This document shows, piece by piece, positions 1 through 52,114 of a DNA stretch of 52,114 bases. The notes under the pieces are model-generated. The model did no database searches, was not told the origin of the DNA, and worked only from the letters and a program-made list of their open reading frames with translations. Position 1 is the first letter of the stretch, and every line of letters begins with the position of its first letter. Source of the stretch: Methanobrevibacter sp. GTDB taxonomy: Archaea > Methanobacteriota > Methanobacteria > Methanobacteriales > Methanobacteriaceae. The translations under genes were made by a program, and so were the position numbers. The stretch is taken from assembly GCF_017468685.1 (NCBI RefSeq), contig NZ_JAFUHT010000021.1:1-52114 (forward strand). Reading direction: 5' to 3'.

Positions 1-1
1 G

Positions 2-1474
2 GATTTGAAATTCAATTCTAAAAGAGGACCTAAAGCTTATCCAAGAACATTAGTCCTTGGAGGATTGATGTTTGCATTAAAAATTGGAAAAACAAATTTA
101 AAAAGTATAAGTTCCTTTTGTGAAGATAGTAGTTTAATCAACATGTTTACTTCCGGTTTTAATCCAAAGGAAGATGTTTATCGAAGATTGCTTAAAGATT
201 CTGATCCAAGAATTTTGAAAAAAATTTTTCTATTCAGTTTAATTAGATTAAATGATTATGGTTGGTTGGATTTAGCTCAATTATTTGTAGATGGTACAGA
301 TGCATTAGTTAATGCATCTAAATATTATTTAATTCATTTGGAAGAAATTGAAAATGTCAAAAAGATTAAAAAGTTAGGATTAATCCATAATGGCAAAAAA
401 AGTTCTCCAAAAAGATTTAAACAAAAATTAAACAAAATATTGGAGTCAGAAGATCTTGATGAAGAAACTGAAAAAGTACTTAAATTGGCTTTAAAAAACA
501 GTAAAATTTATTGTAGAAAAGTTTTTAATAATTTGGAAGAATTAAAAAATGCTATTGGTAAAAGTAATAAAAATTATGTTTCTGTTAGTTTTCCTGATGC
601 TGTAATGATGAAAACCAAAAAAGGAGGATATGAATTTGGATTAAATCTCCAATCAATCATGGCAAATCATCAAATATTAATAACTGGTGTTCTATTGCGA
701 AAACCAAATGACCATTCGGTATTAGAAGAAGTTTTAAAAGAATTAAAATTAAGTTTTGAAATATTGAAAGAATTAAATCTAAAATATGGATCTCAACAAG
801 ATTACGAAAAATTTGAATTTGAAAATTTAATTGACCAAGCAATTTTTATTTGCGATTCAGGTTATTTTAGCAATGATAATTTTGAAATAGCAGATTTTAA
901 TGACCTCAATTTTATTGTAATGTCCAAACAAATTGCAAGACAAAATAATAACAAAAAAAGAAAACTTTGGAACATTCAATTAAAAGATGGAAAAAACAAC
1001 AAAAAGAAAGACAATGTCTCAAAAAAACAATGCATTCGCATTGTTAATGCATATATCTGTCCAAATGAACGATTAATAAGTTTAGACAGTTATAAAGTAA
1101 CAAATGGAAAATACAACAAACAATCACATATTTTTGGAGATTTACGAGAGTTTAGTTTCAAATTCAGTTGCAAAGATTGTAGTGGATGTCCTTTTGTTGA
1201 AAAATATGGTGAAAAATGCAAATGTGCTGAAATTGAGGATAGAATGAGTTTATATATGTATAAAATGACTAATGAATTTGCTGAAGGGAAATACAACGAA
1301 ATTTACAAAGACAGATTCCCCAACAGCGAATGCATTAATGGATTTCACAAGACTAAGAATAGTATTTTGAACTTGTTATGCCGTGATTTCACGGCAAATC
1401 AAAATGAAATGCTTCTGAGAGGTTTATTATACAATATTATACGATTAAAAGAACTTAAAGGAACAATTTGTTGA
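2..1474 (+). CDS. IS1182-like DDE transposase, 5' end outside the window
   Basis: Transposase of an insertion sequence. The reading frame is open to the left edge and its first possible start here is only a TTG at 5, so about 50-70 N-terminal residues probably lie upstream. The visible start (GPKAYPRTL) matches the point where IS1182 proteins have their RG.PAYHPR segment. The family hallmarks follow in order: VDGT at about residue 96 followed by VNASKYY (first catalytic Asp), DSGYFSNDN (second Asp), a zinc-like Cys cluster (C..C..C then C.C), and a final GFHKTKNS...NEMLLRGLLYNI block that holds the third acidic region. The C-terminus looks intact. An IS end was not located, so the element's borders are open. 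Confidence 0.82.
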   Translation, partial: DLKFNSKRGPKAYPRTLVLGGLMFALKIGKTNLKSISSFCEDSSLINMFTSGFNPKEDVYRRLLKDSDPRILKKIFLFSLIRLNDYGWLDLAQLFVDGTDALVNASKYYLIHLEEIENVKKIKKLGLIHNGKKSSPKRFKQKLNKILESEDLDEETEKVLKLALKNSKIYCRKVFNNLEELKNAIGKSNKNYVSVSFPDAVMMKTKKGGYEFGLNLQSIMANHQILITGVLLRKPNDHSVLEEVLKELKLSFEILKELNLKYGSQQDYEKFEFENLIDQAIFICDSGYFSNDNFEIADFNDLNFIVMSKQIARQNNNKKRKLWNIQLKDGKNNKKKDNVSKKQCIRIVNAYICPNERLISLDSYKVTNGKYNKQSHIFGDLREFSFKFSCKDCSGCPFVEKYGEKCKCAEIEDRMSLYMYKMTNEFAEGKYNEIYKDRFPNSECINGFHKTKNSILNLLCRDFTANQNEMLLRGLLYNIIRLKELKGTIC

Positions 1475-1606
1475 TTTTTATTCTCCCTCATAAAAAAATC
1501 AAGAAAAATTTTGTTTCCAAATAATAAAAATTTGAAGTGATTTAAATTTTTATTCAATAAAATCTTTTATTCACCTCTTTTAGGCAACCTTAGCATCGAG
1601 AAATCA

Positions 1607-1644
1607 CTATTTTCACCAGAAATTGAATTATCTGGTGAAAATAG
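1607..1644. repeat. 14-bp perfect inverted repeat hairpin
   Basis: Arms CTATTTTCACCAGA (1607-1620) and TCTGGTGAAAATAG (1631-1644) pair perfectly around a 10-base loop. It lies about 130 bases after the transposase stop. No T-tract follows on either strand, so it is not a typical intrinsic terminator; it could be part of the IS end or a small palindromic repeat. Confidence 0.7.
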
Positions 1645-1849
1645 AAAAAATTGGTATACCATTCATATATTTGAACTAAAAAACTAATAAATTTAACTAT
1701 CAAAAAAAACACCTTAAAATTAAAGGAAAATAAAATAAAAAATAAAATAAATAACAAAATAAAGTAAAAATAACATAAATCAATCAAATATTCAATTAAT
1801 AAAAAAAATAAATAAAATCCCAAGTTAATTAAACTCAAAACACATAAAA

Positions 1850-1978
1850 ATGCCATTAAAAGATTATCGAGTTACCTCTTTAAAAAAAAGATTTAATTGT
1901 AACAACCCAGATATTTCGCAAGTTGAATCAATAATTAGACTTAAACTCAACATTGCCCGATTAATTTATTATTTTTAA
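1850..1978 (+). other. Possible 42-codon ORF or gene remnant
   Basis: An open frame of 42 codons beginning MPLKDYRVTSLKKRFNC and ending LNIARLIYYF. Its amino-acid make-up looks protein-like and its GC is higher than the surrounding A-rich DNA, but there is no ribosome binding site and no family I recognise. It may be the tail of a decayed gene brought in with, or disrupted by, the adjacent insertion sequence. Confidence 0.25.
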
Positions 1979-2015
1979 ATTAAAGATGATGTGAAAATAT
2001 TTAAAAAAAAGAAAA

Positions 2016-2035
2016 GATGAATAAAATTATTCATC
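2016..2035 (-). terminator. Terminator of mch
   Basis: Hairpin GATGAATA/TATTCATC with a 4-base loop overlaps the mch stop codon and is followed on the minus strand by TTTTCTTTTTTTT. Hairpin plus T-run marks transcript end. Confidence 0.75.
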
Positions 2036-2998
2036 TACGCCGAAGGATTTTTTAAGTAAATCTGCGTTAACAAATCCTTCTTTATAAATTTTACCAGTAG
2101 TCAAATCGTTAATTACTACTTCTGCAGGAGCAAACATTCCTTTGTCGATTTTGTAGAAGTCAAATTCTGCTTCTTTAAATACATCGAAGAATGGTTTACC
2201 ATATCCATCAGCTGCAGATGATGGTAATTTAGCTGCTACATCAGCAATATCATCGTTTTCATCAGATTCAACATAGTAGTAGGTTCTTCCACCGAACAAT
2301 ACTGCATCGTTGGTTTTACCCATTGCTTTTAAACCATCTGGGTCAACAGGTGCAATTGGTGCAATACCTGCTGCATGTTTTACTTTGGTTACATCGAATT
2401 TGATTGCTTCTAACATTTTGTAGGTTCCGTTTTCAACTACTCTTCCGGAAATTTGGATAGATCCGACAAGGGAAGATGTAGGAGCTACAAGCAAGTAAAC
2501 ATTTTTAACATCAACATCACATTCATCAGCAATGTATTGAGCAACATCGTCACCAGGCAATACATCAGCTTCGAGTGTTAAGATTGCTAAGTCTGCATCT
2601 TTGTCTTCGTAATCAATTTCTTCATAAGTTTCAGCTGGTTTTAATGCGATTGCTCTTGCAGGTCCTGAACCTAATGCAAAGAAATCACCAACAGAAACAG
2701 ACCAACCTGCTTTTTGAGAACCTAAGGTTGAAATAGAAGGTGAGTCAGTTTTAATTTTTACTGAAGGAAGTGCGAATTTTTCAGATAAATCTCCCGGAAT
2801 TGAAATTCCAACATCTGCAAGTCCACCAAGACAAACTTTAGTATAAAGTTCTCCTGCTTTAAAACTTCCATCGACATTTACACCACAGTCGATAACAGTA
2901 GCACCATTATCTAAAGTTGCAACAGCGATGTTTAATTCATCTGCTTTTTCTATCATTACATCTACGGTTTTTTTAGCTTCTACGTTTACACTTACCAT
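2027..2998 (-). CDS. mch: Methenyltetrahydromethanopterin cyclohydrolase
   Basis: Catalyses the reversible conversion of 5,10-methenyl-H4MPT to 5-formyl-H4MPT in the cytoplasm, the third step of methanogenesis from CO2. The 323-residue length is typical of archaeal Mch. Family blocks visible include LDNGATVIDCGVN near the start, a central GSGPARA, and KMLEAIKFDV with HAAGIAPIAPVDPDGLKAMG, then NDAVLFGGRTYY. The ATG has AGAGGTT upstream at good distance. It stands alone with its own promoter and terminator, consistent with a highly expressed single-gene unit; a 7-bp inverted repeat lies in its leader. Confidence 0.97.
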   Translation of the reverse strand: MVSVNVEAKKTVDVMIEKADELNIAVATLDNGATVIDCGVNVDGSFKAGELYTKVCLGGLADVGISIPGDLSEKFALPSVKIKTDSPSISTLGSQKAGWSVSVGDFFALGSGPARAIALKPAETYEEIDYEDKDADLAILTLEADVLPGDDVAQYIADECDVDVKNVYLLVAPTSSLVGSIQISGRVVENGTYKMLEAIKFDVTKVKHAAGIAPIAPVDPDGLKAMGKTNDAVLFGGRTYYYVESDENDDIADVAAKLPSSAADGYGKPFFDVFKEAEFDFYKIDKGMFAPAEVVINDLTTGKIYKEGFVNADLLKKSFGVDE

Positions 2999-3020
2999 AG
3001 TTTTAACCTCTAAAAATATT

Positions 3021-3074
3021 AACTTAAAACATTAAGTTATTGTGTAAAAATTTATTGTTATTCTTATTTAAATT
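3021..3074 (-). promoter_or_regulatory. mch promoter and leader inverted repeat
   Basis: On the minus strand a TATA-like AATTTAAATAAG (3063-3074) places the transcript start near 3040. Directly after it, in the leader, is AACTTAA-TGTT-TTAAGTT (3021-3038), a 7-bp inverted repeat that could be an operator or an RNA hairpin. The assignment of the start site is by spacing only. Confidence 0.45.
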
Positions 3075-3107
3075 TGCCTAAAATAATTTAAAAAAAATAG
3101 AATTCAA

Positions 3108-4913
3108 TTACTCTTTTTTAGCCATGTCATTTGCATACTTTAAAATCTCTTCATCACTACATTCTTCAATAATCCTTTCAAAGGAATTTTGAGATTTTAT
3201 ATTCAAAAGAGCAAATAAACTTACATCAAGGGATTTTGAATTTAAAACAATGTCAATCCATTCCTCTTCACTGTCAACATATTTCATAATATGGCCAATA
3301 TTATCAAGAATATACTGGCTTTCTTTTGCTATTTTAACAAGCATGACTTTGTTTTTGATTTTGACAAATGCCTCTTCACGATTGTAGAAATAAAATTTGT
3401 AGTTTAAAGGATTTGACTCATCATCTGAAGGGGATATGTCATAATTATGATCATTGATTGCAATATTGGTTAAAATTGTCTCATCAGTGATTTTTTCAAG
3501 TGCAATGTGCTGAACGGATTTGAATTTAGACCTGTCAACAATGAACTCCAAAATGGATTGGCTGTCAACTGAATCCACAATGTCCATCTGAGTTTCTTCA
3601 TCAAAATTATTTAGGTTTACTTTGAAAAAGGATTCATCCAGCTCATTAATGAATATTTCAAATGAATCAGGATTTAAATCCCTATTTTTTAAAACTTCCA
3701 ATTTATACCATTCAGGATATACTTCAAGCAAACTGCATTCATCAAAGATGGAATCAATATTCAAATTATCTGATACTTTCCAATCGGATAATGCAGATGC
3801 ATCAACTAATGAATCGCATTTCTTAAACATTCCTTCCATATTATTGATATTGCTTACATCCCACTCCTTTAAAGGTGAAACATCTTCCAACAACTCACAA
3901 TGCTTAAACATGCTTTTTAATGAAGATACATTGGATATATTCCACTCCTTTAAAGCAGATATATTTGTTAGTGAAGTACAGTTTTTAAACAGAAAATCAA
4001 ATGAGGAAATATTTGAAACATCCCAATTTTTAAGTGCAGACAGATTTTTAATTGAACTGCAACCTTCAAAAAGTCCAGATATCCTATTGATTTTAGATAC
4101 ATCCCATGATTTCAATGGAGATAAATTTTTAATAGAACTGCAATATGCAAAAATGGACAAAAGACTTTTATTATTATCCATTAATGATAAATCCCAATTA
4201 GACAATGGAGAAATATCTTTAAGACTAACACAGCTTCTAAAAAGTGCAGTTACATTAAACGCATTAATCAGATTCCAATTTTTCAATGCAGAAATATCTT
4301 CCAAGGAAGCGCAAAATTCAAACAAGCATGCAATATCCCGTACATTGCGAACATCCCAATTGGCTAATGCAGAAATATCTGTAAGTTTAAGACAATCTGA
4401 AAATAAGTAATGCATATCATCAACGTGGCTGACATCCCAATTAGCCAAAGCGGAAACACTTTCAAGTGAAGAGCATCCCATGAACATGCATGACATATCA
4501 ATAACATTAGAGGTGTTCCAGTTGGCTAAAGCGGAAATATCTTCTAAGCTAGAGCATCCCTTAAACATGTTGCTGACATCATCAACCAAAGAAACATCCC
4601 ATGTATCAAGAGAGGATATTTCAACTAATGATTCACAACCGTTAAACATATCTCTGGTCGACACTATATTTCCGACACCCAATGTAACAATGGCTCTCAG
4701 GTTTATTAAATCTTTGTATCTGCCTTCAAGGATTGTTTTACCGAATAGGTCTTCACTGATATATAGAATATCCTCAGGATTTTCAACATAATCCCAACTG
4801 GTCAAATTAGTTCCATCAGTTAATATAATGAGAACATTAAAATCCCCCAATTCATAAATACTCTCAGTGGTTGAATTAAAATGTTCAAAATCATTTAAAT
4901 AAATCCTTGCCAT
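3108..4913 (-). CDS. Cytoplasmic BspA/DUF285-type LRR protein
   Basis: A 601-residue protein with no signal peptide or membrane segment. About 12 repeats of roughly 27 residues run from residue ~88 to ~410, each with the pattern (M/L)F..C.SL.DISAL.NWDVSNV, the DUF285 leucine-rich form known from Mycoplasma, Firmicutes and gut methanogens. A single Cys occupies the same place in almost every repeat. The last ~190 residues form a different helical, HEAT-like domain (QHIALEKITDETILTNIAI and similar). DUF285 proteins are usually exported; this one appears to be intracellular, so a protein-protein docking role is more likely than adhesion. Good ribosome binding site AAAAGGGG. Confidence 0.8.
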   Translation of the reverse strand: MARIYLNDFEHFNSTTESIYELGDFNVLIILTDGTNLTSWDYVENPEDILYISEDLFGKTILEGRYKDLINLRAIVTLGVGNIVSTRDMFNGCESLVEISSLDTWDVSLVDDVSNMFKGCSSLEDISALANWNTSNVIDMSCMFMGCSSLESVSALANWDVSHVDDMHYLFSDCLKLTDISALANWDVRNVRDIACLFEFCASLEDISALKNWNLINAFNVTALFRSCVSLKDISPLSNWDLSLMDNNKSLLSIFAYCSSIKNLSPLKSWDVSKINRISGLFEGCSSIKNLSALKNWDVSNISSFDFLFKNCTSLTNISALKEWNISNVSSLKSMFKHCELLEDVSPLKEWDVSNINNMEGMFKKCDSLVDASALSDWKVSDNLNIDSIFDECSLLEVYPEWYKLEVLKNRDLNPDSFEIFINELDESFFKVNLNNFDEETQMDIVDSVDSQSILEFIVDRSKFKSVQHIALEKITDETILTNIAINDHNYDISPSDDESNPLNYKFYFYNREEAFVKIKNKVMLVKIAKESQYILDNIGHIMKYVDSEEEWIDIVLNSKSLDVSLFALLNIKSQNSFERIIEECSDEEILKYANDMAKKE

Positions 4914-4971
4914 GTTAACCCCTTTTAATGATTATAATTTTATTCAATTAAATATATAATCATTACACATT

Positions 4972-5472
4972 TCAGTATCTGTCAAAGTGAATTTTTGATT
5001 CATCATATCTAAGCTTCACTTCATTTTCTTTTTGAGGATAACCAACGCAAATTACAGAAAACGGTATGCAATAATCAGGAATATTCAAATATTCCTTTAA
5101 CTTCAAAGTACGGTCTTCTATTGGGTGGAATCCCAACCAAACAGCACCCAATCCCTCATGGGTTGCCTGAAGCAATATATTTTCATTACAAGCTCCAAGG
5201 TCCTGTTCAATCATCCGGTGAATCTTAGCCTCGTTGAGGTTTCCTACTGTAACAATCAGATGTGATGCCTTTTCTGCAGGCTTTGCAAACTGATGCATCT
5301 CGGAAACTGCTTTTTTGTCTTCCTCATCACTGATAACTACAAACTCCCATGCCTGCTGGTTACAGGCAGAAGGTGCCTGCATTCCCGCTTTTAGGAGATT
5401 TTCAATTTTCTCATCACTGACCTTTTCATCAGTGAATCTGCGTACACTTTGTCTTTTGAATACTATACTCAT
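4972..5472 (-). CDS. Nitroreductase-family flavoprotein
   Basis: A 166-residue FMN enzyme predicted to reduce nitro-aromatics, quinones or flavins with NAD(P)H. It shows the N-terminal RQSVRRFTDEKV block, QAPSACNQQAWEFVVI, and the C-terminal GLGAVWLGFHP and ICVGYP segments typical of the family. Its ATG follows directly on the TAG of the ClC gene (TAGATG), with GGTGG of the upstream gene's end as ribosome binding site, so both are translated from one message. A second, related nitroreductase lies at 21158. The true substrate cannot be read from sequence. Confidence 0.88.
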   Translation of the reverse strand: MSIVFKRQSVRRFTDEKVSDEKIENLLKAGMQAPSACNQQAWEFVVISDEEDKKAVSEMHQFAKPAEKASHLIVTVGNLNEAKIHRMIEQDLGACNENILLQATHEGLGAVWLGFHPIEDRTLKLKEYLNIPDYCIPFSVICVGYPQKENEVKLRYDESKIHFDRY

Positions 5473-7029
5473 CTAACCACCAAACAACTCTTCAATTTCC
5501 TGTCTGACAAATGGATAATCATTACTATCTGTTAAAACATGAATCTGATCGCCATATTTAATATGGAAATCCTCCGTTGGAATAATATACTTTCCATTAC
5601 GTATGACTGAAACAACAATAGCATTTTTAGGAAATGGAATATCTTTAACTTTAAAATTAATATAATTACAATCAAGAGGCACCAAATACTCTGATAAGAC
5701 ATGTTTTGAAGGTTTTTTAACATATTCCCTATTCTTGTTCAATAACAATCTGTCATATAATGACTCGTAAATCGGATCATTTCCCAAGAGTGTAGGCACC
5801 ACATACGCAATTAAAGACACTATAATCATTGCAACCAATGACTCAGTCGAACCGCACATCTCAGCAAGCAGAACCACACCGGTAATTGGTGATCTGACAG
5901 TTGCTGCAAAAAATCCTGCCATTGAAACTACAATGAACTTATAAATCAAGTCATGTTCCAATCCCAATGGCTGAACAACGACACTTCCAAAAACAGCACC
6001 AATATACGCGCCTAAAACAAGAATCGGTAAAAATATTCCTCCAGGAGCTCCTGATGAGAATGAAAACATTGAGAAGAGATATTTTAAAACCAACAATAAA
6101 AGCAAAACTCCCAAAGATGGAATGGCAACATCAAGCATGTCCATCATAAAGTGTCCTCCATCACTGATTTCAGGAATCAATAATGCAACAACACCTGAAA
6201 CCATGAAAACCAATACAAACTTAAGCCATGAAGGTATATTAAGATGATTCATAACATCACTTGACTTAATCATGCCCACATTGTAGACATAACCCAAAAT
6301 ACCTATGATAATTCCCAAAACAATTAAAATCCAATAGCATTCAAGCGGAATGTCCAAAATTGGAAAGGACAATATTGTATGCTGTCCAAAGATAACTTTT
6401 GAGATAAAATCAGATACGATGGCTGCAACCAAAGCAATGAATACCAATGTTTTATCGAATCCATGATTAATCTCTTCAAAAACAAATATTACTCCTGCCA
6501 ACGGTGCATTGAATGCTGCTGTAATACCCACTGCAGATCCGACAAGAATCAATCTTAGCTCATCGGTTTTTGATCCCTTGAATAATTTTGCAACGCCCTT
6601 TCCGGCCATACCTCCAATTTGAACTGACGGACCTTCCGGACCAAGTGACAAACCGCCAAGAGCTGTCAGAACACCTGCAGTGATTTTAGAAATAAGGACT
6701 TTAATCCAATTGGCCTCCATATGACCTTTAACCTCTGCATATATCTGAGGTATTCCGCTGCCAGCTGAGTCAACTTCCCATTTGGTGAGCCTATCAATCA
6801 AAAGTCCCATCACCGCCAGAGCTATAAAAAACAGAACAATATACAATACATTCCCATGTATTATAGTCAGATAATCTCTTAAAACACTTTCCGAACCTGA
6901 AAGTAAAAAACGATATAGACAAACCATCAGTCCAGAAAATATACCTACCATCACTCCCTGAACCGTTAATCTGAAGATATATTTGGGATTTTCAGTTACT
7001 GATTTTAGTGTTTTTTCAAGAGTTTTCAT
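5473..7029 (-). CDS. ClC-type chloride/proton antiporter with TrkA-C domain
   Basis: A 518-residue membrane protein. The ClC selectivity motifs are present: GSGIPQI, GPEGPSVQIGG with the gating Glu, and GxFLP (GGIFLPILVLGAYIG). VFVFEEI keeps the Glu that acts as the internal proton glutamate in the E. coli exchanger, so this should be a Cl-/H+ antiporter rather than a channel. A soluble RCK-C/TrkA-C domain of about 75 residues closes the protein and may sense a ligand. It is the first gene of a two-gene unit with the nitroreductase. Start chosen at the only ATG before the first membrane segment. Confidence 0.93.
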   Translation of the reverse strand: MKTLEKTLKSVTENPKYIFRLTVQGVMVGIFSGLMVCLYRFLLSGSESVLRDYLTIIHGNVLYIVLFFIALAVMGLLIDRLTKWEVDSAGSGIPQIYAEVKGHMEANWIKVLISKITAGVLTALGGLSLGPEGPSVQIGGMAGKGVAKLFKGSKTDELRLILVGSAVGITAAFNAPLAGVIFVFEEINHGFDKTLVFIALVAAIVSDFISKVIFGQHTILSFPILDIPLECYWILIVLGIIIGILGYVYNVGMIKSSDVMNHLNIPSWLKFVLVFMVSGVVALLIPEISDGGHFMMDMLDVAIPSLGVLLLLLVLKYLFSMFSFSSGAPGGIFLPILVLGAYIGAVFGSVVVQPLGLEHDLIYKFIVVSMAGFFAATVRSPITGVVLLAEMCGSTESLVAMIIVSLIAYVVPTLLGNDPIYESLYDRLLLNKNREYVKKPSKHVLSEYLVPLDCNYINFKVKDIPFPKNAIVVSVIRNGKYIIPTEDFHIKYGDQIHVLTDSNDYPFVRQEIEELFGG

Positions 7030-7110
7030 TATTAATTATTTTATTTAAATACTATAATAAAGTTTCATCCTTCGATAACTTAATAATGAAAAATAATCAA
7101 ATTCCAATTA

Positions 7111-7391
7111 ATGATTAGAAAAGCCTTAAAAAAAGATTACCCATAAATTTTTAAACTGAATCAAGCTAATGTTGAAATGCATCAAAGAAAAGAAGGTATT
7201 GCTCAAAATTTATATGAAAATATTTTCAAACACGCTTTAAATAAAAATTATGATTTGGTTTGTGCTGAAATTGACATTGAACCAGAATACAATCACAAAA
7301 GCACTCGTTTTCATGAAAAAAGGGGTTTTCATGAAGTTGGAACAAGAATTTCAAAACAGACATTAACCGTTCACTGCAAATCAAAAAACTG
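7111..7391 (+). pseudogene. Decayed GNAT N-acetyltransferase
   Basis: The frame begins MIRKALKKDYP at 7111 and is stopped by TAA at 7144. Read through in the same frame it continues IFKLNQANVEM and then jumps to RKEGIAQNLYENIFKHALNKN...VCAEIDIEPEYNHKSTRFHEKRGFHEVGT, the acetyl-CoA binding and C-terminal half of a GNAT enzyme. The N-terminal and C-terminal parts fit a family of about 155-165 residues, so roughly 60-70 codons between them, including most of the core sheet, are missing. One nonsense change plus one in-frame internal deletion make it inactive. Beyond about 7391 the open frame merely reads antisense through the neighbouring zinc-ribbon gene. Confidence 0.75.
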
Positions 7392-7393
7392 GA

Positions 7394-7498
7394 TTAATCT
7401 TCCCAATCATCCATATCAAAATCCGGATTGTAACCACAGTTTTCACAATATGGTTCATTATCTGCCAGTATTGAACCGCAATTCGGACATATTTTCAT
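7394..7498 (-). CDS. 34-residue double-CxxC zinc-ribbon protein
   Basis: A short gene that reads MKICPNCGSILADNEPYC and then ENCGYNPDFDMDDWED. Two CPNCG/CENCG knuckles form one rubredoxin-like or zinc-ribbon site, followed by an acidic tail. A near-perfect ribosome binding site, AGGAGG, stands 7 bases before the ATG and overlaps the end of the TFS-like gene, only 11 bases upstream. It is therefore the second gene of that transcript. Such tiny ribbon proteins occur widely in methanogens, with unknown functions; a metal or nucleic-acid binding role is an inference. Confidence 0.75.
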   Translation of the reverse strand: MKICPNCGSILADNEPYCENCGYNPDFDMDDWED

Positions 7499-7509
7499 AT
7501 TTCATCCTC

Positions 7510-7827
7510 CTAGTTTGAGCTTCTCCAGGTGTTTCCACATTTTGCGCATCTTATAAAATTTGTTGGTGCCTCATCAGCCGAACGGGTTTGTACTGTCCAC
7601 CAGTATCCCTTTGTCCCGCCACATTTATAGCAGGTTATTGTAGTTGTCGGAAGTGCCACATTATCCCTATCGGTTACGATAACTTTTGCTTGAGGATTGG
7701 TTTCACCTTCCATTGTGTATTGTTCCTCAATATCTTCCTTTTCAAGGTTTTTTTCATAACCGCATCTACATTTAATCTTGCCTTTTTTTGGCATTAACAT
7801 CTTACCACAATTAGGACAGAATTCCAT
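7510..7827 (-). CDS. tfs: Transcription factor S (TFIIS-like RNA cleavage factor)
   Basis: Stimulates RNA polymerase to cleave its own transcript and so rescues stalled or backtracked complexes. The 105-residue protein has an N-terminal zinc ribbon (CPNCG...CRCGY), a linker and the diagnostic C-terminal ribbon CYKCGG...QTRSADEAPTNFIRCAKCGNTWR; the Asp-Glu pair in RSADE is the catalytic dipeptide that reaches into the polymerase active site. The ATG at 7827 is preferred over a GTG at 7839 because AGGTG, the ribosome binding site, overlaps the GTG. A 34-residue zinc-ribbon gene follows in the same transcript. Confidence 0.93.
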   Translation of the reverse strand: MEFCPNCGKMLMPKKGKIKCRCGYEKNLEKEDIEEQYTMEGETNPQAKVIVTDRDNVALPTTTITCYKCGGTKGYWWTVQTRSADEAPTNFIRCAKCGNTWRSSN

Positions 7828-7885
7828 ATAATTAAACACCTATTAAAATTCGTAAGTATTAGTTTAATCAAAACCACTTATAAAA

Positions 7886-8275
7886 TTATCGGCTTGAAAA
7901 ATAATTGGCAATTAAAACAATTATTGAAAAGACAATTAGAACTGCCTTGGAGTCTAAAATCAAATCATTGCCCAAAACTATCGGAGCAAATATGTTCATA
8001 TCAAATACATAATGCATCAAATAAGCAAAAAACAAATAAAAAATAATTAAACATAAAATAGCTACAATATATCTCTGATAGTTATCTTCAATGATACCAT
8101 CTTCGATTAAGCGGTTAACACCATAACCTGCAAAAATATACATACCCAGCAATACTCCAAGATAGGCCAAATAATCAATTTTAACAGTTGACAGCACAAA
8201 TGAAACCATTATCATGATTATTACAGACATTATGAAATACATAATAACTGATTTTGAGAGTTTTGCATATTCCAT
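7886..8275 (-). CDS. Small four-helix membrane protein (second of a pair)
   Basis: A 129-residue protein with about four hydrophobic segments and no known domain that I recognise. It is clearly related to the gene just before it: both carry a segment of the form (I/Y)FAGYGVNRLIEDGIIEDNYQRYIVAI / LVIFGIDILVESGDVKNNHERFLIAI at the same place, so the pair arose by tandem duplication. The start codon touches the stop of its neighbour (TAGATG). Function unknown. Confidence 0.75.
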   Translation of the reverse strand: MEYAKLSKSVIMYFIMSVIIMIMVSFVLSTVKIDYLAYLGVLLGMYIFAGYGVNRLIEDGIIEDNYQRYIVAILCLIIFYLFFAYLMHYVFDMNIFAPIVLGNDLILDSKAVLIVFSIIVLIANYFSSR

Positions 8276-8716
8276 CTATTCCACCCCATACTTTTCCTTA
8301 TCCTTTAAGTAAAGCAAGAAATTAAAAATCAGCATGATGACAGCAAAAATAATTAAATATATACCTACATTTAATGTTAAATCAAATCTTACACCATCAA
8401 AAACAAAAATTAAGTAATCTGAAAGCTTTAAGAAATCTGATCCGAATATTAACGGTACGAAAATTAAAAATATTGCATCATAGATTATGATTAAAGCAAT
8501 TGCTATGAGAAATCTTTCATGATTATTTTTCACATCACCTGATTCCACCAGAATGTCAATTCCAAAAATAACTAAGAAATACAAACCAAATATATTTGCA
8601 ACGTGCAATACATCTGTCAGATGGAATGTCATTAAAAAATAACATGCAACAAATGTAATGATAAGTGCAGATATTAAATTCACTATAACTACTCTTGAAA
8701 AATGACTATCAAACAT
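8276..8716 (-). CDS. Small four-helix membrane protein (first of a pair)
   Basis: A 146-residue protein with about four membrane segments and a short charged C-terminal tail. The acidic loop VESGDVKNNHERF, about halfway along, is shared with the next gene, of which it is a diverged tandem copy. Translation of the pair is coupled by the TAGATG junction. Upstream there is only a short AT-rich promoter gap (TATATTATATTTT). No family recognised. Confidence 0.75.
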   Translation of the reverse strand: MFDSHFSRVVIVNLISALIITFVACYFLMTFHLTDVLHVANIFGLYFLVIFGIDILVESGDVKNNHERFLIAIALIIIYDAIFLIFVPLIFGSDFLKLSDYLIFVFDGVRFDLTLNVGIYLIIFAVIMLIFNFLLYLKDKEKYGVE

Positions 8717-8767
8717 TATAATATATATTATATTTTAAAATATAAAAAGTTTAAAAAAAAAGTTCAC

Positions 8768-8787
8768 GTGGAAGATTAACCTTCCAC
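8768..8787 (-). terminator. Terminator after the DUF2149 gene
   Basis: GTGGAAG/CTTCCAC arms with a 6-base loop overlap the last codons of the DUF2149 gene; on the minus strand the stem is soon followed by a run of nine T. Confidence 0.75.
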
Positions 8788-9099
8788 CATTATCAGCTTA
8801 CCCGTCGCAGGGTCTTTATAAACTTTACCCATTTCAGTATAACCCTGACCTGAACTATTTGAAGTATCAGGAGTATCGTTTAATTCTTGACCTTGGTCAA
8901 CTTCTGTCATTGTCTTTTGTTGCATTTGTTCTTGAATATTCTGGTCAGGATCAATCATTGCCTGCATGTTCCAGCTTATGATAACAAAAACTAAAAAACC
9001 TACAGCAATAACCAGCATTGCATCCACAAGGTTGGATGTACCAGCCATCGGGTCTTCTTCCACTCTTTTAGATCTACGTCTACTTTGTTTCCTTACCAT
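8776..9099 (-). CDS. DUF2149 family membrane protein, ExbD/TolR-like partner
   Basis: A 107-residue protein: a basic N-terminus (RKQSRRRSKR), PMAGTSNLVDAMLVIAVGFLVFVIISWNM as the single membrane helix with an Asp at its start, and a polar outer segment ending YKDPATGKLIMVEG. The membrane helix with a conserved Asp next to an ExbB-like gene is the layout of ExbD/TolR, in which that Asp carries protons. It follows the ExbB-like gene by 7 bases, so the two surely work together. Assignment to DUF2149 is from recall of the family's N-DxMLV core. Confidence 0.82.
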   Translation of the reverse strand: MVRKQSRRRSKRVEEDPMAGTSNLVDAMLVIAVGFLVFVIISWNMQAMIDPDQNIQEQMQQKTMTEVDQGQELNDTPDTSNSSGQGYTEMGKVYKDPATGKLIMVEG

Positions 9100-9106
9100 A
9101 AAATCA

Positions 9107-9751
9107 CTAGTTATTCATTTTGTCAAGAACTGAATCAATTAAAGCATCTAAATCAGATAAGTATCTGTCATACCATCCTGAACGGATTTTACCTATAAAG
9201 TAACATAAAGCACCAGAACCGATACCTACAATAGTAGTGTTGAATGCCACTGTCAATGAAGATGCTAATGTATTAATATCTCCAGCACCTAATGCTGCAA
9301 GACCCGGACCCATTGGAATTAAAGTACCCATTAATCCCAAGGTTGGTCCAATACGAGTAATAATATCAGTTTTTTGTAAATTATTCATTGTTTTTTCTTC
9401 TTCAAATTCAAATAATTTACGTGCAAGTGCTTCTCTTGAGGCATCCCCCAATTCAGATGAAGCAGCAATTTCATTTAAAACCTTTTTTTGTGCTTTTGGA
9501 ATATTGGCATTAGTAATAACGTTTTTTAATGTTTCAACAGAATCTGCTCTATTGATATCATAAATCAAATCTCTAATTGTTCCAACGGGAACCTTACGTC
9601 TTGAAGTATACTCTGCAATAGCTCCACCCAATGTAATAATTGAAATGATAACAATAACCAGTAGAATTATCAGTACAGGTATTGTTAAACTTTGAGAAAT
9701 TACATCAAGAGAACCAGTTAAAAATTCTCCACCCGGAATATTTAAAGCCAT
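9107..9751 (-). CDS. MotA/TolQ/ExbB-like proton channel
   Basis: A 214-residue membrane protein: an N-terminal membrane helix (residues ~20-45), a cytoplasmic helical region (~50-120) with a DASREALARKLFEFEE heptad-like stretch, then two helices carrying the family motif IGPTLGLMGTLIPMGPGLAALGAGD and LASSLTVAFNTTIVGIGSGALCYFI. In bacteria ExbB/TolQ/MotA use the proton motive force to drive motion of a partner. Here the partners are DUF2149 (downstream) and DUF2162 (upstream, 12 bases away), so the three form one energised membrane module. What it drives is unknown. Confidence 0.9.
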   Translation of the reverse strand: MALNIPGGEFLTGSLDVISQSLTIPVLIILLVIVIISIITLGGAIAEYTSRRKVPVGTIRDLIYDINRADSVETLKNVITNANIPKAQKKVLNEIAASSELGDASREALARKLFEFEEEKTMNNLQKTDIITRIGPTLGLMGTLIPMGPGLAALGAGDINTLASSLTVAFNTTIVGIGSGALCYFIGKIRSGWYDRYLSDLDALIDSVLDKMNN

Positions 9752-9763
9752 ATTTTTTCACCT

Positions 9764-10474
9764 TTATCTTAAAATACTTCTGCCTCTTTTATTTAAAACG
9801 ATACCTCCAACAAGCAAAATAGCAAATGCTAAAATCACCATTAGGATATCCTGAGGAGAACTCATTGTAATTGGACTTGTAGTTTTTGATAATGCTCCTG
9901 CAATGTTTGGTATAACAATCGCTGAAAGCAAGAAATAAGCACCAAGTAAAAGCATAAAATTACCTAAAACAATAGGATAAGGCCTATTGATAACTTTAAC
10001 TATAGTATTTGATGCCAAATAAGTTACAATCATGACCCCAACAAGTGCAGCAGCTGCATACCAGCTTAAATTAAGTGAACTTACACCTATTGTTGGTGCA
10101 ACGATCAAAACACTTGCGATAATTGAACCAAAACAACATGGACAAGGAGCAATAATAGCTAGGGAAGTCGCAGTAGATGTATTCTTATCATGTATCTTCC
10201 ATTCTCTTATTGTAAACAAACCTGCAATAATCATTATTGAAGCCATTATAATGTAAAATATTGTATTATAACTATAAATTGCTTGAACAAGCTGTTCTGA
10301 ATATAAAGAAGCAATTGCTGAAATTAATACAACACCTCCACCATAAGCAATGCAGATTACTGCAAATAATTTTTTTGACAGGTCGGCCAATCCTGAAGCA
10401 AGTCCTATCTTTATTCCAAAAACAAGGACTGATGCGAAGATTCCAACTTGCCACAATACACTCATCATATCCAT
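9764..10474 (-). CDS. DUF2162 predicted transporter
   Basis: A 236-residue protein with about seven hydrophobic segments, resembling the SAP/LysE-like small transporters annotated as DUF2162. A conserved APCPCCFGSI motif in the middle of a membrane helix offers three Cys that could bind a metal ion, and this supports metal or thiol transport rather than a generic solute. First gene of the DUF2162-ExbB-DUF2149 unit. The ATG follows GGAG at 8 bases. A TATA-like CTTTTATATATC lies about 60 bases upstream, preceded by an inverted repeat at 10550-10571. Confidence 0.82.
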   Translation of the reverse strand: MDMMSVLWQVGIFASVLVFGIKIGLASGLADLSKKLFAVICIAYGGGVVLISAIASLYSEQLVQAIYSYNTIFYIIMASIMIIAGLFTIREWKIHDKNTSTATSLAIIAPCPCCFGSIIASVLIVAPTIGVSSLNLSWYAAAALVGVMIVTYLASNTIVKVINRPYPIVLGNFMLLLGAYFLLSAIVIPNIAGALSKTTSPITMSSPQDILMVILAFAILLVGGIVLNKRGRSILR

Positions 10475-10549
10475 AGTAAATTCTCCATGATAAAATTAAA
10501 ATTAATTAATTACATTTTAATATTAATCTAATAAGATATATAAAAGTTA

Positions 10550-10571
10550 TTAGATAGCGATATGTATCTAA
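10550..10571. promoter_or_regulatory. Inverted repeat upstream of the DUF2162 promoter
   Basis: TTAGATA (10550-10556) and TATCTAA (10565-10571) are perfect inverted arms with an 8-base spacer. They lie immediately upstream of the TATA box of the DUF2162-ExbB-DUF2149 unit, where archaeal activators bind. No other function explains the repeat. Confidence 0.5.
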
Positions 10572-10637
10572 GAAAACATCCTGAAAATTTATAATATAAC
10601 AAGTTAAAAAGAGTTAGGTTTTGAAAAAAAATAAAAA

Positions 10638-10661
10638 AATATTTCACAGATGTGAAATATT
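10638..10661 (-). terminator. Terminator of the surface-protein gene
   Basis: A 10-bp perfect stem AATATTTCAC/GTGAAATATT with a 4-base loop lies 6 bases after the stop codon; on the minus strand it is followed by TTTTTTATTTTTTTT. It separates this gene from the DUF2162 unit. Confidence 0.85.
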
Positions 10662-10666
10662 ATAAA

Positions 10667-12253
10667 TTAACGTTTTCGGTAACTTCTACCAAAAATTACA
10701 CACACTATTAAAATTGATGCCAATGTATATAAAATGTTAAACGGATTAGCATTTGAATTAACTGGCATGTCAACGATTTCATCAGATTTATTTTTATTGT
10801 CTGAAATATTAGTGACATTTTCCCTTGAAGTTTTATTATCAATGGAAGTCTTATTATCAGTAATATTAACACTGGCTGTTTGATTTAAATCCATTGCATA
10901 AACATTGGAAATAATCTTATGACTGCTTTTAGATGAACCATGATCTTTATGGTTAGTGGAAATCAATCCTCTAATTTTTGCCATATTATCCCCTTGTTCT
11001 TTTACTTTATCAGATTCAATTAACTCAGCAGCATTTGAATCGTATTTTAAAGCATATGATGTATATTTAGTATTTTTTACCACTATGAAATAAAATACTA
11101 AATCCTTCCATGATGGATCATCTACAGAAATTAAATGTTTTTCATTGAATTTTGGTCCCAAAGCGTCTAAAATTCCATCAAGAACCTTATCTGTTTTTAA
11201 ACCATCAACTTTAACATGACCTGCAGATGTTAAAACGTACAAATATGGATAATCATTAGGAATATCAACACCCTGTGATTTTAAGTAATTAATTGCCTCA
11301 TTACTTGCATCAACACCTATCTGATATAGGTTTAAGCTTGAAGATTCCTCCATAGATCTACCTACCATACTAACATCGAAGGACGCTTTTTCATCTGAAG
11401 AATTTGACTTCTCCAAAATAAACGCATCATCATCGAAATCCCTTGAGACGCCTAAAACATCAACAAGAGGCAAATCAAATTCATGTGGATAATATTTAAC
11501 AGTTTGAAGCTTATCTTTTCCACCTAAAAGTCCATCAGAATTTCCAATTTGATATGACGTAATATTTAAATCATATAAATTTCCACTAGTCCAGGAATCA
11601 ATAACCGACAATATCGAAGCAATTTCAATATCATGCAGTTTTAACTTTTCCAGATGACCAGCAGATATTCTTGGACCTACATTACCGCAATATATAGGGG
11701 TTGCATCGTTTTTATACAATGCAATTGTAAAAGATTTATCGTGTTTTACAAAGAATGCTACATATACTGAATCAGCAGTTGAAGATAATGATATAAGATT
11801 ACCATCTTCATAAGTTATATATCCATTAGAAGCATCTATTATTCCATTTAAAACACTTTCTGTGGTTTCATTATCAATCCTTGAAATTCCAGCATTTGAA
11901 ATTACCAATATATCTTCACCATCAATACTGACGGAATTGGTAAAATCCGAGGTGATTTCATATCCGAGTTCATAATTTCTATCAAGCTGTTGAGTGTGAA
12001 TATCCTCCTCATCAGCAGCATATAAAATATCCTGCGAGTCATCTTCACTTAAAGATATTATATCCGAATTATCATTTTCAAGTGAAACTTCCGATACTTC
12101 ACAATCACTGACTGCCTCCATTTGGATTTCGTCAGGACTATCCAGAATTGGAGCATCATCGCTTACAGTGATATTGTCACTGGCAGACACTGCACCAACC
12201 AAACTCAGAGTTAGTATCAATAAAAAAACCATAAACAAATTATGTTTTTTCAT
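10667..12253 (-). CDS. Exported, membrane-anchored surface protein
   Basis: A 528-residue protein. Signal peptide MKKHNLFMVFLLILTLSLVGAVSA with cleavage after A-S-A; a strongly acidic Ser/Asp-rich segment (residues ~25-95); two diverged copies of an alpha/beta domain of about 150 residues (first around ILVISNAGISRIDNETT, second around LYVLTSAGHVKVDGLKTDK); a Thr/Asn/Ser-rich stretch with many N-glycosylation sites; and a C-terminal membrane helix ending in FGRSYRKR. It is thus a cell-surface protein tethered at its C-terminus. Located just upstream of the ExbB-like module but with its own terminator. The domain is not one I can name. Confidence 0.75.
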   Translation of the reverse strand: MKKHNLFMVFLLILTLSLVGAVSASDNITVSDDAPILDSPDEIQMEAVSDCEVSEVSLENDNSDIISLSEDDSQDILYAADEEDIHTQQLDRNYELGYEITSDFTNSVSIDGEDILVISNAGISRIDNETTESVLNGIIDASNGYITYEDGNLISLSSTADSVYVAFFVKHDKSFTIALYKNDATPIYCGNVGPRISAGHLEKLKLHDIEIASILSVIDSWTSGNLYDLNITSYQIGNSDGLLGGKDKLQTVKYYPHEFDLPLVDVLGVSRDFDDDAFILEKSNSSDEKASFDVSMVGRSMEESSSLNLYQIGVDASNEAINYLKSQGVDIPNDYPYLYVLTSAGHVKVDGLKTDKVLDGILDALGPKFNEKHLISVDDPSWKDLVFYFIVVKNTKYTSYALKYDSNAAELIESDKVKEQGDNMAKIRGLISTNHKDHGSSKSSHKIISNVYAMDLNQTASVNITDNKTSIDNKTSRENVTNISDNKNKSDEIVDMPVNSNANPFNILYTLASILIVCVIFGRSYRKR

Positions 12254-12422
12254 AAACTCCTAACCTAGACATATAATTAATTGCTAATTATACCCACCTA
12301 GATTTACAGCAATGCAAAAAAGCATTACTAATTTAAATATATAATTTAATATTTATAAAAAACTTACTATAAAGTGAAAGTTTTAAGCTAACAACAAATA
12401 TAATATATATTAAAAAGAATTA

Positions 12423-13736
12423 ATGAGGCAAAAAATGTTTTGGAACGAAGAAATAGAAACAATGCCAAGGGAAGAGCTTGAAGAATTACAGTTAAAAAAG
12501 CTTCAAGCAACCGTTAAAAGAGCATTTGAAAAAATACCATATTATAATAAAAAATACAGTGATGCTGAAGTTTATCCTGAAGACATAGAAACTTTAAAAG
12601 ACATTGAAAAGCTACCATTCATTACAAAAGACGATTTGCGTGAAAGCTATCCGTTCGGATTATTTGCAGTGGACATCAAAGAAATCAAGGAAGTTCATTC
12701 ATCTTCAGGAACTACTGGAAAACCTGTTGTCTCAGGTTATACTGAAAAAGACCTGGATACATGGGCAGAAACTATTGCACGTGGACTGACAATGATGGGA
12801 ATAGGCGAAGATGATATTCTACAAAATACCCACGGATACGGATTGTTTACCGGAGGTTTTGGTGTTCATTACGGTTCACATAAGGTCGGAGCAGCAATCA
12901 TTCCAATTTCAACCGGCCAGACCAGAAGACAGATTGAAATCATGAAGGATTTTGGAACCACAGGACTTATTTTCACACCATCATATGGTATTCATTTGGC
13001 TGAAGTTGCCCTTGAAGACGGAATTGATCCTAAGGAACTTGACATTAAAGCAATAGGATTCGGTGCAGAAGGATGGACTGAAGAAATCAGGACAAGAGTT
13101 GAGGAACTCTTTGGATGTAAAGCATACAACATTTACGGATTGACAGAACTAATGGGTCCGGGTGTCGGTATCGAATGTAGTGCACAAAAAGGTCTGCACA
13201 TTGCAGAAGACATATTCTACCCTGAAATAATCAATCCAGATACCCAACAGGTATTGGGTGAAAACCAGCCTGGTGAATTGGTACTGACTAATATTGACCG
13301 TGAAGGAATGCCAGTTATAAGATTCAGAACAAAAGACTTGACCAAAATTACACGCGAACCATGCGAATGTGGAAGAACACATGCAAGAATGAGCAGAATA
13401 ACAGGCAGATCTGACGATATGATTAAGGTAAAAGGAGTAGCTATTTTCCCATCACAAATCGAAAAGGCATTGCTTAAGGTTGGTGATGCAGAGCCTCATT
13501 ACATGATTATAGTTACAAGACCCGGAACACTTGATGAAATTGAAGTTAAAGTGGAAGCATCACAAGAGATTTTCTTTGACGGAATTAAGGAAATGATGAA
13601 TGTTCAAAACAAGATTGCAAAATCCATCGAAAATGAAACAGGAATCAGAGTAAAAGTAACACTGGTAGAACCAAAAACCTTACCAAGATTTGAAGGAAAA
13701 GCAAAAAGAGTAATTGATAAAAGGAACTTGCACTAG
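12423..13736 (+). CDS. paaK: Phenylacetate/aryl-acetate CoA ligase
   Basis: ATP-dependent ligase joining CoA to phenylacetate or related aryl acids. The 437-residue length is normal for PaaK. Motifs: SSSGTTGKPVVS (AMP-binding loop), IYGLTELMGPGVGIEC (A5 region), GRSDDMIKVKGVAIFPSQIE (hinge and C-terminal domain). In gut methanogens this enzyme, with indolepyruvate oxidoreductase, lets the cell build aromatic amino acids from aryl acetates made by other microbes. An ACT-domain gene follows after 5 bases. Ribosome binding site GAGG precedes the ATG; an upstream TATATATTAAAAAG may be promoter. Confidence 0.93.
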   Translation: MRQKMFWNEEIETMPREELEELQLKKLQATVKRAFEKIPYYNKKYSDAEVYPEDIETLKDIEKLPFITKDDLRESYPFGLFAVDIKEIKEVHSSSGTTGKPVVSGYTEKDLDTWAETIARGLTMMGIGEDDILQNTHGYGLFTGGFGVHYGSHKVGAAIIPISTGQTRRQIEIMKDFGTTGLIFTPSYGIHLAEVALEDGIDPKELDIKAIGFGAEGWTEEIRTRVEELFGCKAYNIYGLTELMGPGVGIECSAQKGLHIAEDIFYPEIINPDTQQVLGENQPGELVLTNIDREGMPVIRFRTKDLTKITREPCECGRTHARMSRITGRSDDMIKVKGVAIFPSQIEKALLKVGDAEPHYMIIVTRPGTLDEIEVKVEASQEIFFDGIKEMMNVQNKIAKSIENETGIRVKVTLVEPKTLPRFEGKAKRVIDKRNLH

Positions 13737-13741
13737 GTGAT

Positions 13742-14176
13742 ATGATGAAAATCAAACAACTATCAATATTTTTACAGAACAGAATGGGCAGCTTATCAAA
13801 ACCACTGGAAGTATTGACCTTCGCAGATGTTAACATCAGAGCAATGTGTATGGCAGACACATCCGAATTCGGTATCTTAAGACTTGTGGTTGACGATCCG
13901 ATTAAAGGAAAGGATGCACTTGAAGAAAACAACTTTCTGGTTAAAATAACAGACATCATAGGTGTTGAAATGACAGATACTCCTGGAGGATTGACTACCG
14001 TTTTAGGAGTCATCAAAGATAATCTGATTGATTTGGAATATCTTTACGCATTTTCACATGACAAGGAAGGCAAAGCTATCCTATTACTGCATGCAGATGA
14101 CATTGATAAGTTGATTTCCGTTTTAAGTGAAAACAATATACCAATCGTTTCTGCTGAAGAAGTTTACAATTTATAA
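13742..14176 (+). CDS. Tandem ACT-domain amino-acid-binding protein
   Basis: A 144-residue protein made of two ACT domains: residues ~1-68 (MKIKQLSIFLQNRMGSLSKPLEVL) and ~70-144 (DTPGGLTTVLGVIKDNLID). The turn motifs NRMGSL and TPGGLT are where ACT domains bind amino acids at their interface. Such stand-alone ACT proteins are the usual companion of paaK in archaea and probably report aromatic amino-acid levels to the ligase. GGTGAT serves as ribosome binding site and overlaps the end of paaK; the start could be either of two adjacent ATGs (13742 or 13745). Confidence 0.9.
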   Translation: MMKIKQLSIFLQNRMGSLSKPLEVLTFADVNIRAMCMADTSEFGILRLVVDDPIKGKDALEENNFLVKITDIIGVEMTDTPGGLTTVLGVIKDNLIDLEYLYAFSHDKEGKAILLLHADDIDKLISVLSENNIPIVSAEEVYNL

Positions 14177-14346
14177 ACTTCTTTAATTCTATTTTTTCAA
14201 AAAAAAAATCCTTTTAAAAACCATACCATATAGATATACTAGAACAAACATACTTATTTTTTCTAAAAATTGCTTTCACTTTGAAATATTGACCTGAAAA
14301 CAAAGCAAAATTACTTATAAAAACAGGAACAAATTTAATTCCTGTT

Positions 14347-14979
14347 GTGGTTAGAATGATTGTCAAAATCGATAATAGAGAAACAAACAGGCATTGCGAA
14401 GCCATTAAGCAGTACAGCAAAAATCACAAAATTATCATTGAGGAATTGTCCGTAGGAGATTTCATTTTCTCAGACAAAAATGTTGAAGTTGTTTTTGAAT
14501 ACAAAACATTCAATGACTTCAAAAATAGCGTTAAGGAGGGAAGAGTTTTTGATCAGGCCATAAGACAATACAATAATTTTAGACACCACTTCATAATTAT
14601 TGAACTGGACAAGAAAAACCCTGAATTATACAATAACAAATACTATTGTGAAGCAATAGCCAGTTTGAACACATTCACCACAGTGATAATTTGTCAAAGC
14701 AAAAAATTGGCACTTAAAATGATGGAAAAACAGGCAGAATCATGTATTGAAATAGACCCTCTGACAAAAAAGCCGCCTGAAAAATCAGATAATGTCGCAT
14801 ACAATTATCTGAGACTGATTAACGGCATTAATAACGTTAAAGCTCATACAATATGCAAACACCTTAATCTGAAGACATTTGAAGATTTAAGAAATGTTAC
14901 AACAAAAAAATTAGTTAAAGTACCAGGGATTGGCCCGATAACTGCATTAAAAATTACAAAATCAATACATGTAAACTAA
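14347..14979 (+). CDS. Stand-alone ERCC4/XPF-family nuclease with HhH tail
   Basis: A ~210-residue protein with an ERCC4 nuclease domain (residues ~4-130): VDNRE-like KIDNRETN, GDFIFSDKNVEVVFEYKTFNDF, GRVFDQAIR. The usual ERKxxxD becomes EYKxxxD: Glu, Lys and Asp are kept, Arg is Tyr. Residues ~155-205 form a helix-hairpin-helix (LVKVPGIGPITALKI). It resembles the C-terminal half of archaeal Hef, without the helicase, and should cut branched DNA. The message may be leaderless: TATA-like CTTATAAAA at 14314 predicts a start near 14344. The GTG at 14347 or the ATG at 14356 is the start; the ATG gives the more typical end. Confidence 0.85.
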   Translation: MVRMIVKIDNRETNRHCEAIKQYSKNHKIIIEELSVGDFIFSDKNVEVVFEYKTFNDFKNSVKEGRVFDQAIRQYNNFRHHFIIIELDKKNPELYNNKYYCEAIASLNTFTTVIICQSKKLALKMMEKQAESCIEIDPLTKKPPEKSDNVAYNYLRLINGINNVKAHTICKHLNLKTFEDLRNVTTKKLVKVPGIGPITALKITKSIHVN

Positions 14980-15666
14980 TCAGCTGAATTCAACCAGCAG
15001 GTCAAAGAGTTCCTTGGTTTTGTCAGTTACTGTCCTTTCAGAAACATCTTCCGGTGCTTCATAGACAAATGTAGGATAGCCTGCCTGCGCAATTGGCTTT
15101 GAAACAAGAACTGCTGAAGTTGATTTGTAGGTTTCATTGCCTGTAACCGGATAATAGTTGAAATCACTTGTTTCATTGATTTTTTTAGCTATATCAACAG
15201 ATGCATTATCCATTTCAGGTGTGGCCACATAGAACCAGTCCCCATAGTCAGGATTGTGTGAATGGCTGATTATTACTGCATCAGCATCAGAAGAGGTTAC
15301 ATCAGGATTAACATAATCATGTACAAGACTTTCACCGTTGGCTCTTCCCTGCTTGTAATCTTCAGGATTTTGAGTTACTGTAACCTTGTAGCTGATTATC
15401 TTGACATTATCATTGCCATATTCCTTGGCGGCTTCAATTTCAGGGTCAATTGATAATGTTTCCCGTGGATGAATTCCAGTTATTAAAGCAATGCTTACAT
15501 CGGCACTGGCATTTCCAGATATTCCCTTCTCGACTGTGCCTATGCCTGTATCGGCAATTGTAGTGTAGTTAATGTCATTGTAGTTCTTATTGGTCTCTGT
15601 TAAAACTAAACCGCCAATGATTAGCAGTATAACTACAATGAGTATTAATTTTGTCTTTCTCTGCAA
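14980..15666 (-). CDS. Membrane-anchored M14-like metallopeptidase homolog
   Basis: A 228-residue protein with an N-terminal signal anchor (KLILIVVILLIIGGLVL). The rest faces outside. GIHPRETLS holds the HxxE zinc pair of the M14/succinylglutamate-desuccinylase fold, ISHSHNPDYG offers the third ligand and TFVYEAPED the catalytic Glu position. It is a paralog of the protein at 16741, which has the same order of motifs. Together they flank mptG. Substrate unknown; a cell-wall or peptide amidase is possible. Its stop directly adjoins the end of the convergent nuclease gene. Confidence 0.7.
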   Translation of the reverse strand: MQRKTKLILIVVILLIIGGLVLTETNKNYNDINYTTIADTGIGTVEKGISGNASADVSIALITGIHPRETLSIDPEIEAAKEYGNDNVKIISYKVTVTQNPEDYKQGRANGESLVHDYVNPDVTSSDADAVIISHSHNPDYGDWFYVATPEMDNASVDIAKKINETSDFNYYPVTGNETYKSTSAVLVSKPIAQAGYPTFVYEAPEDVSERTVTDKTKELFDLLVEFS

Positions 15667-15686
15667 AATCTACACCAGAATAATTA

Positions 15687-16670
15687 TTATTTTTCAATGA
15701 CAAATCCATGGTTTTGTGCTTTGGTTACAAATACCGTTCCCTTATCACCAATGATTTCCTTGGTCTTTTCAACAATATCTGCATTGGATTCATCAAACAT
15801 TGTGTATAATACAGGTCCGAATGAACTGATTCCCACACCATAAGCTCCTGCATCTTCAATAGCTTTCATTGTAGGAAGGTAACTGTCATCAAGGCTGTGT
15901 TCCAATTTGTTGAATCCTACTTTTTGAAGTTCACTTACAGCCCATCCGAAGTTTTTGATGTCCTTTTCAAGCATAAATGGTACGAGATTCATTAAAATTA
16001 AGTGTGATACCTGTTCCACTTCCTCTTTTGGGATAGGACAATATGTCTGGAATACATCCACTTCATCATCACCTTCCATATGTTTTTCAATATGTGGAAT
16101 GGCAATTAATATATTCCATTCTTCAGGGAAGTCATATCTTGCAATCAATGTTGCAGGTTTTGCCTGTGATGCTCCTGAAGGTAAAAATAATGGTTTTTCC
16201 TCTTTACTGTGACCACCGTCAAGGATGAATCCACCTAAATCGTGAGTGTAGGTTCCAATACCAGAGGTTCCTCCTCTTCCTACAATACTGCTTAGTTCAC
16301 GACTTTCAATTTCAATTCCCATGGTTTCAGTTATCAAGTGGGCTGTTGAAACTGCAATTTGTGTTCCGCTTCCAAATCCTGAATGTGGAGGGTAGGTATT
16401 GTGAACTGTGAATTTGAAACCTGAATCAATGCCAAAATAATCTATTGTTTTTTGAGCTGCATCAGGTATTTTTTCTCTGCATTCTTCTATTGCTTCTGAA
16501 TCTGTTACTGTATCTGCAAATTCAAGTGTTATGCCACTTTCGGTTTGCTCGACTTCCAGGACAAATTGTGGATCAGCTAATGCTAAACCAATTCCACCAT
16601 CGACTCTTCTATATGACCCGTTTAAATCAATTAAGGACATATGTATTCTTGAAGGTGCTCTAATTATCAT
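15687..16670 (-). CDS. mptG: Beta-ribofuranosylaminobenzene 5'-phosphate synthase
   Basis: Joins 4-hydroxybenzoate or 4-aminobenzoate to PRPP, with CO2 loss, the first committed step to tetrahydromethanopterin. It belongs to the GHMP-kinase fold: MIIRAPSRIHMSLIDLNG at the start, PPHSGFGSGTQIAVSTA as the glycine-rich loop, GRGGTSGIGTYTHDLGGFILDGGHS, and the C-terminal GAYGVGISSFGPVLYT. Family length is ~325-335. An ATG at 16685 is also possible; the internal ATG at 16670 gives the family's usual N-terminus and has GATGTGA ahead of it. The TATA box CTTTTATATATT lies about 50 bases upstream. Confidence 0.95.
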   Translation of the reverse strand: MIIRAPSRIHMSLIDLNGSYRRVDGGIGLALADPQFVLEVEQTESGITLEFADTVTDSEAIEECREKIPDAAQKTIDYFGIDSGFKFTVHNTYPPHSGFGSGTQIAVSTAHLITETMGIEIESRELSSIVGRGGTSGIGTYTHDLGGFILDGGHSKEEKPLFLPSGASQAKPATLIARYDFPEEWNILIAIPHIEKHMEGDDEVDVFQTYCPIPKEEVEQVSHLILMNLVPFMLEKDIKNFGWAVSELQKVGFNKLEHSLDDSYLPTMKAIEDAGAYGVGISSFGPVLYTMFDESNADIVEKTKEIIGDKGTVFVTKAQNHGFVIEK

Positions 16671-16740
16671 ATTTTTCACATCCAATTTTTTACTTTCAAT
16701 ATATATTTGTTGTTAATAATATATAAAAGGTTAATATGGA

Positions 16741-17391
16741 TTAGAATACCAAATTATCAACTGTAATTATTAATTTAGATGCCAAATTGCATGAAACTTC
16801 AAATTTTTCATATGAATAGCATTCATATACAATTGTTGGAATGCCAGAAGCTGCAGTCGGTTCAGTAATGAATGGCGGACTGGACCTAAATTCCGGTGCA
16901 TAATATACAATTTCATCAATTTCATCAAGTATCTGATTCAGGAATTTTGTGGATGAATCATCAAATCCTGGTGCGAAAATGAAATTGGTAATCTTATACT
17001 CGCCAGGACCTGCAGATCCACGGTTTGAGTGAATGTCTAAAAACAAGTCATATTTCTTGTCAATGATATCATCTTTTATGAACTCCTGAGCCAATTTCTG
17101 GCCTTCAAGACGACCTTCGGTTTCTGATGCCTTATCATTGACATTGATGTTGTAAATATAATAACAATATTTTAAATCATCTTTAGGTGTTAGCATGTCA
17201 AACAGTGCCCTGTGCGATTTGCTTTCAAGAGGATGCATTCCTATTACATAGGCAATCTTGATTTCTGATTCCTCATTGCCGAATGGACCATGCAAGTGCA
17301 CAGTACCCAGTTCGTTTTCACCGAGCAGTATGGAATCGTATTGTGCTGAGTCTATTTGAGCTTCGCTAGTAGGACCCTCTGAATATTTCAT
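16741..17391 (-). CDS. M14-like metallopeptidase homolog, cytoplasmic
   Basis: A 216-residue protein without signal or membrane segment. It keeps HxxE in GMHPLESKSH, the third zinc His in LFLDIHSNRGSAGPGEYK and the catalytic Glu region in IVYECYSYEKFE, the layout of succinylglutamate desuccinylase/aspartoacylase and zinc carboxypeptidases. It is a soluble paralog of the anchored protein at 14980. AGGTG is the ribosome binding site. The neighbouring mptG is a separate unit with its own TATA box. Substrate unknown. Confidence 0.72.
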   Translation of the reverse strand: MKYSEGPTSEAQIDSAQYDSILLGENELGTVHLHGPFGNEESEIKIAYVIGMHPLESKSHRALFDMLTPKDDLKYCYYIYNINVNDKASETEGRLEGQKLAQEFIKDDIIDKKYDLFLDIHSNRGSAGPGEYKITNFIFAPGFDDSSTKFLNQILDEIDEIVYYAPEFRSSPPFITEPTAASGIPTIVYECYSYEKFEVSCNLASKLIITVDNLVF

Positions 17392-17416
17392 TTAAACACC
17401 TAAAAAAAATAAGTTC

Positions 17417-17438
17417 AGACTAGAATATTATCTAGTCT
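17417..17438 (-). terminator. Terminator of the ferritin gene
   Basis: AGACTAG/CTAGTCT arms with an 8-base loop overlap the ferritin stop codon and are followed on the minus strand by TTATTTTTTTT. Confidence 0.75.
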
Positions 17439-17932
17439 TCTGAAGGTGAACGTGCACCTAATTCTTTGTTCAATTCATAGATTAATCTGTTGTCGCCGTC
17501 AGCGAGTTTGATTTTTGCAACGAGTTCCATTGCATTTTCTTCTTCTTCAACTTGTTCTTCAACAAACCATTGCAAGAAGTTGTTGGTTGCATGGTCTTTT
17601 TCTTCAATAGCAAGATCAACCAAATCGTTGATAAGTCCTGATACCATTTTTTCATGTTCGAGTACATGTTCGAATGCTGCTACTGGAGAATCCCATTCGG
17701 TTTGTGGGCCTTCGATTGCAGTCAAGGTTACAGAAGCTCCTCTTCTGATAATGTAGTCATAGAATTTCATTCCATGTTCTAATTCTTCTTCTGCTTGTAC
17801 TCTCATCCAGGTGGCGAATCCTGCTAAGTCTTCATCTTCAAAGTATGATGCCATGGATAAGTATAAATATCCTGAGTAAATTTCAGCATTTAATTGACCG
17901 TTTAATGCTTTTTCCATATTTTCTGATACCAT
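17432..17932 (-). CDS. ftn: Ferritin-like iron-storage protein
   Basis: Non-haem ferritin that oxidises Fe2+ and stores iron in a 24-mer shell, lowering oxidative stress. 166 residues. Ferroxidase ligands are visible: Glu in [19 protein letters not shown], the [14 protein letters not shown] pair, the Glu of [10 protein letters not shown] and [21 protein letters not shown]. The ATG at 17932 is chosen because GGTGAT, a good ribosome binding site, overlaps the alternative ATG at 17944. It is divergent from a Nudix hydrolase; a 10-bp operator-like repeat in the gap abuts its TATA box. Confidence 0.95.
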
Positions 17933-17971
17933 TAATATCACCATTTTAAATTATGTAATTAATTTCTTATA

Positions 17972-18003
17972 TAGTTTAAGTGACCATTTAATTACTTAAA
18001 CTA
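17972..18003. promoter_or_regulatory. Shared operator between ferritin and NudC-like gene
   Basis: TAGTTTAAGT (17972-17981) and ACTTAAACTA (17994-18003) are perfect 10-bp inverted arms with a 12-base spacer. One arm abuts the ferritin TATA box (ACTATATAAG on the minus strand); the spacer holds a TATA-like CATTTAATTA for the plus-strand gene. A single dimeric regulator bound here could block both promoters. Confidence 0.65.
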
Positions 18004-18016
18004 CATAATAATAGTT

Positions 18017-18805
18017 ATGATAGAAAAATCCATTTATGAAGATTATCAGATTGATTTCAGTGACACATACAATAGCGATAATGCATATTATTTTATTTTC
18101 AACCATGAGAGGGAATTATTTTTAGTCAATGAAACATTGCCTGAAAGTTTTAAGGATTTTGAAGTTGATTTCAAACTTTACATCGGCAAATTCAAAGGAA
18201 AAGACACTTTTGTCATAAATGCTGATTCAGACGATTCATTTTATCCTCTGCAGGAGGTTTATGAACTCAATAAAGACATCTATCTGATGGCAAATAGGGC
18301 AGTTTTAATCAGAGACTGGTTTATTTCCCATCAGTACTGCGGAAAATGCGGTGTACATACCGTTTTGGATGAAAAGGACATGATGATGAAATGTCCTGAA
18401 TGCGGTCAGGTACACTATCCAAGGATTGCTCCTGCAATAATCGTGGCTGTAAGCAATGATGATAAGCTGCTCATGGCAAAGCACAGCTATCATAAAACCC
18501 ACAGGTATGCTCTGGTTGCAGGTTTTGTAGAGCCTGGTGAAAGCATTGAGGAAGCGGTGCACAGGGAAGTTGGTGAAGAGATAGGAATCAAAATCAAGAC
18601 CCTGAAATATATGAAAAGCCAGTCATGGCCGTTTCCAAACTCACTGATGCTTGCATTTACTGCTGAATATGACTGTGGTGAAATCAATGTGGACGGTGAT
18701 GAGATAGTAAAAGCCAAATGGTTCAGTAAAGAGGATATAGTTAGATATGATTCAGACATCAGCATATCAGACTGGCTGATACAGAATTTCATCGATACAC
18801 ATTAA
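18017..18805 (+). CDS. nudC: NADH pyrophosphatase (Nudix hydrolase)
   Basis: Hydrolyses NADH to NMNH and AMP; related enzymes also remove NAD caps from RNA. 262 residues: an N-terminal substrate-recognition region, a four-Cys zinc ribbon (CGKCG...CPECG, residues ~111-137), and the Nudix box GFVEPGESIEEAVHREVGEE with its Glu residues intact. SQSWPFPNSLMLAF is the NudC signature that distinguishes it from other Nudix proteins. The message is probably leaderless or nearly so: a TATA-like element lies about 27 bases before the ATG. It shares its control region with ferritin. Confidence 0.93.
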   Translation: MIEKSIYEDYQIDFSDTYNSDNAYYFIFNHERELFLVNETLPESFKDFEVDFKLYIGKFKGKDTFVINADSDDSFYPLQEVYELNKDIYLMANRAVLIRDWFISHQYCGKCGVHTVLDEKDMMMKCPECGQVHYPRIAPAIIVAVSNDDKLLMAKHSYHKTHRYALVAGFVEPGESIEEAVHREVGEEIGIKIKTLKYMKSQSWPFPNSLMLAFTAEYDCGEINVDGDEIVKAKWFSKEDIVRYDSDISISDWLIQNFIDTH

Positions 18806-18839
18806 AATTTATAAAACCTTAAAGTATAATATAATTAAC

Positions 18840-20000
18840 ATGAACAATAATCCAAAAATACTCCTGTATATTTTAATGCTGTCAACACTTGCAATCAACA
18901 CTCCATTGAGCATTGTTGGCATCATAGCACAGATATCCGAGTATTTTTCAACATCAATTGCAATTTCAGGACTGTATGTCAGTTCATTCACATTCACAAT
19001 TGCAATATGCGGATTATTCGTTCCTATTCTGTTTTCAAGATTCAATCGAAAGAAAACATTCATTCTTATTTTAGCGATATTTGCATTGTCAAATTTCATA
19101 ATAATTTTTACAAAATCATTTGCTGTTGCTTTTGCCTTCAGAATCATTTCAGCAGCATTTTATCCTGCATTCATTTCAATTGCATTGACCGTTTGTGAAG
19201 ATATAGCGCCCGAAGGTGAGGAGCAGGACTACATTACAAAGATTTTGCTTGGAATATCCGTGAGAAGCATTGTCGGCCTTCCTATTACAACATGGTTAGG
19301 TACAACCTGGGGCTATCAGGTTGCAATGAGCTGGATATTCCTGATAACAGTAGTCTGTTTGATATTGATACTATTATTCATTCCAAATCTCAAAGGCAGG
19401 TCAAAAAGCTATGAAAAGCCAATATCCAGCGTTATAACAAAAGAATTCTTTTTGGGTTCCGTTGCGATAATTATGATGCCAATCGGTGCAAGCATTGTCT
19501 ACAATTACATGCCATATTTCCTTCAGACCGTTACACACATCTACACTTACAAGTTAAGTGTTTTGCTGTTTGTCTATGGTTTGATATCAATAAGCGGAAC
19601 ATGGATTGGTGGAAAATTAATTACAAGAAATGCAAAGCTCACACTGTTAATCTTTCAATTGGTGTTAATGACAGTCTTTGCAATGCTTTATCTGTCAGCA
19701 GATTATCTTATTCCAACAATAGTCTTCTTTTTGATATTTGGAGTGCTGGATGGAATGGGTTATAATCTCATACAGTTCATTGAAAGTTCAGTTGTTCCGG
19801 ACAGTCCGGAACTTGCAAACGGTGTGTTTTTAAGCATATTGAATGGTGGAATAGCTATAGGAATAGCTATTGGCGGTTTTTTAGTTACTGACTTTGGTGT
19901 GATGTCAATATTTACAAGCGGAATAGCCTTTTCAATATTGGCTTTTGTCCTGCTATATTATGCAATTTACATTTTCAAAATCAATCTTAAATATTCTTAG
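18840..20000 (+). CDS. MFS transporter, DHA1-type drug/sugar exporter
   Basis: A 386-residue protein with 12 predicted membrane segments. The loop between helices 2 and 3 (LFSRFNRKKTF) matches motif A of the major facilitator superfamily; LDGMGYNLIQFIESS lies in the second half. Members such as AraJ and the multidrug DHA1 exporters have this size. It starts 34 bases after the Nudix gene, so may be read from the same promoter. The last 14 bases overlap the end of the convergent malY-type gene. Substrate unknown. Confidence 0.88.
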   Translation: MNNNPKILLYILMLSTLAINTPLSIVGIIAQISEYFSTSIAISGLYVSSFTFTIAICGLFVPILFSRFNRKKTFILILAIFALSNFIIIFTKSFAVAFAFRIISAAFYPAFISIALTVCEDIAPEGEEQDYITKILLGISVRSIVGLPITTWLGTTWGYQVAMSWIFLITVVCLILILLFIPNLKGRSKSYEKPISSVITKEFFLGSVAIIMMPIGASIVYNYMPYFLQTVTHIYTYKLSVLLFVYGLISISGTWIGGKLITRNAKLTLLIFQLVLMTVFAMLYLSADYLIPTIVFFLIFGVLDGMGYNLIQFIESSVVPDSPELANGVFLSILNGGIAIGIAIGGFLVTDFGVMSIFTSGIAFSILAFVLLYYAIYIFKINLKYS

Positions 20001-21171
20001 ACAGATTATTGATATTGTTTAAGGCAATTACTCCTGCTTTGAGTTTGGACAATCCATCTTTCAGCAATTTCGGCGGACATGCAATATTCAGCCTTAAAAA
20101 TCCATCGCCGACCTCCCCAAAATCACTTCCAGCTGACAAAAAGAGTCCCTGATTCTGGCGAAGGAATTCCTTAAGGACATTTGATGAAACGTTGAGTTTT
20201 CTGCAATCAAGCCACAACAAGTATGTTGCATCACAGTCAATCAGTTTTATTATCGGAAGTTCACTTTCCAAAAATTCTTTTACTATCTGCTTATTTTCAT
20301 ACAGCACTTCTTTAAGTTCTTCAAGCCAGTCTTCAGAGTCATTGTATGCAGCTTCAACTGCACTTACTGCAAATACGTTGCATGAGTCTGAATTGTCAAT
20401 GTGGAGTTGTGTTTTTATTCTTTCAAGCAGTTCTGTGTTTTTTGAGTATACCACTGAACTTTGAAAGCCAGCAACATTGAAAGATTTGGAAGGTGATATA
20501 GCTAGTATACTATTTTCATAGTCACTTGATGTCATGAATGGATTATAATGCTTTCCAGGGTCAGTTAAATCACAGTGAATCTCATCAGATACCAAAATAA
20601 CATTGTGTTTCTTGCATAATTCACCTATTTGTTTGAGTTCATCTTTTGACCATATTTTGCCGACAGGATTTTGAGGGTTGCACAGTATCATCATCCTGAC
20701 CTTTGAGAGCTTCTCATCCAAATCATCAAAATCGATTTTATATTCCTCATCTTCATAAATCAATTCGTTTTCAACTACCTGGCGATTATTATCCCGAATC
20801 ACATAAAAGAACACATGATAAACCGGTGATTGGATAAGAATAGCATCATTTTCATCTGTCAGGCATCTAATCATTGAGGATATTGAAGGCATCACTCCTG
20901 TTGCATAAAGCATTTCTTCACGGGACATCTTGAAATCGTATCTCCTGTCCCACCAGCTGACATATGCTTCAAAGAGTGAATCCGGTATGATTGAATAACC
21001 ATATACCGGATGAGAGGCTCTTTTTAAGATGGCATTTTCGATTGCTGGAGCAACCTTGAAATCCATATCTGCCACCCACATGGGAGCATCATCATCAAAC
21101 AAATCCCACTTAAGTGAGTTGGTATTTTTGCGGTCAATTACTGTTTTAAAATCGTAGTTAGTATTTTTCAT
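19987..21171 (-). CDS. MalY/PatB-type C-S lyase (cystathionine beta-lyase)
   Basis: PLP-dependent aminotransferase-fold enzyme that splits cystathionine or cysteine S-conjugates to thiol, pyruvate and ammonia. 394 residues. It shows the family start (YDFKTVIDRKNTNSLKWD), MWVADMDFKVAPAI, the NPQNPVGKIWS loop, VSDEIHCDL and the PLP lysine in SPSKSFNVAGFQ. A longer frame opens at 21222 but the ATG at 21171 has GAAAGGAT at the right place and matches the family N-terminus; this gives a 14-base overlap with the nitroreductase gene, hence coupled translation. Confidence 0.93.
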   Translation of the reverse strand: MKNTNYDFKTVIDRKNTNSLKWDLFDDDAPMWVADMDFKVAPAIENAILKRASHPVYGYSIIPDSLFEAYVSWWDRRYDFKMSREEMLYATGVMPSISSMIRCLTDENDAILIQSPVYHVFFYVIRDNNRQVVENELIYEDEEYKIDFDDLDEKLSKVRMMILCNPQNPVGKIWSKDELKQIGELCKKHNVILVSDEIHCDLTDPGKHYNPFMTSSDYENSILAISPSKSFNVAGFQSSVVYSKNTELLERIKTQLHIDNSDSCNVFAVSAVEAAYNDSEDWLEELKEVLYENKQIVKEFLESELPIIKLIDCDATYLLWLDCRKLNVSSNVLKEFLRQNQGLFLSAGSDFGEVGDGFLRLNIACPPKLLKDGLSKLKAGVIALNNINNLSKNI

Positions 21172-21676
21172 AATGTATCCTTTCTTCGTCAAATTTATCC
21201 AAGAACTTGTTTTCCCATCCATCTGCAGGATATCCTAAAGTGATTATGCAGTACGGTTTGGTTTCAGTAATGTCATCTATTCCTATGATTTTACCTATTG
21301 CTTTCATCCTATCTTCTTCAGGTGCAACTCCATTCCAAAGTCCTCCTAATCCGAGATTTACAGCTTCAAGCAACATGTTTTCAGCTGCCGCGCCCATATC
21401 CTGTTGCCATACAGTTTTATAGAAGGATCTTTCAATATTAGCAACCAATACAATTGCTACAGGCGCATTGGTTACACGTGGTTTGATTTCACCAAGTTTA
21501 GCCAATGTATCCTTGTTTTTGATTACTACAAACTCCCATGGTTCAGCTCCAAGCCTTGAACCAGGAGCCTGCATTCCAGCCTTTAAGATTTTTAAAATAT
21601 CCTCATCACTGACTTCCTTATCATCATACTGACGAATGCTTCTTCTTGTGTTTATTATTTCTTCAAAATCTACCAT
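21158..21676 (-). CDS. Nitroreductase-family flavoprotein
   Basis: A 172-residue FMN enzyme: RRSIRQYDDKEV, MQAPGSRLGAEPWEFVVI, DMGAAAENMLLEAVNLGLGGLWNGV and ITLGYP. It is clearly a paralog of the nitroreductase at 4972. Start at the ATG at 21676 (MVDFEEIINTRRS) is preferred to 21700 because it matches family ends. Coupled to the MalY-type lyase, it may act in thiol or nitro/quinone detoxification, but the sequence does not fix its substrate. Confidence 0.88.
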   Translation of the reverse strand: MVDFEEIINTRRSIRQYDDKEVSDEDILKILKAGMQAPGSRLGAEPWEFVVIKNKDTLAKLGEIKPRVTNAPVAIVLVANIERSFYKTVWQQDMGAAAENMLLEAVNLGLGGLWNGVAPEEDRMKAIGKIIGIDDITETKPYCIITLGYPADGWENKFLDKFDEERIHYEKY

Positions 21677-21737
21677 ATTCTTAAATAATAACGTCATCAT
21701 ATATAAAAATTAGTTTATCAAATGGAGGTGAAGGTGA

Positions 21738-22223
21738 ATGGTTAACAAAAGTGCAGGATTATTGGCGATAATTCTTGGTTTGCTTTTTATAATATTTCCC
21801 ATGTTTTCATCAGAGCTAATTTCAATCATAGTGGGTTTAAGCTTGCTTTTCTTTGGAATATCAGCAGCGTTCATGGGATGGAATATGAGAAGCCCATATA
21901 ACAATACCTTTTCAACAATAGCCATAATCATAGGCATTCTAGCTATTATATTTGGATTCCTGTTTATATTCTATATCGATGCATTATCATTCCTTATCGG
22001 CATCCAATTCTACCTTGTCGGATTTATTATGATAGTATTCGGTATCACTGGACTTTTATCCAAAATGAGCCGTGTATCTGCTTTTTCTTCAATACTTGTA
22101 TTGATAATGGGTATTATTGCAATCGCACTTGCAGCATTTGCAATATCCGAACCGATATATATTGCAATAATCATTGGAATAGTCTTGATTGTTGAAGGAA
22201 TCAGCTTAATCCTTTCAGATTAA
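21738..22223 (+). CDS. DUF308/HdeD-like membrane protein
   Basis: A 161-residue protein of five to six membrane helices with regularly spaced Gly and Phe (GLLAIILGLLFIIFP, IIGILAIIFGFLFIF, IMGIIAIALAAFA, IIIGIVLIVEGISLI) forming the repeated DUF308 unit. HdeD in E. coli helps acid resistance; the role in archaea is unknown. Strong ribosome binding site GGAGGTG. Monocistronic. Confidence 0.85.
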   Translation: MVNKSAGLLAIILGLLFIIFPMFSSELISIIVGLSLLFFGISAAFMGWNMRSPYNNTFSTIAIIIGILAIIFGFLFIFYIDALSFLIGIQFYLVGFIMIVFGITGLLSKMSRVSAFSSILVLIMGIIAIALAAFAISEPIYIAIIIGIVLIVEGISLILSD

Positions 22224-22280
22224 GGCTTGAAAACTATGAAAAATTTCCACCATCACCATACAAATACTAAAAAAAAAGTT

Positions 22281-22310
22281 GAAGTGTGAAAAATCACGTT
22301 TGCACACTTC
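22281..22310 (-). terminator. Terminator of the coiled-coil gene
   Basis: GAAGTGTG/CACACTTC arms (22281-22288, 22303-22310), 14-base loop, followed on the minus strand by AACTTTTTTTTT. Confidence 0.75.
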
Positions 22311-22319
22311 CTGTTTAAA

Positions 22320-23102
22320 TTATTCATCAAAAAGTGAATTTTGCATTGAGCTAAATTCAATTTCATTCTCTTTACAATACTCCTCAACATGATTTAAAAT
22401 CTCAGAAATATCATCATCAGAATATTCATTTTTAAAGTAATACACGACCGGCTCAGCATTGGTGTAAACACCAATTGACAATACCTGATTGTCATACACT
22501 CTTATTATCAATGTATTATATATCTGAATATCTCTTATGATGTCATTTTGGGCTTTTCCAAGTGAAGTTTCATTGCCTATTTCCTTGACTTCTGATCTGT
22601 CGTACTTCTGTTTTAAAATTATGAGTTTGTCCTGGTCGGTTAAAACCTCATTTTCGGGTTTTAAATCAACCAATTTGTCCTTGAACAGTTTTGCATTATG
22701 TAGTTTTTCCTGAATTTCTGATAACTCATTTTCCAATTGTTTTTCTTCTTCAAGCAATGAATTTATGAATGCTTCACTTCCATTGTTGAATTCCTCATAC
22801 ATCTCAAGTACATCTCGTGGTGAGAGAATTGAGTGGTTTTTAAAGAATTCCTTTGTGTGAGGTTTTACTCGTATGCTCAATGGCTTTAAATTTTCTTTTC
22901 TTTTTGAGGAATTGTCAAAGAATTCATCTTTTAAATCATTTCCTTTTCTGTAAAGTGCATCCATTCTTTCGGAAAACATTTTTTCGAAGTCTTCACGAGT
23001 CATATCTTCAGGGAAATTGAATTGGAATTCTCCCGGAGTGTATGATCCTCCGAATCTTTCGTTTCCGAATACAAATTTTCTAGTTCTTTTTTGGTCTGTC
23101 AT
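22320..23102 (-). CDS. Coiled-coil protein with possible RHH DNA-binding part, unknown function
   Basis: A 260-residue cytoplasmic protein I do not recognise. Residues ~72-102 (LKPLSIRVKPHTKEFFKN, then LSPRDVLEMYEEF) could be a beta strand plus two helices, as in ribbon-helix-helix repressors. A coiled coil follows (EEEKQLENELSEIQEKLHNAKLFKDKL). The C-terminal ~80 residues form a small alpha/beta domain (YNTLIIRVYDNQVLSIGVYTN). The N-terminus is basic and glycine-rich. Its own promoter carries repeated TTGTATACAA-like palindromes, as expected for a self-regulating DNA-binding protein. Good ribosome binding site GGTGAT. Confidence 0.65.
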   Translation of the reverse strand: MTDQKRTRKFVFGNERFGGSYTPGEFQFNFPEDMTREDFEKMFSERMDALYRKGNDLKDEFFDNSSKRKENLKPLSIRVKPHTKEFFKNHSILSPRDVLEMYEEFNNGSEAFINSLLEEEKQLENELSEIQEKLHNAKLFKDKLVDLKPENEVLTDQDKLIILKQKYDRSEVKEIGNETSLGKAQNDIIRDIQIYNTLIIRVYDNQVLSIGVYTNAEPVVYYFKNEYSDDDISEILNHVEEYCKENEIEFSSMQNSLFDE

Positions 23103-23204
23103 TGTATCACCTACAATTTTGTATTACAATTTTGGTTTTTGTATACAATTAAATATTGTGCAGACATAGTATATAAATGTATTCATTTTTAAAATTTGTA
23201 TACG
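23103..23204 (-). promoter_or_regulatory. Promoter with repeated TTGTATACAA palindromes
   Basis: Palindrome TTGTATACAA at 23139-23148, imperfect copy TTGTATTACAA at 23119-23129, and half copies at 23196-23204 (TTGTATACG) and at the start codon (TTGTATCAC, 23103-23111). The minus-strand TATA box TTTATATACTATG (about 23167-23178) predicts a start near 23148, inside the perfect palindrome, so occupation would block transcription. Confidence 0.6.
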
Positions 23205-23212
23205 TTAAAAAA

Positions 23213-23818
23213 TTATTTGCTTAATTTTGAGCCAATTTCAAAAACAGTGTTCAAATCATTATTGAACTGCTTTTGTTTTGCTTTTAATTCCTCATCTGAT
23301 GAATTGGATGAAACATTCTTGGATATATTGGAAAAAGTCTCAATGACAACCTCACCATTTAGCATCTTAAACAAATCCTCAGACTGTTTGATATGAGGCC
23401 TTACTGACTTTTCAAAGTAATCCATCGAATAGTTGATTGTATAAAACAGTCCCACATTGACCTTGCCCTTAAACTTGTTTCCACTCTTATATGAAACAAT
23501 GCAATATATCAACCTTTCAAGCAATGCCATGAAATGGCTTGTAGGCTGTGAAAAGAATATTGGAGCTGCAATCAAAAGACAATCCGATGATAGAATCTTT
23601 TCAATGACAGAAGAGAGTTCATCCCTCCAATAGCACTTGCAGATTTCCTCATCATTTTTACATATTAAACAGACTCTGCAGCCTGAGAGATTCAGCTTAT
23701 ATAAATCTATATATTCGACATCAGCGCCTGCTGATTTGGCACCATCAGCTGCAGACTGTGCCAGCTGCGCATTTATATCCTTTCTTTTGGGACCGGCATT
23801 AATCACGATTGCCTTCAT
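23213..23818 (-). CDS. Flavodoxin-like flavoprotein with Cys-rich iron-sulfur-type loop (second copy)
   Basis: A 201-residue NAD(P)H-FMN reductase-fold protein. MKAIVINAGPKRKD is the phosphate-binding start for FMN. GCRVCLICKNDEEICKCYWRD is a four- to five-Cys insertion, as in archaeal iron-sulfur flavoproteins of the Isf group. APIFFSQPTSHFMALLERL is the conserved FMN isoalloxazine region. It overlaps its upstream paralog by 4 bases (ATGA), so they are made together. Function as a redox carrier or quinone/oxygen reductase is an inference. Confidence 0.85.
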   Translation of the reverse strand: MKAIVINAGPKRKDINAQLAQSAADGAKSAGADVEYIDLYKLNLSGCRVCLICKNDEEICKCYWRDELSSVIEKILSSDCLLIAAPIFFSQPTSHFMALLERLIYCIVSYKSGNKFKGKVNVGLFYTINYSMDYFEKSVRPHIKQSEDLFKMLNGEVVIETFSNISKNVSSNSSDEELKAKQKQFNNDLNTVFEIGSKLSK

Positions 23819-24447
23819 TTGGATAGCTCCGCGCCAATCTTAAATGCCTTTTCCAAATCCTTGGGAAACTGCAAAATCCATTGCTTTTCCTTTGCTTCCT
23901 GACTGAAGCCTGCCATGTTGAACTTGGAATAGTCACTGACCTGAATGGTGTCACAGACTGGATATGAAGTGACTTCACCATTTAAAAATGAGAACAGAAA
24001 TTCTGTTTTTGCCAGATTATCCTTCATTGAATCCTCAAAAAACTGCAATGGAGCGTTCATAGTGTAAAACAATCCGACATTAATCTTGCCAGTGAAATAG
24101 CTTGAACCGTCATCATATGAAAGCACACAAAATATCAATCTTTCAATCAAAGCCCTGAACTCAGCAGTAGGCTCACCGAAATATATTGGAGTGCCGATAA
24201 GCAAGGTGTCAGCTGCCAGAATCCTTTCAATTATTGGGGAGAGATTGTCCCTCCAATAGCACTTGCACTTTTCCTTTCCCTTAAGTTTGCAAACAAGACA
24301 GCTCCTACAACCCTTAAAATCAACATCATACAAGTTAATGTATTCAGTTTCAGCACCAACAGATTCAGCACCCTTTTGAGCAGACTGCATGATTTCTGCA
24401 GTGTTCCATTTCTTTCTTGGACTTGCATTGATTACAACAGTTTTCAT
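23815..24447 (-). CDS. Flavodoxin-like flavoprotein with Cys-rich iron-sulfur-type loop (first copy)
   Basis: A 210-residue paralog of the next gene. FMN start MKTVVINASPRKKWNT; Cys loop GCRSCLVCKLKGKEKCKC; FMN region TPIYFGEPTAEFRALIERL. The pair probably works as a heterodimer or as two redundant enzymes; a tandem copy with a 4-base overlap favours fixed stoichiometry. The ATG is preceded by GAGGG. Confidence 0.85.
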   Translation of the reverse strand: MKTVVINASPRKKWNTAEIMQSAQKGAESVGAETEYINLYDVDFKGCRSCLVCKLKGKEKCKCYWRDNLSPIIERILAADTLLIGTPIYFGEPTAEFRALIERLIFCVLSYDDGSSYFTGKINVGLFYTMNAPLQFFEDSMKDNLAKTEFLFSFLNGEVTSYPVCDTIQVSDYSKFNMAGFSQEAKEKQWILQFPKDLEKAFKIGAELSK

Positions 24448-24508
24448 TTTAAACCCTCTAAATAATATTTGGATTTAAATGTTAAAAAACATATTGGAAA
24501 CTAGATGA

Positions 24509-24715
24509 TTAATCTACATTCAGTGCTTCATTAACTTCATTTAGAAATTTTTCAGAATGTAGTTTCCTGAAAGTATCATCATTGCAATTATCACCCATTA
24601 ACCCACGATTAATATAATTTGAAATTAATTCATTAACGGGAATATTTACTTGATTAGCCTTCTCTTCAACCAATTTTTTAAGTTTTTCATTTTGAAACTC
24701 ATATTGAATATTCAT
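24509..24715 (-). CDS. VapB-like antitoxin (second antitoxin)
   Basis: A 68-residue protein whose middle, KANQVNIPVNELISNYINRGLMGD, resembles the same region of the 77-residue antitoxin upstream (KSNKLGISLDELIERYIRRGLYGD). It starts 8 bases after the PIN toxin, with GGTGAAAG ahead of the ATG. The helix-turn fits a small DNA-binding antitoxin. It thus makes a three-gene locus with antitoxins on both sides of the toxin. Confidence 0.75.
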   Translation of the reverse strand: MNIQYEFQNEKLKKLVEEKANQVNIPVNELISNYINRGLMGDNCNDDTFRKLHSEKFLNEVNEALNVD

Positions 24716-24723
24716 ACTTTCAC

Positions 24724-25119
24724 CTACATTGCAAAAATCACATCTAATATATCTATTTTTCTGAAATCTGAATCAAATGAAACGATTGTATCAATACCCA
24801 TTCCCATCATAGTGTTGAGAATTGTACAATCACTATAATTAATGGAATTTCCGAACCAAGCACTAACTTCTAAAGATTGTTCATAATCTTCATCAGTTAG
24901 TTGGACTACTTTATTTTTTGCATGCAAATCATCATGAACTTTTTTGACAATATCATAAGAACCAGTGACTCTGTTTAATGTTTCAACAAGTACTGTAGTA
25001 TTAATCACAGTTTTTTCATTCTGTTCATTGATATAATCTTTAATTTTCAAAGATTCATTATGATAAGGATCTTTATCATCATGTAATGCTTTAAAATAGC
25101 CACTATCTAAAAAAATCAT
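24724..25119 (-). CDS. vapC: PIN-domain toxin RNase (VapC-like)
   Basis: A 131-residue PIN nuclease. The four acidic catalytic residues are in place: Asp5 (FLDSGYF), Glu46 (VLVETLN), Asp97 (NYSDCTI), Asp116 and 118 (SFDSDF). VapC toxins cut tRNA or rRNA when the antitoxin is lost. A strong ribosome binding site, GGAGGG, precedes the ATG. Flanked by two related small antitoxin genes, one before (24 bases gap) and one after (8 bases gap). Confidence 0.88.
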   Translation of the reverse strand: MIFLDSGYFKALHDDKDPYHNESLKIKDYINEQNEKTVINTTVLVETLNRVTGSYDIVKKVHDDLHAKNKVVQLTDEDYEQSLEVSAWFGNSINYSDCTILNTMMGMGIDTIVSFDSDFRKIDILDVIFAM

Positions 25120-25142
25120 TACAATCCCTCCAATAATATAAA

Positions 25143-25376
25143 TTATTCCCTTTTTGAAGGAATACTATTTTTCTTATCCCTTTCCATATTTCTTTTAAAT
25201 ATTTCATCGATTTCTTTTTTGGAAAGTTGAGGTTGAGTGTAATAATCATCACCATATAAACCTCTTCTGATATACCTTTCAATTAATTCATCCAAAGAGA
25301 TGCCTAATTTATTTGATTTTTTAATTAATTGCGCTTTTATCATTTCATCACCAATTAATGTTTCTTTATCAGACAT
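25143..25376 (-). CDS. VapB-like antitoxin (first antitoxin)
   Basis: A 77-residue protein, first gene of the toxin-antitoxin operon, with GAGGTG as ribosome binding site. KSNKLGISLDELIERYIRRGLYGDD matches the antitoxin after the toxin. The C-terminal tail is charged and rich in Lys, as in toxin-binding tails. DNA contact and operon repression are expected but not shown. Confidence 0.75.
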   Translation of the reverse strand: MSDKETLIGDEMIKAQLIKKSNKLGISLDELIERYIRRGLYGDDYYTQPQLSKKEIDEIFKRNMERDKKNSIPSKRE

Positions 25377-25423
25377 TTTAACACCTCATGACTTTAAACA
25401 TAATTTTGTTGGAGGTTATAATT

Positions 25424-25471
25424 ATGAGTTTCCAATCACGAGAATATTATATCCAAATACAATTGAAATAA
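25424..25471 (+). other. 15-codon ORF with strong ribosome binding site
   Basis: GGAGGT stands 8 bases before an ATG that opens MSFQSREYYIQIQLK and then TAA. The quality of the ribosome binding site suggests it once started a real gene now truncated, or encodes a tiny peptide. It diverges from the toxin-antitoxin operon. Confidence 0.25.
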
Positions 25472-25953
25472 TACTAAAAAGTCCAATAATTATTTAATTT
25501 ATATTATGATTTAATAATATATAAACTTATTTAATTTATTAAAATATGAAAATTTATAAATAATAGTTTAAAATTAAAAATATAGTACCATATTATAATA
25601 ATTTAGAAAATAAATCAAAAAAAGTTATTGTTCAAGTGTAAAAAAAATTTAAAAAAAAGGCATTAAATCCTATTTAAAAGTCAATTTAACATTCTTATAA
25701 TACAGAGAGATATCGATTAATAATGACGATAACAAGTTTAAATCAAAAAAGAGAATAAAATCCATTTTGGTTCCATAATTTATGATTAATCAAATAATTA
25801 ATAACCCTTACAAATTACAATTATCTTATTGAAAAATCAGATGAAACAATACCAAAAAAATATTGAACGATAATTAAAATCATCGAAGATGTTAAAAATA
25901 GTAAAACTTTAAAAAAAACACATCTGAAATAAAAAGAAGAATAAGAATTGAAT

Positions 25954-25971
25954 GGGTGTGAGATAACACCC
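25954..25971 (+). terminator. Plus-strand hairpin with T-run, orphan terminator
   Basis: GGGTGT/ACACCC arms, 6-base loop, followed on the plus strand by TTTTTTT. No intact plus-strand gene lies before it; on the minus strand it falls just after serS and has no T-run. Confidence 0.6.
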
Positions 25972-25981
25972 TTTTTTTAAT

Positions 25982-27259
25982 CTATTTTTTAGCTTCGATA
26001 ACTGTTTTTCCATTCATGTAAGGGACCAGCACTTCAGGAATTTTAACGCTACCATCAGCCTGCTGATAGTTTTCCAAAATACAGCACATTGTACGTTCGG
26101 TTGCAATTGCAGTACTGTTTAAGGTGTGCAATATCTGTGCATCCCCGGAACCTGCTCTTCCAACACGTGTCTTTGTTTTACGGGCCTGGTAATCCTTACA
26201 GTTGGTACATGACACCAGTTCACGGAATGCACCTGATCCTGGGAACCATGCCTCAAGGTCGTATTTGATAGCTGCATTGTCGTTTAAAGCAGAAGATACA
26301 ATAGCTATAACCTGGTATGGAAGACCTAATTTTTGATAAATCCTTTCAGTAACTTCCATCAGATGGTCATGCTGGTTTCTTGAATCTTCAGGTGTTGAGT
26401 AGATGAACTGTTCGATTTTTTCGAACTGATGAACCCTGAAAATTCCTAGAGTGTCTTTTCCGTGGGATCCTGCCTCTTTTCTAAAGCATGTTGAAAGTGC
26501 ACAGTATCTTAAAGGCAATTCATCAGGTGAGATGATTTCATCCCTGTGAAGTGCTGCTAGGGTCTGCTCAGCAGTTGCAATAAGGTACATGTCCTCATTT
26601 TCCACTTTATATAATGTTTCTTCAAACTCGCCCAGTTCTGAGGTTTCCGCTGCAACTTCCCCTTTTACAAAGAATGGTGTCTGCATTGGAATGTAGCCTT
26701 CAGCTTCAAGTTCTGAAAGTGCAAACTGAATTAAAGCCAAGTTCAAGTGCAGGATATCACGTTTTAGATAGTAAAAACGGGCTCCTGCAATGCTTGCTGC
26801 GGTTTCCAAATCAGCACCATCGATTTTGTTAATCAAATCAACATGGTTTAATAGTTCAAAGTCATATTCCGGGATTTCACCGTAGGTTCGCACCACTACA
26901 TTATCTTCTTCAGTGTCGGATATTGGAACATCTTCATCTATGATGTTTCCTACCTTGTATCTGTAGTCGTCTCTGAGTTCAAGGTATTCAGCGTTTTTAG
27001 CTGTCAATTCCTTGATTTCTGCTGCAACTTCTTTGGATCTTGCAATCACTTCTTCCAAATTACCTTCTTCTTTTGCTTTTTTGAATGATTTTGATAATTT
27101 ATTTTTCTCAGATCTAAGTGAATTGAGTTTTCTTTCACCTTCTCTCCATAAGGTGTCATATTCTATTACTTTTTCCACGTTTTCTGTGTCTCTAAATCTT
27201 TTCTTTTCAGAGTCTATTATTAATTCCGGATTTTCTCTGAATAATTTTATATCTAACAA
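25982..27259 (-). CDS. serS: Seryl-tRNA synthetase, canonical type
   Basis: Charges tRNA-Ser (and tRNA-Sec if present). 425 residues with the N-terminal long coiled-coil arm (EGERKLNSLRSEKNKLSKSF...) that grips the tRNA long arm, and class II motifs 2 (FRKEAGSHGKDTLGIFRVHQF) and 3 (TAIATERTMCCILENYQ). This is the common type, not the aberrant zinc-dependent SerRS known from several methanogens. Monocistronic. Confidence 0.96.
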   Translation of the reverse strand: MLDIKLFRENPELIIDSEKKRFRDTENVEKVIEYDTLWREGERKLNSLRSEKNKLSKSFKKAKEEGNLEEVIARSKEVAAEIKELTAKNAEYLELRDDYRYKVGNIIDEDVPISDTEEDNVVVRTYGEIPEYDFELLNHVDLINKIDGADLETAASIAGARFYYLKRDILHLNLALIQFALSELEAEGYIPMQTPFFVKGEVAAETSELGEFEETLYKVENEDMYLIATAEQTLAALHRDEIISPDELPLRYCALSTCFRKEAGSHGKDTLGIFRVHQFEKIEQFIYSTPEDSRNQHDHLMEVTERIYQKLGLPYQVIAIVSSALNDNAAIKYDLEAWFPGSGAFRELVSCTNCKDYQARKTKTRVGRAGSGDAQILHTLNSTAIATERTMCCILENYQQADGSVKIPEVLVPYMNGKTVIEAKK

Positions 27260-27359
27260 TATTTTGTCCCCTAAAATATTTTATTCAATATTAAATATGA
27301 TTTTAATGTATTTTAAAGTTAATCATTGAAATAAGCATATTTTAAAAAAAGTAGTGTTT

Positions 27360-27381
27360 TTGGGTTCACACCGCAACCCAA
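27360..27381 (-). terminator. Likely terminator of the first HxlR gene
   Basis: TTGGGTT/AACCCAA, 8-base loop, 16 bases after the stop; on the minus strand followed by AAACACTACTTTTTTT. Confidence 0.5.
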
Positions 27382-27397
27382 TTTTAAGTGAAAAATC

Positions 27398-27769
27398 CTA
27401 TAATAATTTTTCCTTGAAGGTTGTTTTCAAGTCGTTTCTGATTTTATCAGAGTAATTTTCACTGTCGACTGTTACCATGGCGATTTCATATAATACCTTG
27501 TTTAATGATTCGCCTTTTTCTGTCAATTTGTATTTCACGTTCTTTTTGTCTATTTTATCAACGATTTTGTGAATCAAGCCGTTTTTCTCCATATCTTTTA
27601 GACAGTTGCTTAAAACCTTGTTTGAAAGATCTGGTTTTCCTTCCTTGAATTCATGAAATCTGGTTTTGCCAAAGAACAGGTCTCGGATTATGTGGATAAC
27701 CCACTTTTTTCTTATTAAATTTACAACTAATTCGATAGGACATTTTTTTATATGTTTAGTCATGGTCAT
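27398..27769 (-). CDS. HxlR-family winged-helix regulator 1
   Basis: A 123-residue DNA-binding protein: KKCPIELVVNLIRKKWVIHIIRDLFFGKTRFHEFKEG...LSNKVLSNCLKDMEKNGLIHK is the complete HxlR winged helix. The N-terminal Cys10 in the CPIE motif is the thiol-sensor position of YodB/HypR/QorR relatives, which respond to quinones and electrophiles. Divergent from the first precursor peptide with 166 bases between; it is therefore a candidate regulator of it. About 60% similar to the second HxlR at 28420. Confidence 0.9.
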   Translation of the reverse strand: MTMTKHIKKCPIELVVNLIRKKWVIHIIRDLFFGKTRFHEFKEGKPDLSNKVLSNCLKDMEKNGLIHKIVDKIDKKNVKYKLTEKGESLNKVLYEIAMVTVDSENYSDKIRNDLKTTFKEKLL

Positions 27770-27802
27770 TGTAGTTTCCTCCTAAAAATCAGTCGGCTAT
27801 AT

Positions 27803-27925
27803 TACCTGCTTTTTTATAGTATATAAACCTTTCGGTTTTTCAGGTAGTGAGTGAATGGTTACGAAAAGCATTTATATACCATTTACATAAGTTTGTATTG
27901 AAAGTTGCAGCAATGTGGCTTTCAA
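27803..27925. promoter_or_regulatory. Divergent control region of HxlR1 and precursor 1
   Basis: Minus strand: TATA box GGTTTATATACTATA bracketed by TACCTG (27803-27808) and CAGGTA (27841-27846). Plus strand: TATA-like CATTTATATACC about 27869-27880, inside near-inverted GTGAATGG/CCATTTAC. Leader of precursor 1: hairpin TTGAAAG/CTTTCAA (27898-27925), immediately before AGGAG. Confidence 0.5.
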
Positions 27926-27944
27926 AATTTAGGAGATGGCAAAA

Positions 27945-28199
27945 ATGTTTAAATTAAACAGTTGGAATGAAAATGAAAAATTTTCCCCAAACAAAATTGC
28001 ACAAGATGTGATTAATACTCAGAGAGACAAAAGCATAAACACTAGCTGTTGTGTTGACACAACAAACCTAAACATGATCGAGACATCTTGTTCAAGCAGT
28101 ATAAAAACAAGTTGCTGTATTGATACAACCAAAATCCTACCAGGCCCATGTGGTAGCGATATCCAAACAAGCTGTTGTATCGATACAACTAAAGAGTAA
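27945..28199 (+). CDS. RiPP precursor peptide 1, CxxD core with SCC(I/V)DTT repeats
   Basis: An 84-residue peptide. The start at 27945 gives MFKLNSWNENEKFSPNKIAQD, 19 of 25 residues identical to the leader of the ACGX precursor at 31558; AGGAG lies 9 bases ahead. The core is Cys-rich and repeats in steps of 8: SCCVDTTN, SCSSSIKT-SCCIDTTK, then CGSDIQT-SCCIDTTK. Four of the five units carry C-x-x-D; one is CSSS. The leader identity and repeated Cys core mark it as a second substrate of the nearby radical SAM enzyme, not a protein with its own activity. Followed by a hairpin terminator. An alternative start at 27936 adds MAK. Confidence 0.8.
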   Translation: MFKLNSWNENEKFSPNKIAQDVINTQRDKSINTSCCVDTTNLNMIETSCSSSIKTSCCIDTTKILPGPCGSDIQTSCCIDTTKE

Positions 28200-28214
28200 G
28201 ATATTAATCTTACT

Positions 28215-28242
28215 CTTATATTATTAGTTTCACTAATATAAG
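28215..28242 (+). terminator. Terminator of precursor 1
   Basis: CTTATATTA/TAATATAAG arms with 10-base loop followed by TTTTT, 15 bases after the stop codon. Confidence 0.8.
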
Positions 28243-28326
28243 TTTTTGTAATTAATCAGCAAAAAAAATAGATTTAACCTCCAAAATAATTAATCCCCAT
28301 TAATTGTTTCATAGGATTTCCAAAAA

Positions 28327-28399
28327 GGGAATTTTTTGAGGCAACATTAGTTTGCCGCTACTACGAATCTAAACCGAATAGATGAACTCCCACTTTCCC
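28327..28399 (-). ncRNA. Candidate structured RNA element, two hairpins in an outer stem
   Basis: Outer arms GGGAA/TTCCC (28327-28331, 28395-28399) enclose GGCAA/TTGCC (28340-28356) and ATCTA/TAGAT (28367-28383). Higher GC than surroundings. On the minus strand the last arm is followed by TTTTT. It may be the 3' end of the HxlR2 message or an independent RNA; the stems are short and unproven. Confidence 0.3.
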
Positions 28400-28419
28400 A
28401 AAAAAAAATCAAAAAATTC

Positions 28420-28806
28420 CTAACCATCTTCTTTTAAAAGAGCATCATTAAAGACTATTTTTAATTCATCAACACGTTCTTCGGAATAGTATTTATCTGC
28501 AAGATCACTTGTCAAGGTAAACATTGCAAGCTCATACAACACTTTATTTAAAGCCTGACCTCTTTCAGTCAGTTTATATTCAATACTGTCTTCAAGCTCA
28601 TGCCTTTTTATAAGCTGGTTTTCCTCCATGTCCTTAAGGCAATGACTCAATACCTTATTTGACAATCCGGGTTTATCCTCCTTAAATTCATTGAAACGGG
28701 TTTTGCCAAAAAACATGTCCCTTAAAATTTGAATAACCCACTTTCTGTTAATCAATTGCATTGCCAGTTCAATCGGACATATACTTGCATCACTATCAGT
28801 TACCAT
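28420..28806 (-). CDS. HxlR-family winged-helix regulator 2
   Basis: A 128-residue protein with the same CPIELAMQLINRKWVIQILRDMFFGKTRFNEF...LSNKVLSHCLKDMEENQLIKR winged helix as HxlR1 and the same sensor-type Cys (Cys10). It lies between precursor 1 and the maturation operon. Its promoter has a near-palindromic AAGTAACCTGGAGGTAACTT (28851-28870) just upstream of the TATA-like ATTATTTATATTAAA. Likely regulates itself and possibly the flanking maturation genes. Confidence 0.9.
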   Translation of the reverse strand: MVTDSDASICPIELAMQLINRKWVIQILRDMFFGKTRFNEFKEDKPGLSNKVLSHCLKDMEENQLIKRHELEDSIEYKLTERGQALNKVLYELAMFTLTSDLADKYYSEERVDELKIVFNDALLKEDG

Positions 28807-28850
28807 TTAATCACTAATTAAAAATTTATGATTTAATATAAATAATTTTT

Positions 28851-28870
28851 AAGTAACCTGGAGGTAACTT
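28851..28870. promoter_or_regulatory. HxlR2 upstream near-palindrome with GTTAC half-sites
   Basis: AAGTAACC-TGGA-GGTAACTT; on the minus strand GTTAC appears twice, 11 bases apart. Located just before the TATA box of HxlR2 and between it and the terminator of the maturation operon. The same GTTAC unit occurs in a perfect palindrome at 32010-32031. Confidence 0.5.
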
Positions 28871-28892
28871 AATTGAAAAAAAGAAAAAATAA

Positions 28893-28913
28893 AGCTATAA
28901 TTTAATTATAGCT
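28893..28913 (-). terminator. Terminator of the radical SAM operon
   Basis: AGCTATAA/TTATAGCT with 5-base loop overlaps the stop of the flavin-ferredoxin gene, followed on the minus strand by TTATTTTTTCTTTTTTT. Confidence 0.8.
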
Positions 28914-29500
28914 GATGTTGGACAATTTTCAAAGCACCTGCCACAATGTAAGCAGTGCTCTTTCATGATTTCATAAGGAGTGCCCTCATTTATCGCATGC
29001 TGCGGGCAGGCTCCAAAGCATGTTGCACAACCCACACAGACATCAGTAATCTCAAATCCCTTAGGCGTAATCCTACCATTGCCCAAGGTGAATGATTTTC
29101 TGTAAATTGGATTTTGTGTAAGGTCAAAAAACTCCATTTCACCATCTTCAATGCAGAAAGGCTCCAGAATATATCTTGCAGCTCCAGGATAGACATTGTT
29201 CAGGAACTTGTTTTCATCAAACATCAAATCTATCCAGTATTTCTGGTCATCCAGCTTATGTGCCTTACCACTTATCCTGATGGTCTTGTTGTTGTTCAAA
29301 CACAAATAGCTGACCTGCGGATGGTTTAAAATCTCTTCATAGACATGTTTTCCACGGGCTGTCAAGAAATATATCCTGTCATCCTCAATATACATTATAT
29401 CAATGATTCTTGATTGAGGATTGCCATTTTTGTCAACTGTGGACAATGTCGCATCTATAACTTCTCTCAATTGCTTGAAACACTCTTCTTTTGTTATCAT
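28895..29500 (-). CDS. PPOX-type flavin protein fused to a 2x[4Fe-4S] ferredoxin
   Basis: A 201-residue fusion. Residues ~1-130 form a pyridoxamine-phosphate-oxidase-like FMN domain (ATLSTVDKNGNPQSRIIDIMYI, VSYLCLNNNKTIRISGKA). Residues ~150-200 carry two clusters, CVGCATCFGACP and CLHCGRCFENCP. It can pass single electrons from a flavin to [4Fe-4S] clusters, which suits reduction of a radical SAM enzyme. It overlaps the oxidoreductase gene by 4 bases and is the last gene of the maturation operon. Whether it acts on the peptide or supplies electrons is an inference. Confidence 0.88.
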   Translation of the reverse strand: MITKEECFKQLREVIDATLSTVDKNGNPQSRIIDIMYIEDDRIYFLTARGKHVYEEILNHPQVSYLCLNNNKTIRISGKAHKLDDQKYWIDLMFDENKFLNNVYPGAARYILEPFCIEDGEMEFFDLTQNPIYRKSFTLGNGRITPKGFEITDVCVGCATCFGACPQHAINEGTPYEIMKEHCLHCGRCFENCPTSAIIKL

Positions 29501-30483
29501 TTTTCTAACCTGAATATTATTTTTCCATAAGCTTTATTTGACTCCATCAGCTCATGAGCCTCACCTATATCCTCTAAATCAGTGAAGACCCTGCCAATCT
29601 TTGGATTGATGTCATTTTCCGCAACGAAAATATACAATTCATCAATCAGTTCCTGAGTAGGATAGTTTGAGAAAAATGAAGTCAAATACCTGTCATTAGG
29701 TATTGATTTGATAGGATCAAATTCCACAATATACTCTTCACCACCTAAAATTCCAGTATTACAGCATATTCCACCTTTTTTCAAGCATTTCATTGAATCT
29801 TCGAGGGTTTTTGGACCAACAAATTCCAGAACCTTATCTACACCCTCAGGACATATTTCCCGTACATTATCTTCAATATTTCCATCATCTATAATTACAT
29901 AATCTGCACGGTTTAATAAAAGATTTCCAACTTTATTTTCATTTCTTGTTGTGGCAATTATTGTCGCTCCTATTGCATCAGCCAACTGCATTGCTGACAA
30001 TCCTGCAGCAGATGTTGCACCACGAATTAAGATAGTGTCATCCTTTTTAAGTTTTAATGATTTGATTGAACCGAATGCAGTAAAATATGTTTCAGGAATT
30101 GAAATTATCTCCTCAATTAATAAATATCCGAAAACGCACTCAGGTATTTTGAAGACATTCTTTTGGGGAAGCAATGCATACTCAGCATAAGATCCATCAA
30201 ATGACCTTCCCATTCCACCCATCAGACCAACAACAATGTCACCCTTCTCAAAATGAGTGTTTGACGGGTCAATTATCTCACCTACACACTCTATACCCGG
30301 TATCACAGGCAAATTGATATAATCTTCATCCGCTTCATGGTCCCTAAGCACAATTTCAGAACGATTAATTCCAAATCCGAGCACTTTAACCAGTAGCCAG
30401 TCAGGCTTGACTTCAGGAATTGGAACTTCACTTACCTTTAATTCATTAGCTTTGCATGTTTTTTCAAGTACGACCGCTTTCAT
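29497..30483 (-). CDS. Zinc-free MDR oxidoreductase, quinone-reductase type
   Basis: A 328-residue medium-chain dehydrogenase/reductase. GHSL-type zinc Cys are absent; the NAD(P) fold shows TILIRGATSAAGLSAMQLADAIGATIIATTRN, typical of quinone oxidoreductase and enoyl reductases. Its ATG overlaps the radical SAM stop by 4 bases (ATGA), with AAGGTGAT as ribosome binding site, so the start is at 30483 and not 30501. The tight coupling says the two proteins are made together. A role in reducing the matured peptide, or in redox stress as with QorR-controlled quinone reductases, is possible. Confidence 0.88.
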   Translation of the reverse strand: MKAVVLEKTCKANELKVSEVPIPEVKPDWLLVKVLGFGINRSEIVLRDHEADEDYINLPVIPGIECVGEIIDPSNTHFEKGDIVVGLMGGMGRSFDGSYAEYALLPQKNVFKIPECVFGYLLIEEIISIPETYFTAFGSIKSLKLKKDDTILIRGATSAAGLSAMQLADAIGATIIATTRNENKVGNLLLNRADYVIIDDGNIEDNVREICPEGVDKVLEFVGPKTLEDSMKCLKKGGICCNTGILGGEEYIVEFDPIKSIPNDRYLTSFFSNYPTQELIDELYIFVAENDINPKIGRVFTDLEDIGEAHELMESNKAYGKIIFRLEK

Positions 30484-31508
30484 TCTATCACCTTCCAACA
30501 TTGAGGATCTGACGAATACATATTATTAGTGTATCCGTAGCTTACTGCAGGACATCCTCTGCAGAATCTTAAAAGTTCACATTTGCTGCATTTTTCAAAG
30601 TTCTCGAATTGCCTGTAAGTGTCCATTTCTTCACCTGTGAAAATTTCAAACAAATCATCTGTCAAGGCATTTCCAACTTTACTGTCCATTCTTCGGCATG
30701 CAAAGACATCTCCTGTCGGTAGTATTGTCATATGACTGTTTCCACAGTTGCAACCATCATATATTACATCACTTTTTAGGTTTTCAGGGATTTTAAATAG
30801 TCCCTTTTCATATAAAAATAATGTCCATAAGTGATCCTTTAAATTGAAATATGTATTGGATTGCTGGTATTCATTATATTTTTCCCATACTTTTTCCAAA
30901 AGTTGCTTATACTCTTCTGGTGTGACATGGGATGTGTCATCATCTCCTGTTGGACAGTATCTTGCAAAACTGAATAGTCCAACCTGTTTTTGTACAATAA
31001 CATCAATGAGTCTTGGAATTTCATCTATATTGACATTGGACACTGTTGTCATTATGCTTGCCCTTACACCGGCGTCCTGCAATGTCTTGATTTTTTCTAA
31101 GGTTATGTCAAATGAACCTGGTTTTCTAAAATAATCGTGAGTTTTCCTTAGTCCATCTAAGGATAATTGGTATTGTCTGCAGCTTAAATCTGCTAATCGT
31201 TTACATACATCATCTGTTAAGTGAAATGGATTTCCCATTATACTGTAGTCAATCTCTTTTTCATATAATATTTCAAGCAAATCCCAGAAATTAGGATGTA
31301 GAATCGGATCTCCTCCAGTTATGCTGAAATATGGTTTGCGGTTTGTTTTTCTACACATTTTTAAGGCGTTTTCAATTACTTTTTCCATGTCCCGGAAGTT
31401 CATTGTGTGTAGTTCTTTGTCATTATCTTCAGCAAAGATGTAGCAGTGTTTACATCTTTGGTCACAGTCATCTAAAATATGCCATTGAAATGCAAAATAA
31501 TCTGCCAT
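30480..31508 (-). CDS. Radical SAM/SPASM peptide maturase (ACGX-type system)
   Basis: A 342-residue radical SAM enzyme. Cys15, 19 and 22 form CxxxCxxC for the SAM cluster; FSITGGDPILHPNF is the GGxP SAM loop. The SPASM region holds Cys253, 255, 271 and CX2CX5CX2C (307-319) plus Cys337, enough for auxiliary clusters. SPASM enzymes of this size, placed 49 bases after a repetitive Cys-rich precursor, install thioether or C-C links in the peptide. The layout matches what I recall as the 'radical SAM/SPASM, ACGX system' family. AAGGAGG precedes the ATG. Followed by overlapping oxidoreductase and ferredoxin genes. Confidence 0.92.
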   Translation of the reverse strand: MADYFAFQWHILDDCDQRCKHCYIFAEDNDKELHTMNFRDMEKVIENALKMCRKTNRKPYFSITGGDPILHPNFWDLLEILYEKEIDYSIMGNPFHLTDDVCKRLADLSCRQYQLSLDGLRKTHDYFRKPGSFDITLEKIKTLQDAGVRASIMTTVSNVNIDEIPRLIDVIVQKQVGLFSFARYCPTGDDDTSHVTPEEYKQLLEKVWEKYNEYQQSNTYFNLKDHLWTLFLYEKGLFKIPENLKSDVIYDGCNCGNSHMTILPTGDVFACRRMDSKVGNALTDDLFEIFTGEEMDTYRQFENFEKCSKCELLRFCRGCPAVSYGYTNNMYSSDPQCWKVIE

Positions 31509-31537
31509 TTAAAAGCCTCCTTAAAAAAAAAGAATTT

Positions 31538-31565
31538 GATTTTAAGATTGGATAATCTTAAAATC
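31538..31565 (-). terminator. Attenuator between ACGX precursor and maturase
   Basis: A 12-bp perfect stem GATTTTAAGATT/AATCTTAAAATC with 4-base loop includes the precursor stop codon. On the minus strand it is followed by TTCTTTTTTTTT, then AAGGAGG and the maturase ATG. Partial termination here would give many precursor messages and few maturase messages. Confidence 0.85.
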
Positions 31566-31929
31566 TGTCTGATCCACAAGCTGTTGTGATGTCAGAGCCA
31601 CAAGCAGTATTAATATCTCCACCACTTGCAGTATTAATGTCACTACCACAAGCAGAAGCAACAACATCAGAGCCACAAGCAGTATTAATATCTCCACCAC
31701 ATGCAGTATTAATGTCACTACCACAAGCAGAAGCAACAACATCAGAGCCACAAGCAGTGTTAATATCTCCACCACATGCAGTATTAATGTCACTACCACA
31801 AGCAGAAGCTGTGACATCACTGCCACATGCAGTATTAATGTCACTGCCACAAGCAGTTGCAATTACGTTTTGTGCAATTTTAGATACAGAAAAACTTTCG
31901 TTTTCATTCCATGCGTTTAATTTAAACAT
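31558..31929 (-). CDS. RiPP precursor peptide 2, ACGX-repeat peptide
   Basis: A 123-residue peptide: 25-residue leader MFKLNAWNENESFSVSKIAQ-NVIAT, then 12 repeat units of 7-9 residues, ACG(S/G)D(I/V).T. Eleven units have C-x-x-D; unit 10 reads ASGGD because TGT became AGT. Residues 34-108 form three copies of a 25-residue block (ACGSDVxAS, ACGSDINT, A(C/S)GGDINT). No signal peptide. AAGGAG precedes the ATG by 8 bases. It is the first gene before the radical SAM operon. The matured product and its fate are unknown. Confidence 0.92.
   Translation of the reverse strand: MFKLNAWNENESFSVSKIAQNVIATACGSDINTACGSDVTASACGSDINTACGGDINTACGSDVVASACGSDINTACGGDINTACGSDVVASACGSDINTASGGDINTACGSDITTACGSDRF
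31606..31830 (-). repeat. Three 75-bp higher-order repeats in the ACGX gene
   Basis: Three near-identical blocks of 75 bases encode residues 34-108. They differ by few bases, among them the TGT to AGT change at 31624-31626. Such repeats expand and contract by unequal recombination or slippage. Confidence 0.85.
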
Positions 31930-31951
31930 AATATTTTCTCCTTAAAATTTT

Positions 31952-31974
31952 ATAAAAGTTATTTAAACTTTTAT
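31952..31974 (-). promoter_or_regulatory. Leader inverted repeat before the ACGX precursor
   Basis: ATAAAAGTT/AACTTTTAT, 9-bp perfect arms and 5-base spacer, 23 bases before the ATG. Either an RNA hairpin in the leader or an operator; a TATA-like TTTTTATTTAAG lies upstream near 32000. Confidence 0.5.
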
Positions 31975-32009
31975 TAAAGAGATTATGTTTAAACTTAAAT
32001 AAAAAGAGA

Positions 32010-32031
32010 ATAGTTACTTAAAAGTAACTAT
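32010..32031 (-). terminator. Terminator of the Spx/ArsC-like gene, or GTTAC operator
   Basis: A 10-bp perfect palindrome ATAGTTACTT-AA-AAGTAACTAT overlaps the stop codon, followed on the minus strand by TCTCTTTTTATTT. It also contains the GTTAC...GTAAC unit found at HxlR2 and lies just upstream of the precursor 2 promoter, so it may serve as a regulator site too. Confidence 0.6.
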
Positions 32032-32378
32032 AATAATTTTTCTTCCCATTCCTTGACTTTAAAACCCACTAAAACAGTATCATCACTTACAAGGATTGGT
32101 CTTTTCACAAGCATTCCATCAGTAGCTAAAAGATCCAATTGTTCATCCTCAGACATGTCTAGAAGCTTATCTTTAAGTTTTAATTCACGATATTTCATTC
32201 CACTGGTATTGAAGAATCTTTTAAGAGGCAACTCGGAGATTTCCCACCATTTCCTTAATTCTTCAGCAGTAGGATTGTCTTCAACAATATGTTTTGATTC
32301 ATATTCTAAATCATGTTCCTCTAACCAGTTTTTAGCTTTACGGCAAGTGGAACATTTCGGATAATTAACAAATAACAT
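32028..32378 (-). CDS. ArsC/Spx-family thioredoxin-fold protein
   Basis: A 116-residue protein with CSTC (NYPKCSTCRKAKNWL), a redox CxxC as in Spx and some arsenate reductase homologs. The RP motif (KRPILVSDDTVLVGFK) near the end is the family's hallmark. Family members reduce arsenate or, as Spx, contact RNA polymerase under disulfide stress. In Bacillus the HxlR protein YodB controls spx, so its place next to two HxlR genes is suggestive. Which activity this one has is not clear. Confidence 0.85.
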   Translation of the reverse strand: MLFVNYPKCSTCRKAKNWLEEHDLEYESKHIVEDNPTAEELRKWWEISELPLKRFFNTSGMKYRELKLKDKLLDMSEDEQLDLLATDGMLVKRPILVSDDTVLVGFKVKEWEEKLL

Positions 32379-32394
32379 ACTATGATTTATGATG

Positions 32395-33039
32395 TTAGAA
32401 ATATTTAATTATTTCATCAAAATCATCAATTGCCTCTAAAGGATAATCGTTTTCCCAATCGTTTTCGTTTCCATATCCCCATTTTACAACGATACAATCA
32501 ATTCCAGCATTTTTTGCAGTTTGAATGTCAGTTCCAGAATCTCCGATATATACTGTCTCATCCGGAGCTACATTGGCCTTTTTGATTATTTGCAGAACCG
32601 CTGTAGGATCAGGTTTTGAAGGATAATCAAAATCATGACCCATTATCGATAAAAAATTAATATCGCCAAAGAATTTATCTGTAAATGTTTCAATGGAGTC
32701 TGTAAATCTGTTTGAGTTAATTGCAATCAATACTCCCCTGTCCTGTAGTTTTTGCAATACCTCACGGCTTTTTGGAAATGGTATGGTGTTTTCCTTATCT
32801 GCTCCATAATAAATGTCAAGGTAGGTATCCTTTATTAGTTTAATATTTTCTGGAGTGCTTTGCTCTTCAAGGACAAGTGAAACGATTTCATCAATATTTC
32901 CTCCCAAATACTTGACATATTCATCACTGGTCAGTGTTGGAAAATCATACATTGACAATGCCTTATTCAAGTAAATGACAACATCATGAACCGAATCCAT
33001 TATTGTTCCGTCAAAATCAAAAATTGCAAGTTTTTTCAT
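32395..33039 (-). CDS. HAD-family phosphatase, phosphoglycolate-phosphatase-like
   Basis: A 214-residue HAD hydrolase: FDFDGTIMDS with nucleophile Asp, a helical cap, NSNRFTDS (motif II), Lys in KPDPTAV and GDSGTDIQTAKNAG (motif IV). Typical for phosphoglycolate phosphatase and pyrophosphatase relatives. Sixteen bases separate it from the Spx-like gene. Substrate not determined. Confidence 0.9.
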   Translation of the reverse strand: MKKLAIFDFDGTIMDSVHDVVIYLNKALSMYDFPTLTSDEYVKYLGGNIDEIVSLVLEEQSTPENIKLIKDTYLDIYYGADKENTIPFPKSREVLQKLQDRGVLIAINSNRFTDSIETFTDKFFGDINFLSIMGHDFDYPSKPDPTAVLQIIKKANVAPDETVYIGDSGTDIQTAKNAGIDCIVVKWGYGNENDWENDYPLEAIDDFDEIIKYF

Positions 33040-33084
33040 AATCTGTCCTCACAATTATATTGGACAATTAAGATATAAAATATT

Positions 33085-33789
33085 ATGAATAGAAAAGTTA
33101 AAATTGGAATTATTGTAATTATTGTGATACTGCTTGCATATTTTGCATTCACTTTTTTAAGCTACAATCATGCTGAAAAGACTGCAACTGATTATTTGAA
33201 TGGAACTGATAAGGTTAACGTGACAAAAATTGATAATGGACTTTTTGTTGACGGATACGGAAACGATACTGCACTGATTTTCTATCCTGGTGCTAAAGTT
33301 GAGTATACATCATATTTGCCTATGTTTTGTAATCTGGCTTCAAAAGGTGTTGACTGTTATCTGGTTGAAATGCCACTTAATTTTGCAATTTTCGGTGAAA
33401 ATGAAGCAGATTCAATTATTGATAAGACAAACTACACACATTACTTCATGTCCGGCCATTCACTTGGAGGATATGTTGCTTCATCATACCTATCACATAC
33501 AAACAGAACTGACGGATTAATATTGTTAGCAGCCTATCCTACAGAAAAAATTGACAAACCAGTATTGTCAATTTACGGCACAAAAGACAATGTATTGAAT
33601 ATGGAAAAATATAATGAATCAAAACCGTTAATGAGCAATTTAACTGAATATGTCATTAATGGAGGAAATCACGCCCAATTCGGATATTACGGCAATCAAT
33701 CAGGAGACAATTCCTCAAAAATCACACCTCAAAATCAGCAAAGCCAAAGTGTTGAAGTGATATTGGATTTCATTGATGAATTAACCTAA
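33085..33789 (+). CDS. Membrane-anchored alpha/beta hydrolase
   Basis: A 234-residue protein with an N-terminal membrane anchor (VKIGIIVIIVILLAYFAFTFL) and an outward hydrolase domain. SGHSLGGYVAS holds the nucleophile Ser, GTKDNVLN the Asp and GGNHAQFG the His. Esterase or lipase-like; the substrate cannot be read. It is divergent from the HAD gene and its end overlaps the convergent YgjV-like gene by 20 bases. Confidence 0.88.
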   Translation: MNRKVKIGIIVIIVILLAYFAFTFLSYNHAEKTATDYLNGTDKVNVTKIDNGLFVDGYGNDTALIFYPGAKVEYTSYLPMFCNLASKGVDCYLVEMPLNFAIFGENEADSIIDKTNYTHYFMSGHSLGGYVASSYLSHTNRTDGLILLAAYPTEKIDKPVLSIYGTKDNVLNMEKYNESKPLMSNLTEYVINGGNHAQFGYYGNQSGDNSSKITPQNQQSQSVEVILDFIDELT

Positions 33790-34276
33790 ACAATGCAATC
33801 AAACCGATTAATGCAGTAAAACTTTCAATAACAGCAGATGAGAAATCCAGAATAGCTAAAAAATAAATTACATAAATAGCACTATTTACAATAAAACCTG
33901 TTTTAATTGTCTTGATTGATTTTAAATAGTAATTACATAACGTGATTTGTATTATCGCAATTATTGGCAATAATCCGACAAATCCCATAGTATTTACCAT
34001 CAAACCCAAAACGACAGAAATTACTATGAAAAATATTGTCCAGTTGAATGTCAATTTGTCCTTATAAACCATCATGTTACGTGCTGCTGCAATGGCCATT
34101 GTAGTGACTCCTGTCCATGACAGGAAAAAAACAGAAGATATTATTAGGATAAAGGCATTGAGAAACTGGTATTTGTAAGCCTGTTTTTCATCATTAACCC
34201 ACATGCTTAGAATAATGAATATTCCGGCGATTAGTGATATTGCATTACCTGCTAGTATATTCCATGCCAAATCCAT
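33770..34276 (-). CDS. YgjV-family inner membrane protein
   Basis: A 168-residue protein with five to six membrane helices. The N-terminal AGIFIILSMWVNDEKQAYKYQFLNA and TGVTTMAIAAARNMMVY are features of the YgjV family, whose role is unknown. It overlaps the convergent hydrolase gene. Confidence 0.8.
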   Translation of the reverse strand: MDLAWNILAGNAISLIAGIFIILSMWVNDEKQAYKYQFLNAFILIISSVFFLSWTGVTTMAIAAARNMMVYKDKLTFNWTIFFIVISVVLGLMVNTMGFVGLLPIIAIIQITLCNYYLKSIKTIKTGFIVNSAIYVIYFLAILDFSSAVIESFTALIGLIALFRLIHQ

Positions 34277-34311
34277 ATTACCTTATTTATTTTAATCGTT
34301 AATATTTTTTC

Positions 34312-34668
34312 CTAATCCCATTTCAACTCAACAATGTCAAGAATGATTATGATTTGAATTGAAAACAAACCGACAATTACAACTGCAACCAAAAACATGA
34401 TTGACTGCCAGATTTGAGAAAATGTACTTAAAATTCCTAAATAGATCAATATGAACACCGGAAGCATAATGAAACTTATCAAAACCAAAACCACATTTAA
34501 CAGTGCAGAAACCTTGGTTGTAAAGACATATGTAAATATCATCAAAAAAAGCATTATTATAGCAATTGAAATAATTACATTGCTCGGCAAATCTGAAAAA
34601 AAGACTAAAAGAGCCAAAAGCATTAGTAATGCAACAAAAGAAATTACCCTTAAATGATGAGAATACAT
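34312..34668 (-). CDS. Small four-helix membrane protein, unknown
   Basis: A 118-residue membrane protein with three to four helices. The ATG at 34668 (MYSHHLRVISF) is chosen because GGTGATTCG precedes it and the alternative at 34698 would overlap the methyltransferase gene by 26 bases. No family recognised. It ends the operon that begins with the CDP-alcohol phosphatidyltransferase. Confidence 0.72.
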   Translation of the reverse strand: MYSHHLRVISFVALLMLLALLVFFSDLPSNVIISIAIIMLFLMIFTYVFTTKVSALLNVVLVLISFIMLPVFILIYLGILSTFSQIWQSIMFLVAVVIVGLFSIQIIIILDIVELKWD

Positions 34669-34672
34669 CGAA

Positions 34673-35164
34673 TCACCTTTTGAATGAGATGTTTTCAATT
34701 TTCAAAAGTTCCATTTTCTTATCTATTCCTGCAGCATAACCTGTAAGCTTTGCGTTTTTTCCCAAAACCCTATGACAGGGAATGACAATTGCTATCGGAT
34801 TTGCACCAACTGCACCGCCAACGGCCTGAGCAGACATTGTAGGAGATATTTTTGATGCTATCTCACCATAAGTCATAGTTTCACCATATTGAATTTCTGA
34901 CAATATCTGCCATACCTTTTTCCTGAATTCTGTACCCTCCGGCTTTAACTTGAAATCGATTTCAGGATTTATACCATTGAAATAATCATCAAGCCATTTT
35001 TTGACCTTTTCAAAAATAATTAACTCATCATTGACAGTTAATTCACTTTCAACTGTTGATTTGAAATGTTTTTGACCGTCAAACCAAATGCCTTTAATAG
35101 CTTTCCCATCACTTACAATAAGCATATCTCCAACAGGAGATTTATAATTAGTTGAATACAGCAT
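34673..35164 (-). CDS. ogt: O6-methylguanine-DNA methyltransferase
   Basis: Suicide repair enzyme that moves the alkyl group from O6-methylguanine in DNA to its own Cys. 163 residues. GTEFRKKVWQILSEIQYGETMTYGEIA and the active site PCHRVLGKN are complete, with GYAAGIDKKMELL at the C-terminus. The start at 35164 gives MLYSTNYKSP, one base after the iron-sulfur subunit's stop, with AGGGAT ahead. Confidence 0.95.
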   Translation of the reverse strand: MLYSTNYKSPVGDMLIVSDGKAIKGIWFDGQKHFKSTVESELTVNDELIIFEKVKKWLDDYFNGINPEIDFKLKPEGTEFRKKVWQILSEIQYGETMTYGEIASKISPTMSAQAVGGAVGANPIAIVIPCHRVLGKNAKLTGYAAGIDKKMELLKIENISFKR

Positions 35165-35165
35165 G

Positions 35166-35840
35166 TTAATCCCTATCAAAAATCCTCCACAATTTCCAGA
35201 CAGATTTCCGGTTCATTTTTGATATTGCTCTTTGAGTGCTTATTCCCATTGGACATACATCCTCACAGGCAATAGTTTTTAGACAATGAGGATAGAATTT
35301 ATCCTTATATTTGTCCTTCAATTCTTTTAAATGATTAGGATCTCTTTCCTGAGCTACCAATTTTGACGCAGATACTGCAATAGGTGTTCCGACAAAATCC
35401 TCACCATCATAGTTTGGACATGCCTCAACGCAACATCCGCACATCAGACATAATGACATTTCATATTCAAAATCGATATTGTCCCTGTTAATCTGAGCAT
35501 CACTTTTAAGCCATTGGCCGGAATCCTTTAAATCATCATATAATTTTGATTTGTCAACTTTCAAATCCCTTATTAATGGGAATTTTGATAATGGCTCTAT
35601 TGTGATTTGTCCGTATTCCTTTGTCATCAGCTCTTCAGAAACGATTGTCTGACATGCGAGCTTCGGCTGGGAATTGATTACCATTGCACAGGCTCCACAT
35701 AATCCCTGAAGGCAGCTGCATGAGTAGGTAACATGACCAATATCTTCAAGAAGAGCAGTAACTGGAATGTTTAGATCACCAGAATATTCAAATTCCTTGA
35801 ACTCGCCATTGATTTTGATTTTGACTGTCACATCACTCAT
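35166..35840 (-). CDS. frdB: Fumarate reductase/succinate dehydrogenase iron-sulfur subunit
   Basis: A 224-residue electron-transfer subunit. N-terminal [2Fe-2S] ligands in CSCLQGLCGACAMVINS...C; C-terminal clusters in CLMCGCCVEACP and CLKTIACEDVCP. It is short like bacterial FrdB; it lacks the long CCG-rich tail of the methanogen thiol:fumarate reductase TfrB. The ATG at 35840 has GGGATTGG before it and overlaps the flavoprotein stop by 8 bases. Passes electrons between the anchor and the flavin. Confidence 0.92.
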   Translation of the reverse strand: MSDVTVKIKINGEFKEFEYSGDLNIPVTALLEDIGHVTYSCSCLQGLCGACAMVINSQPKLACQTIVSEELMTKEYGQITIEPLSKFPLIRDLKVDKSKLYDDLKDSGQWLKSDAQINRDNIDFEYEMSLCLMCGCCVEACPNYDGEDFVGTPIAVSASKLVAQERDPNHLKELKDKYKDKFYPHCLKTIACEDVCPMGISTQRAISKMNRKSVWKLWRIFDRD

Positions 35841-37446
35841 CCAATCCCTCAAATGTAATTTTAATTTCCCCATCAAAGTTTATGCATGTAGTTTTTTGAT
35901 AACTTTCACTGGTTTCAGGACAATCCAATCTTTGATGTGCTCCTCTGCTTTCCTTTCTTTCAATAGCTGAAGATATGCATGCTTTAGCCAATAGCAATAA
36001 TGATTTTATTTTCACATAATCATAGTAATTTCCATTTGCATTAATATCAGAATTTAACTCATCAATTTTAGCTAAAGCATTTGACAAATCCTTTTCGTTT
36101 CTGTATATTCCCAAATTATCATTCATTATTGATGCCAATTGATTTTCAATGCTTTTTATTGAAACTCCATTTGCCGAATCGTTCCAGGATTTGACAGAAG
36201 CGATTTCATCTTCCAACACATTCCTAATTGTTTCTTCATTGATTGAATATTCATCCAGAACAATGTTTTTGGCCGCAACCCAGCCACCGTGAATCGCTCC
36301 CAAAAGAGAATTTCCACCTAACCTGTTTGCACCGTGATACTGGCAGGAACACTCTCCTGCTGCATATAATCCTTCAATATTTGTTTTATGATTTTCATCA
36401 GTTCTTATTCCACCCATGAAATAATGAATGCCCGGATAAACAGGAATCGGTTCAGTTGTCGGATCCAATTTAAGATATTTCATGCAAACATCATAGACCT
36501 CATCCAGTTTTACTTTAACAGTTTCGTCATCCAGATGAGTGATATCAAGGTAAACTTGATTTTTGCCTGCCTGAGAAGCCTTGTATATGCTTCTTGATAC
36601 AACATCTCTTGGCATCAGCTCTGCCATTTCAGGATACCATTCCTTCATGAAATACCACGGTTTTCCATCTTTCACTACGAACAGTTTGCCGCCTTCTCCA
36701 CGGGCAGCTTCTGTTATCAGCATCCTTTTTGATGACGTTTGAACAGTTGTTGGATGATACTGTATCATTTCAAGATTTGCAAGTGTCACACCTTGCTTGA
36801 ATGCTTTTGCTGTAACATAACCATCATTTAAAACAGAACCTGAGGTTTTTCCAAATAGCTTGTTCATACCTCCGCTGGCAAGTATTACCTTACCCTTGAA
36901 AGCCTTAATTTCAGAGGTATCCTCATTAATGCATATTATGCCATGACATTTGTTATTTTCAATAACCAACGATAAAAATCTCCAGCCCACATAGCGTTTA
37001 ACATTTCCTTCAACTTCCTTCATTCTGCATAATGAGATTAATGATGTAACCAGTTGTTTTCCGGTTCTTGCACCTGCATATGCAGTTCTTGCAAATTTTT
37101 GACCTCCAAAGTATCTCAAATCAATATTGTTATTTTCATCTCTTGTGAAGCTGACTCCTATGCTTTCAAGCCATTTGACGATTTTTGGTGCATTTTTAGT
37201 TAACTTTAATACCGCTTGAGGATTGTTTATATCACATCCTCCATTGATTGTATCCCAGAAATGTCTTTCAGTCGAATCGTTTTCTCCTTTAGTGTTTAAT
37301 GAAGCATTTATTCCACCCATAGCCATTACTGACTGGGAAGTTTCAGAGTAATTTGGAGAAATCAGACTTACATTTGCTCCCAAATCACTTGCCCTGACAG
37401 CTGCAGTAAGACCTGCAAGTCCTGCACCTACAATTACTACATTCAC
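35833..37446 (-). CDS. frdA: Fumarate reductase/succinate dehydrogenase flavoprotein subunit
   Basis: A 537-residue FAD protein: VIVGAGLAGLTAAVRA (FAD fold), GARTGKQLVTSL, MIQYHPTTV, ITEAARGEGG, HYFMGGI and GANRLGGNSLLGAIHGG keep the active-site His and Arg residues. At the place where FrdA/SdhA bind FAD covalently through His (SHTxxAxGG) it has SQSVMAMGG, so Gln38 replaces that His and FAD should be non-covalent, as in TfrA. Shares a 4-base overlap with the anchor gene upstream and an 8-base overlap with frdB downstream. Confidence 0.92.
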   Translation of the reverse strand: MNVVIVGAGLAGLTAAVRASDLGANVSLISPNYSETSQSVMAMGGINASLNTKGENDSTERHFWDTINGGCDINNPQAVLKLTKNAPKIVKWLESIGVSFTRDENNNIDLRYFGGQKFARTAYAGARTGKQLVTSLISLCRMKEVEGNVKRYVGWRFLSLVIENNKCHGIICINEDTSEIKAFKGKVILASGGMNKLFGKTSGSVLNDGYVTAKAFKQGVTLANLEMIQYHPTTVQTSSKRMLITEAARGEGGKLFVVKDGKPWYFMKEWYPEMAELMPRDVVSRSIYKASQAGKNQVYLDITHLDDETVKVKLDEVYDVCMKYLKLDPTTEPIPVYPGIHYFMGGIRTDENHKTNIEGLYAAGECSCQYHGANRLGGNSLLGAIHGGWVAAKNIVLDEYSINEETIRNVLEDEIASVKSWNDSANGVSIKSIENQLASIMNDNLGIYRNEKDLSNALAKIDELNSDINANGNYYDYVKIKSLLLLAKACISSAIERKESRGAHQRLDCPETSESYQKTTCINFDGEIKITFEGLDE

Positions 37447-37994
37447 ATTAACACCCCATAACGGACAATATCTGCCATAATTAAAAAAATCAATATGATT
37501 AAAATTATTATGTTAAACTTCCTTTTAAAATTTGAATATGCATTTTTTGACTCGAGCATTCCGAATGAAACAAGCATCCTAGGAATACTTACCCTCAAAT
37601 GCAGACATATTGATGTAAACATCATCCCATCAATAATTAATTGAAGCAAACCTCTTCCAAAATCATAATAGAAATTGGCAGGAGGAAACATATAAGAGAT
37701 GATATGAAGGCTTACAAAAACAATTATTCCGATTCCAGTAATTATCTGCTGATTTGTTTCGGAAATTAAATCAGAGTAAATCCTGACATTTTTGCGCCTG
37801 TCCTTAATAAACAGATATAAACTTATTATGATATGAGCTACAAGAGGATAAAAAAGTCTTCTTCCAGTTATTTTAAAACTGGGAGAATAATCAATAACTC
37901 CATATAAAAATAATGCTGACAGCACAGCATGATGTATAAGCATTAAAATTATTATGACAACCAGAATGCCATTAATTTTTCTCAGTGAAATCAT
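37443..37994 (-). CDS. frdC: Membrane anchor subunit, cytochrome-b-like
   Basis: A 183-residue protein of five membrane helices. Candidate haem ligands sit within helices: His21/His22, His54, His97 and His132, four helices in order, as in five-helix di-haem anchors of the FrdC type. GIIVFVSLHIISYM and SICLHLRVSIPRMLVSFG also fit that family. This is unexpected in a methanogen of a group thought to lack cytochromes. It ends where frdA starts (4-base overlap). Confidence 0.72.
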   Translation of the reverse strand: MISLRKINGILVVIIILMLIHHAVLSALFLYGVIDYSPSFKITGRRLFYPLVAHIIISLYLFIKDRRKNVRIYSDLISETNQQIITGIGIIVFVSLHIISYMFPPANFYYDFGRGLLQLIIDGMMFTSICLHLRVSIPRMLVSFGMLESKNAYSNFKRKFNIIILIILIFLIMADIVRYGVLM

Positions 37995-37999
37995 GGTAT

Positions 38000-38794
38000 C
38001 TATAAGTATGATTTGAAAAATTCCTCAAATTCTTCATCATCCATAGGTTCCGGAGCAGATACATTTTCATTATGCATAATGCTTGAAGCTAGGTTACGGT
38101 ATTCTTGTGCTTCTTCACTTTCAGGATATTTTTCTACAACGGTTTTTGCATCTAATTCAGCCTCTTGAATTAAATTACTTCTATGGATAGTACCAATAAC
38201 ATGTGTTCCTATCTTTTTGGCAAAGTCATTAACAATTTGCTCTTCATTATCCACATTTCTACAGTTTAATACAATACCACTTAAATTACCCTTAAGTTTT
38301 TTAACACCCCGGACAATATTATTAGCAGCGTACAATGCCATATACTCACCTGAAGTAACAATCAGCACTTCATCAGCATATTTTTCACGCAAAGGCACTG
38401 AAAAACCACCACAGACAACATCACCTAAAACATCATATACGACAACATCAAGATCCTCATCAAAAATGCCCAATTTTTCAAGGCGTTTCATAGCTACAAT
38501 TACCCCACGGCCGGCACAACCGACACCAGGCTCAGGCCCACCGCTTTCAACACATTGAATTTCCTTAAAACCCTTGAAAACCAAATCTTCCTTTTCAGGT
38601 TTTCTGTTATTCTTTAAAGTTTTAACAACAGTAGGAATTCTTTTTCCATACAATGTACGTGTAGTGTCTGCCTTTGGATCGCATCCAATAACAAGACAAT
38701 TCAAATCATCACTGCCCCATACGGCAGACAGGTTGGCAACAGTGGTACTTTTTCCGATTCCGCCTTTTCCATAAATAGCTATTTTCTTAATCAT
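38000..38794 (-). CDS. cfbC: Ni-sirohydrochlorin a,c-diamide reductive cyclase, reductase subunit
   Basis: NifH-like ATPase that feeds electrons to CfbD in coenzyme F430 synthesis. 264 residues: P-loop [25 protein letters not shown], and the cluster ligands Cys93 (PGVGCAGRG) and Cys128 (DVVCGGF) shared by two subunits. It is NifH-shaped but shorter, and no nifDK lies nearby. Five bases separate it from the anchor subunit; the upstream gene overlaps its start by 8 bases. Confidence 0.9.
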
Positions 38795-39287
38795 TTGATT
38801 CTCTCATGTTTTTAATTCTTAAAAGTGAAGATGCTATTGCACATACAGTAATAGTTATAGTCAATATCAATGATATATTTTTAGAATTTATCAGTACTGC
38901 AACAATAGGGAAAGCATAAAACATATATGCTACAAATGTACCGAAATTATCATATTTCAAGGCCCCATTACCGGAAGTCATGAAAAATTCAATTAACTTC
39001 AAAATAATAATCAATAAAAACCAAAACGGAGCCAAATCAGTTAAAACGAGTCCTAAAGTTGAAAAGATTATAAAGAAAAAATCACAAATAACATCAATCC
39101 TGGAACCATTATCAACAACCAGATCATATTTGCGGGAAAAATATCCGTCAAGAATATCGCTAGCAATAGCTAAAGCAAAAATAATTATCAAAAATGCAAG
39201 ATTTAATTTTAATACAACAAAATATAGAAACAATAATCCAAAAAGGATTCTGGAAATCGATAATAAGTTAACAATCAATCTATTCAT
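38787..39287 (-). CDS. CDP-alcohol phosphatidyltransferase
   Basis: A 166-residue membrane enzyme that joins a CDP-lipid to an alcohol head group. The catalytic motif is complete: [14 protein letters not shown] followed by G...D...D. Archaea use such enzymes for archaetidyl-serine, -inositol or -glycerol. The ATG at 39287 (MNRLIVNLL) has GGGGC ahead and is preferred to 39305. First gene of a tightly packed run through cfbC and frdCAB. Confidence 0.88.
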
Positions 39288-39347
39288 AATTAGCCCCAAG
39301 TACATATTAAATTATTAAAAAAATATTTAATAAATCTTTTTGTACTT

Positions 39348-40586
39348 TTAATCCCTTTCAACTAATTTATAGACAAAATCATTCTCACGTACTTTTTCAG
39401 GAATTGTAATGGCAACATTGCATCCCTTTTTAACATTATCAACAGATTCACCATCAATCTGCATGGAATCGATTGTGTGAGTTATTGAGCCTGTGGTCTG
39501 GCCTTGAATAATTATCTTATCACCAATCTTCAAATCATCCCATATTCTTATCTCAGCAGCCTTTACCTTATTGTAGTAATTTACAACTTGACCAATGTCC
39601 CTTTTAATATATTTTGATTGGTTGTCTTCGCTTGTCTCAAACGGTGTGTTAAAGTAAAAGTTAGTGTCAAATCCACGATTGAACACACTGATCAGTTCTT
39701 CCATCCATTCGTCCTTGACATGATAATTCAAAGGGTTCCTAATGTAATCATCAATTGCTTCCCGGTAGATTCCAGTAACCATAGCCCCATAATCGGGACT
39801 TCTGGCCCTTCCTTCAATTTTAAATGATGCCACTCCACTTTTCATAAGTTCAGGAATATATTCAATCATGCACATGTCCTTTGGTGAGAAGAAATTAGTT
39901 CTGTAGCTTCCATCATCACTGCCAGTGATTATGAAACTTTCATCCTCAACATCCGAAAAGTTAATGACATTATCATCACCTTCCTCATATGTCAGTGTCC
40001 AATTTTTACGACATGGCTGAAGGCAATCACCACAATTTGCGCTTCTTCCATACAATCCATAACTTAAAAAGCATCTTCCTGAAATCGCCATGCATATTGC
40101 ACCATGAACAAAAATTTCAGTTTCAATCGGTGACTTTTGAGTAATTTCAGTAATTTCCCTTAAAGAAAGCTCCCTTGAAAGTATTGCTCTTTTGGCACCT
40201 AACTTTTCAAGAGTCTTTAAAGTATAAGAATTTGTCACATTTTCCTGAACGCTAATATGAGCTTCAAGACCATGCGAAACGGTATCCTCAATCAATCCAA
40301 TGTCTGATAAAATAAGTCCATCAATTTCTGATGATGAAATAGTTTCCAGATTGGCATTTAACTCATCTGCCAATCTTTCATTAAGAATAATATTTGTACA
40401 TAAATAGGTTTTAGCCCCATAATCTTTAGCAATAGCAGAAACTTTATTCAAATCATCTAAACTGAAATTTTTAGCATTGGCCCTCATATTATAATCATCA
40501 AGACCAAAATAAACTGCATCGGCACCATTTTCAAGTACTGCACGCAGTGAAATGAAGTTTCCTGCCGGAGCTAATAATTCAACCAT
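39348..40586 (-). CDS. U32-family peptidase-like protein
   Basis: A 412-residue protein starting MVELLAPAGNFISLRAVLENGADAVYFGL, the U32 signature, with SGRCFLSYGLYGRSANCGDCLQPCR as the likely Fe-S cysteines and SFKIEGRARSPDYGAMVTGIYR. Recent members hydroxylate tRNA or rRNA (TrhP, RlhA) rather than cut peptides; a tRNA modification role is therefore more likely. Follows purF by 6 bases. Confidence 0.92.
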   Translation of the reverse strand: MVELLAPAGNFISLRAVLENGADAVYFGLDDYNMRANAKNFSLDDLNKVSAIAKDYGAKTYLCTNIILNERLADELNANLETISSSEIDGLILSDIGLIEDTVSHGLEAHISVQENVTNSYTLKTLEKLGAKRAILSRELSLREITEITQKSPIETEIFVHGAICMAISGRCFLSYGLYGRSANCGDCLQPCRKNWTLTYEEGDDNVINFSDVEDESFIITGSDDGSYRTNFFSPKDMCMIEYIPELMKSGVASFKIEGRARSPDYGAMVTGIYREAIDDYIRNPLNYHVKDEWMEELISVFNRGFDTNFYFNTPFETSEDNQSKYIKRDIGQVVNYYNKVKAAEIRIWDDLKIGDKIIIQGQTTGSITHTIDSMQIDGESVDNVKKGCNVAITIPEKVRENDFVYKLVERD

Positions 40587-40592
40587 GATTAT

Positions 40593-42014
40593 CTAAGGTT
40601 TATAATAAGTTTCAGCTTCAATATCGTCAGGAAGTTCAGTAGGATACTCTTCATTTAAACAGCCCAGACATAAATCTTCTTTAGGCATTCCAATAGCCTT
40701 AACAAGTGCAGGTAAAGTAATGTACCCTAAAGTATCAATGTCAAGCTGCTCCTGAATTTCTTCAATACTGTAATTAGCAGCAATCAATTCCTTTTTGGTT
40801 GCCATAGCTACACCATAAAAACAAGGTGCCACAACAGGCGGACAACCAACTAAAAAGTGAATTTCAGCAGGTTCCGCTTCTTTAACTAAGTCCAACAATT
40901 GCTTAGAAGTGGTTCCTCTGACAATACTGTCATCAATTAAAATAATCTTTTTGCCTTTGATTGCTTCCTTAATAGGATTCAATTTAAGCCTAACCGCCAA
41001 TTCCCTTTCTTCCTGGGTCGGCATAATGAATGTCCTTCCAACATATCTGTTCTTGATTAAACCTTCACCGTAAGGAATTCCGGAAGCCCTTGAATATCCG
41101 ATAGCAGCCGGAATTGATGAATCAGGAACAGGAATAACAACATCCGCATCAATAGGATATAATTCATGTAATTGACGACCAATGTTCATTCTTGTCTGAT
41201 AAACATTAATACCATCGATTGTGCTGTCAGGCCTTGCAAAATAAACATATTCGAACATGCAGTGAGATAATTTACAGTCACCGGCGATATCCAACATATG
41301 GGAGTTAATTTCATTATTTTCAAAGTATACGACTTCGCCAGGAACAATGTCTCTAACATATTTAGCATTAATTACATCAAATGCAACAGTTTCGGAAGCT
41401 AAAATATAATCATCCCCTCTTTTTGCAACTGCAAGAGGTTTGATACCCATGGGGTCACGAACACCATACAAATCCCCATTAACAAGAATTGTCAATGCAT
41501 AAGATCCGACAAGTCTTTTGGTAACTGCTTCAATAGATTCAATTATACTTTTATTATTGTCATAATGTTCTTTTTTAAGCATGTAACAGATTACTTCAGA
41601 ATCGGAATCAGACTTGAAATCATAACCTTGAGATATAAATTCCTCTTTTAACTCACCAGAGTTTACAATATCCCCATTGTGAGCCATTGCAATGAAACCA
41701 TCATCAAAATCAGTTACAAAAGGCTGTGAATTTTCAAGTTTTGATTGGCCAGTTGTTGAGTATCTTACATGACCAACAGCCATGTTACCCTGTAGATTCT
41801 GGATTTCATAGTCTTTAAAAACATCAGTTATCAAACCCATTCCACAGTAATAATTTAAACCTTTTTTCGGATTGAATGTAGCAATTCCTGCTGATTCTTG
41901 ACCTCTGTGCTGTAAAGCATATAAACAATAATAAACTAATGATGCGACATCCTTAGATTCATCCTTTGAATGATATCCAACAATACCACACTTGTCTTCC
42001 ATTTCACCTTGCAT
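40593..42014 (-). CDS. purF: Amidophosphoribosyltransferase
   Basis: First committed enzyme of purine synthesis: PRPP plus glutamine to phosphoribosylamine. 473 residues. After a short propeptide comes CGIVGY with the Cys9 nucleophile, exposed by cleavage; NTN domain residues RGQESAGIATF and GHVRYSTTG; PRPP loop IILIDDSIVRGTT. GGGAG precedes the ATG at 42014; MEDKCGIV at 42002 is an alternative. Confidence 0.97.
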   Translation of the reverse strand: MQGEMEDKCGIVGYHSKDESKDVASLVYYCLYALQHRGQESAGIATFNPKKGLNYYCGMGLITDVFKDYEIQNLQGNMAVGHVRYSTTGQSKLENSQPFVTDFDDGFIAMAHNGDIVNSGELKEEFISQGYDFKSDSDSEVICYMLKKEHYDNNKSIIESIEAVTKRLVGSYALTILVNGDLYGVRDPMGIKPLAVAKRGDDYILASETVAFDVINAKYVRDIVPGEVVYFENNEINSHMLDIAGDCKLSHCMFEYVYFARPDSTIDGINVYQTRMNIGRQLHELYPIDADVVIPVPDSSIPAAIGYSRASGIPYGEGLIKNRYVGRTFIMPTQEERELAVRLKLNPIKEAIKGKKIILIDDSIVRGTTSKQLLDLVKEAEPAEIHFLVGCPPVVAPCFYGVAMATKKELIAANYSIEEIQEQLDIDTLGYITLPALVKAIGMPKEDLCLGCLNEEYPTELPDDIEAETYYKP

Positions 42015-42076
42015 GTGATAACTCCCAAAATAGTATAATTATAGTTTTGTTAATCTAATATAAAATAATTAATGTT

Positions 42077-42970
42077 TTAGTCCCAGAAGTTTTCAAAATT
42101 GTTTGGAATTTCATAATCCTCTTCAACTTCTGAAGGCTCAGTTTCACTATTTGAATTTAATTCTTTTCTCAAATCATCTTCATTATCATCAACGAATATC
42201 AATGCAGTTCTAACAATATTTAACCATTCAATTGCCTTTGCTTTAGACTCTGCAGCAATATAACCCTGACCAACTATAATGTTATCGGGTTTAAACTTGT
42301 CTGTAGCAATTACTATTCTTTTTGCATCATTCAAATCCTGATGAAAAGTATCCTGCCACAGTTCATCCAAATTAAAAATTTCCAAGATTTCTTTTGAATA
42401 AATATCCTCATAACGTAATTTAAAAGCAGAAAAATCAGATTTTATTTCATCAATATCTTCACGTAATTCCTTATTTTCACGTGTTAAAACTTCTTGTTCC
42501 TTTATAACTTGATTATAATCGTCCAACAGATTATTATAGTTATGAGTTACTTTCATTAGCTTATTTTCCAAAGTATGAATATTGATTAAATTTAAAGAAT
42601 AAGATAAGGTTGATTTAATTATTGAGTTTAAAATTTCTTTTTCAGCAAGCTTAAAGTCTATTGATTCGTCTTCAACAATGATGTTATTATAGTCAAACAA
42701 ACCAATATGATTAAAATCAGTTTTTAATTCATTGAAAAGAATATTATATGTTTCATCACTTCCATAACCTCCAATAAGCAAAATATCAGCACCATTAGCT
42801 ACCTTTTTAACAATGCTGAGTTCCACAGTTGGAATGATTGATGAAACAATTATATTATAATCATTTTCAAGTTGAATATTATTGACAGCTTTTGATACAA
42901 GCTGTGCAATATCCAAACCGCCCACTATTATACGTACGTCAATTTTTGACTCATGAGCATCTGATTCCAT
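42077..42970 (-). CDS. Coiled-coil protein of unknown function
   Basis: A 297-residue cytoplasmic protein that I do not recognise. Residues ~10-95 form an alpha/beta domain (DVRIIVGGLDIAQLV, GADILLIGGYGSDE); ~130-200 a coiled coil (NHNYNNLLDDYNQVIKEQE...); ~220-265 a second alpha/beta part (DNIIVGQGYIAAESKAKAIEWL) and an acidic tail. It precedes galE by 9 bases, so may act in sugar or surface metabolism, without proof. Confidence 0.7.
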   Translation of the reverse strand: MESDAHESKIDVRIIVGGLDIAQLVSKAVNNIQLENDYNIIVSSIIPTVELSIVKKVANGADILLIGGYGSDETYNILFNELKTDFNHIGLFDYNNIIVEDESIDFKLAEKEILNSIIKSTLSYSLNLINIHTLENKLMKVTHNYNNLLDDYNQVIKEQEVLTRENKELREDIDEIKSDFSAFKLRYEDIYSKEILEIFNLDELWQDTFHQDLNDAKRIVIATDKFKPDNIIVGQGYIAAESKAKAIEWLNIVRTALIFVDDNEDDLRKELNSNSETEPSEVEEDYEIPNNFENFWD

Positions 42971-42979
42971 GAAGATTAC

Positions 42980-43948
42980 CTAAATTCCATTGATTTTTTG
43001 ATGCCATTTCCAAGCAGATTCCACTATTTGCTCCAAATCGTATTGAGGATTCCAACCAAGTTTATTTTTGATTTTTGAAGAATCTGCAATCAACCTTGCA
43101 GGATCACCTTCACGGCGTTCATCAACTTTAACTTCAAAGTCCCGTCCTGTGACTTTCTTACACATTTCAATAACTTCACGAACGGAGAATCCCTGACCAT
43201 TACCTAAATTGAATACATCAGATTCGTTGTTTTCACATAAATATTCATATGCTTTAATATGTGCATCAGCAAGATCATTTACATGAATATAATCCCTGAT
43301 ACAGGTTCCATCAGGAGTATCATAGTCATCACCATAAATATAGATGCAATCACGCTTTCCGATAGCAGCATCCAATATCAAAGGTATTAAATGAGTTTCA
43401 GGGTCATGGAATTCACCAATCTGGCCGTCAAAGTCACATCCGGATGCATTAAAATATCTTAATGCAACATAATTGAAGTCTCCTTTTTCAGCTTCTCTTT
43501 CAAGAGCTTTTTCAACCAACCATTTGGAGTGTCCATACGGATTGATTGGCTTTAGATTTGAATCTTCAGTAATTGGAATTTGCTCAGGATTTCCATAAAC
43601 AGCAGCGGTTGATGAGAATATGAATTTATCAACATTATATTCTCTCATTACTTTAAGGAGATTTAAAGTATTTTTATAATTGTTTTTTAAATACATTTGA
43701 GGCATTTTAACAGATTCCGCTACTGAAATAAAACCTGCAAAATGAATAACACCATCAATGTCATACTTTTCAAAAACTTCTCTTAAATCACTACTTCCAA
43801 TGTCATAGTTTTCTAAGTTTCCCCATTTTACGAAATTTTCATAACCTTTTGAAAGGTTATCCAAAACAACTGTGTCATATCCTGCATTATGCAAGGCTTT
43901 ATTGGTATGGGAACCAATATAACCTGCTCCACCAGTAACTAGAATCAT
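42980..43948 (-). CDS. galE: UDP-glucose 4-epimerase
   Basis: NAD-dependent short-chain dehydrogenase that interconverts UDP-glucose and UDP-galactose for wall sugars and glycans. 322 residues: VTGGAGYIGSHT, FSSTAAVYGNP, catalytic PYGHSK (Tyr-x3-Lys), IYGDDYDTPDGTCIRDYIHV and GWNPQYDLE all fit GalE. Between the coiled-coil gene and the geranylgeranyl reductase with gaps of 9-10 bases. Confidence 0.95.
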   Translation of the reverse strand: MILVTGGAGYIGSHTNKALHNAGYDTVVLDNLSKGYENFVKWGNLENYDIGSSDLREVFEKYDIDGVIHFAGFISVAESVKMPQMYLKNNYKNTLNLLKVMREYNVDKFIFSSTAAVYGNPEQIPITEDSNLKPINPYGHSKWLVEKALEREAEKGDFNYVALRYFNASGCDFDGQIGEFHDPETHLIPLILDAAIGKRDCIYIYGDDYDTPDGTCIRDYIHVNDLADAHIKAYEYLCENNESDVFNLGNGQGFSVREVIEMCKKVTGRDFEVKVDERREGDPARLIADSSKIKNKLGWNPQYDLEQIVESAWKWHQKINGI

Positions 43949-43958
43949 TTAAACACCT

Positions 43959-45137
43959 TTAGATGAATTTACCTAATTTAAGTAAAGCTTTTGGAGATAT
44001 TTTGATTAATTTTTTAACAATTTCAGTTGTTGAGATTTTCTCAAAACTTTCTCCTTCAAATTCATGTCCAAGTTCATTTAATTCATCATCATTTAATGTA
44101 AGTAAATATTCCTGTACCTTTTTGTATCTTTTGATTTCATGATCAAGCTCTGCATGAGCCATTTCGTCATATTGTTTTAGGAATTTTTTGGAACAGTCTT
44201 CTTTGATAGCCTGAGCTGCTACCTGACCTGCACACATTCCTCCTGTCATACCGGAGATGATTCCTCCACCTGTTAATGGATTAACTTGACCTGCAGCATC
44301 TCCAACAACCATTATATTGTCATCGTAAAGTTTTTTGGTCATTCCACCAACAGGATCTCCTCCAACATTCATTTCGACCGCTTGAGCATTTTTCAAGTAA
44401 GGAGAATTAGCTACAAAATCATCCAAATACTCTTTAGCAGTTTTTTCAGCTTTGTGAGGGAGTACAGCTAAACCGACGTTTGCAATGTCATCCCCTTTAG
44501 GGAAAATCCATACGTATCCTCCAGGAGCACAGGAACCTAAATAGAATTCAATAACATTTGGTTTTTCAAATTCAACATTACACATTTCATATTGAATACC
44601 TGATTCCATTTCTTTTGCTTTTGCAGCAGGTCTGAGTCCTGCCCATCTTGCAACGTGACCTTCCGGACCGTCAGCAGCGATTAGGATTTTACATTTGTAA
44701 TCTATTTTTTCTCCCATGCATTCTGTTTCAACAATGTAACCATCATTGATTTTTTCAACACCGGTTACTAAAGTTTTGATTTTAATTTCAGCACCTGCTC
44801 TTGCAGCATCCATAGCCATGTGCTTATCGAAAACTTTTCTTTCTAGGATATAACCTGCTTCAGGCAATTTAACTTCATCTTCAGTTAACCATATGTCAGT
44901 TCCATCAGGTGTTTGGATTCTGACACCTTCAATTTTACTTGTAACCCAACGAGGAGAAGGTTCAATTCCTAATTTTTCCAATCCTTGGATTGAAACACCT
45001 TCAGCACATCTTTTCGGTGCACCAATTTCAGATTTTTTATCCATTAAAATAACTTTTGCTCCGCCTAATGCAGCGTGTTTTGCTGCACTGGATCCTGCAG
45101 GTCCTGAACCTACTACAATTACATCAGTTTCAATCAT
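43959..45137 (-). CDS. Geranylgeranyl reductase (archaeal lipid saturation)
   Basis: Reduces the double bonds of digeranylgeranyl glycerophospholipids to give saturated archaeol. 392 residues of the FAD-type: VIVVGSGPAGSSAAKHAALGGAKV, MDKKSEIGAPKRCAEG, GYVWIFPKGDDIANVGLAV and GDAAGQVNPLTGGGI. The 55-residue ferredoxin upstream, 4 bases away, is its probable electron donor. Its ATG follows AAAGAGG of the ferredoxin end. Confidence 0.95.
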   Translation of the reverse strand: MIETDVIVVGSGPAGSSAAKHAALGGAKVILMDKKSEIGAPKRCAEGVSIQGLEKLGIEPSPRWVTSKIEGVRIQTPDGTDIWLTEDEVKLPEAGYILERKVFDKHMAMDAARAGAEIKIKTLVTGVEKINDGYIVETECMGEKIDYKCKILIAADGPEGHVARWAGLRPAAKAKEMESGIQYEMCNVEFEKPNVIEFYLGSCAPGGYVWIFPKGDDIANVGLAVLPHKAEKTAKEYLDDFVANSPYLKNAQAVEMNVGGDPVGGMTKKLYDDNIMVVGDAAGQVNPLTGGGIISGMTGGMCAGQVAAQAIKEDCSKKFLKQYDEMAHAELDHEIKRYKKVQEYLLTLNDDELNELGHEFEGESFEKISTTEIVKKLIKISPKALLKLGKFI

Positions 45138-45141
45138 ATTA

Positions 45142-45309
45142 TCAGTCCTCTTTTTCTAAAGCGTCAATTGGACATGCTTTGATGCATGTGTCACAATCTT
45201 TACAGTCATCGTCATTAAAGACTAAAGCGTATTCTCTTACTTGTATTAAATTTCTTGGACAAACTCCTGCACATTCACCACAGAATGAGCACCAATCTTT
45301 AACAATCAT
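45142..45309 (-). CDS. 55-residue 2x[4Fe-4S] ferredoxin, lipid-reductase partner
   Basis: A small ferredoxin that reads MIVKDWCSFCGECAGVCP, then CKDCDTCIKACPIDALEKED. Two cluster motifs are complete. It ends 4 bases before the geranylgeranyl reductase ATG, so translation is coupled and the ferredoxin is most likely the electron donor for lipid saturation. AGGAGAT stands before the ATG. Confidence 0.88.
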   Translation of the reverse strand: MIVKDWCSFCGECAGVCPRNLIQVREYALVFNDDDCKDCDTCIKACPIDALEKED

Positions 45310-45422
45310 AAAAATATCTCCTATAATATAAACAATTTATGTTATGAATAATATAGATTTTTATATTATTTAAAAGTTTAGTTAAAAATAACTAAAAAAA
45401 GAATAAAAAAAGGTTTTAAGTA

Positions 45423-45848
45423 TTATTTAACCAATAATACTGGAACATCAGATGTTCTTAAAAGTCTTTCTGAAACAGAACCAATTTGAGTATCAGAGAC
45501 TTCATTTTCTTCAAAAGATACAAATCTGTTGTTATTAGCACCGTGTGCATGAATAACAACCAAATCTGCACGAGTTTGATTGATTATGAACTTCATATCC
45601 CTTAAAGGGTCAGCAGTAAGCAAGTGTTCAGTAACTTCAACACCCACAGAACTTGCCTTTTTTGTGATTTTTGCTAAAATTGCATCACCGGAATCCTCTT
45701 CTGAATCATAACTGTTAAATGAAAACTCCTCCAAAACGTGCACTGCAGCTATTTTGGAGTTGAATTTCTGAGCAATTTCGATAGCTACATCAGCTGCCTC
45801 ATATCCATAATCAGATCCGTCAATGGGAACACAAATCACATCAAACAT
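45423..45848 (-). CDS. Universal stress protein, UspA family
   Basis: A 141-residue UspA fold: FDVICVPIDGSDYGYEAADVAI at the start, GSVSERLLRTSDVPVLLVK at the end. The ATP-binding GxxGx9G(S/T) is altered to HGANNNRF...GS, so ATP binding is doubtful. It follows the AtwA gene after 2 bases, hence one operon. Confidence 0.9.
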   Translation of the reverse strand: MFDVICVPIDGSDYGYEAADVAIEIAQKFNSKIAAVHVLEEFSFNSYDSEEDSGDAILAKITKKASSVGVEVTEHLLTADPLRDMKFIINQTRADLVVIHAHGANNNRFVSFEENEVSDTQIGSVSERLLRTSDVPVLLVK

Positions 45849-45850
45849 GC

Positions 45851-47557
45851 TTATTCACCCTTAAGGTAATCTGCATGACAGAAATCAATGAAATTGTCAA
45901 CAATTGAATCGATATCTTCACTGTCATCAATTATTTTACCGTCATCCATGAATACTGCCCTATTGGATAGCTCTTTAATGAAGTCAGTATTGTGTGAAAT
46001 CATAATAATTGTAATTCCATAATCTTTGGAAATTGTTTTTAAAGCATTAGTTACATCCCTTAAAGTAACTGGATCCAAATCACCGAATGGTTCATCTAAA
46101 AGTAAGAATTTAGGTCTTGAAATTAAAATTAATGCAAGCATTACACGTACCTTTTGACCACCTGACAATTCATAGGATTTTCTGTGCAGGATATCCATGT
46201 CCAAGTCAAGGCTTTCAAAAATATCTGCAACAGCTTCTTTTGTAGCAGTTTCAGGGAATTTAGGGAACAAATCATTTAATATTTCACCATCGAGACCAAC
46301 TTGCCTTAAACGTTCTTTAGCCTCACTTTCAGGCAAATCAGTTAACAGGTAAAATGAATCCAACAATTCTTCACTAAGTCCCAATTTTTTGGCTCTTGCC
46401 TGTGCATCTTTAACAATGTCCTGGTTTTTATACCCAAGTCTAGTGGCCAATTGATTTAGAACTGTCGCATAATGGCTTAATGCAAATTCCTGATGCATGA
46501 AACCTAATTTTGAACGAATTTTCATACGATTCATGCCTGGAATATCAATATCTGCCCATGTGTCCTCATCAATCTTGTATAACACTTCACCCTTATCAGG
46601 ATCGTCCAATCCACCAAGCATTCTTAAAAGCACAGTTTTACCGGCACCACTCGGTCCGATAATACTTAAAATATTTTCCTTTTGGACTTTAAAGTTGATG
46701 TCTTCAATCTGAAGCACTTCACCACCAGTCAATAAATAGAATCTTTTGTAAACATCCTTAACATCAATGACATCTTCATCTGTTGAGATGTTTTGGATAT
46801 CCACAATATCATCCATCCCCTCCATGAATTTGTCACAAATCTCATCAGGTGAGCCTTCATCGGCAATTTCACCATCTTCAAGTAAAATAACCCTATCTGC
46901 TAAATATTTTTGGACATCAGGCAAATGAGATACAAGTATTACAGTAATATTTAATTCTTTGTTGATTTTTTTAACTGCATCTAATATTTCTTGCTTTGTT
47001 TTAGGGCATGCCATAGTTGCAGGTTCATCAAGAAGCAAAGCTTTAGGTTGTTTGGCGAGCTGTCTTGCCATGATAAGTCTCTGTTTTTCCCCACCACTTA
47101 AAACAGATGCGTAATGGTCTGCCTTATGTGTCAGAGAAACAAGTTCCAACAATTCATCAGCTTCAGCGCCAAATTCACTTTCAGCCACTTCAAAATTAGT
47201 GTCACCCTCATCAAAGTATCTTCTGGCATATAACTTACGCAAGACATTTTCACGTACTGTATCCGGCCATAATCCAAAAGACCTTTGAAGATGAATTGCA
47301 GTTTCCTTTTTTAGATTATTATAGTAAAATTGAGAAGATGTGGATGTAACTTTTACCTTTCCCACTTCAATAGTTCCGCCGTCAATATGTTCAACACCTC
47401 TTAAAGCTCTTAAGAGTGTTGTTTTACCTGAACCACTTTTTCCCATGATTCCAAGTATTTCTCCTTCCTTTACTTCGAAACTGACATCATTAAGTGCAGT
47501 TACTTTTGTTCCATCATCAAGTTCATAAGCTTTACTTACATTTTCAACTTTTATCAT
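45851..47557 (-). CDS. atwA: Methyl-coenzyme M reductase activation ATPase, component A2
   Basis: ABC-type ATPase with two fused nucleotide-binding domains, needed to reactivate oxidised MCR with ATP. 568 residues: Walker A GKSGSGKTTLLRAL with LSGGEKQRL in half one, GPSGAGKTVLLRML with LSGGQKVRV in half two. DEPATMACPKTKQEILDA is a component A2 feature. No membrane parts, so not a transporter. ATG at 47557, with AAGGGGC ahead, is preferred to 47584. Confidence 0.93.
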   Translation of the reverse strand: MIKVENVSKAYELDDGTKVTALNDVSFEVKEGEILGIMGKSGSGKTTLLRALRGVEHIDGGTIEVGKVKVTSTSSQFYYNNLKKETAIHLQRSFGLWPDTVRENVLRKLYARRYFDEGDTNFEVAESEFGAEADELLELVSLTHKADHYASVLSGGEKQRLIMARQLAKQPKALLLDEPATMACPKTKQEILDAVKKINKELNITVILVSHLPDVQKYLADRVILLEDGEIADEGSPDEICDKFMEGMDDIVDIQNISTDEDVIDVKDVYKRFYLLTGGEVLQIEDINFKVQKENILSIIGPSGAGKTVLLRMLGGLDDPDKGEVLYKIDEDTWADIDIPGMNRMKIRSKLGFMHQEFALSHYATVLNQLATRLGYKNQDIVKDAQARAKKLGLSEELLDSFYLLTDLPESEAKERLRQVGLDGEILNDLFPKFPETATKEAVADIFESLDLDMDILHRKSYELSGGQKVRVMLALILISRPKFLLLDEPFGDLDPVTLRDVTNALKTISKDYGITIIMISHNTDFIKELSNRAVFMDDGKIIDDSEDIDSIVDNFIDFCHADYLKGE

Positions 47558-47642
47558 TCTTAATGCCCCTTTATAATAGTACAATTTATATTCGTGAAAC
47601 TATTTATATTTTTAAAATAATATCTAAAAACAAGTGATAAAA

Positions 47643-47939
47643 ATGGCTAGCGATAACAAAATTCAAGAATATTTAGATACATTAGAAGAAGAAAAAATCA
47701 TGATTGAAACACATTTTGCCAACATTGAAAGGATTTTAAAAGACAATCCAAAATTAGACCAGCAAAAGGCATTCGGACTACTGAATAACTTTAACACACT
47801 AAGTATCCAATATGAGCAATTATGCAATGACATGATTAGCTTCATAAAGATATTCAAGGACAAAGATTCCCAGGAAATCAGATTATATAAAACCGATGAG
47901 CTTGTGGAGCTTTTAGAAGAAAAAATCAATCAAATCTAA
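47643..47939 (+). CDS. Small coiled-coil protein, unknown
   Basis: A 98-residue, mostly helical protein (LDTLEEEKIMIETHFANIERILKDN, LLNNFNTLSIQYEQLCNDMISFI). The ATG at 47643 follows GTGAT; an earlier GTG at 47634 is less likely. Divergent from atwA. Its end overlaps the next gene's end by 4 bases. No family recognised. Confidence 0.65.
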   Translation: MASDNKIQEYLDTLEEEKIMIETHFANIERILKDNPKLDQQKAFGLLNNFNTLSIQYEQLCNDMISFIKIFKDKDSQEIRLYKTDELVELLEEKINQI

Positions 47940-48478
47940 TAATTGTAATGTATTACAATCCTACCATTAGCATCTGTAGTTGAATTTTCAGCTACAACTT
48001 CACCATTTCTTATAAGTTGAACGGAAAGTTCCTCTTCACCCCAATCCTGTTTTTGCACATCAAGAGAAACTCTTTCCCATGCAGCGCAATCAAGAGTATA
48101 AGTTTTAGAACCATAGTCTGCTTCTTTTATAAGGTAGTTTGGATCACCCATTTCAGCATACCAACTTCCGCTGTATTGAATTTTAACTTTATAAGGATAA
48201 GAAGAAGTTTGCAGATGACTCCCATCATCAGTAATAACATTTAACGATTCTTGTTCTGTCGGTTGAGTGTTGTTATATACAAAAGAGAATAATAAAAACA
48301 TTACAATAACAATTCCCAACACTATTACAATTTTTTTAGCTATGCCCATATTCCAACTACTTTCTCGCCGAACCATATTAATTTTTTTACCATCATCATC
48401 GGCAAGAAGATAGGCACAGTTATCACAATATACGGCAGAGGAGGAATTCTCATACCCGCACCGTGGACATTTAACCAT
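47936..48478 (-). CDS. Zinc-ribbon membrane protein with external beta domain
   Basis: A 180-residue protein: N-terminal CPRCGYENSSSAVYCDNC zinc ribbon (residues ~4-22), a membrane helix (~46-68), then an outer domain rich in beta strands (YPYKVKIQYSGSWYAEMGDP). The ribbon faces the cytoplasm. Gut methanogens carry many such ribbon-anchor proteins; the function is unknown. Confidence 0.8.
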   Translation of the reverse strand: MVKCPRCGYENSSSAVYCDNCAYLLADDDGKKINMVRRESSWNMGIAKKIVIVLGIVIVMFLLFSFVYNNTQPTEQESLNVITDDGSHLQTSSYPYKVKIQYSGSWYAEMGDPNYLIKEADYGSKTYTLDCAAWERVSLDVQKQDWGEEELSVQLIRNGEVVAENSTTDANGRIVIHYNY

Positions 48479-48578
48479 ATAACATAACCTTTTTATTTCT
48501 GTTATAAAAAGATTATTAAAAAACTTGTATTTAAAGTTAATGGAAAATTAGTCTTTTATTGTAAAAAATACTTAGAAG

Positions 48579-50330
48579 TTAGTGATAATAATTATAGACA
48601 TTTTCCGCCGTTTTTTGATTTATGCCCTCGGTTTTGTATAACTGCTCCAATGAAGCATTTTTAATATTATCAATACTGCCAAATTCTTTTAAAAGAGCAA
48701 TCTTCCTTTTTTTGCCTACACCAGCAATATCGTCCAGTGAAGACGCCGAAATATTCTTACTGCGAAGTTTTCTATGATAAGTAATTGCAAATCGATGAGA
48801 TTCATCCCTAACCTGCTGAAGCAAATACAATGCTTTATTGTTTTTAGGAATAATAATCGGACGTGATGAATTAGGAGTAAATACTTCCTCAAATTCCTTA
48901 GCTAATCCAATAATCGGAATATGAGTTAAATTTAATTTCTCAAGCACACCGCAAGCCATACCTAACTGTCCCTTACCTCCATCAATCACTATCAGGTCAG
49001 GTTCGGGGTCACGATCAACCATTTTTAATCTGCGAGTCAACAATTCCTCCATCATAGCAAAATCGTTAGGTCCTGGAGTTTCCATTTTGAAATGTTTATA
49101 CATTTTTTTGTTGGGTTTTCCATCTTTAAACGATACTTTTGAACCTACAGCAAACTTACCGGAAATGTTACTGATATCATATCCCTCGATTACACGAGGC
49201 AATTTTTCAAGTTTGAGGTATTTTTTAAGCTCTATCAATCCATCTTCCATTTTTTTCTTCTGATGTTTGATTATTTCCGCATTTTTCTTTGCCATTTTTA
49301 CAAGTCTTAATTTAACACCTTTTTGAGGAGTTTTAATTTTAACCTTATTTCCTCTTAAATCACTTAACCAATCCTCTAATAACTCTTTATCATCAATATC
49401 TTCATCCAAAAGAATCTGTTTTGGAATGTGTCTGTTATAACCATAATATTGTTGAATAAAAGCAAACATGATTTCAGATGATGAATCATATTGTGATGCA
49501 CTCATCAAAAAGTCGTCACGACCTACAATTTTACCGTTTCTAATAGGCATTATTATTACAACAACCTCATTTTCACCAGGAGCAATGGCTATGACATCCT
49601 GGTCCAAGTCATCGTCAACCAAATCCACAAACTGCTTTTCCATTATCTCTTCAATTGAAGAAATTTGATCTCGAATAACTGCAGCTTTTTCAAATTCCTC
49701 ATTTGCTGCAGCACCCATCATCTCTTTTTTCAGGTTTTTAACTATTGTTGAGTATTTCCCCTGGAAAAACAAATCAATTTTATTTATTATTTCAGCATAT
49801 TCCTCTTTTGTAATTTTTCCATCACAGGGAGCATAACACAAATCGATTTGAGCATTCAGGCATGGCCCATCCATATTGCGACAGGTTCTTATTTTAAATA
49901 ATGATTTTAAAAACTTTACAGTTTGCTTTACAGAACCCACATCAGTAAATGGCCCATAATAAATACCATTTTTTGTAACATTTCTTGTAATTACCAATCT
50001 TGGAAAATCCTCATTGGTTATTTTAACGTAAGGGTACCTCTTATCATCTTTCAGTTGAACATTATATCTGGGACGATGCTTTTTAATTAAAGTGGCTTCT
50101 AAAATCAGTGCTTCCTTTTCAGAATTGGTAACAATATATTCCAAACTATGAAAATGACTCATTAAAATTTGAGTTTTAGGCCTGTCCAGCTTTTCTCTAA
50201 AATAAGATTTGACTCTCTTGATAAGGTTTTTTGCCTTTCCAATGTATATGATGGTGTCTGTTTCATCACGCATTATATATACACCAGGCTTACTTGGCAG
50301 ATTATCGGGAGATTTGACTTTAGTTGACAT
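48579..50330 (-). CDS. uvrC: Excinuclease ABC subunit C
   Basis: Makes both cuts in nucleotide excision repair with UvrAB. 583 residues: GIY-YIG nuclease (PGVYIMRDETDTIIYIGKAKNLIKRV), a UVR region (EEFEKAAVIRDQISSIEE), UvrC RNase H-like domain (EGYDISNISGKFAVGS, DLIVIDGGKGQLG) and two C-terminal HhH (LDDIAGVGKKRKIALLKEFG). It follows the acidic gene by 8 bases, so is co-transcribed. The uvrAB genes are not in this window. Confidence 0.96.
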   Translation of the reverse strand: MSTKVKSPDNLPSKPGVYIMRDETDTIIYIGKAKNLIKRVKSYFREKLDRPKTQILMSHFHSLEYIVTNSEKEALILEATLIKKHRPRYNVQLKDDKRYPYVKITNEDFPRLVITRNVTKNGIYYGPFTDVGSVKQTVKFLKSLFKIRTCRNMDGPCLNAQIDLCYAPCDGKITKEEYAEIINKIDLFFQGKYSTIVKNLKKEMMGAAANEEFEKAAVIRDQISSIEEIMEKQFVDLVDDDLDQDVIAIAPGENEVVVIIMPIRNGKIVGRDDFLMSASQYDSSSEIMFAFIQQYYGYNRHIPKQILLDEDIDDKELLEDWLSDLRGNKVKIKTPQKGVKLRLVKMAKKNAEIIKHQKKKMEDGLIELKKYLKLEKLPRVIEGYDISNISGKFAVGSKVSFKDGKPNKKMYKHFKMETPGPNDFAMMEELLTRRLKMVDRDPEPDLIVIDGGKGQLGMACGVLEKLNLTHIPIIGLAKEFEEVFTPNSSRPIIIPKNNKALYLLQQVRDESHRFAITYHRKLRSKNISASSLDDIAGVGKKRKIALLKEFGSIDNIKNASLEQLYKTEGINQKTAENVYNYYH

Positions 50331-50338
50331 AACACACT

Positions 50339-52114
50339 CTATTTAAGTTCAACAATATCATTATCGATTTTAACTCTATTATTTGCAATCATTAAATCAA
50401 GAACCCCATTAATTCTTGTTGCTGTCTTTTTGGATGTTGATTTGAATCCAAAATTACGTGAAGTTTCCTTTGCAATTTGTTTTGTTGAGACATTCTGATT
50501 GTATGTCAATACAAGTTCTATACTTTTTGCTATCTCTTCATCTGAAATCAAGTCTATATTAGGTTTATTCCTTTTTCTAATGAGTACATTATTATTTGAA
50601 GCATCATATAAAAAGTCACCAATTTTAATTATCTTACCTGAGCTTTCTGCATTTTCAATAGCTGAATTAACAGTTTTTTTCAAATTAGCTCCTGCACGTT
50701 TGATATTGCAGCTGTCTTTTATTCTTTTTGTGACTTCACTAACATGAATTGGTCCTTCAATATCAACAATCAGTTTAACGGAATCTGCAACATTGTCTAT
50801 AGGTTTCTTATACAAGTCATCTGAAGAGTTCAAACCAATATCAGATGACTGGACATAATCTACAATGTTATCTTCAAGTTTCTTTTTGCCAGGAAGCTTA
50901 TGATTGTCAAATGCTTTAAGTTGATTGTCCTGCCTGAATCTTTCTTTTTCAATTTCTTTATAATCTTCATTTGCAGATTGGATGATATCCTCTAAAGCTT
51001 GATCTTTTAGCTCTTCTCTTCTGTGTTGTTCATGAACTGGAACTATCACATTTTCATCACTTTGGATTTCTTTTTTAAGAGCATCCATTTTCATTTCCCT
51101 TTCTATTCTGATTTCCTCTTTTTCGGCAAATGTCAATTCTTCCTCTTTTTCTATAATTTTATCAGAATCATCATCACTTGGCATATTTAAATAGTCTGCA
51201 GGATTATATTCCTCAGTCCTGTCAACTACAGAGACATAGTCGATTTTTGTTGGATTTTCTATTTCTTTTAAGGACTTGTTGATATATTTCATATCCTTTT
51301 TGATTCCTTTGATAGATTCCTTGACTGAACGTGGCTTTTCTTCTTCATAGTAGAAATTGTTTTTTCTGAGTTTGCTTGTCACATCATTTGAACCCTTATA
51401 ATAAGTAACCCCATCATCCGGTATAGGTTCCTGAGTAACTTTTTTATCAACTTCTCCAACCATTGCATCATTTTGAATAAAGTCTTCATTATCTTCAATA
51501 GAATTGATTTCAACTTCATTATTTGAATCGTTATTTTGTGATTCTTGAACTAAATCATCATCCTCTAAATCAAATACTTTCTTATCCCCATCAATCTCAA
51601 CATCATCAAATGTTTCATCCAAGTAATCATTTTTGGCATCATCAACAATATTTAACACATCGTCATCATCATTATCCCAGTCAGGCAGATTATCATTGAA
51701 GATGTTTAATTCCTCATCATAGTCATCAAATTCATCATCACCAATGATTTCAGCTTCAACAACCAAATCATCCTTTGGAGCAGGTTTATGCAACGGTTCC
51801 TCATCATCATCAATGAATTCACCCTTAACTGTTTTGACTTCCTGAGGTTCCAACCTAGTTTCACCACCTACAACATCTGAAATGATGGACTTGACAAAAT
51901 TGGTTCTTTTGGATTTTTGATAAACTGAAGACTCTTCTGCAATATCAGAAACATTATCTTGGCTATCAGAACCTGAATCCTCCTCCTGACTGTGATCAAC
52001 ATAAATATAATCATCATCAGAACCCAAATCAACCCTAGGCTCATCAGCATCCTCATCCAAACCTGAATCATCATGACTATGGTCAACATAAATATAATCA
52101 TCATCAGAACCCAA
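50339..52114 (-). CDS. Acidic protein with DUF3320-like C-terminus, 5' end cut by window
   Basis: At least 591 residues; the frame is open to the right edge. The start has two 29-residue acidic repeats (LGSDDDYIYVDHS...). Residues up to ~440 are highly charged and probably disordered. The last ~140 residues (LIVDIEGPIHVSEVTKRIKDS...GDFLYD and a second helical unit) resemble the DUF3320 domain that closes DUF4011-type superfamily-1 helicases. This may therefore be the tail of a large helicase that begins outside the window. Confidence 0.6.
   Translation of the reverse strand: MGSDDDYIYVDHSHDDSGLDEDADEPRVDLGSDDDYIYVDHSQEEDSGSDSQDNVSDIAEESSVYQKSKRTNFVKSIISDVVGGETRLEPQEVKTVKGEFIDDDEEPLHKPAPKDDLVVEAEIIGDDEFDDYDEELNIFNDNLPDWDNDDDDVLNIVDDAKNDYLDETFDDVEIDGDKKVFDLEDDDLVQESQNNDSNNEVEINSIEDNEDFIQNDAMVGEVDKKVTQEPIPDDGVTYYKGSNDVTSKLRKNNFYYEEEKPRSVKESIKGIKKDMKYINKSLKEIENPTKIDYVSVVDRTEEYNPADYLNMPSDDDSDKIIEKEEELTFAEKEEIRIEREMKMDALKKEIQSDENVIVPVHEQHRREELKDQALEDIIQSANEDYKEIEKERFRQDNQLKAFDNHKLPGKKKLEDNIVDYVQSSDIGLNSSDDLYKKPIDNVADSVKLIVDIEGPIHVSEVTKRIKDSCNIKRAGANLKKTVNSAIENAESSGKIIKIGDFLYDASNNNVLIRKRNKPNIDLISDEEIAKSIELVLTYNQNVSTKQIAKETSRNFGFKSTSKKTATRINGVLDLMIANNRVKIDNDIVELK

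Follow-up and report, generated by a model that had tools for sequence, protein, structure and literature searches.

We read this locus of a gut Methanobrevibacter as an ACGX (AcgA/AcgM) RiPP system in an archaeal form with two substrates, with a probability of about 0.42 for the proposed explanation taken as a whole. A single radical SAM/SPASM enzyme, AcgM, would read the leader shared by two precursor peptides and oxidize their core cysteines. The likeliest product would be a ring made from the Cys itself (5-thiooxazole, as SbtM makes, with four H lost per site), with no link to Asp. The HxlR regulators would bind a common dyad that lies beside the TATA box in the promoter of each precursor, so that a redox or electrophile signal at their N-terminal Cys would switch the redox genes along with both peptides. 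Additionally, a PNPOx-ferredoxin fusion probably carries electrons to or from AcgM, and an MDR oxidoreductase (a nitroreductase in bacteria) would act in the same redox response.

The window is the whole stretch of DNA analysed, 52,114 nucleotides in length, and the locus within it is composed of the following features.

27398..27769, minus strand: HxlR1 regulator, divergent from precursor 1; PF01638 domain match
27847..27862, no strand: degenerate dyad GTGAGTGAATGGTTAC, just 5' of the TATA-like element of precursor 1
about 27871: TATA-like TTTATATA, promoter of precursor 1
27945..28199, plus strand: precursor 1, with a leader as in precursor 2, three SCC[I/V]DTT units, one PCGSD and one degenerate SCSSS
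28420..28806, minus strand: HxlR2 regulator, HxlR/DUF24 family, N-terminal Cys conserved; PF01638 domain match
28852..28869, no strand: operator-like dyad AGTAACCTGGAGGTAACT, upstream of HxlR2
28895..29500, minus strand: PNPOx-like split-barrel flavoprotein fused to a 2[4Fe-4S] ferredoxin; profile and domain matches, AF2/Foldseek
29497..30501, minus strand: MDR-type NAD(P)H/quinone oxidoreductase, PIG3-like, overlapping AcgM by 22 nt
30480..31508, minus strand: AcgM, radical SAM/SPASM maturase, 342 aa; TIGR04340 at 578 bits, AF2/Foldseek
31558..31929, minus strand: precursor 2, AcgA-type, archaeal, with leader MFKLNAWNENESFSVSKIAQNVIAT and 12 ACGxD-type units (11 with Cys)
32012..32029, no strand: operator-like dyad AGTTACTTAAAAGTAACT, upstream of precursor 2

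Every gene named in the preliminary description (a radical SAM/SPASM enzyme, an overlapping oxidoreductase, a flavin-ferredoxin fusion and two HxlR regulators) lies where it had been placed, and the precursor 2 gene sits directly upstream of the AcgM gene. The cassette holds no exporter, protease or immunity gene, so the product would most likely be intracellular. A thiol-, metal- or redox-handling peptide is the likeliest such product, a function that we put forward speculatively.

Two precursors and one maturase

The leader of 25 residues is shared by the two precursors at 19 positions, as first described, and chance likeness is ruled out by shuffling, where the best of 200,000 shuffles reached 10. 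The 11 intact repeats reported for precursor 2 are those of its 12 ACGxD-type units that keep the Cys. The claim that the two cores are of different types holds in part: the SCC[I/V]D core of precursor 1 is real, but with a CGSD unit in it as well the two types are not wholly separate. Precursor 1 carries 8 Cys and 4 C-x-x-D matches, and the two precursors rank highest among the open reading frames of the window in C-x-x-D count, with 11 and 4, the next having 2. The start of precursor 1 is the ATG at 27936 or the one at 27945, the second having the better-spaced AGGAG.

Precursor 1 is a genuine gene under selection: dS exceeds dN in its core relative to the nearest relative (0.72 and 0.13), and the 23 SCC[I/V]DTT units from 10 genomes vary synonymously among themselves. 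This second precursor type (TSCC[I/V]DTT), present in 10 Methanobrevibacter genomes, is new here. The AcgA precursor model TIGR04341 (cut-off 28 bits) exceeds its cut-off, among the peptides tested, for bacterial ones only, with up to 59 bits in Lachnospiraceae and 69 bits in Bacteroidaceae. The two archaeal relatives tested score 12-14 bits, and both window peptides (P0002 and P0003) give no match.

The 'ACGX' radical SAM system that the preliminary description named is the right one: AcgM scores 577.8 bits against NCBIfam TIGR04340 ('ACGX system'), above the curated cut-off of 400, and NCBI already pairs acgA with acgM. The enzyme carries the CxxxCxxC motif at C15, C19 and C22 as well as the SPASM cysteines. 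AcgM is present in 33 of 139 sampled Methanobacteriaceae genomes and in 54 of 397 genomes of a Lachnospiraceae family, yet a literature search on ACGX and TIGR04340 returned no paper; the family is named, and no biochemistry was found for any AcgM. Lachnospiraceae, Bacteroidaceae, Synergistota, Collinsella and Methanobacteriaceae all have a recurring cassette, which combines HxlR, a peptide with ACG repeats, AcgM, either a nitroreductase or an MDR, and PNPOx-ferredoxin. Most bacterial cassettes have the nitroreductase instead of the MDR, and the PNPOx-ferredoxin (AF2 pLDDT 94.5, Foldseek matches to PNPOx/NimA-type FMN proteins) is kept in them.

Both precursors occur with a single AcgM in 6 genomes, and 2 other genomes have AcgM with precursor 1 only. 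The L050 locus is left out of the two-precursor count because its contig stops before precursor 2, although the AcgM tree labels it 'both'. An orphan status of precursor 1 is ruled out, as AcgM is present in every genome where a precursor-1 gene was found. The AcgM tree likewise gives precursor 1 no single specialized maturase clade of its own: the precursor-1-only enzymes L079 and L081 stand together and L074 stands elsewhere. From this co-occurrence, both peptides are very probably substrates of one AcgM. The overall picture first drawn, of a RiPP-type locus with two precursors, one ACGX-family maturase, redox partners and HxlR regulation, is supported, and all of it is retained in other genomes.

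A common promoter dyad and its putative regulators

The promoters of both precursors share an operator-like dyad with fixed spacing, which is new here. The dyad GTNAC-N6-GTNAC is found in 24/24 ACG-precursor promoters and 9/10 second-precursor promoters (about 0.01 expected), and the spacing is 6 in 40 of the 43 dyads. The exact 18-mer dyad has two copies in the genome (2.28 Mb), both at this locus; a genome-wide search with two mismatches allowed gives only noise, with 17 sites found and 41 in the reversed control. The precursor 1 dyad of the window has one broken half-site, whereas 9 relatives have an unbroken dyad at this position.

Both window regulators have the domain (PF01638) and the N-terminal Cys of the thiol-sensing HxlR/DUF24 type, and this Cys is present in 22 of 23 aligned HxlR proteins. 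In YodB, CatR and HypR, an N-terminal-type Cys senses quinones, diamide and HOCl, with nitro- and azoreductases under control (PMC6943732). Together, the promoter and regulator sequences argue strongly for co-regulation of both peptides, apparently by one redox-type switch.

Chemistry at the core cysteines

C-x-x-D had been proposed as the core motif and business end of both peptides, and a ranthipeptide-like Cys-to-Asp crosslinker as their maturase. Neither proposal is supported. Asp occupies Cys+3 in 100% of Methanobrevibacter cases and mostly Glu in Methanosphaera, but an acid is found there in 1-2% of cases in Lachnospiraceae and Bacteroidaceae and 19% in Synergistota, and two of three Elusimicrobiota cores lack any Asp or Glu. 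The acid at Cys+3 is confined to the methanogen branch, where Lys, Gly and Asn occur as well. Only [A/S/P]-C-G is general across clades, and no acceptor residue is conserved at a fixed distance. This positional survey leads us to reject Cys-Asp crosslinking as the reaction of the family, and in place of a guess that held for one genus we propose one for the whole family, in which the chemistry falls on the Cys of A/S-C-G.

After TIGR04340, the best E-value among the family models belongs to SbtM (TIGR04082; 3e-63), which matches 31 of 31 AcgM-family sequences tested. SbtM takes four H off Cys to give a thiooxazole, and its substrate is a peptide Cys or Sec (PMC11002830). The window AcgM scores 196.4 bits against this model, below its cut-off of 350, and about 195 N-terminal positions of the profile are absent from AcgM. 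The other scores are 69.8 bits for PapB (cut-off 340), 64 for the sactipeptide model StsB and 74 for anSME, while the heme-synthesis SPASM enzymes AhbD and NirJ2 also exceed 100 bits. A search for SbtM above its cut-off found none in 299 genomes from the phylum to which a Tissierellales MAG belongs and none in 199 from that of an Elusimicrobia MAG, and the plasmid matches included no annotated SbtM. On these sequence comparisons we tentatively favour, at a little under even odds, a thiooxazole-type oxidation of Cys over Cys-Asp thioethers, and a Cys-ring prediction in place of such crosslinks is new here.

Some points count against thiooxazole formation. The SbtM link consists of profile scores below SbtM's own cut-off, the SCC units of precursor 1 lack Gly, and the strict Asp at Cys+3 in Methanobrevibacter is still to be explained.

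The leading rival is a thioether to other acceptors (sactionine, from S to C-alpha, or ranthionine at variable residues), with the acceptor varying by clade; it is improbable, though to be taken seriously. SPASM enzymes commonly form thioethers on peptides rich in Cys. The AcgM model (AF2 pLDDT 91) has CteB and SkfB among its Foldseek neighbours, besides SuiB and anSME, and Asp at Cys+4, the CX3D spacing, follows 93 of 200 Lachnospiraceae Cys. However, the Cys neighbours (A/S before, G after) are conserved across clades and the acceptor position is not; AcgM has no additional N-terminal domain of RRE size, which by length sets it apart from CteB, SkfB and SuiB; and the nearest model is SbtM, not a sactipeptide model or PapB. 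Less probable is another Cys-centred radical oxidation (formylglycine-like as in anSME, desulfurization, epimerization or beta-modification next to Cys). The single Cys in A/S-C-G as the sole general motif fits it, as does anSME among the closest folds, but the anSME profile gives only the low score above.

Cys-Asp thioether crosslinks rank lower again and are unlikely, though a link of this kind in Methanobrevibacter alone is conceivable. The invariant Asp of that genus and the Glu of Methanosphaera speak for them, as does the Asp kept in 23 of 23 SCC[I/V]D units, partly by construction since the collecting pattern contained Asp. PapB, whose natural motif is CX3D, accepts Asp and Glu and spacings of 0 to 6 (PMC9413430), but it is distant from AcgM by score (70 bits against 196 for SbtM), and the bacterial and variant methanogen residues at Cys+3 stand against an acid acceptor. 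It is very improbable that both peptides stay unmodified as structural or metal-binding proteins, with another role for the shared leader: Cys-rich acidic repeats could bind metal and the cassette lacks an exporter and protease, but an AcgA-type peptide adjoins AcgM in archaea and several bacterial phyla, a pairing NCBI had already made.

Relation to known systems

The locus agrees with the ACGX system in its AcgM, its adjoining ACG-repeat peptide and its HxlR and PNPOx-ferredoxin neighbours, as in bacterial loci. It differs in that the archaeal precursors fall below the AcgA cut-off and bear Asp or Glu at Cys+3, and in the second precursor, with SCC[I/V]DTT units, that Methanobrevibacter adds. 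Like the PapB/freyrasin ranthipeptides, the methanogen precursors have Cys and Asp at a fixed short spacing, but the spacing is CX2D rather than CX3D, the acid is unconserved in the AcgM family and the PapB score is far below its cut-off.

SbtM is the best other family model and acts on a peptide Cys (or Sec), whereas AcgM, at 342 aa, lacks the N-terminal part of the profile and no Sec was seen. Captophorins and bufferins likewise repeat a short xCG unit along a single long precursor, the thiooxazole sites of captophorins being EGKCG repeats, but they depend on multinuclear nonheme iron enzymes and a partner protein (PMC12668002) rather than on a radical SAM enzyme. That AcgM, in a strictly anaerobic archaeal system, puts many thiooxazole-type rings on two leader-sharing, HxlR-switched peptides with different cores, yielding a redox or metal peptide with many heterocycles that stays in the cell, is a doubtful possibility. 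If true, it would be a radical SAM counterpart of the MNIO-made captophorins, across gut and rumen anaerobes of several phyla.

Finally, as in the HypR-HypO and YodB-YodC pairs of Bacillus, where an HxlR/DUF24 regulator with an N-terminal Cys controls nitro- or flavin reductases (PMC6943732), a regulator of the same type accompanies redox genes here. The putative regulon differs in adding RiPP precursors and their maturase, and a RiPP tied to a thiol-stress type switch in methanogens would bear on redox-stress handling by gut and rumen methanogens.

The two-precursor locus and its relatives

The genes from which the preliminary description built a two-precursor RiPP locus are all found in the window where it placed them, and its RiPP reading is supported.

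30480-31508, - strand: AcgM, radical SAM/SPASM maturase
31558-31929, - strand: precursor 2, 123 aa; 12 ACGxD-type units, Cys gone from one
27945-28199, + strand: precursor 1, 84 aa from the second, better placed ATG

The enzyme belongs to TIGR04340, rSAM_ACGX (577.8 bits in a profile search, cut-off 400), and acgA and acgM are the names given to the pair in the NCBI annotation of a Roseburia plasmid. The locus is not a new class; it adds a two-precursor variant to a system that has a name but is uncharacterised, and this variant brings a testable chemistry. In the core of precursor 1, a PCGSD and a degenerate unit accompany three SCC[I/V]D units. The two leaders share 19 of 25 residues, as had been claimed, against a maximum of 10 in 200,000 shuffles. 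Purifying selection acts on precursor 1 (core dS 0.72, dN 0.13 against its nearest relative, L051), and its SCC[I/V]DTT unit carries synonymous codon changes at each position (23 units, 10 genomes).

AcgM neighbours a PIG3-like MDR oxidoreductase, two HxlR regulators, and a fusion of an FMN-type PNPOx split barrel with a 2[4Fe-4S] ferredoxin. The order HxlR, precursor, AcgM, nitroreductase or MDR, PNPOx-ferredoxin recurs, not strictly, as some genes are absent or relocated, in Collinsella and the groups where AcgM was counted: Methanobacteriaceae (33/139 genomes), the families of a Lachnospiraceae member (54/397) and a Bacteroidaceae member (9/251), and the phylum of a Synergistaceae member (24/188). 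In most bacterial ACGX cassettes a nitroreductase stands in for the MDR; the window has a nitroreductase-like gene (21158-21700) about 9 kb from AcgM. By eye, a leader pattern of about L-x-x-L-x-x-W-[N/G] is readable across phyla (MALSNLFGWN, MALKDLADWG, MSLKNLYAWN; archaeal M[FY]KLN[SA]WN). The NCBI AcgA model recognised none of the archaeal precursors tested, and the precursor on the 174-kb Methanosphaera sp. ISO3-F5 plasmid pNP174 carries no annotation beyond hypothetical. The AcgM of this plasmid cassette (L202, 4001-5025) is annotated as two ORFs, which means that in that record a stop or frameshift interrupts it.

Several other features were observed. A Spx/ArsC-like glutaredoxin-fold gene (32028-32378) adjoins precursor 2, and seven or more relatives (L051, L059, L062, L067, L070, L074, L081) have a homologue in the vicinity. 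Two tandem iron-sulfur-flavoprotein-like genes with a CRxCLxCK motif lie at 23213-24447; homologues adjoin AcgM in the precursor-1-only locus L074 (4691-5932). At 24509-25376, a PIN-domain-like toxin gene is flanked, by eye, by two small antitoxin-like genes. In L069 (5542-5988), precursor 2 shifts frame within the repeat array, by assembly error or repeat slippage. Elusimicrobiota precursors (L014, 7680-7943; L215, 2581-2832) carry TGC/GCG-type rather than ACG units and give this maturase family a further type of core. A Tissierellales MAG (L020, 5181-5586) encodes a distant AcgM relative (36% identity); the two peptides downstream of it, MKSLNELIWN...CGG/CGC, begin with a leader much like that of the precursors and may belong to another branch of the ACGX system.

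A probable common enzyme and a shared promoter element

Precursor 1 occurs in 10 genomes, all of the window's genus. Six (G000, G058, G040, G039, G052, G055) hold both precursors and a single AcgM, and in G063 and G091 AcgM accompanies precursor 1, no precursor 2 being found; these genomes are good evidence that one enzyme would act on both. G053 has two AcgM genes, and the G092 locus is interrupted by a contig end. The maturase tree showed no single precursor-1 clade.

A dyad, GTNAC-N6-GTNAC, precedes 24/24 archaeal precursor-2 genes examined and 9/10 precursor-1 genes (chance expectation 0.01 promoters per set), counts that come from related genomes and are not independent cases. It lies mostly ~90-130 bases 5' of the start codon, and in many cases a TATA-like sequence follows it closely; half-site spacing is 6 in 40/43 dyads, while the spacer and flanking bases are variable. 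At the window's precursor-1 promoter (27847-27862) one half-site is broken. The exact 18-base dyad has only two copies in the 2.28-Mb genome, 5' of precursor 2 and of HxlR2 (28420-28806, - strand). It is naturally read as a putative HxlR operator.

An N-terminal Cys senses quinones, diamide and HOCl in YodB, CatR and HypR (PMC6943732) and formaldehyde in HxlR (PMC7835342); 22/23 cassette HxlR regulators keep such a Cys. MDR and nitroreductase, exchanged between cassettes, are both flavin- or NAD(P)H-linked reductases, an exchange that might fit a thiol or electrophile response. Since no exporter, protease or immunity gene was found in the cassette, a peptide for redox, thiol or metal handling inside the cell seems somewhat likelier than a secreted antibiotic.

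Cysteine chemistry

After TIGR04340, window AcgM scores best with SbtM (196 bits), TIGR04053 (127), then heme-synthesis SPASM enzymes; PapB gives 70 bits. SbtM, matched by each of the 31 AcgM-family sequences tested and with the best E-value after TIGR04340, is by score the closest characterised family. The AlphaFold2 model (pLDDT 91) has SuiB, anSME, CteB and SkfB as nearest PDB folds, and since the 342-aa chain begins at the first barrel strand, it leaves no space for an N-terminal recognition domain.

SbtM takes four hydrogens from Cys to form a thiooxazole (PMC11002830), and captophorin thiooxazole sites are EGKCG repeats (PMC12668002); both favour a Cys ring as the AcgM product, to which we give a probability of about 0.4. 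This ranking draws on profile scores and motif conservation, SbtM being compared by profile, not by sequence. Thioethers of any kind, taken together, are nearly as probable, and their proposed Cys-Asp form is not supported. The C-x-x-D rule behind it holds in the window's genus (81/81 core Cys, precursor-2 type) and fails outside methanogens: an acid stands at Cys+3 in 92% of Methanosphaera (mostly Glu; some Lys also occurs there) and 72% of group g9 cases, and in 1% of Lachnospiraceae, 2% of Bacteroidaceae and 19% of Synergistota ones, and two of three Elusimicrobiota cores lack Asp and Glu. If one reaction operates throughout the AcgM family, that reaction cannot depend on Asp. Other Cys oxidation is unlikely. 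For the Cys ring, the general precursor motif is small residue-Cys-Gly, and captophorins, like ACGX precursors, are built of repeated xCG-containing units.
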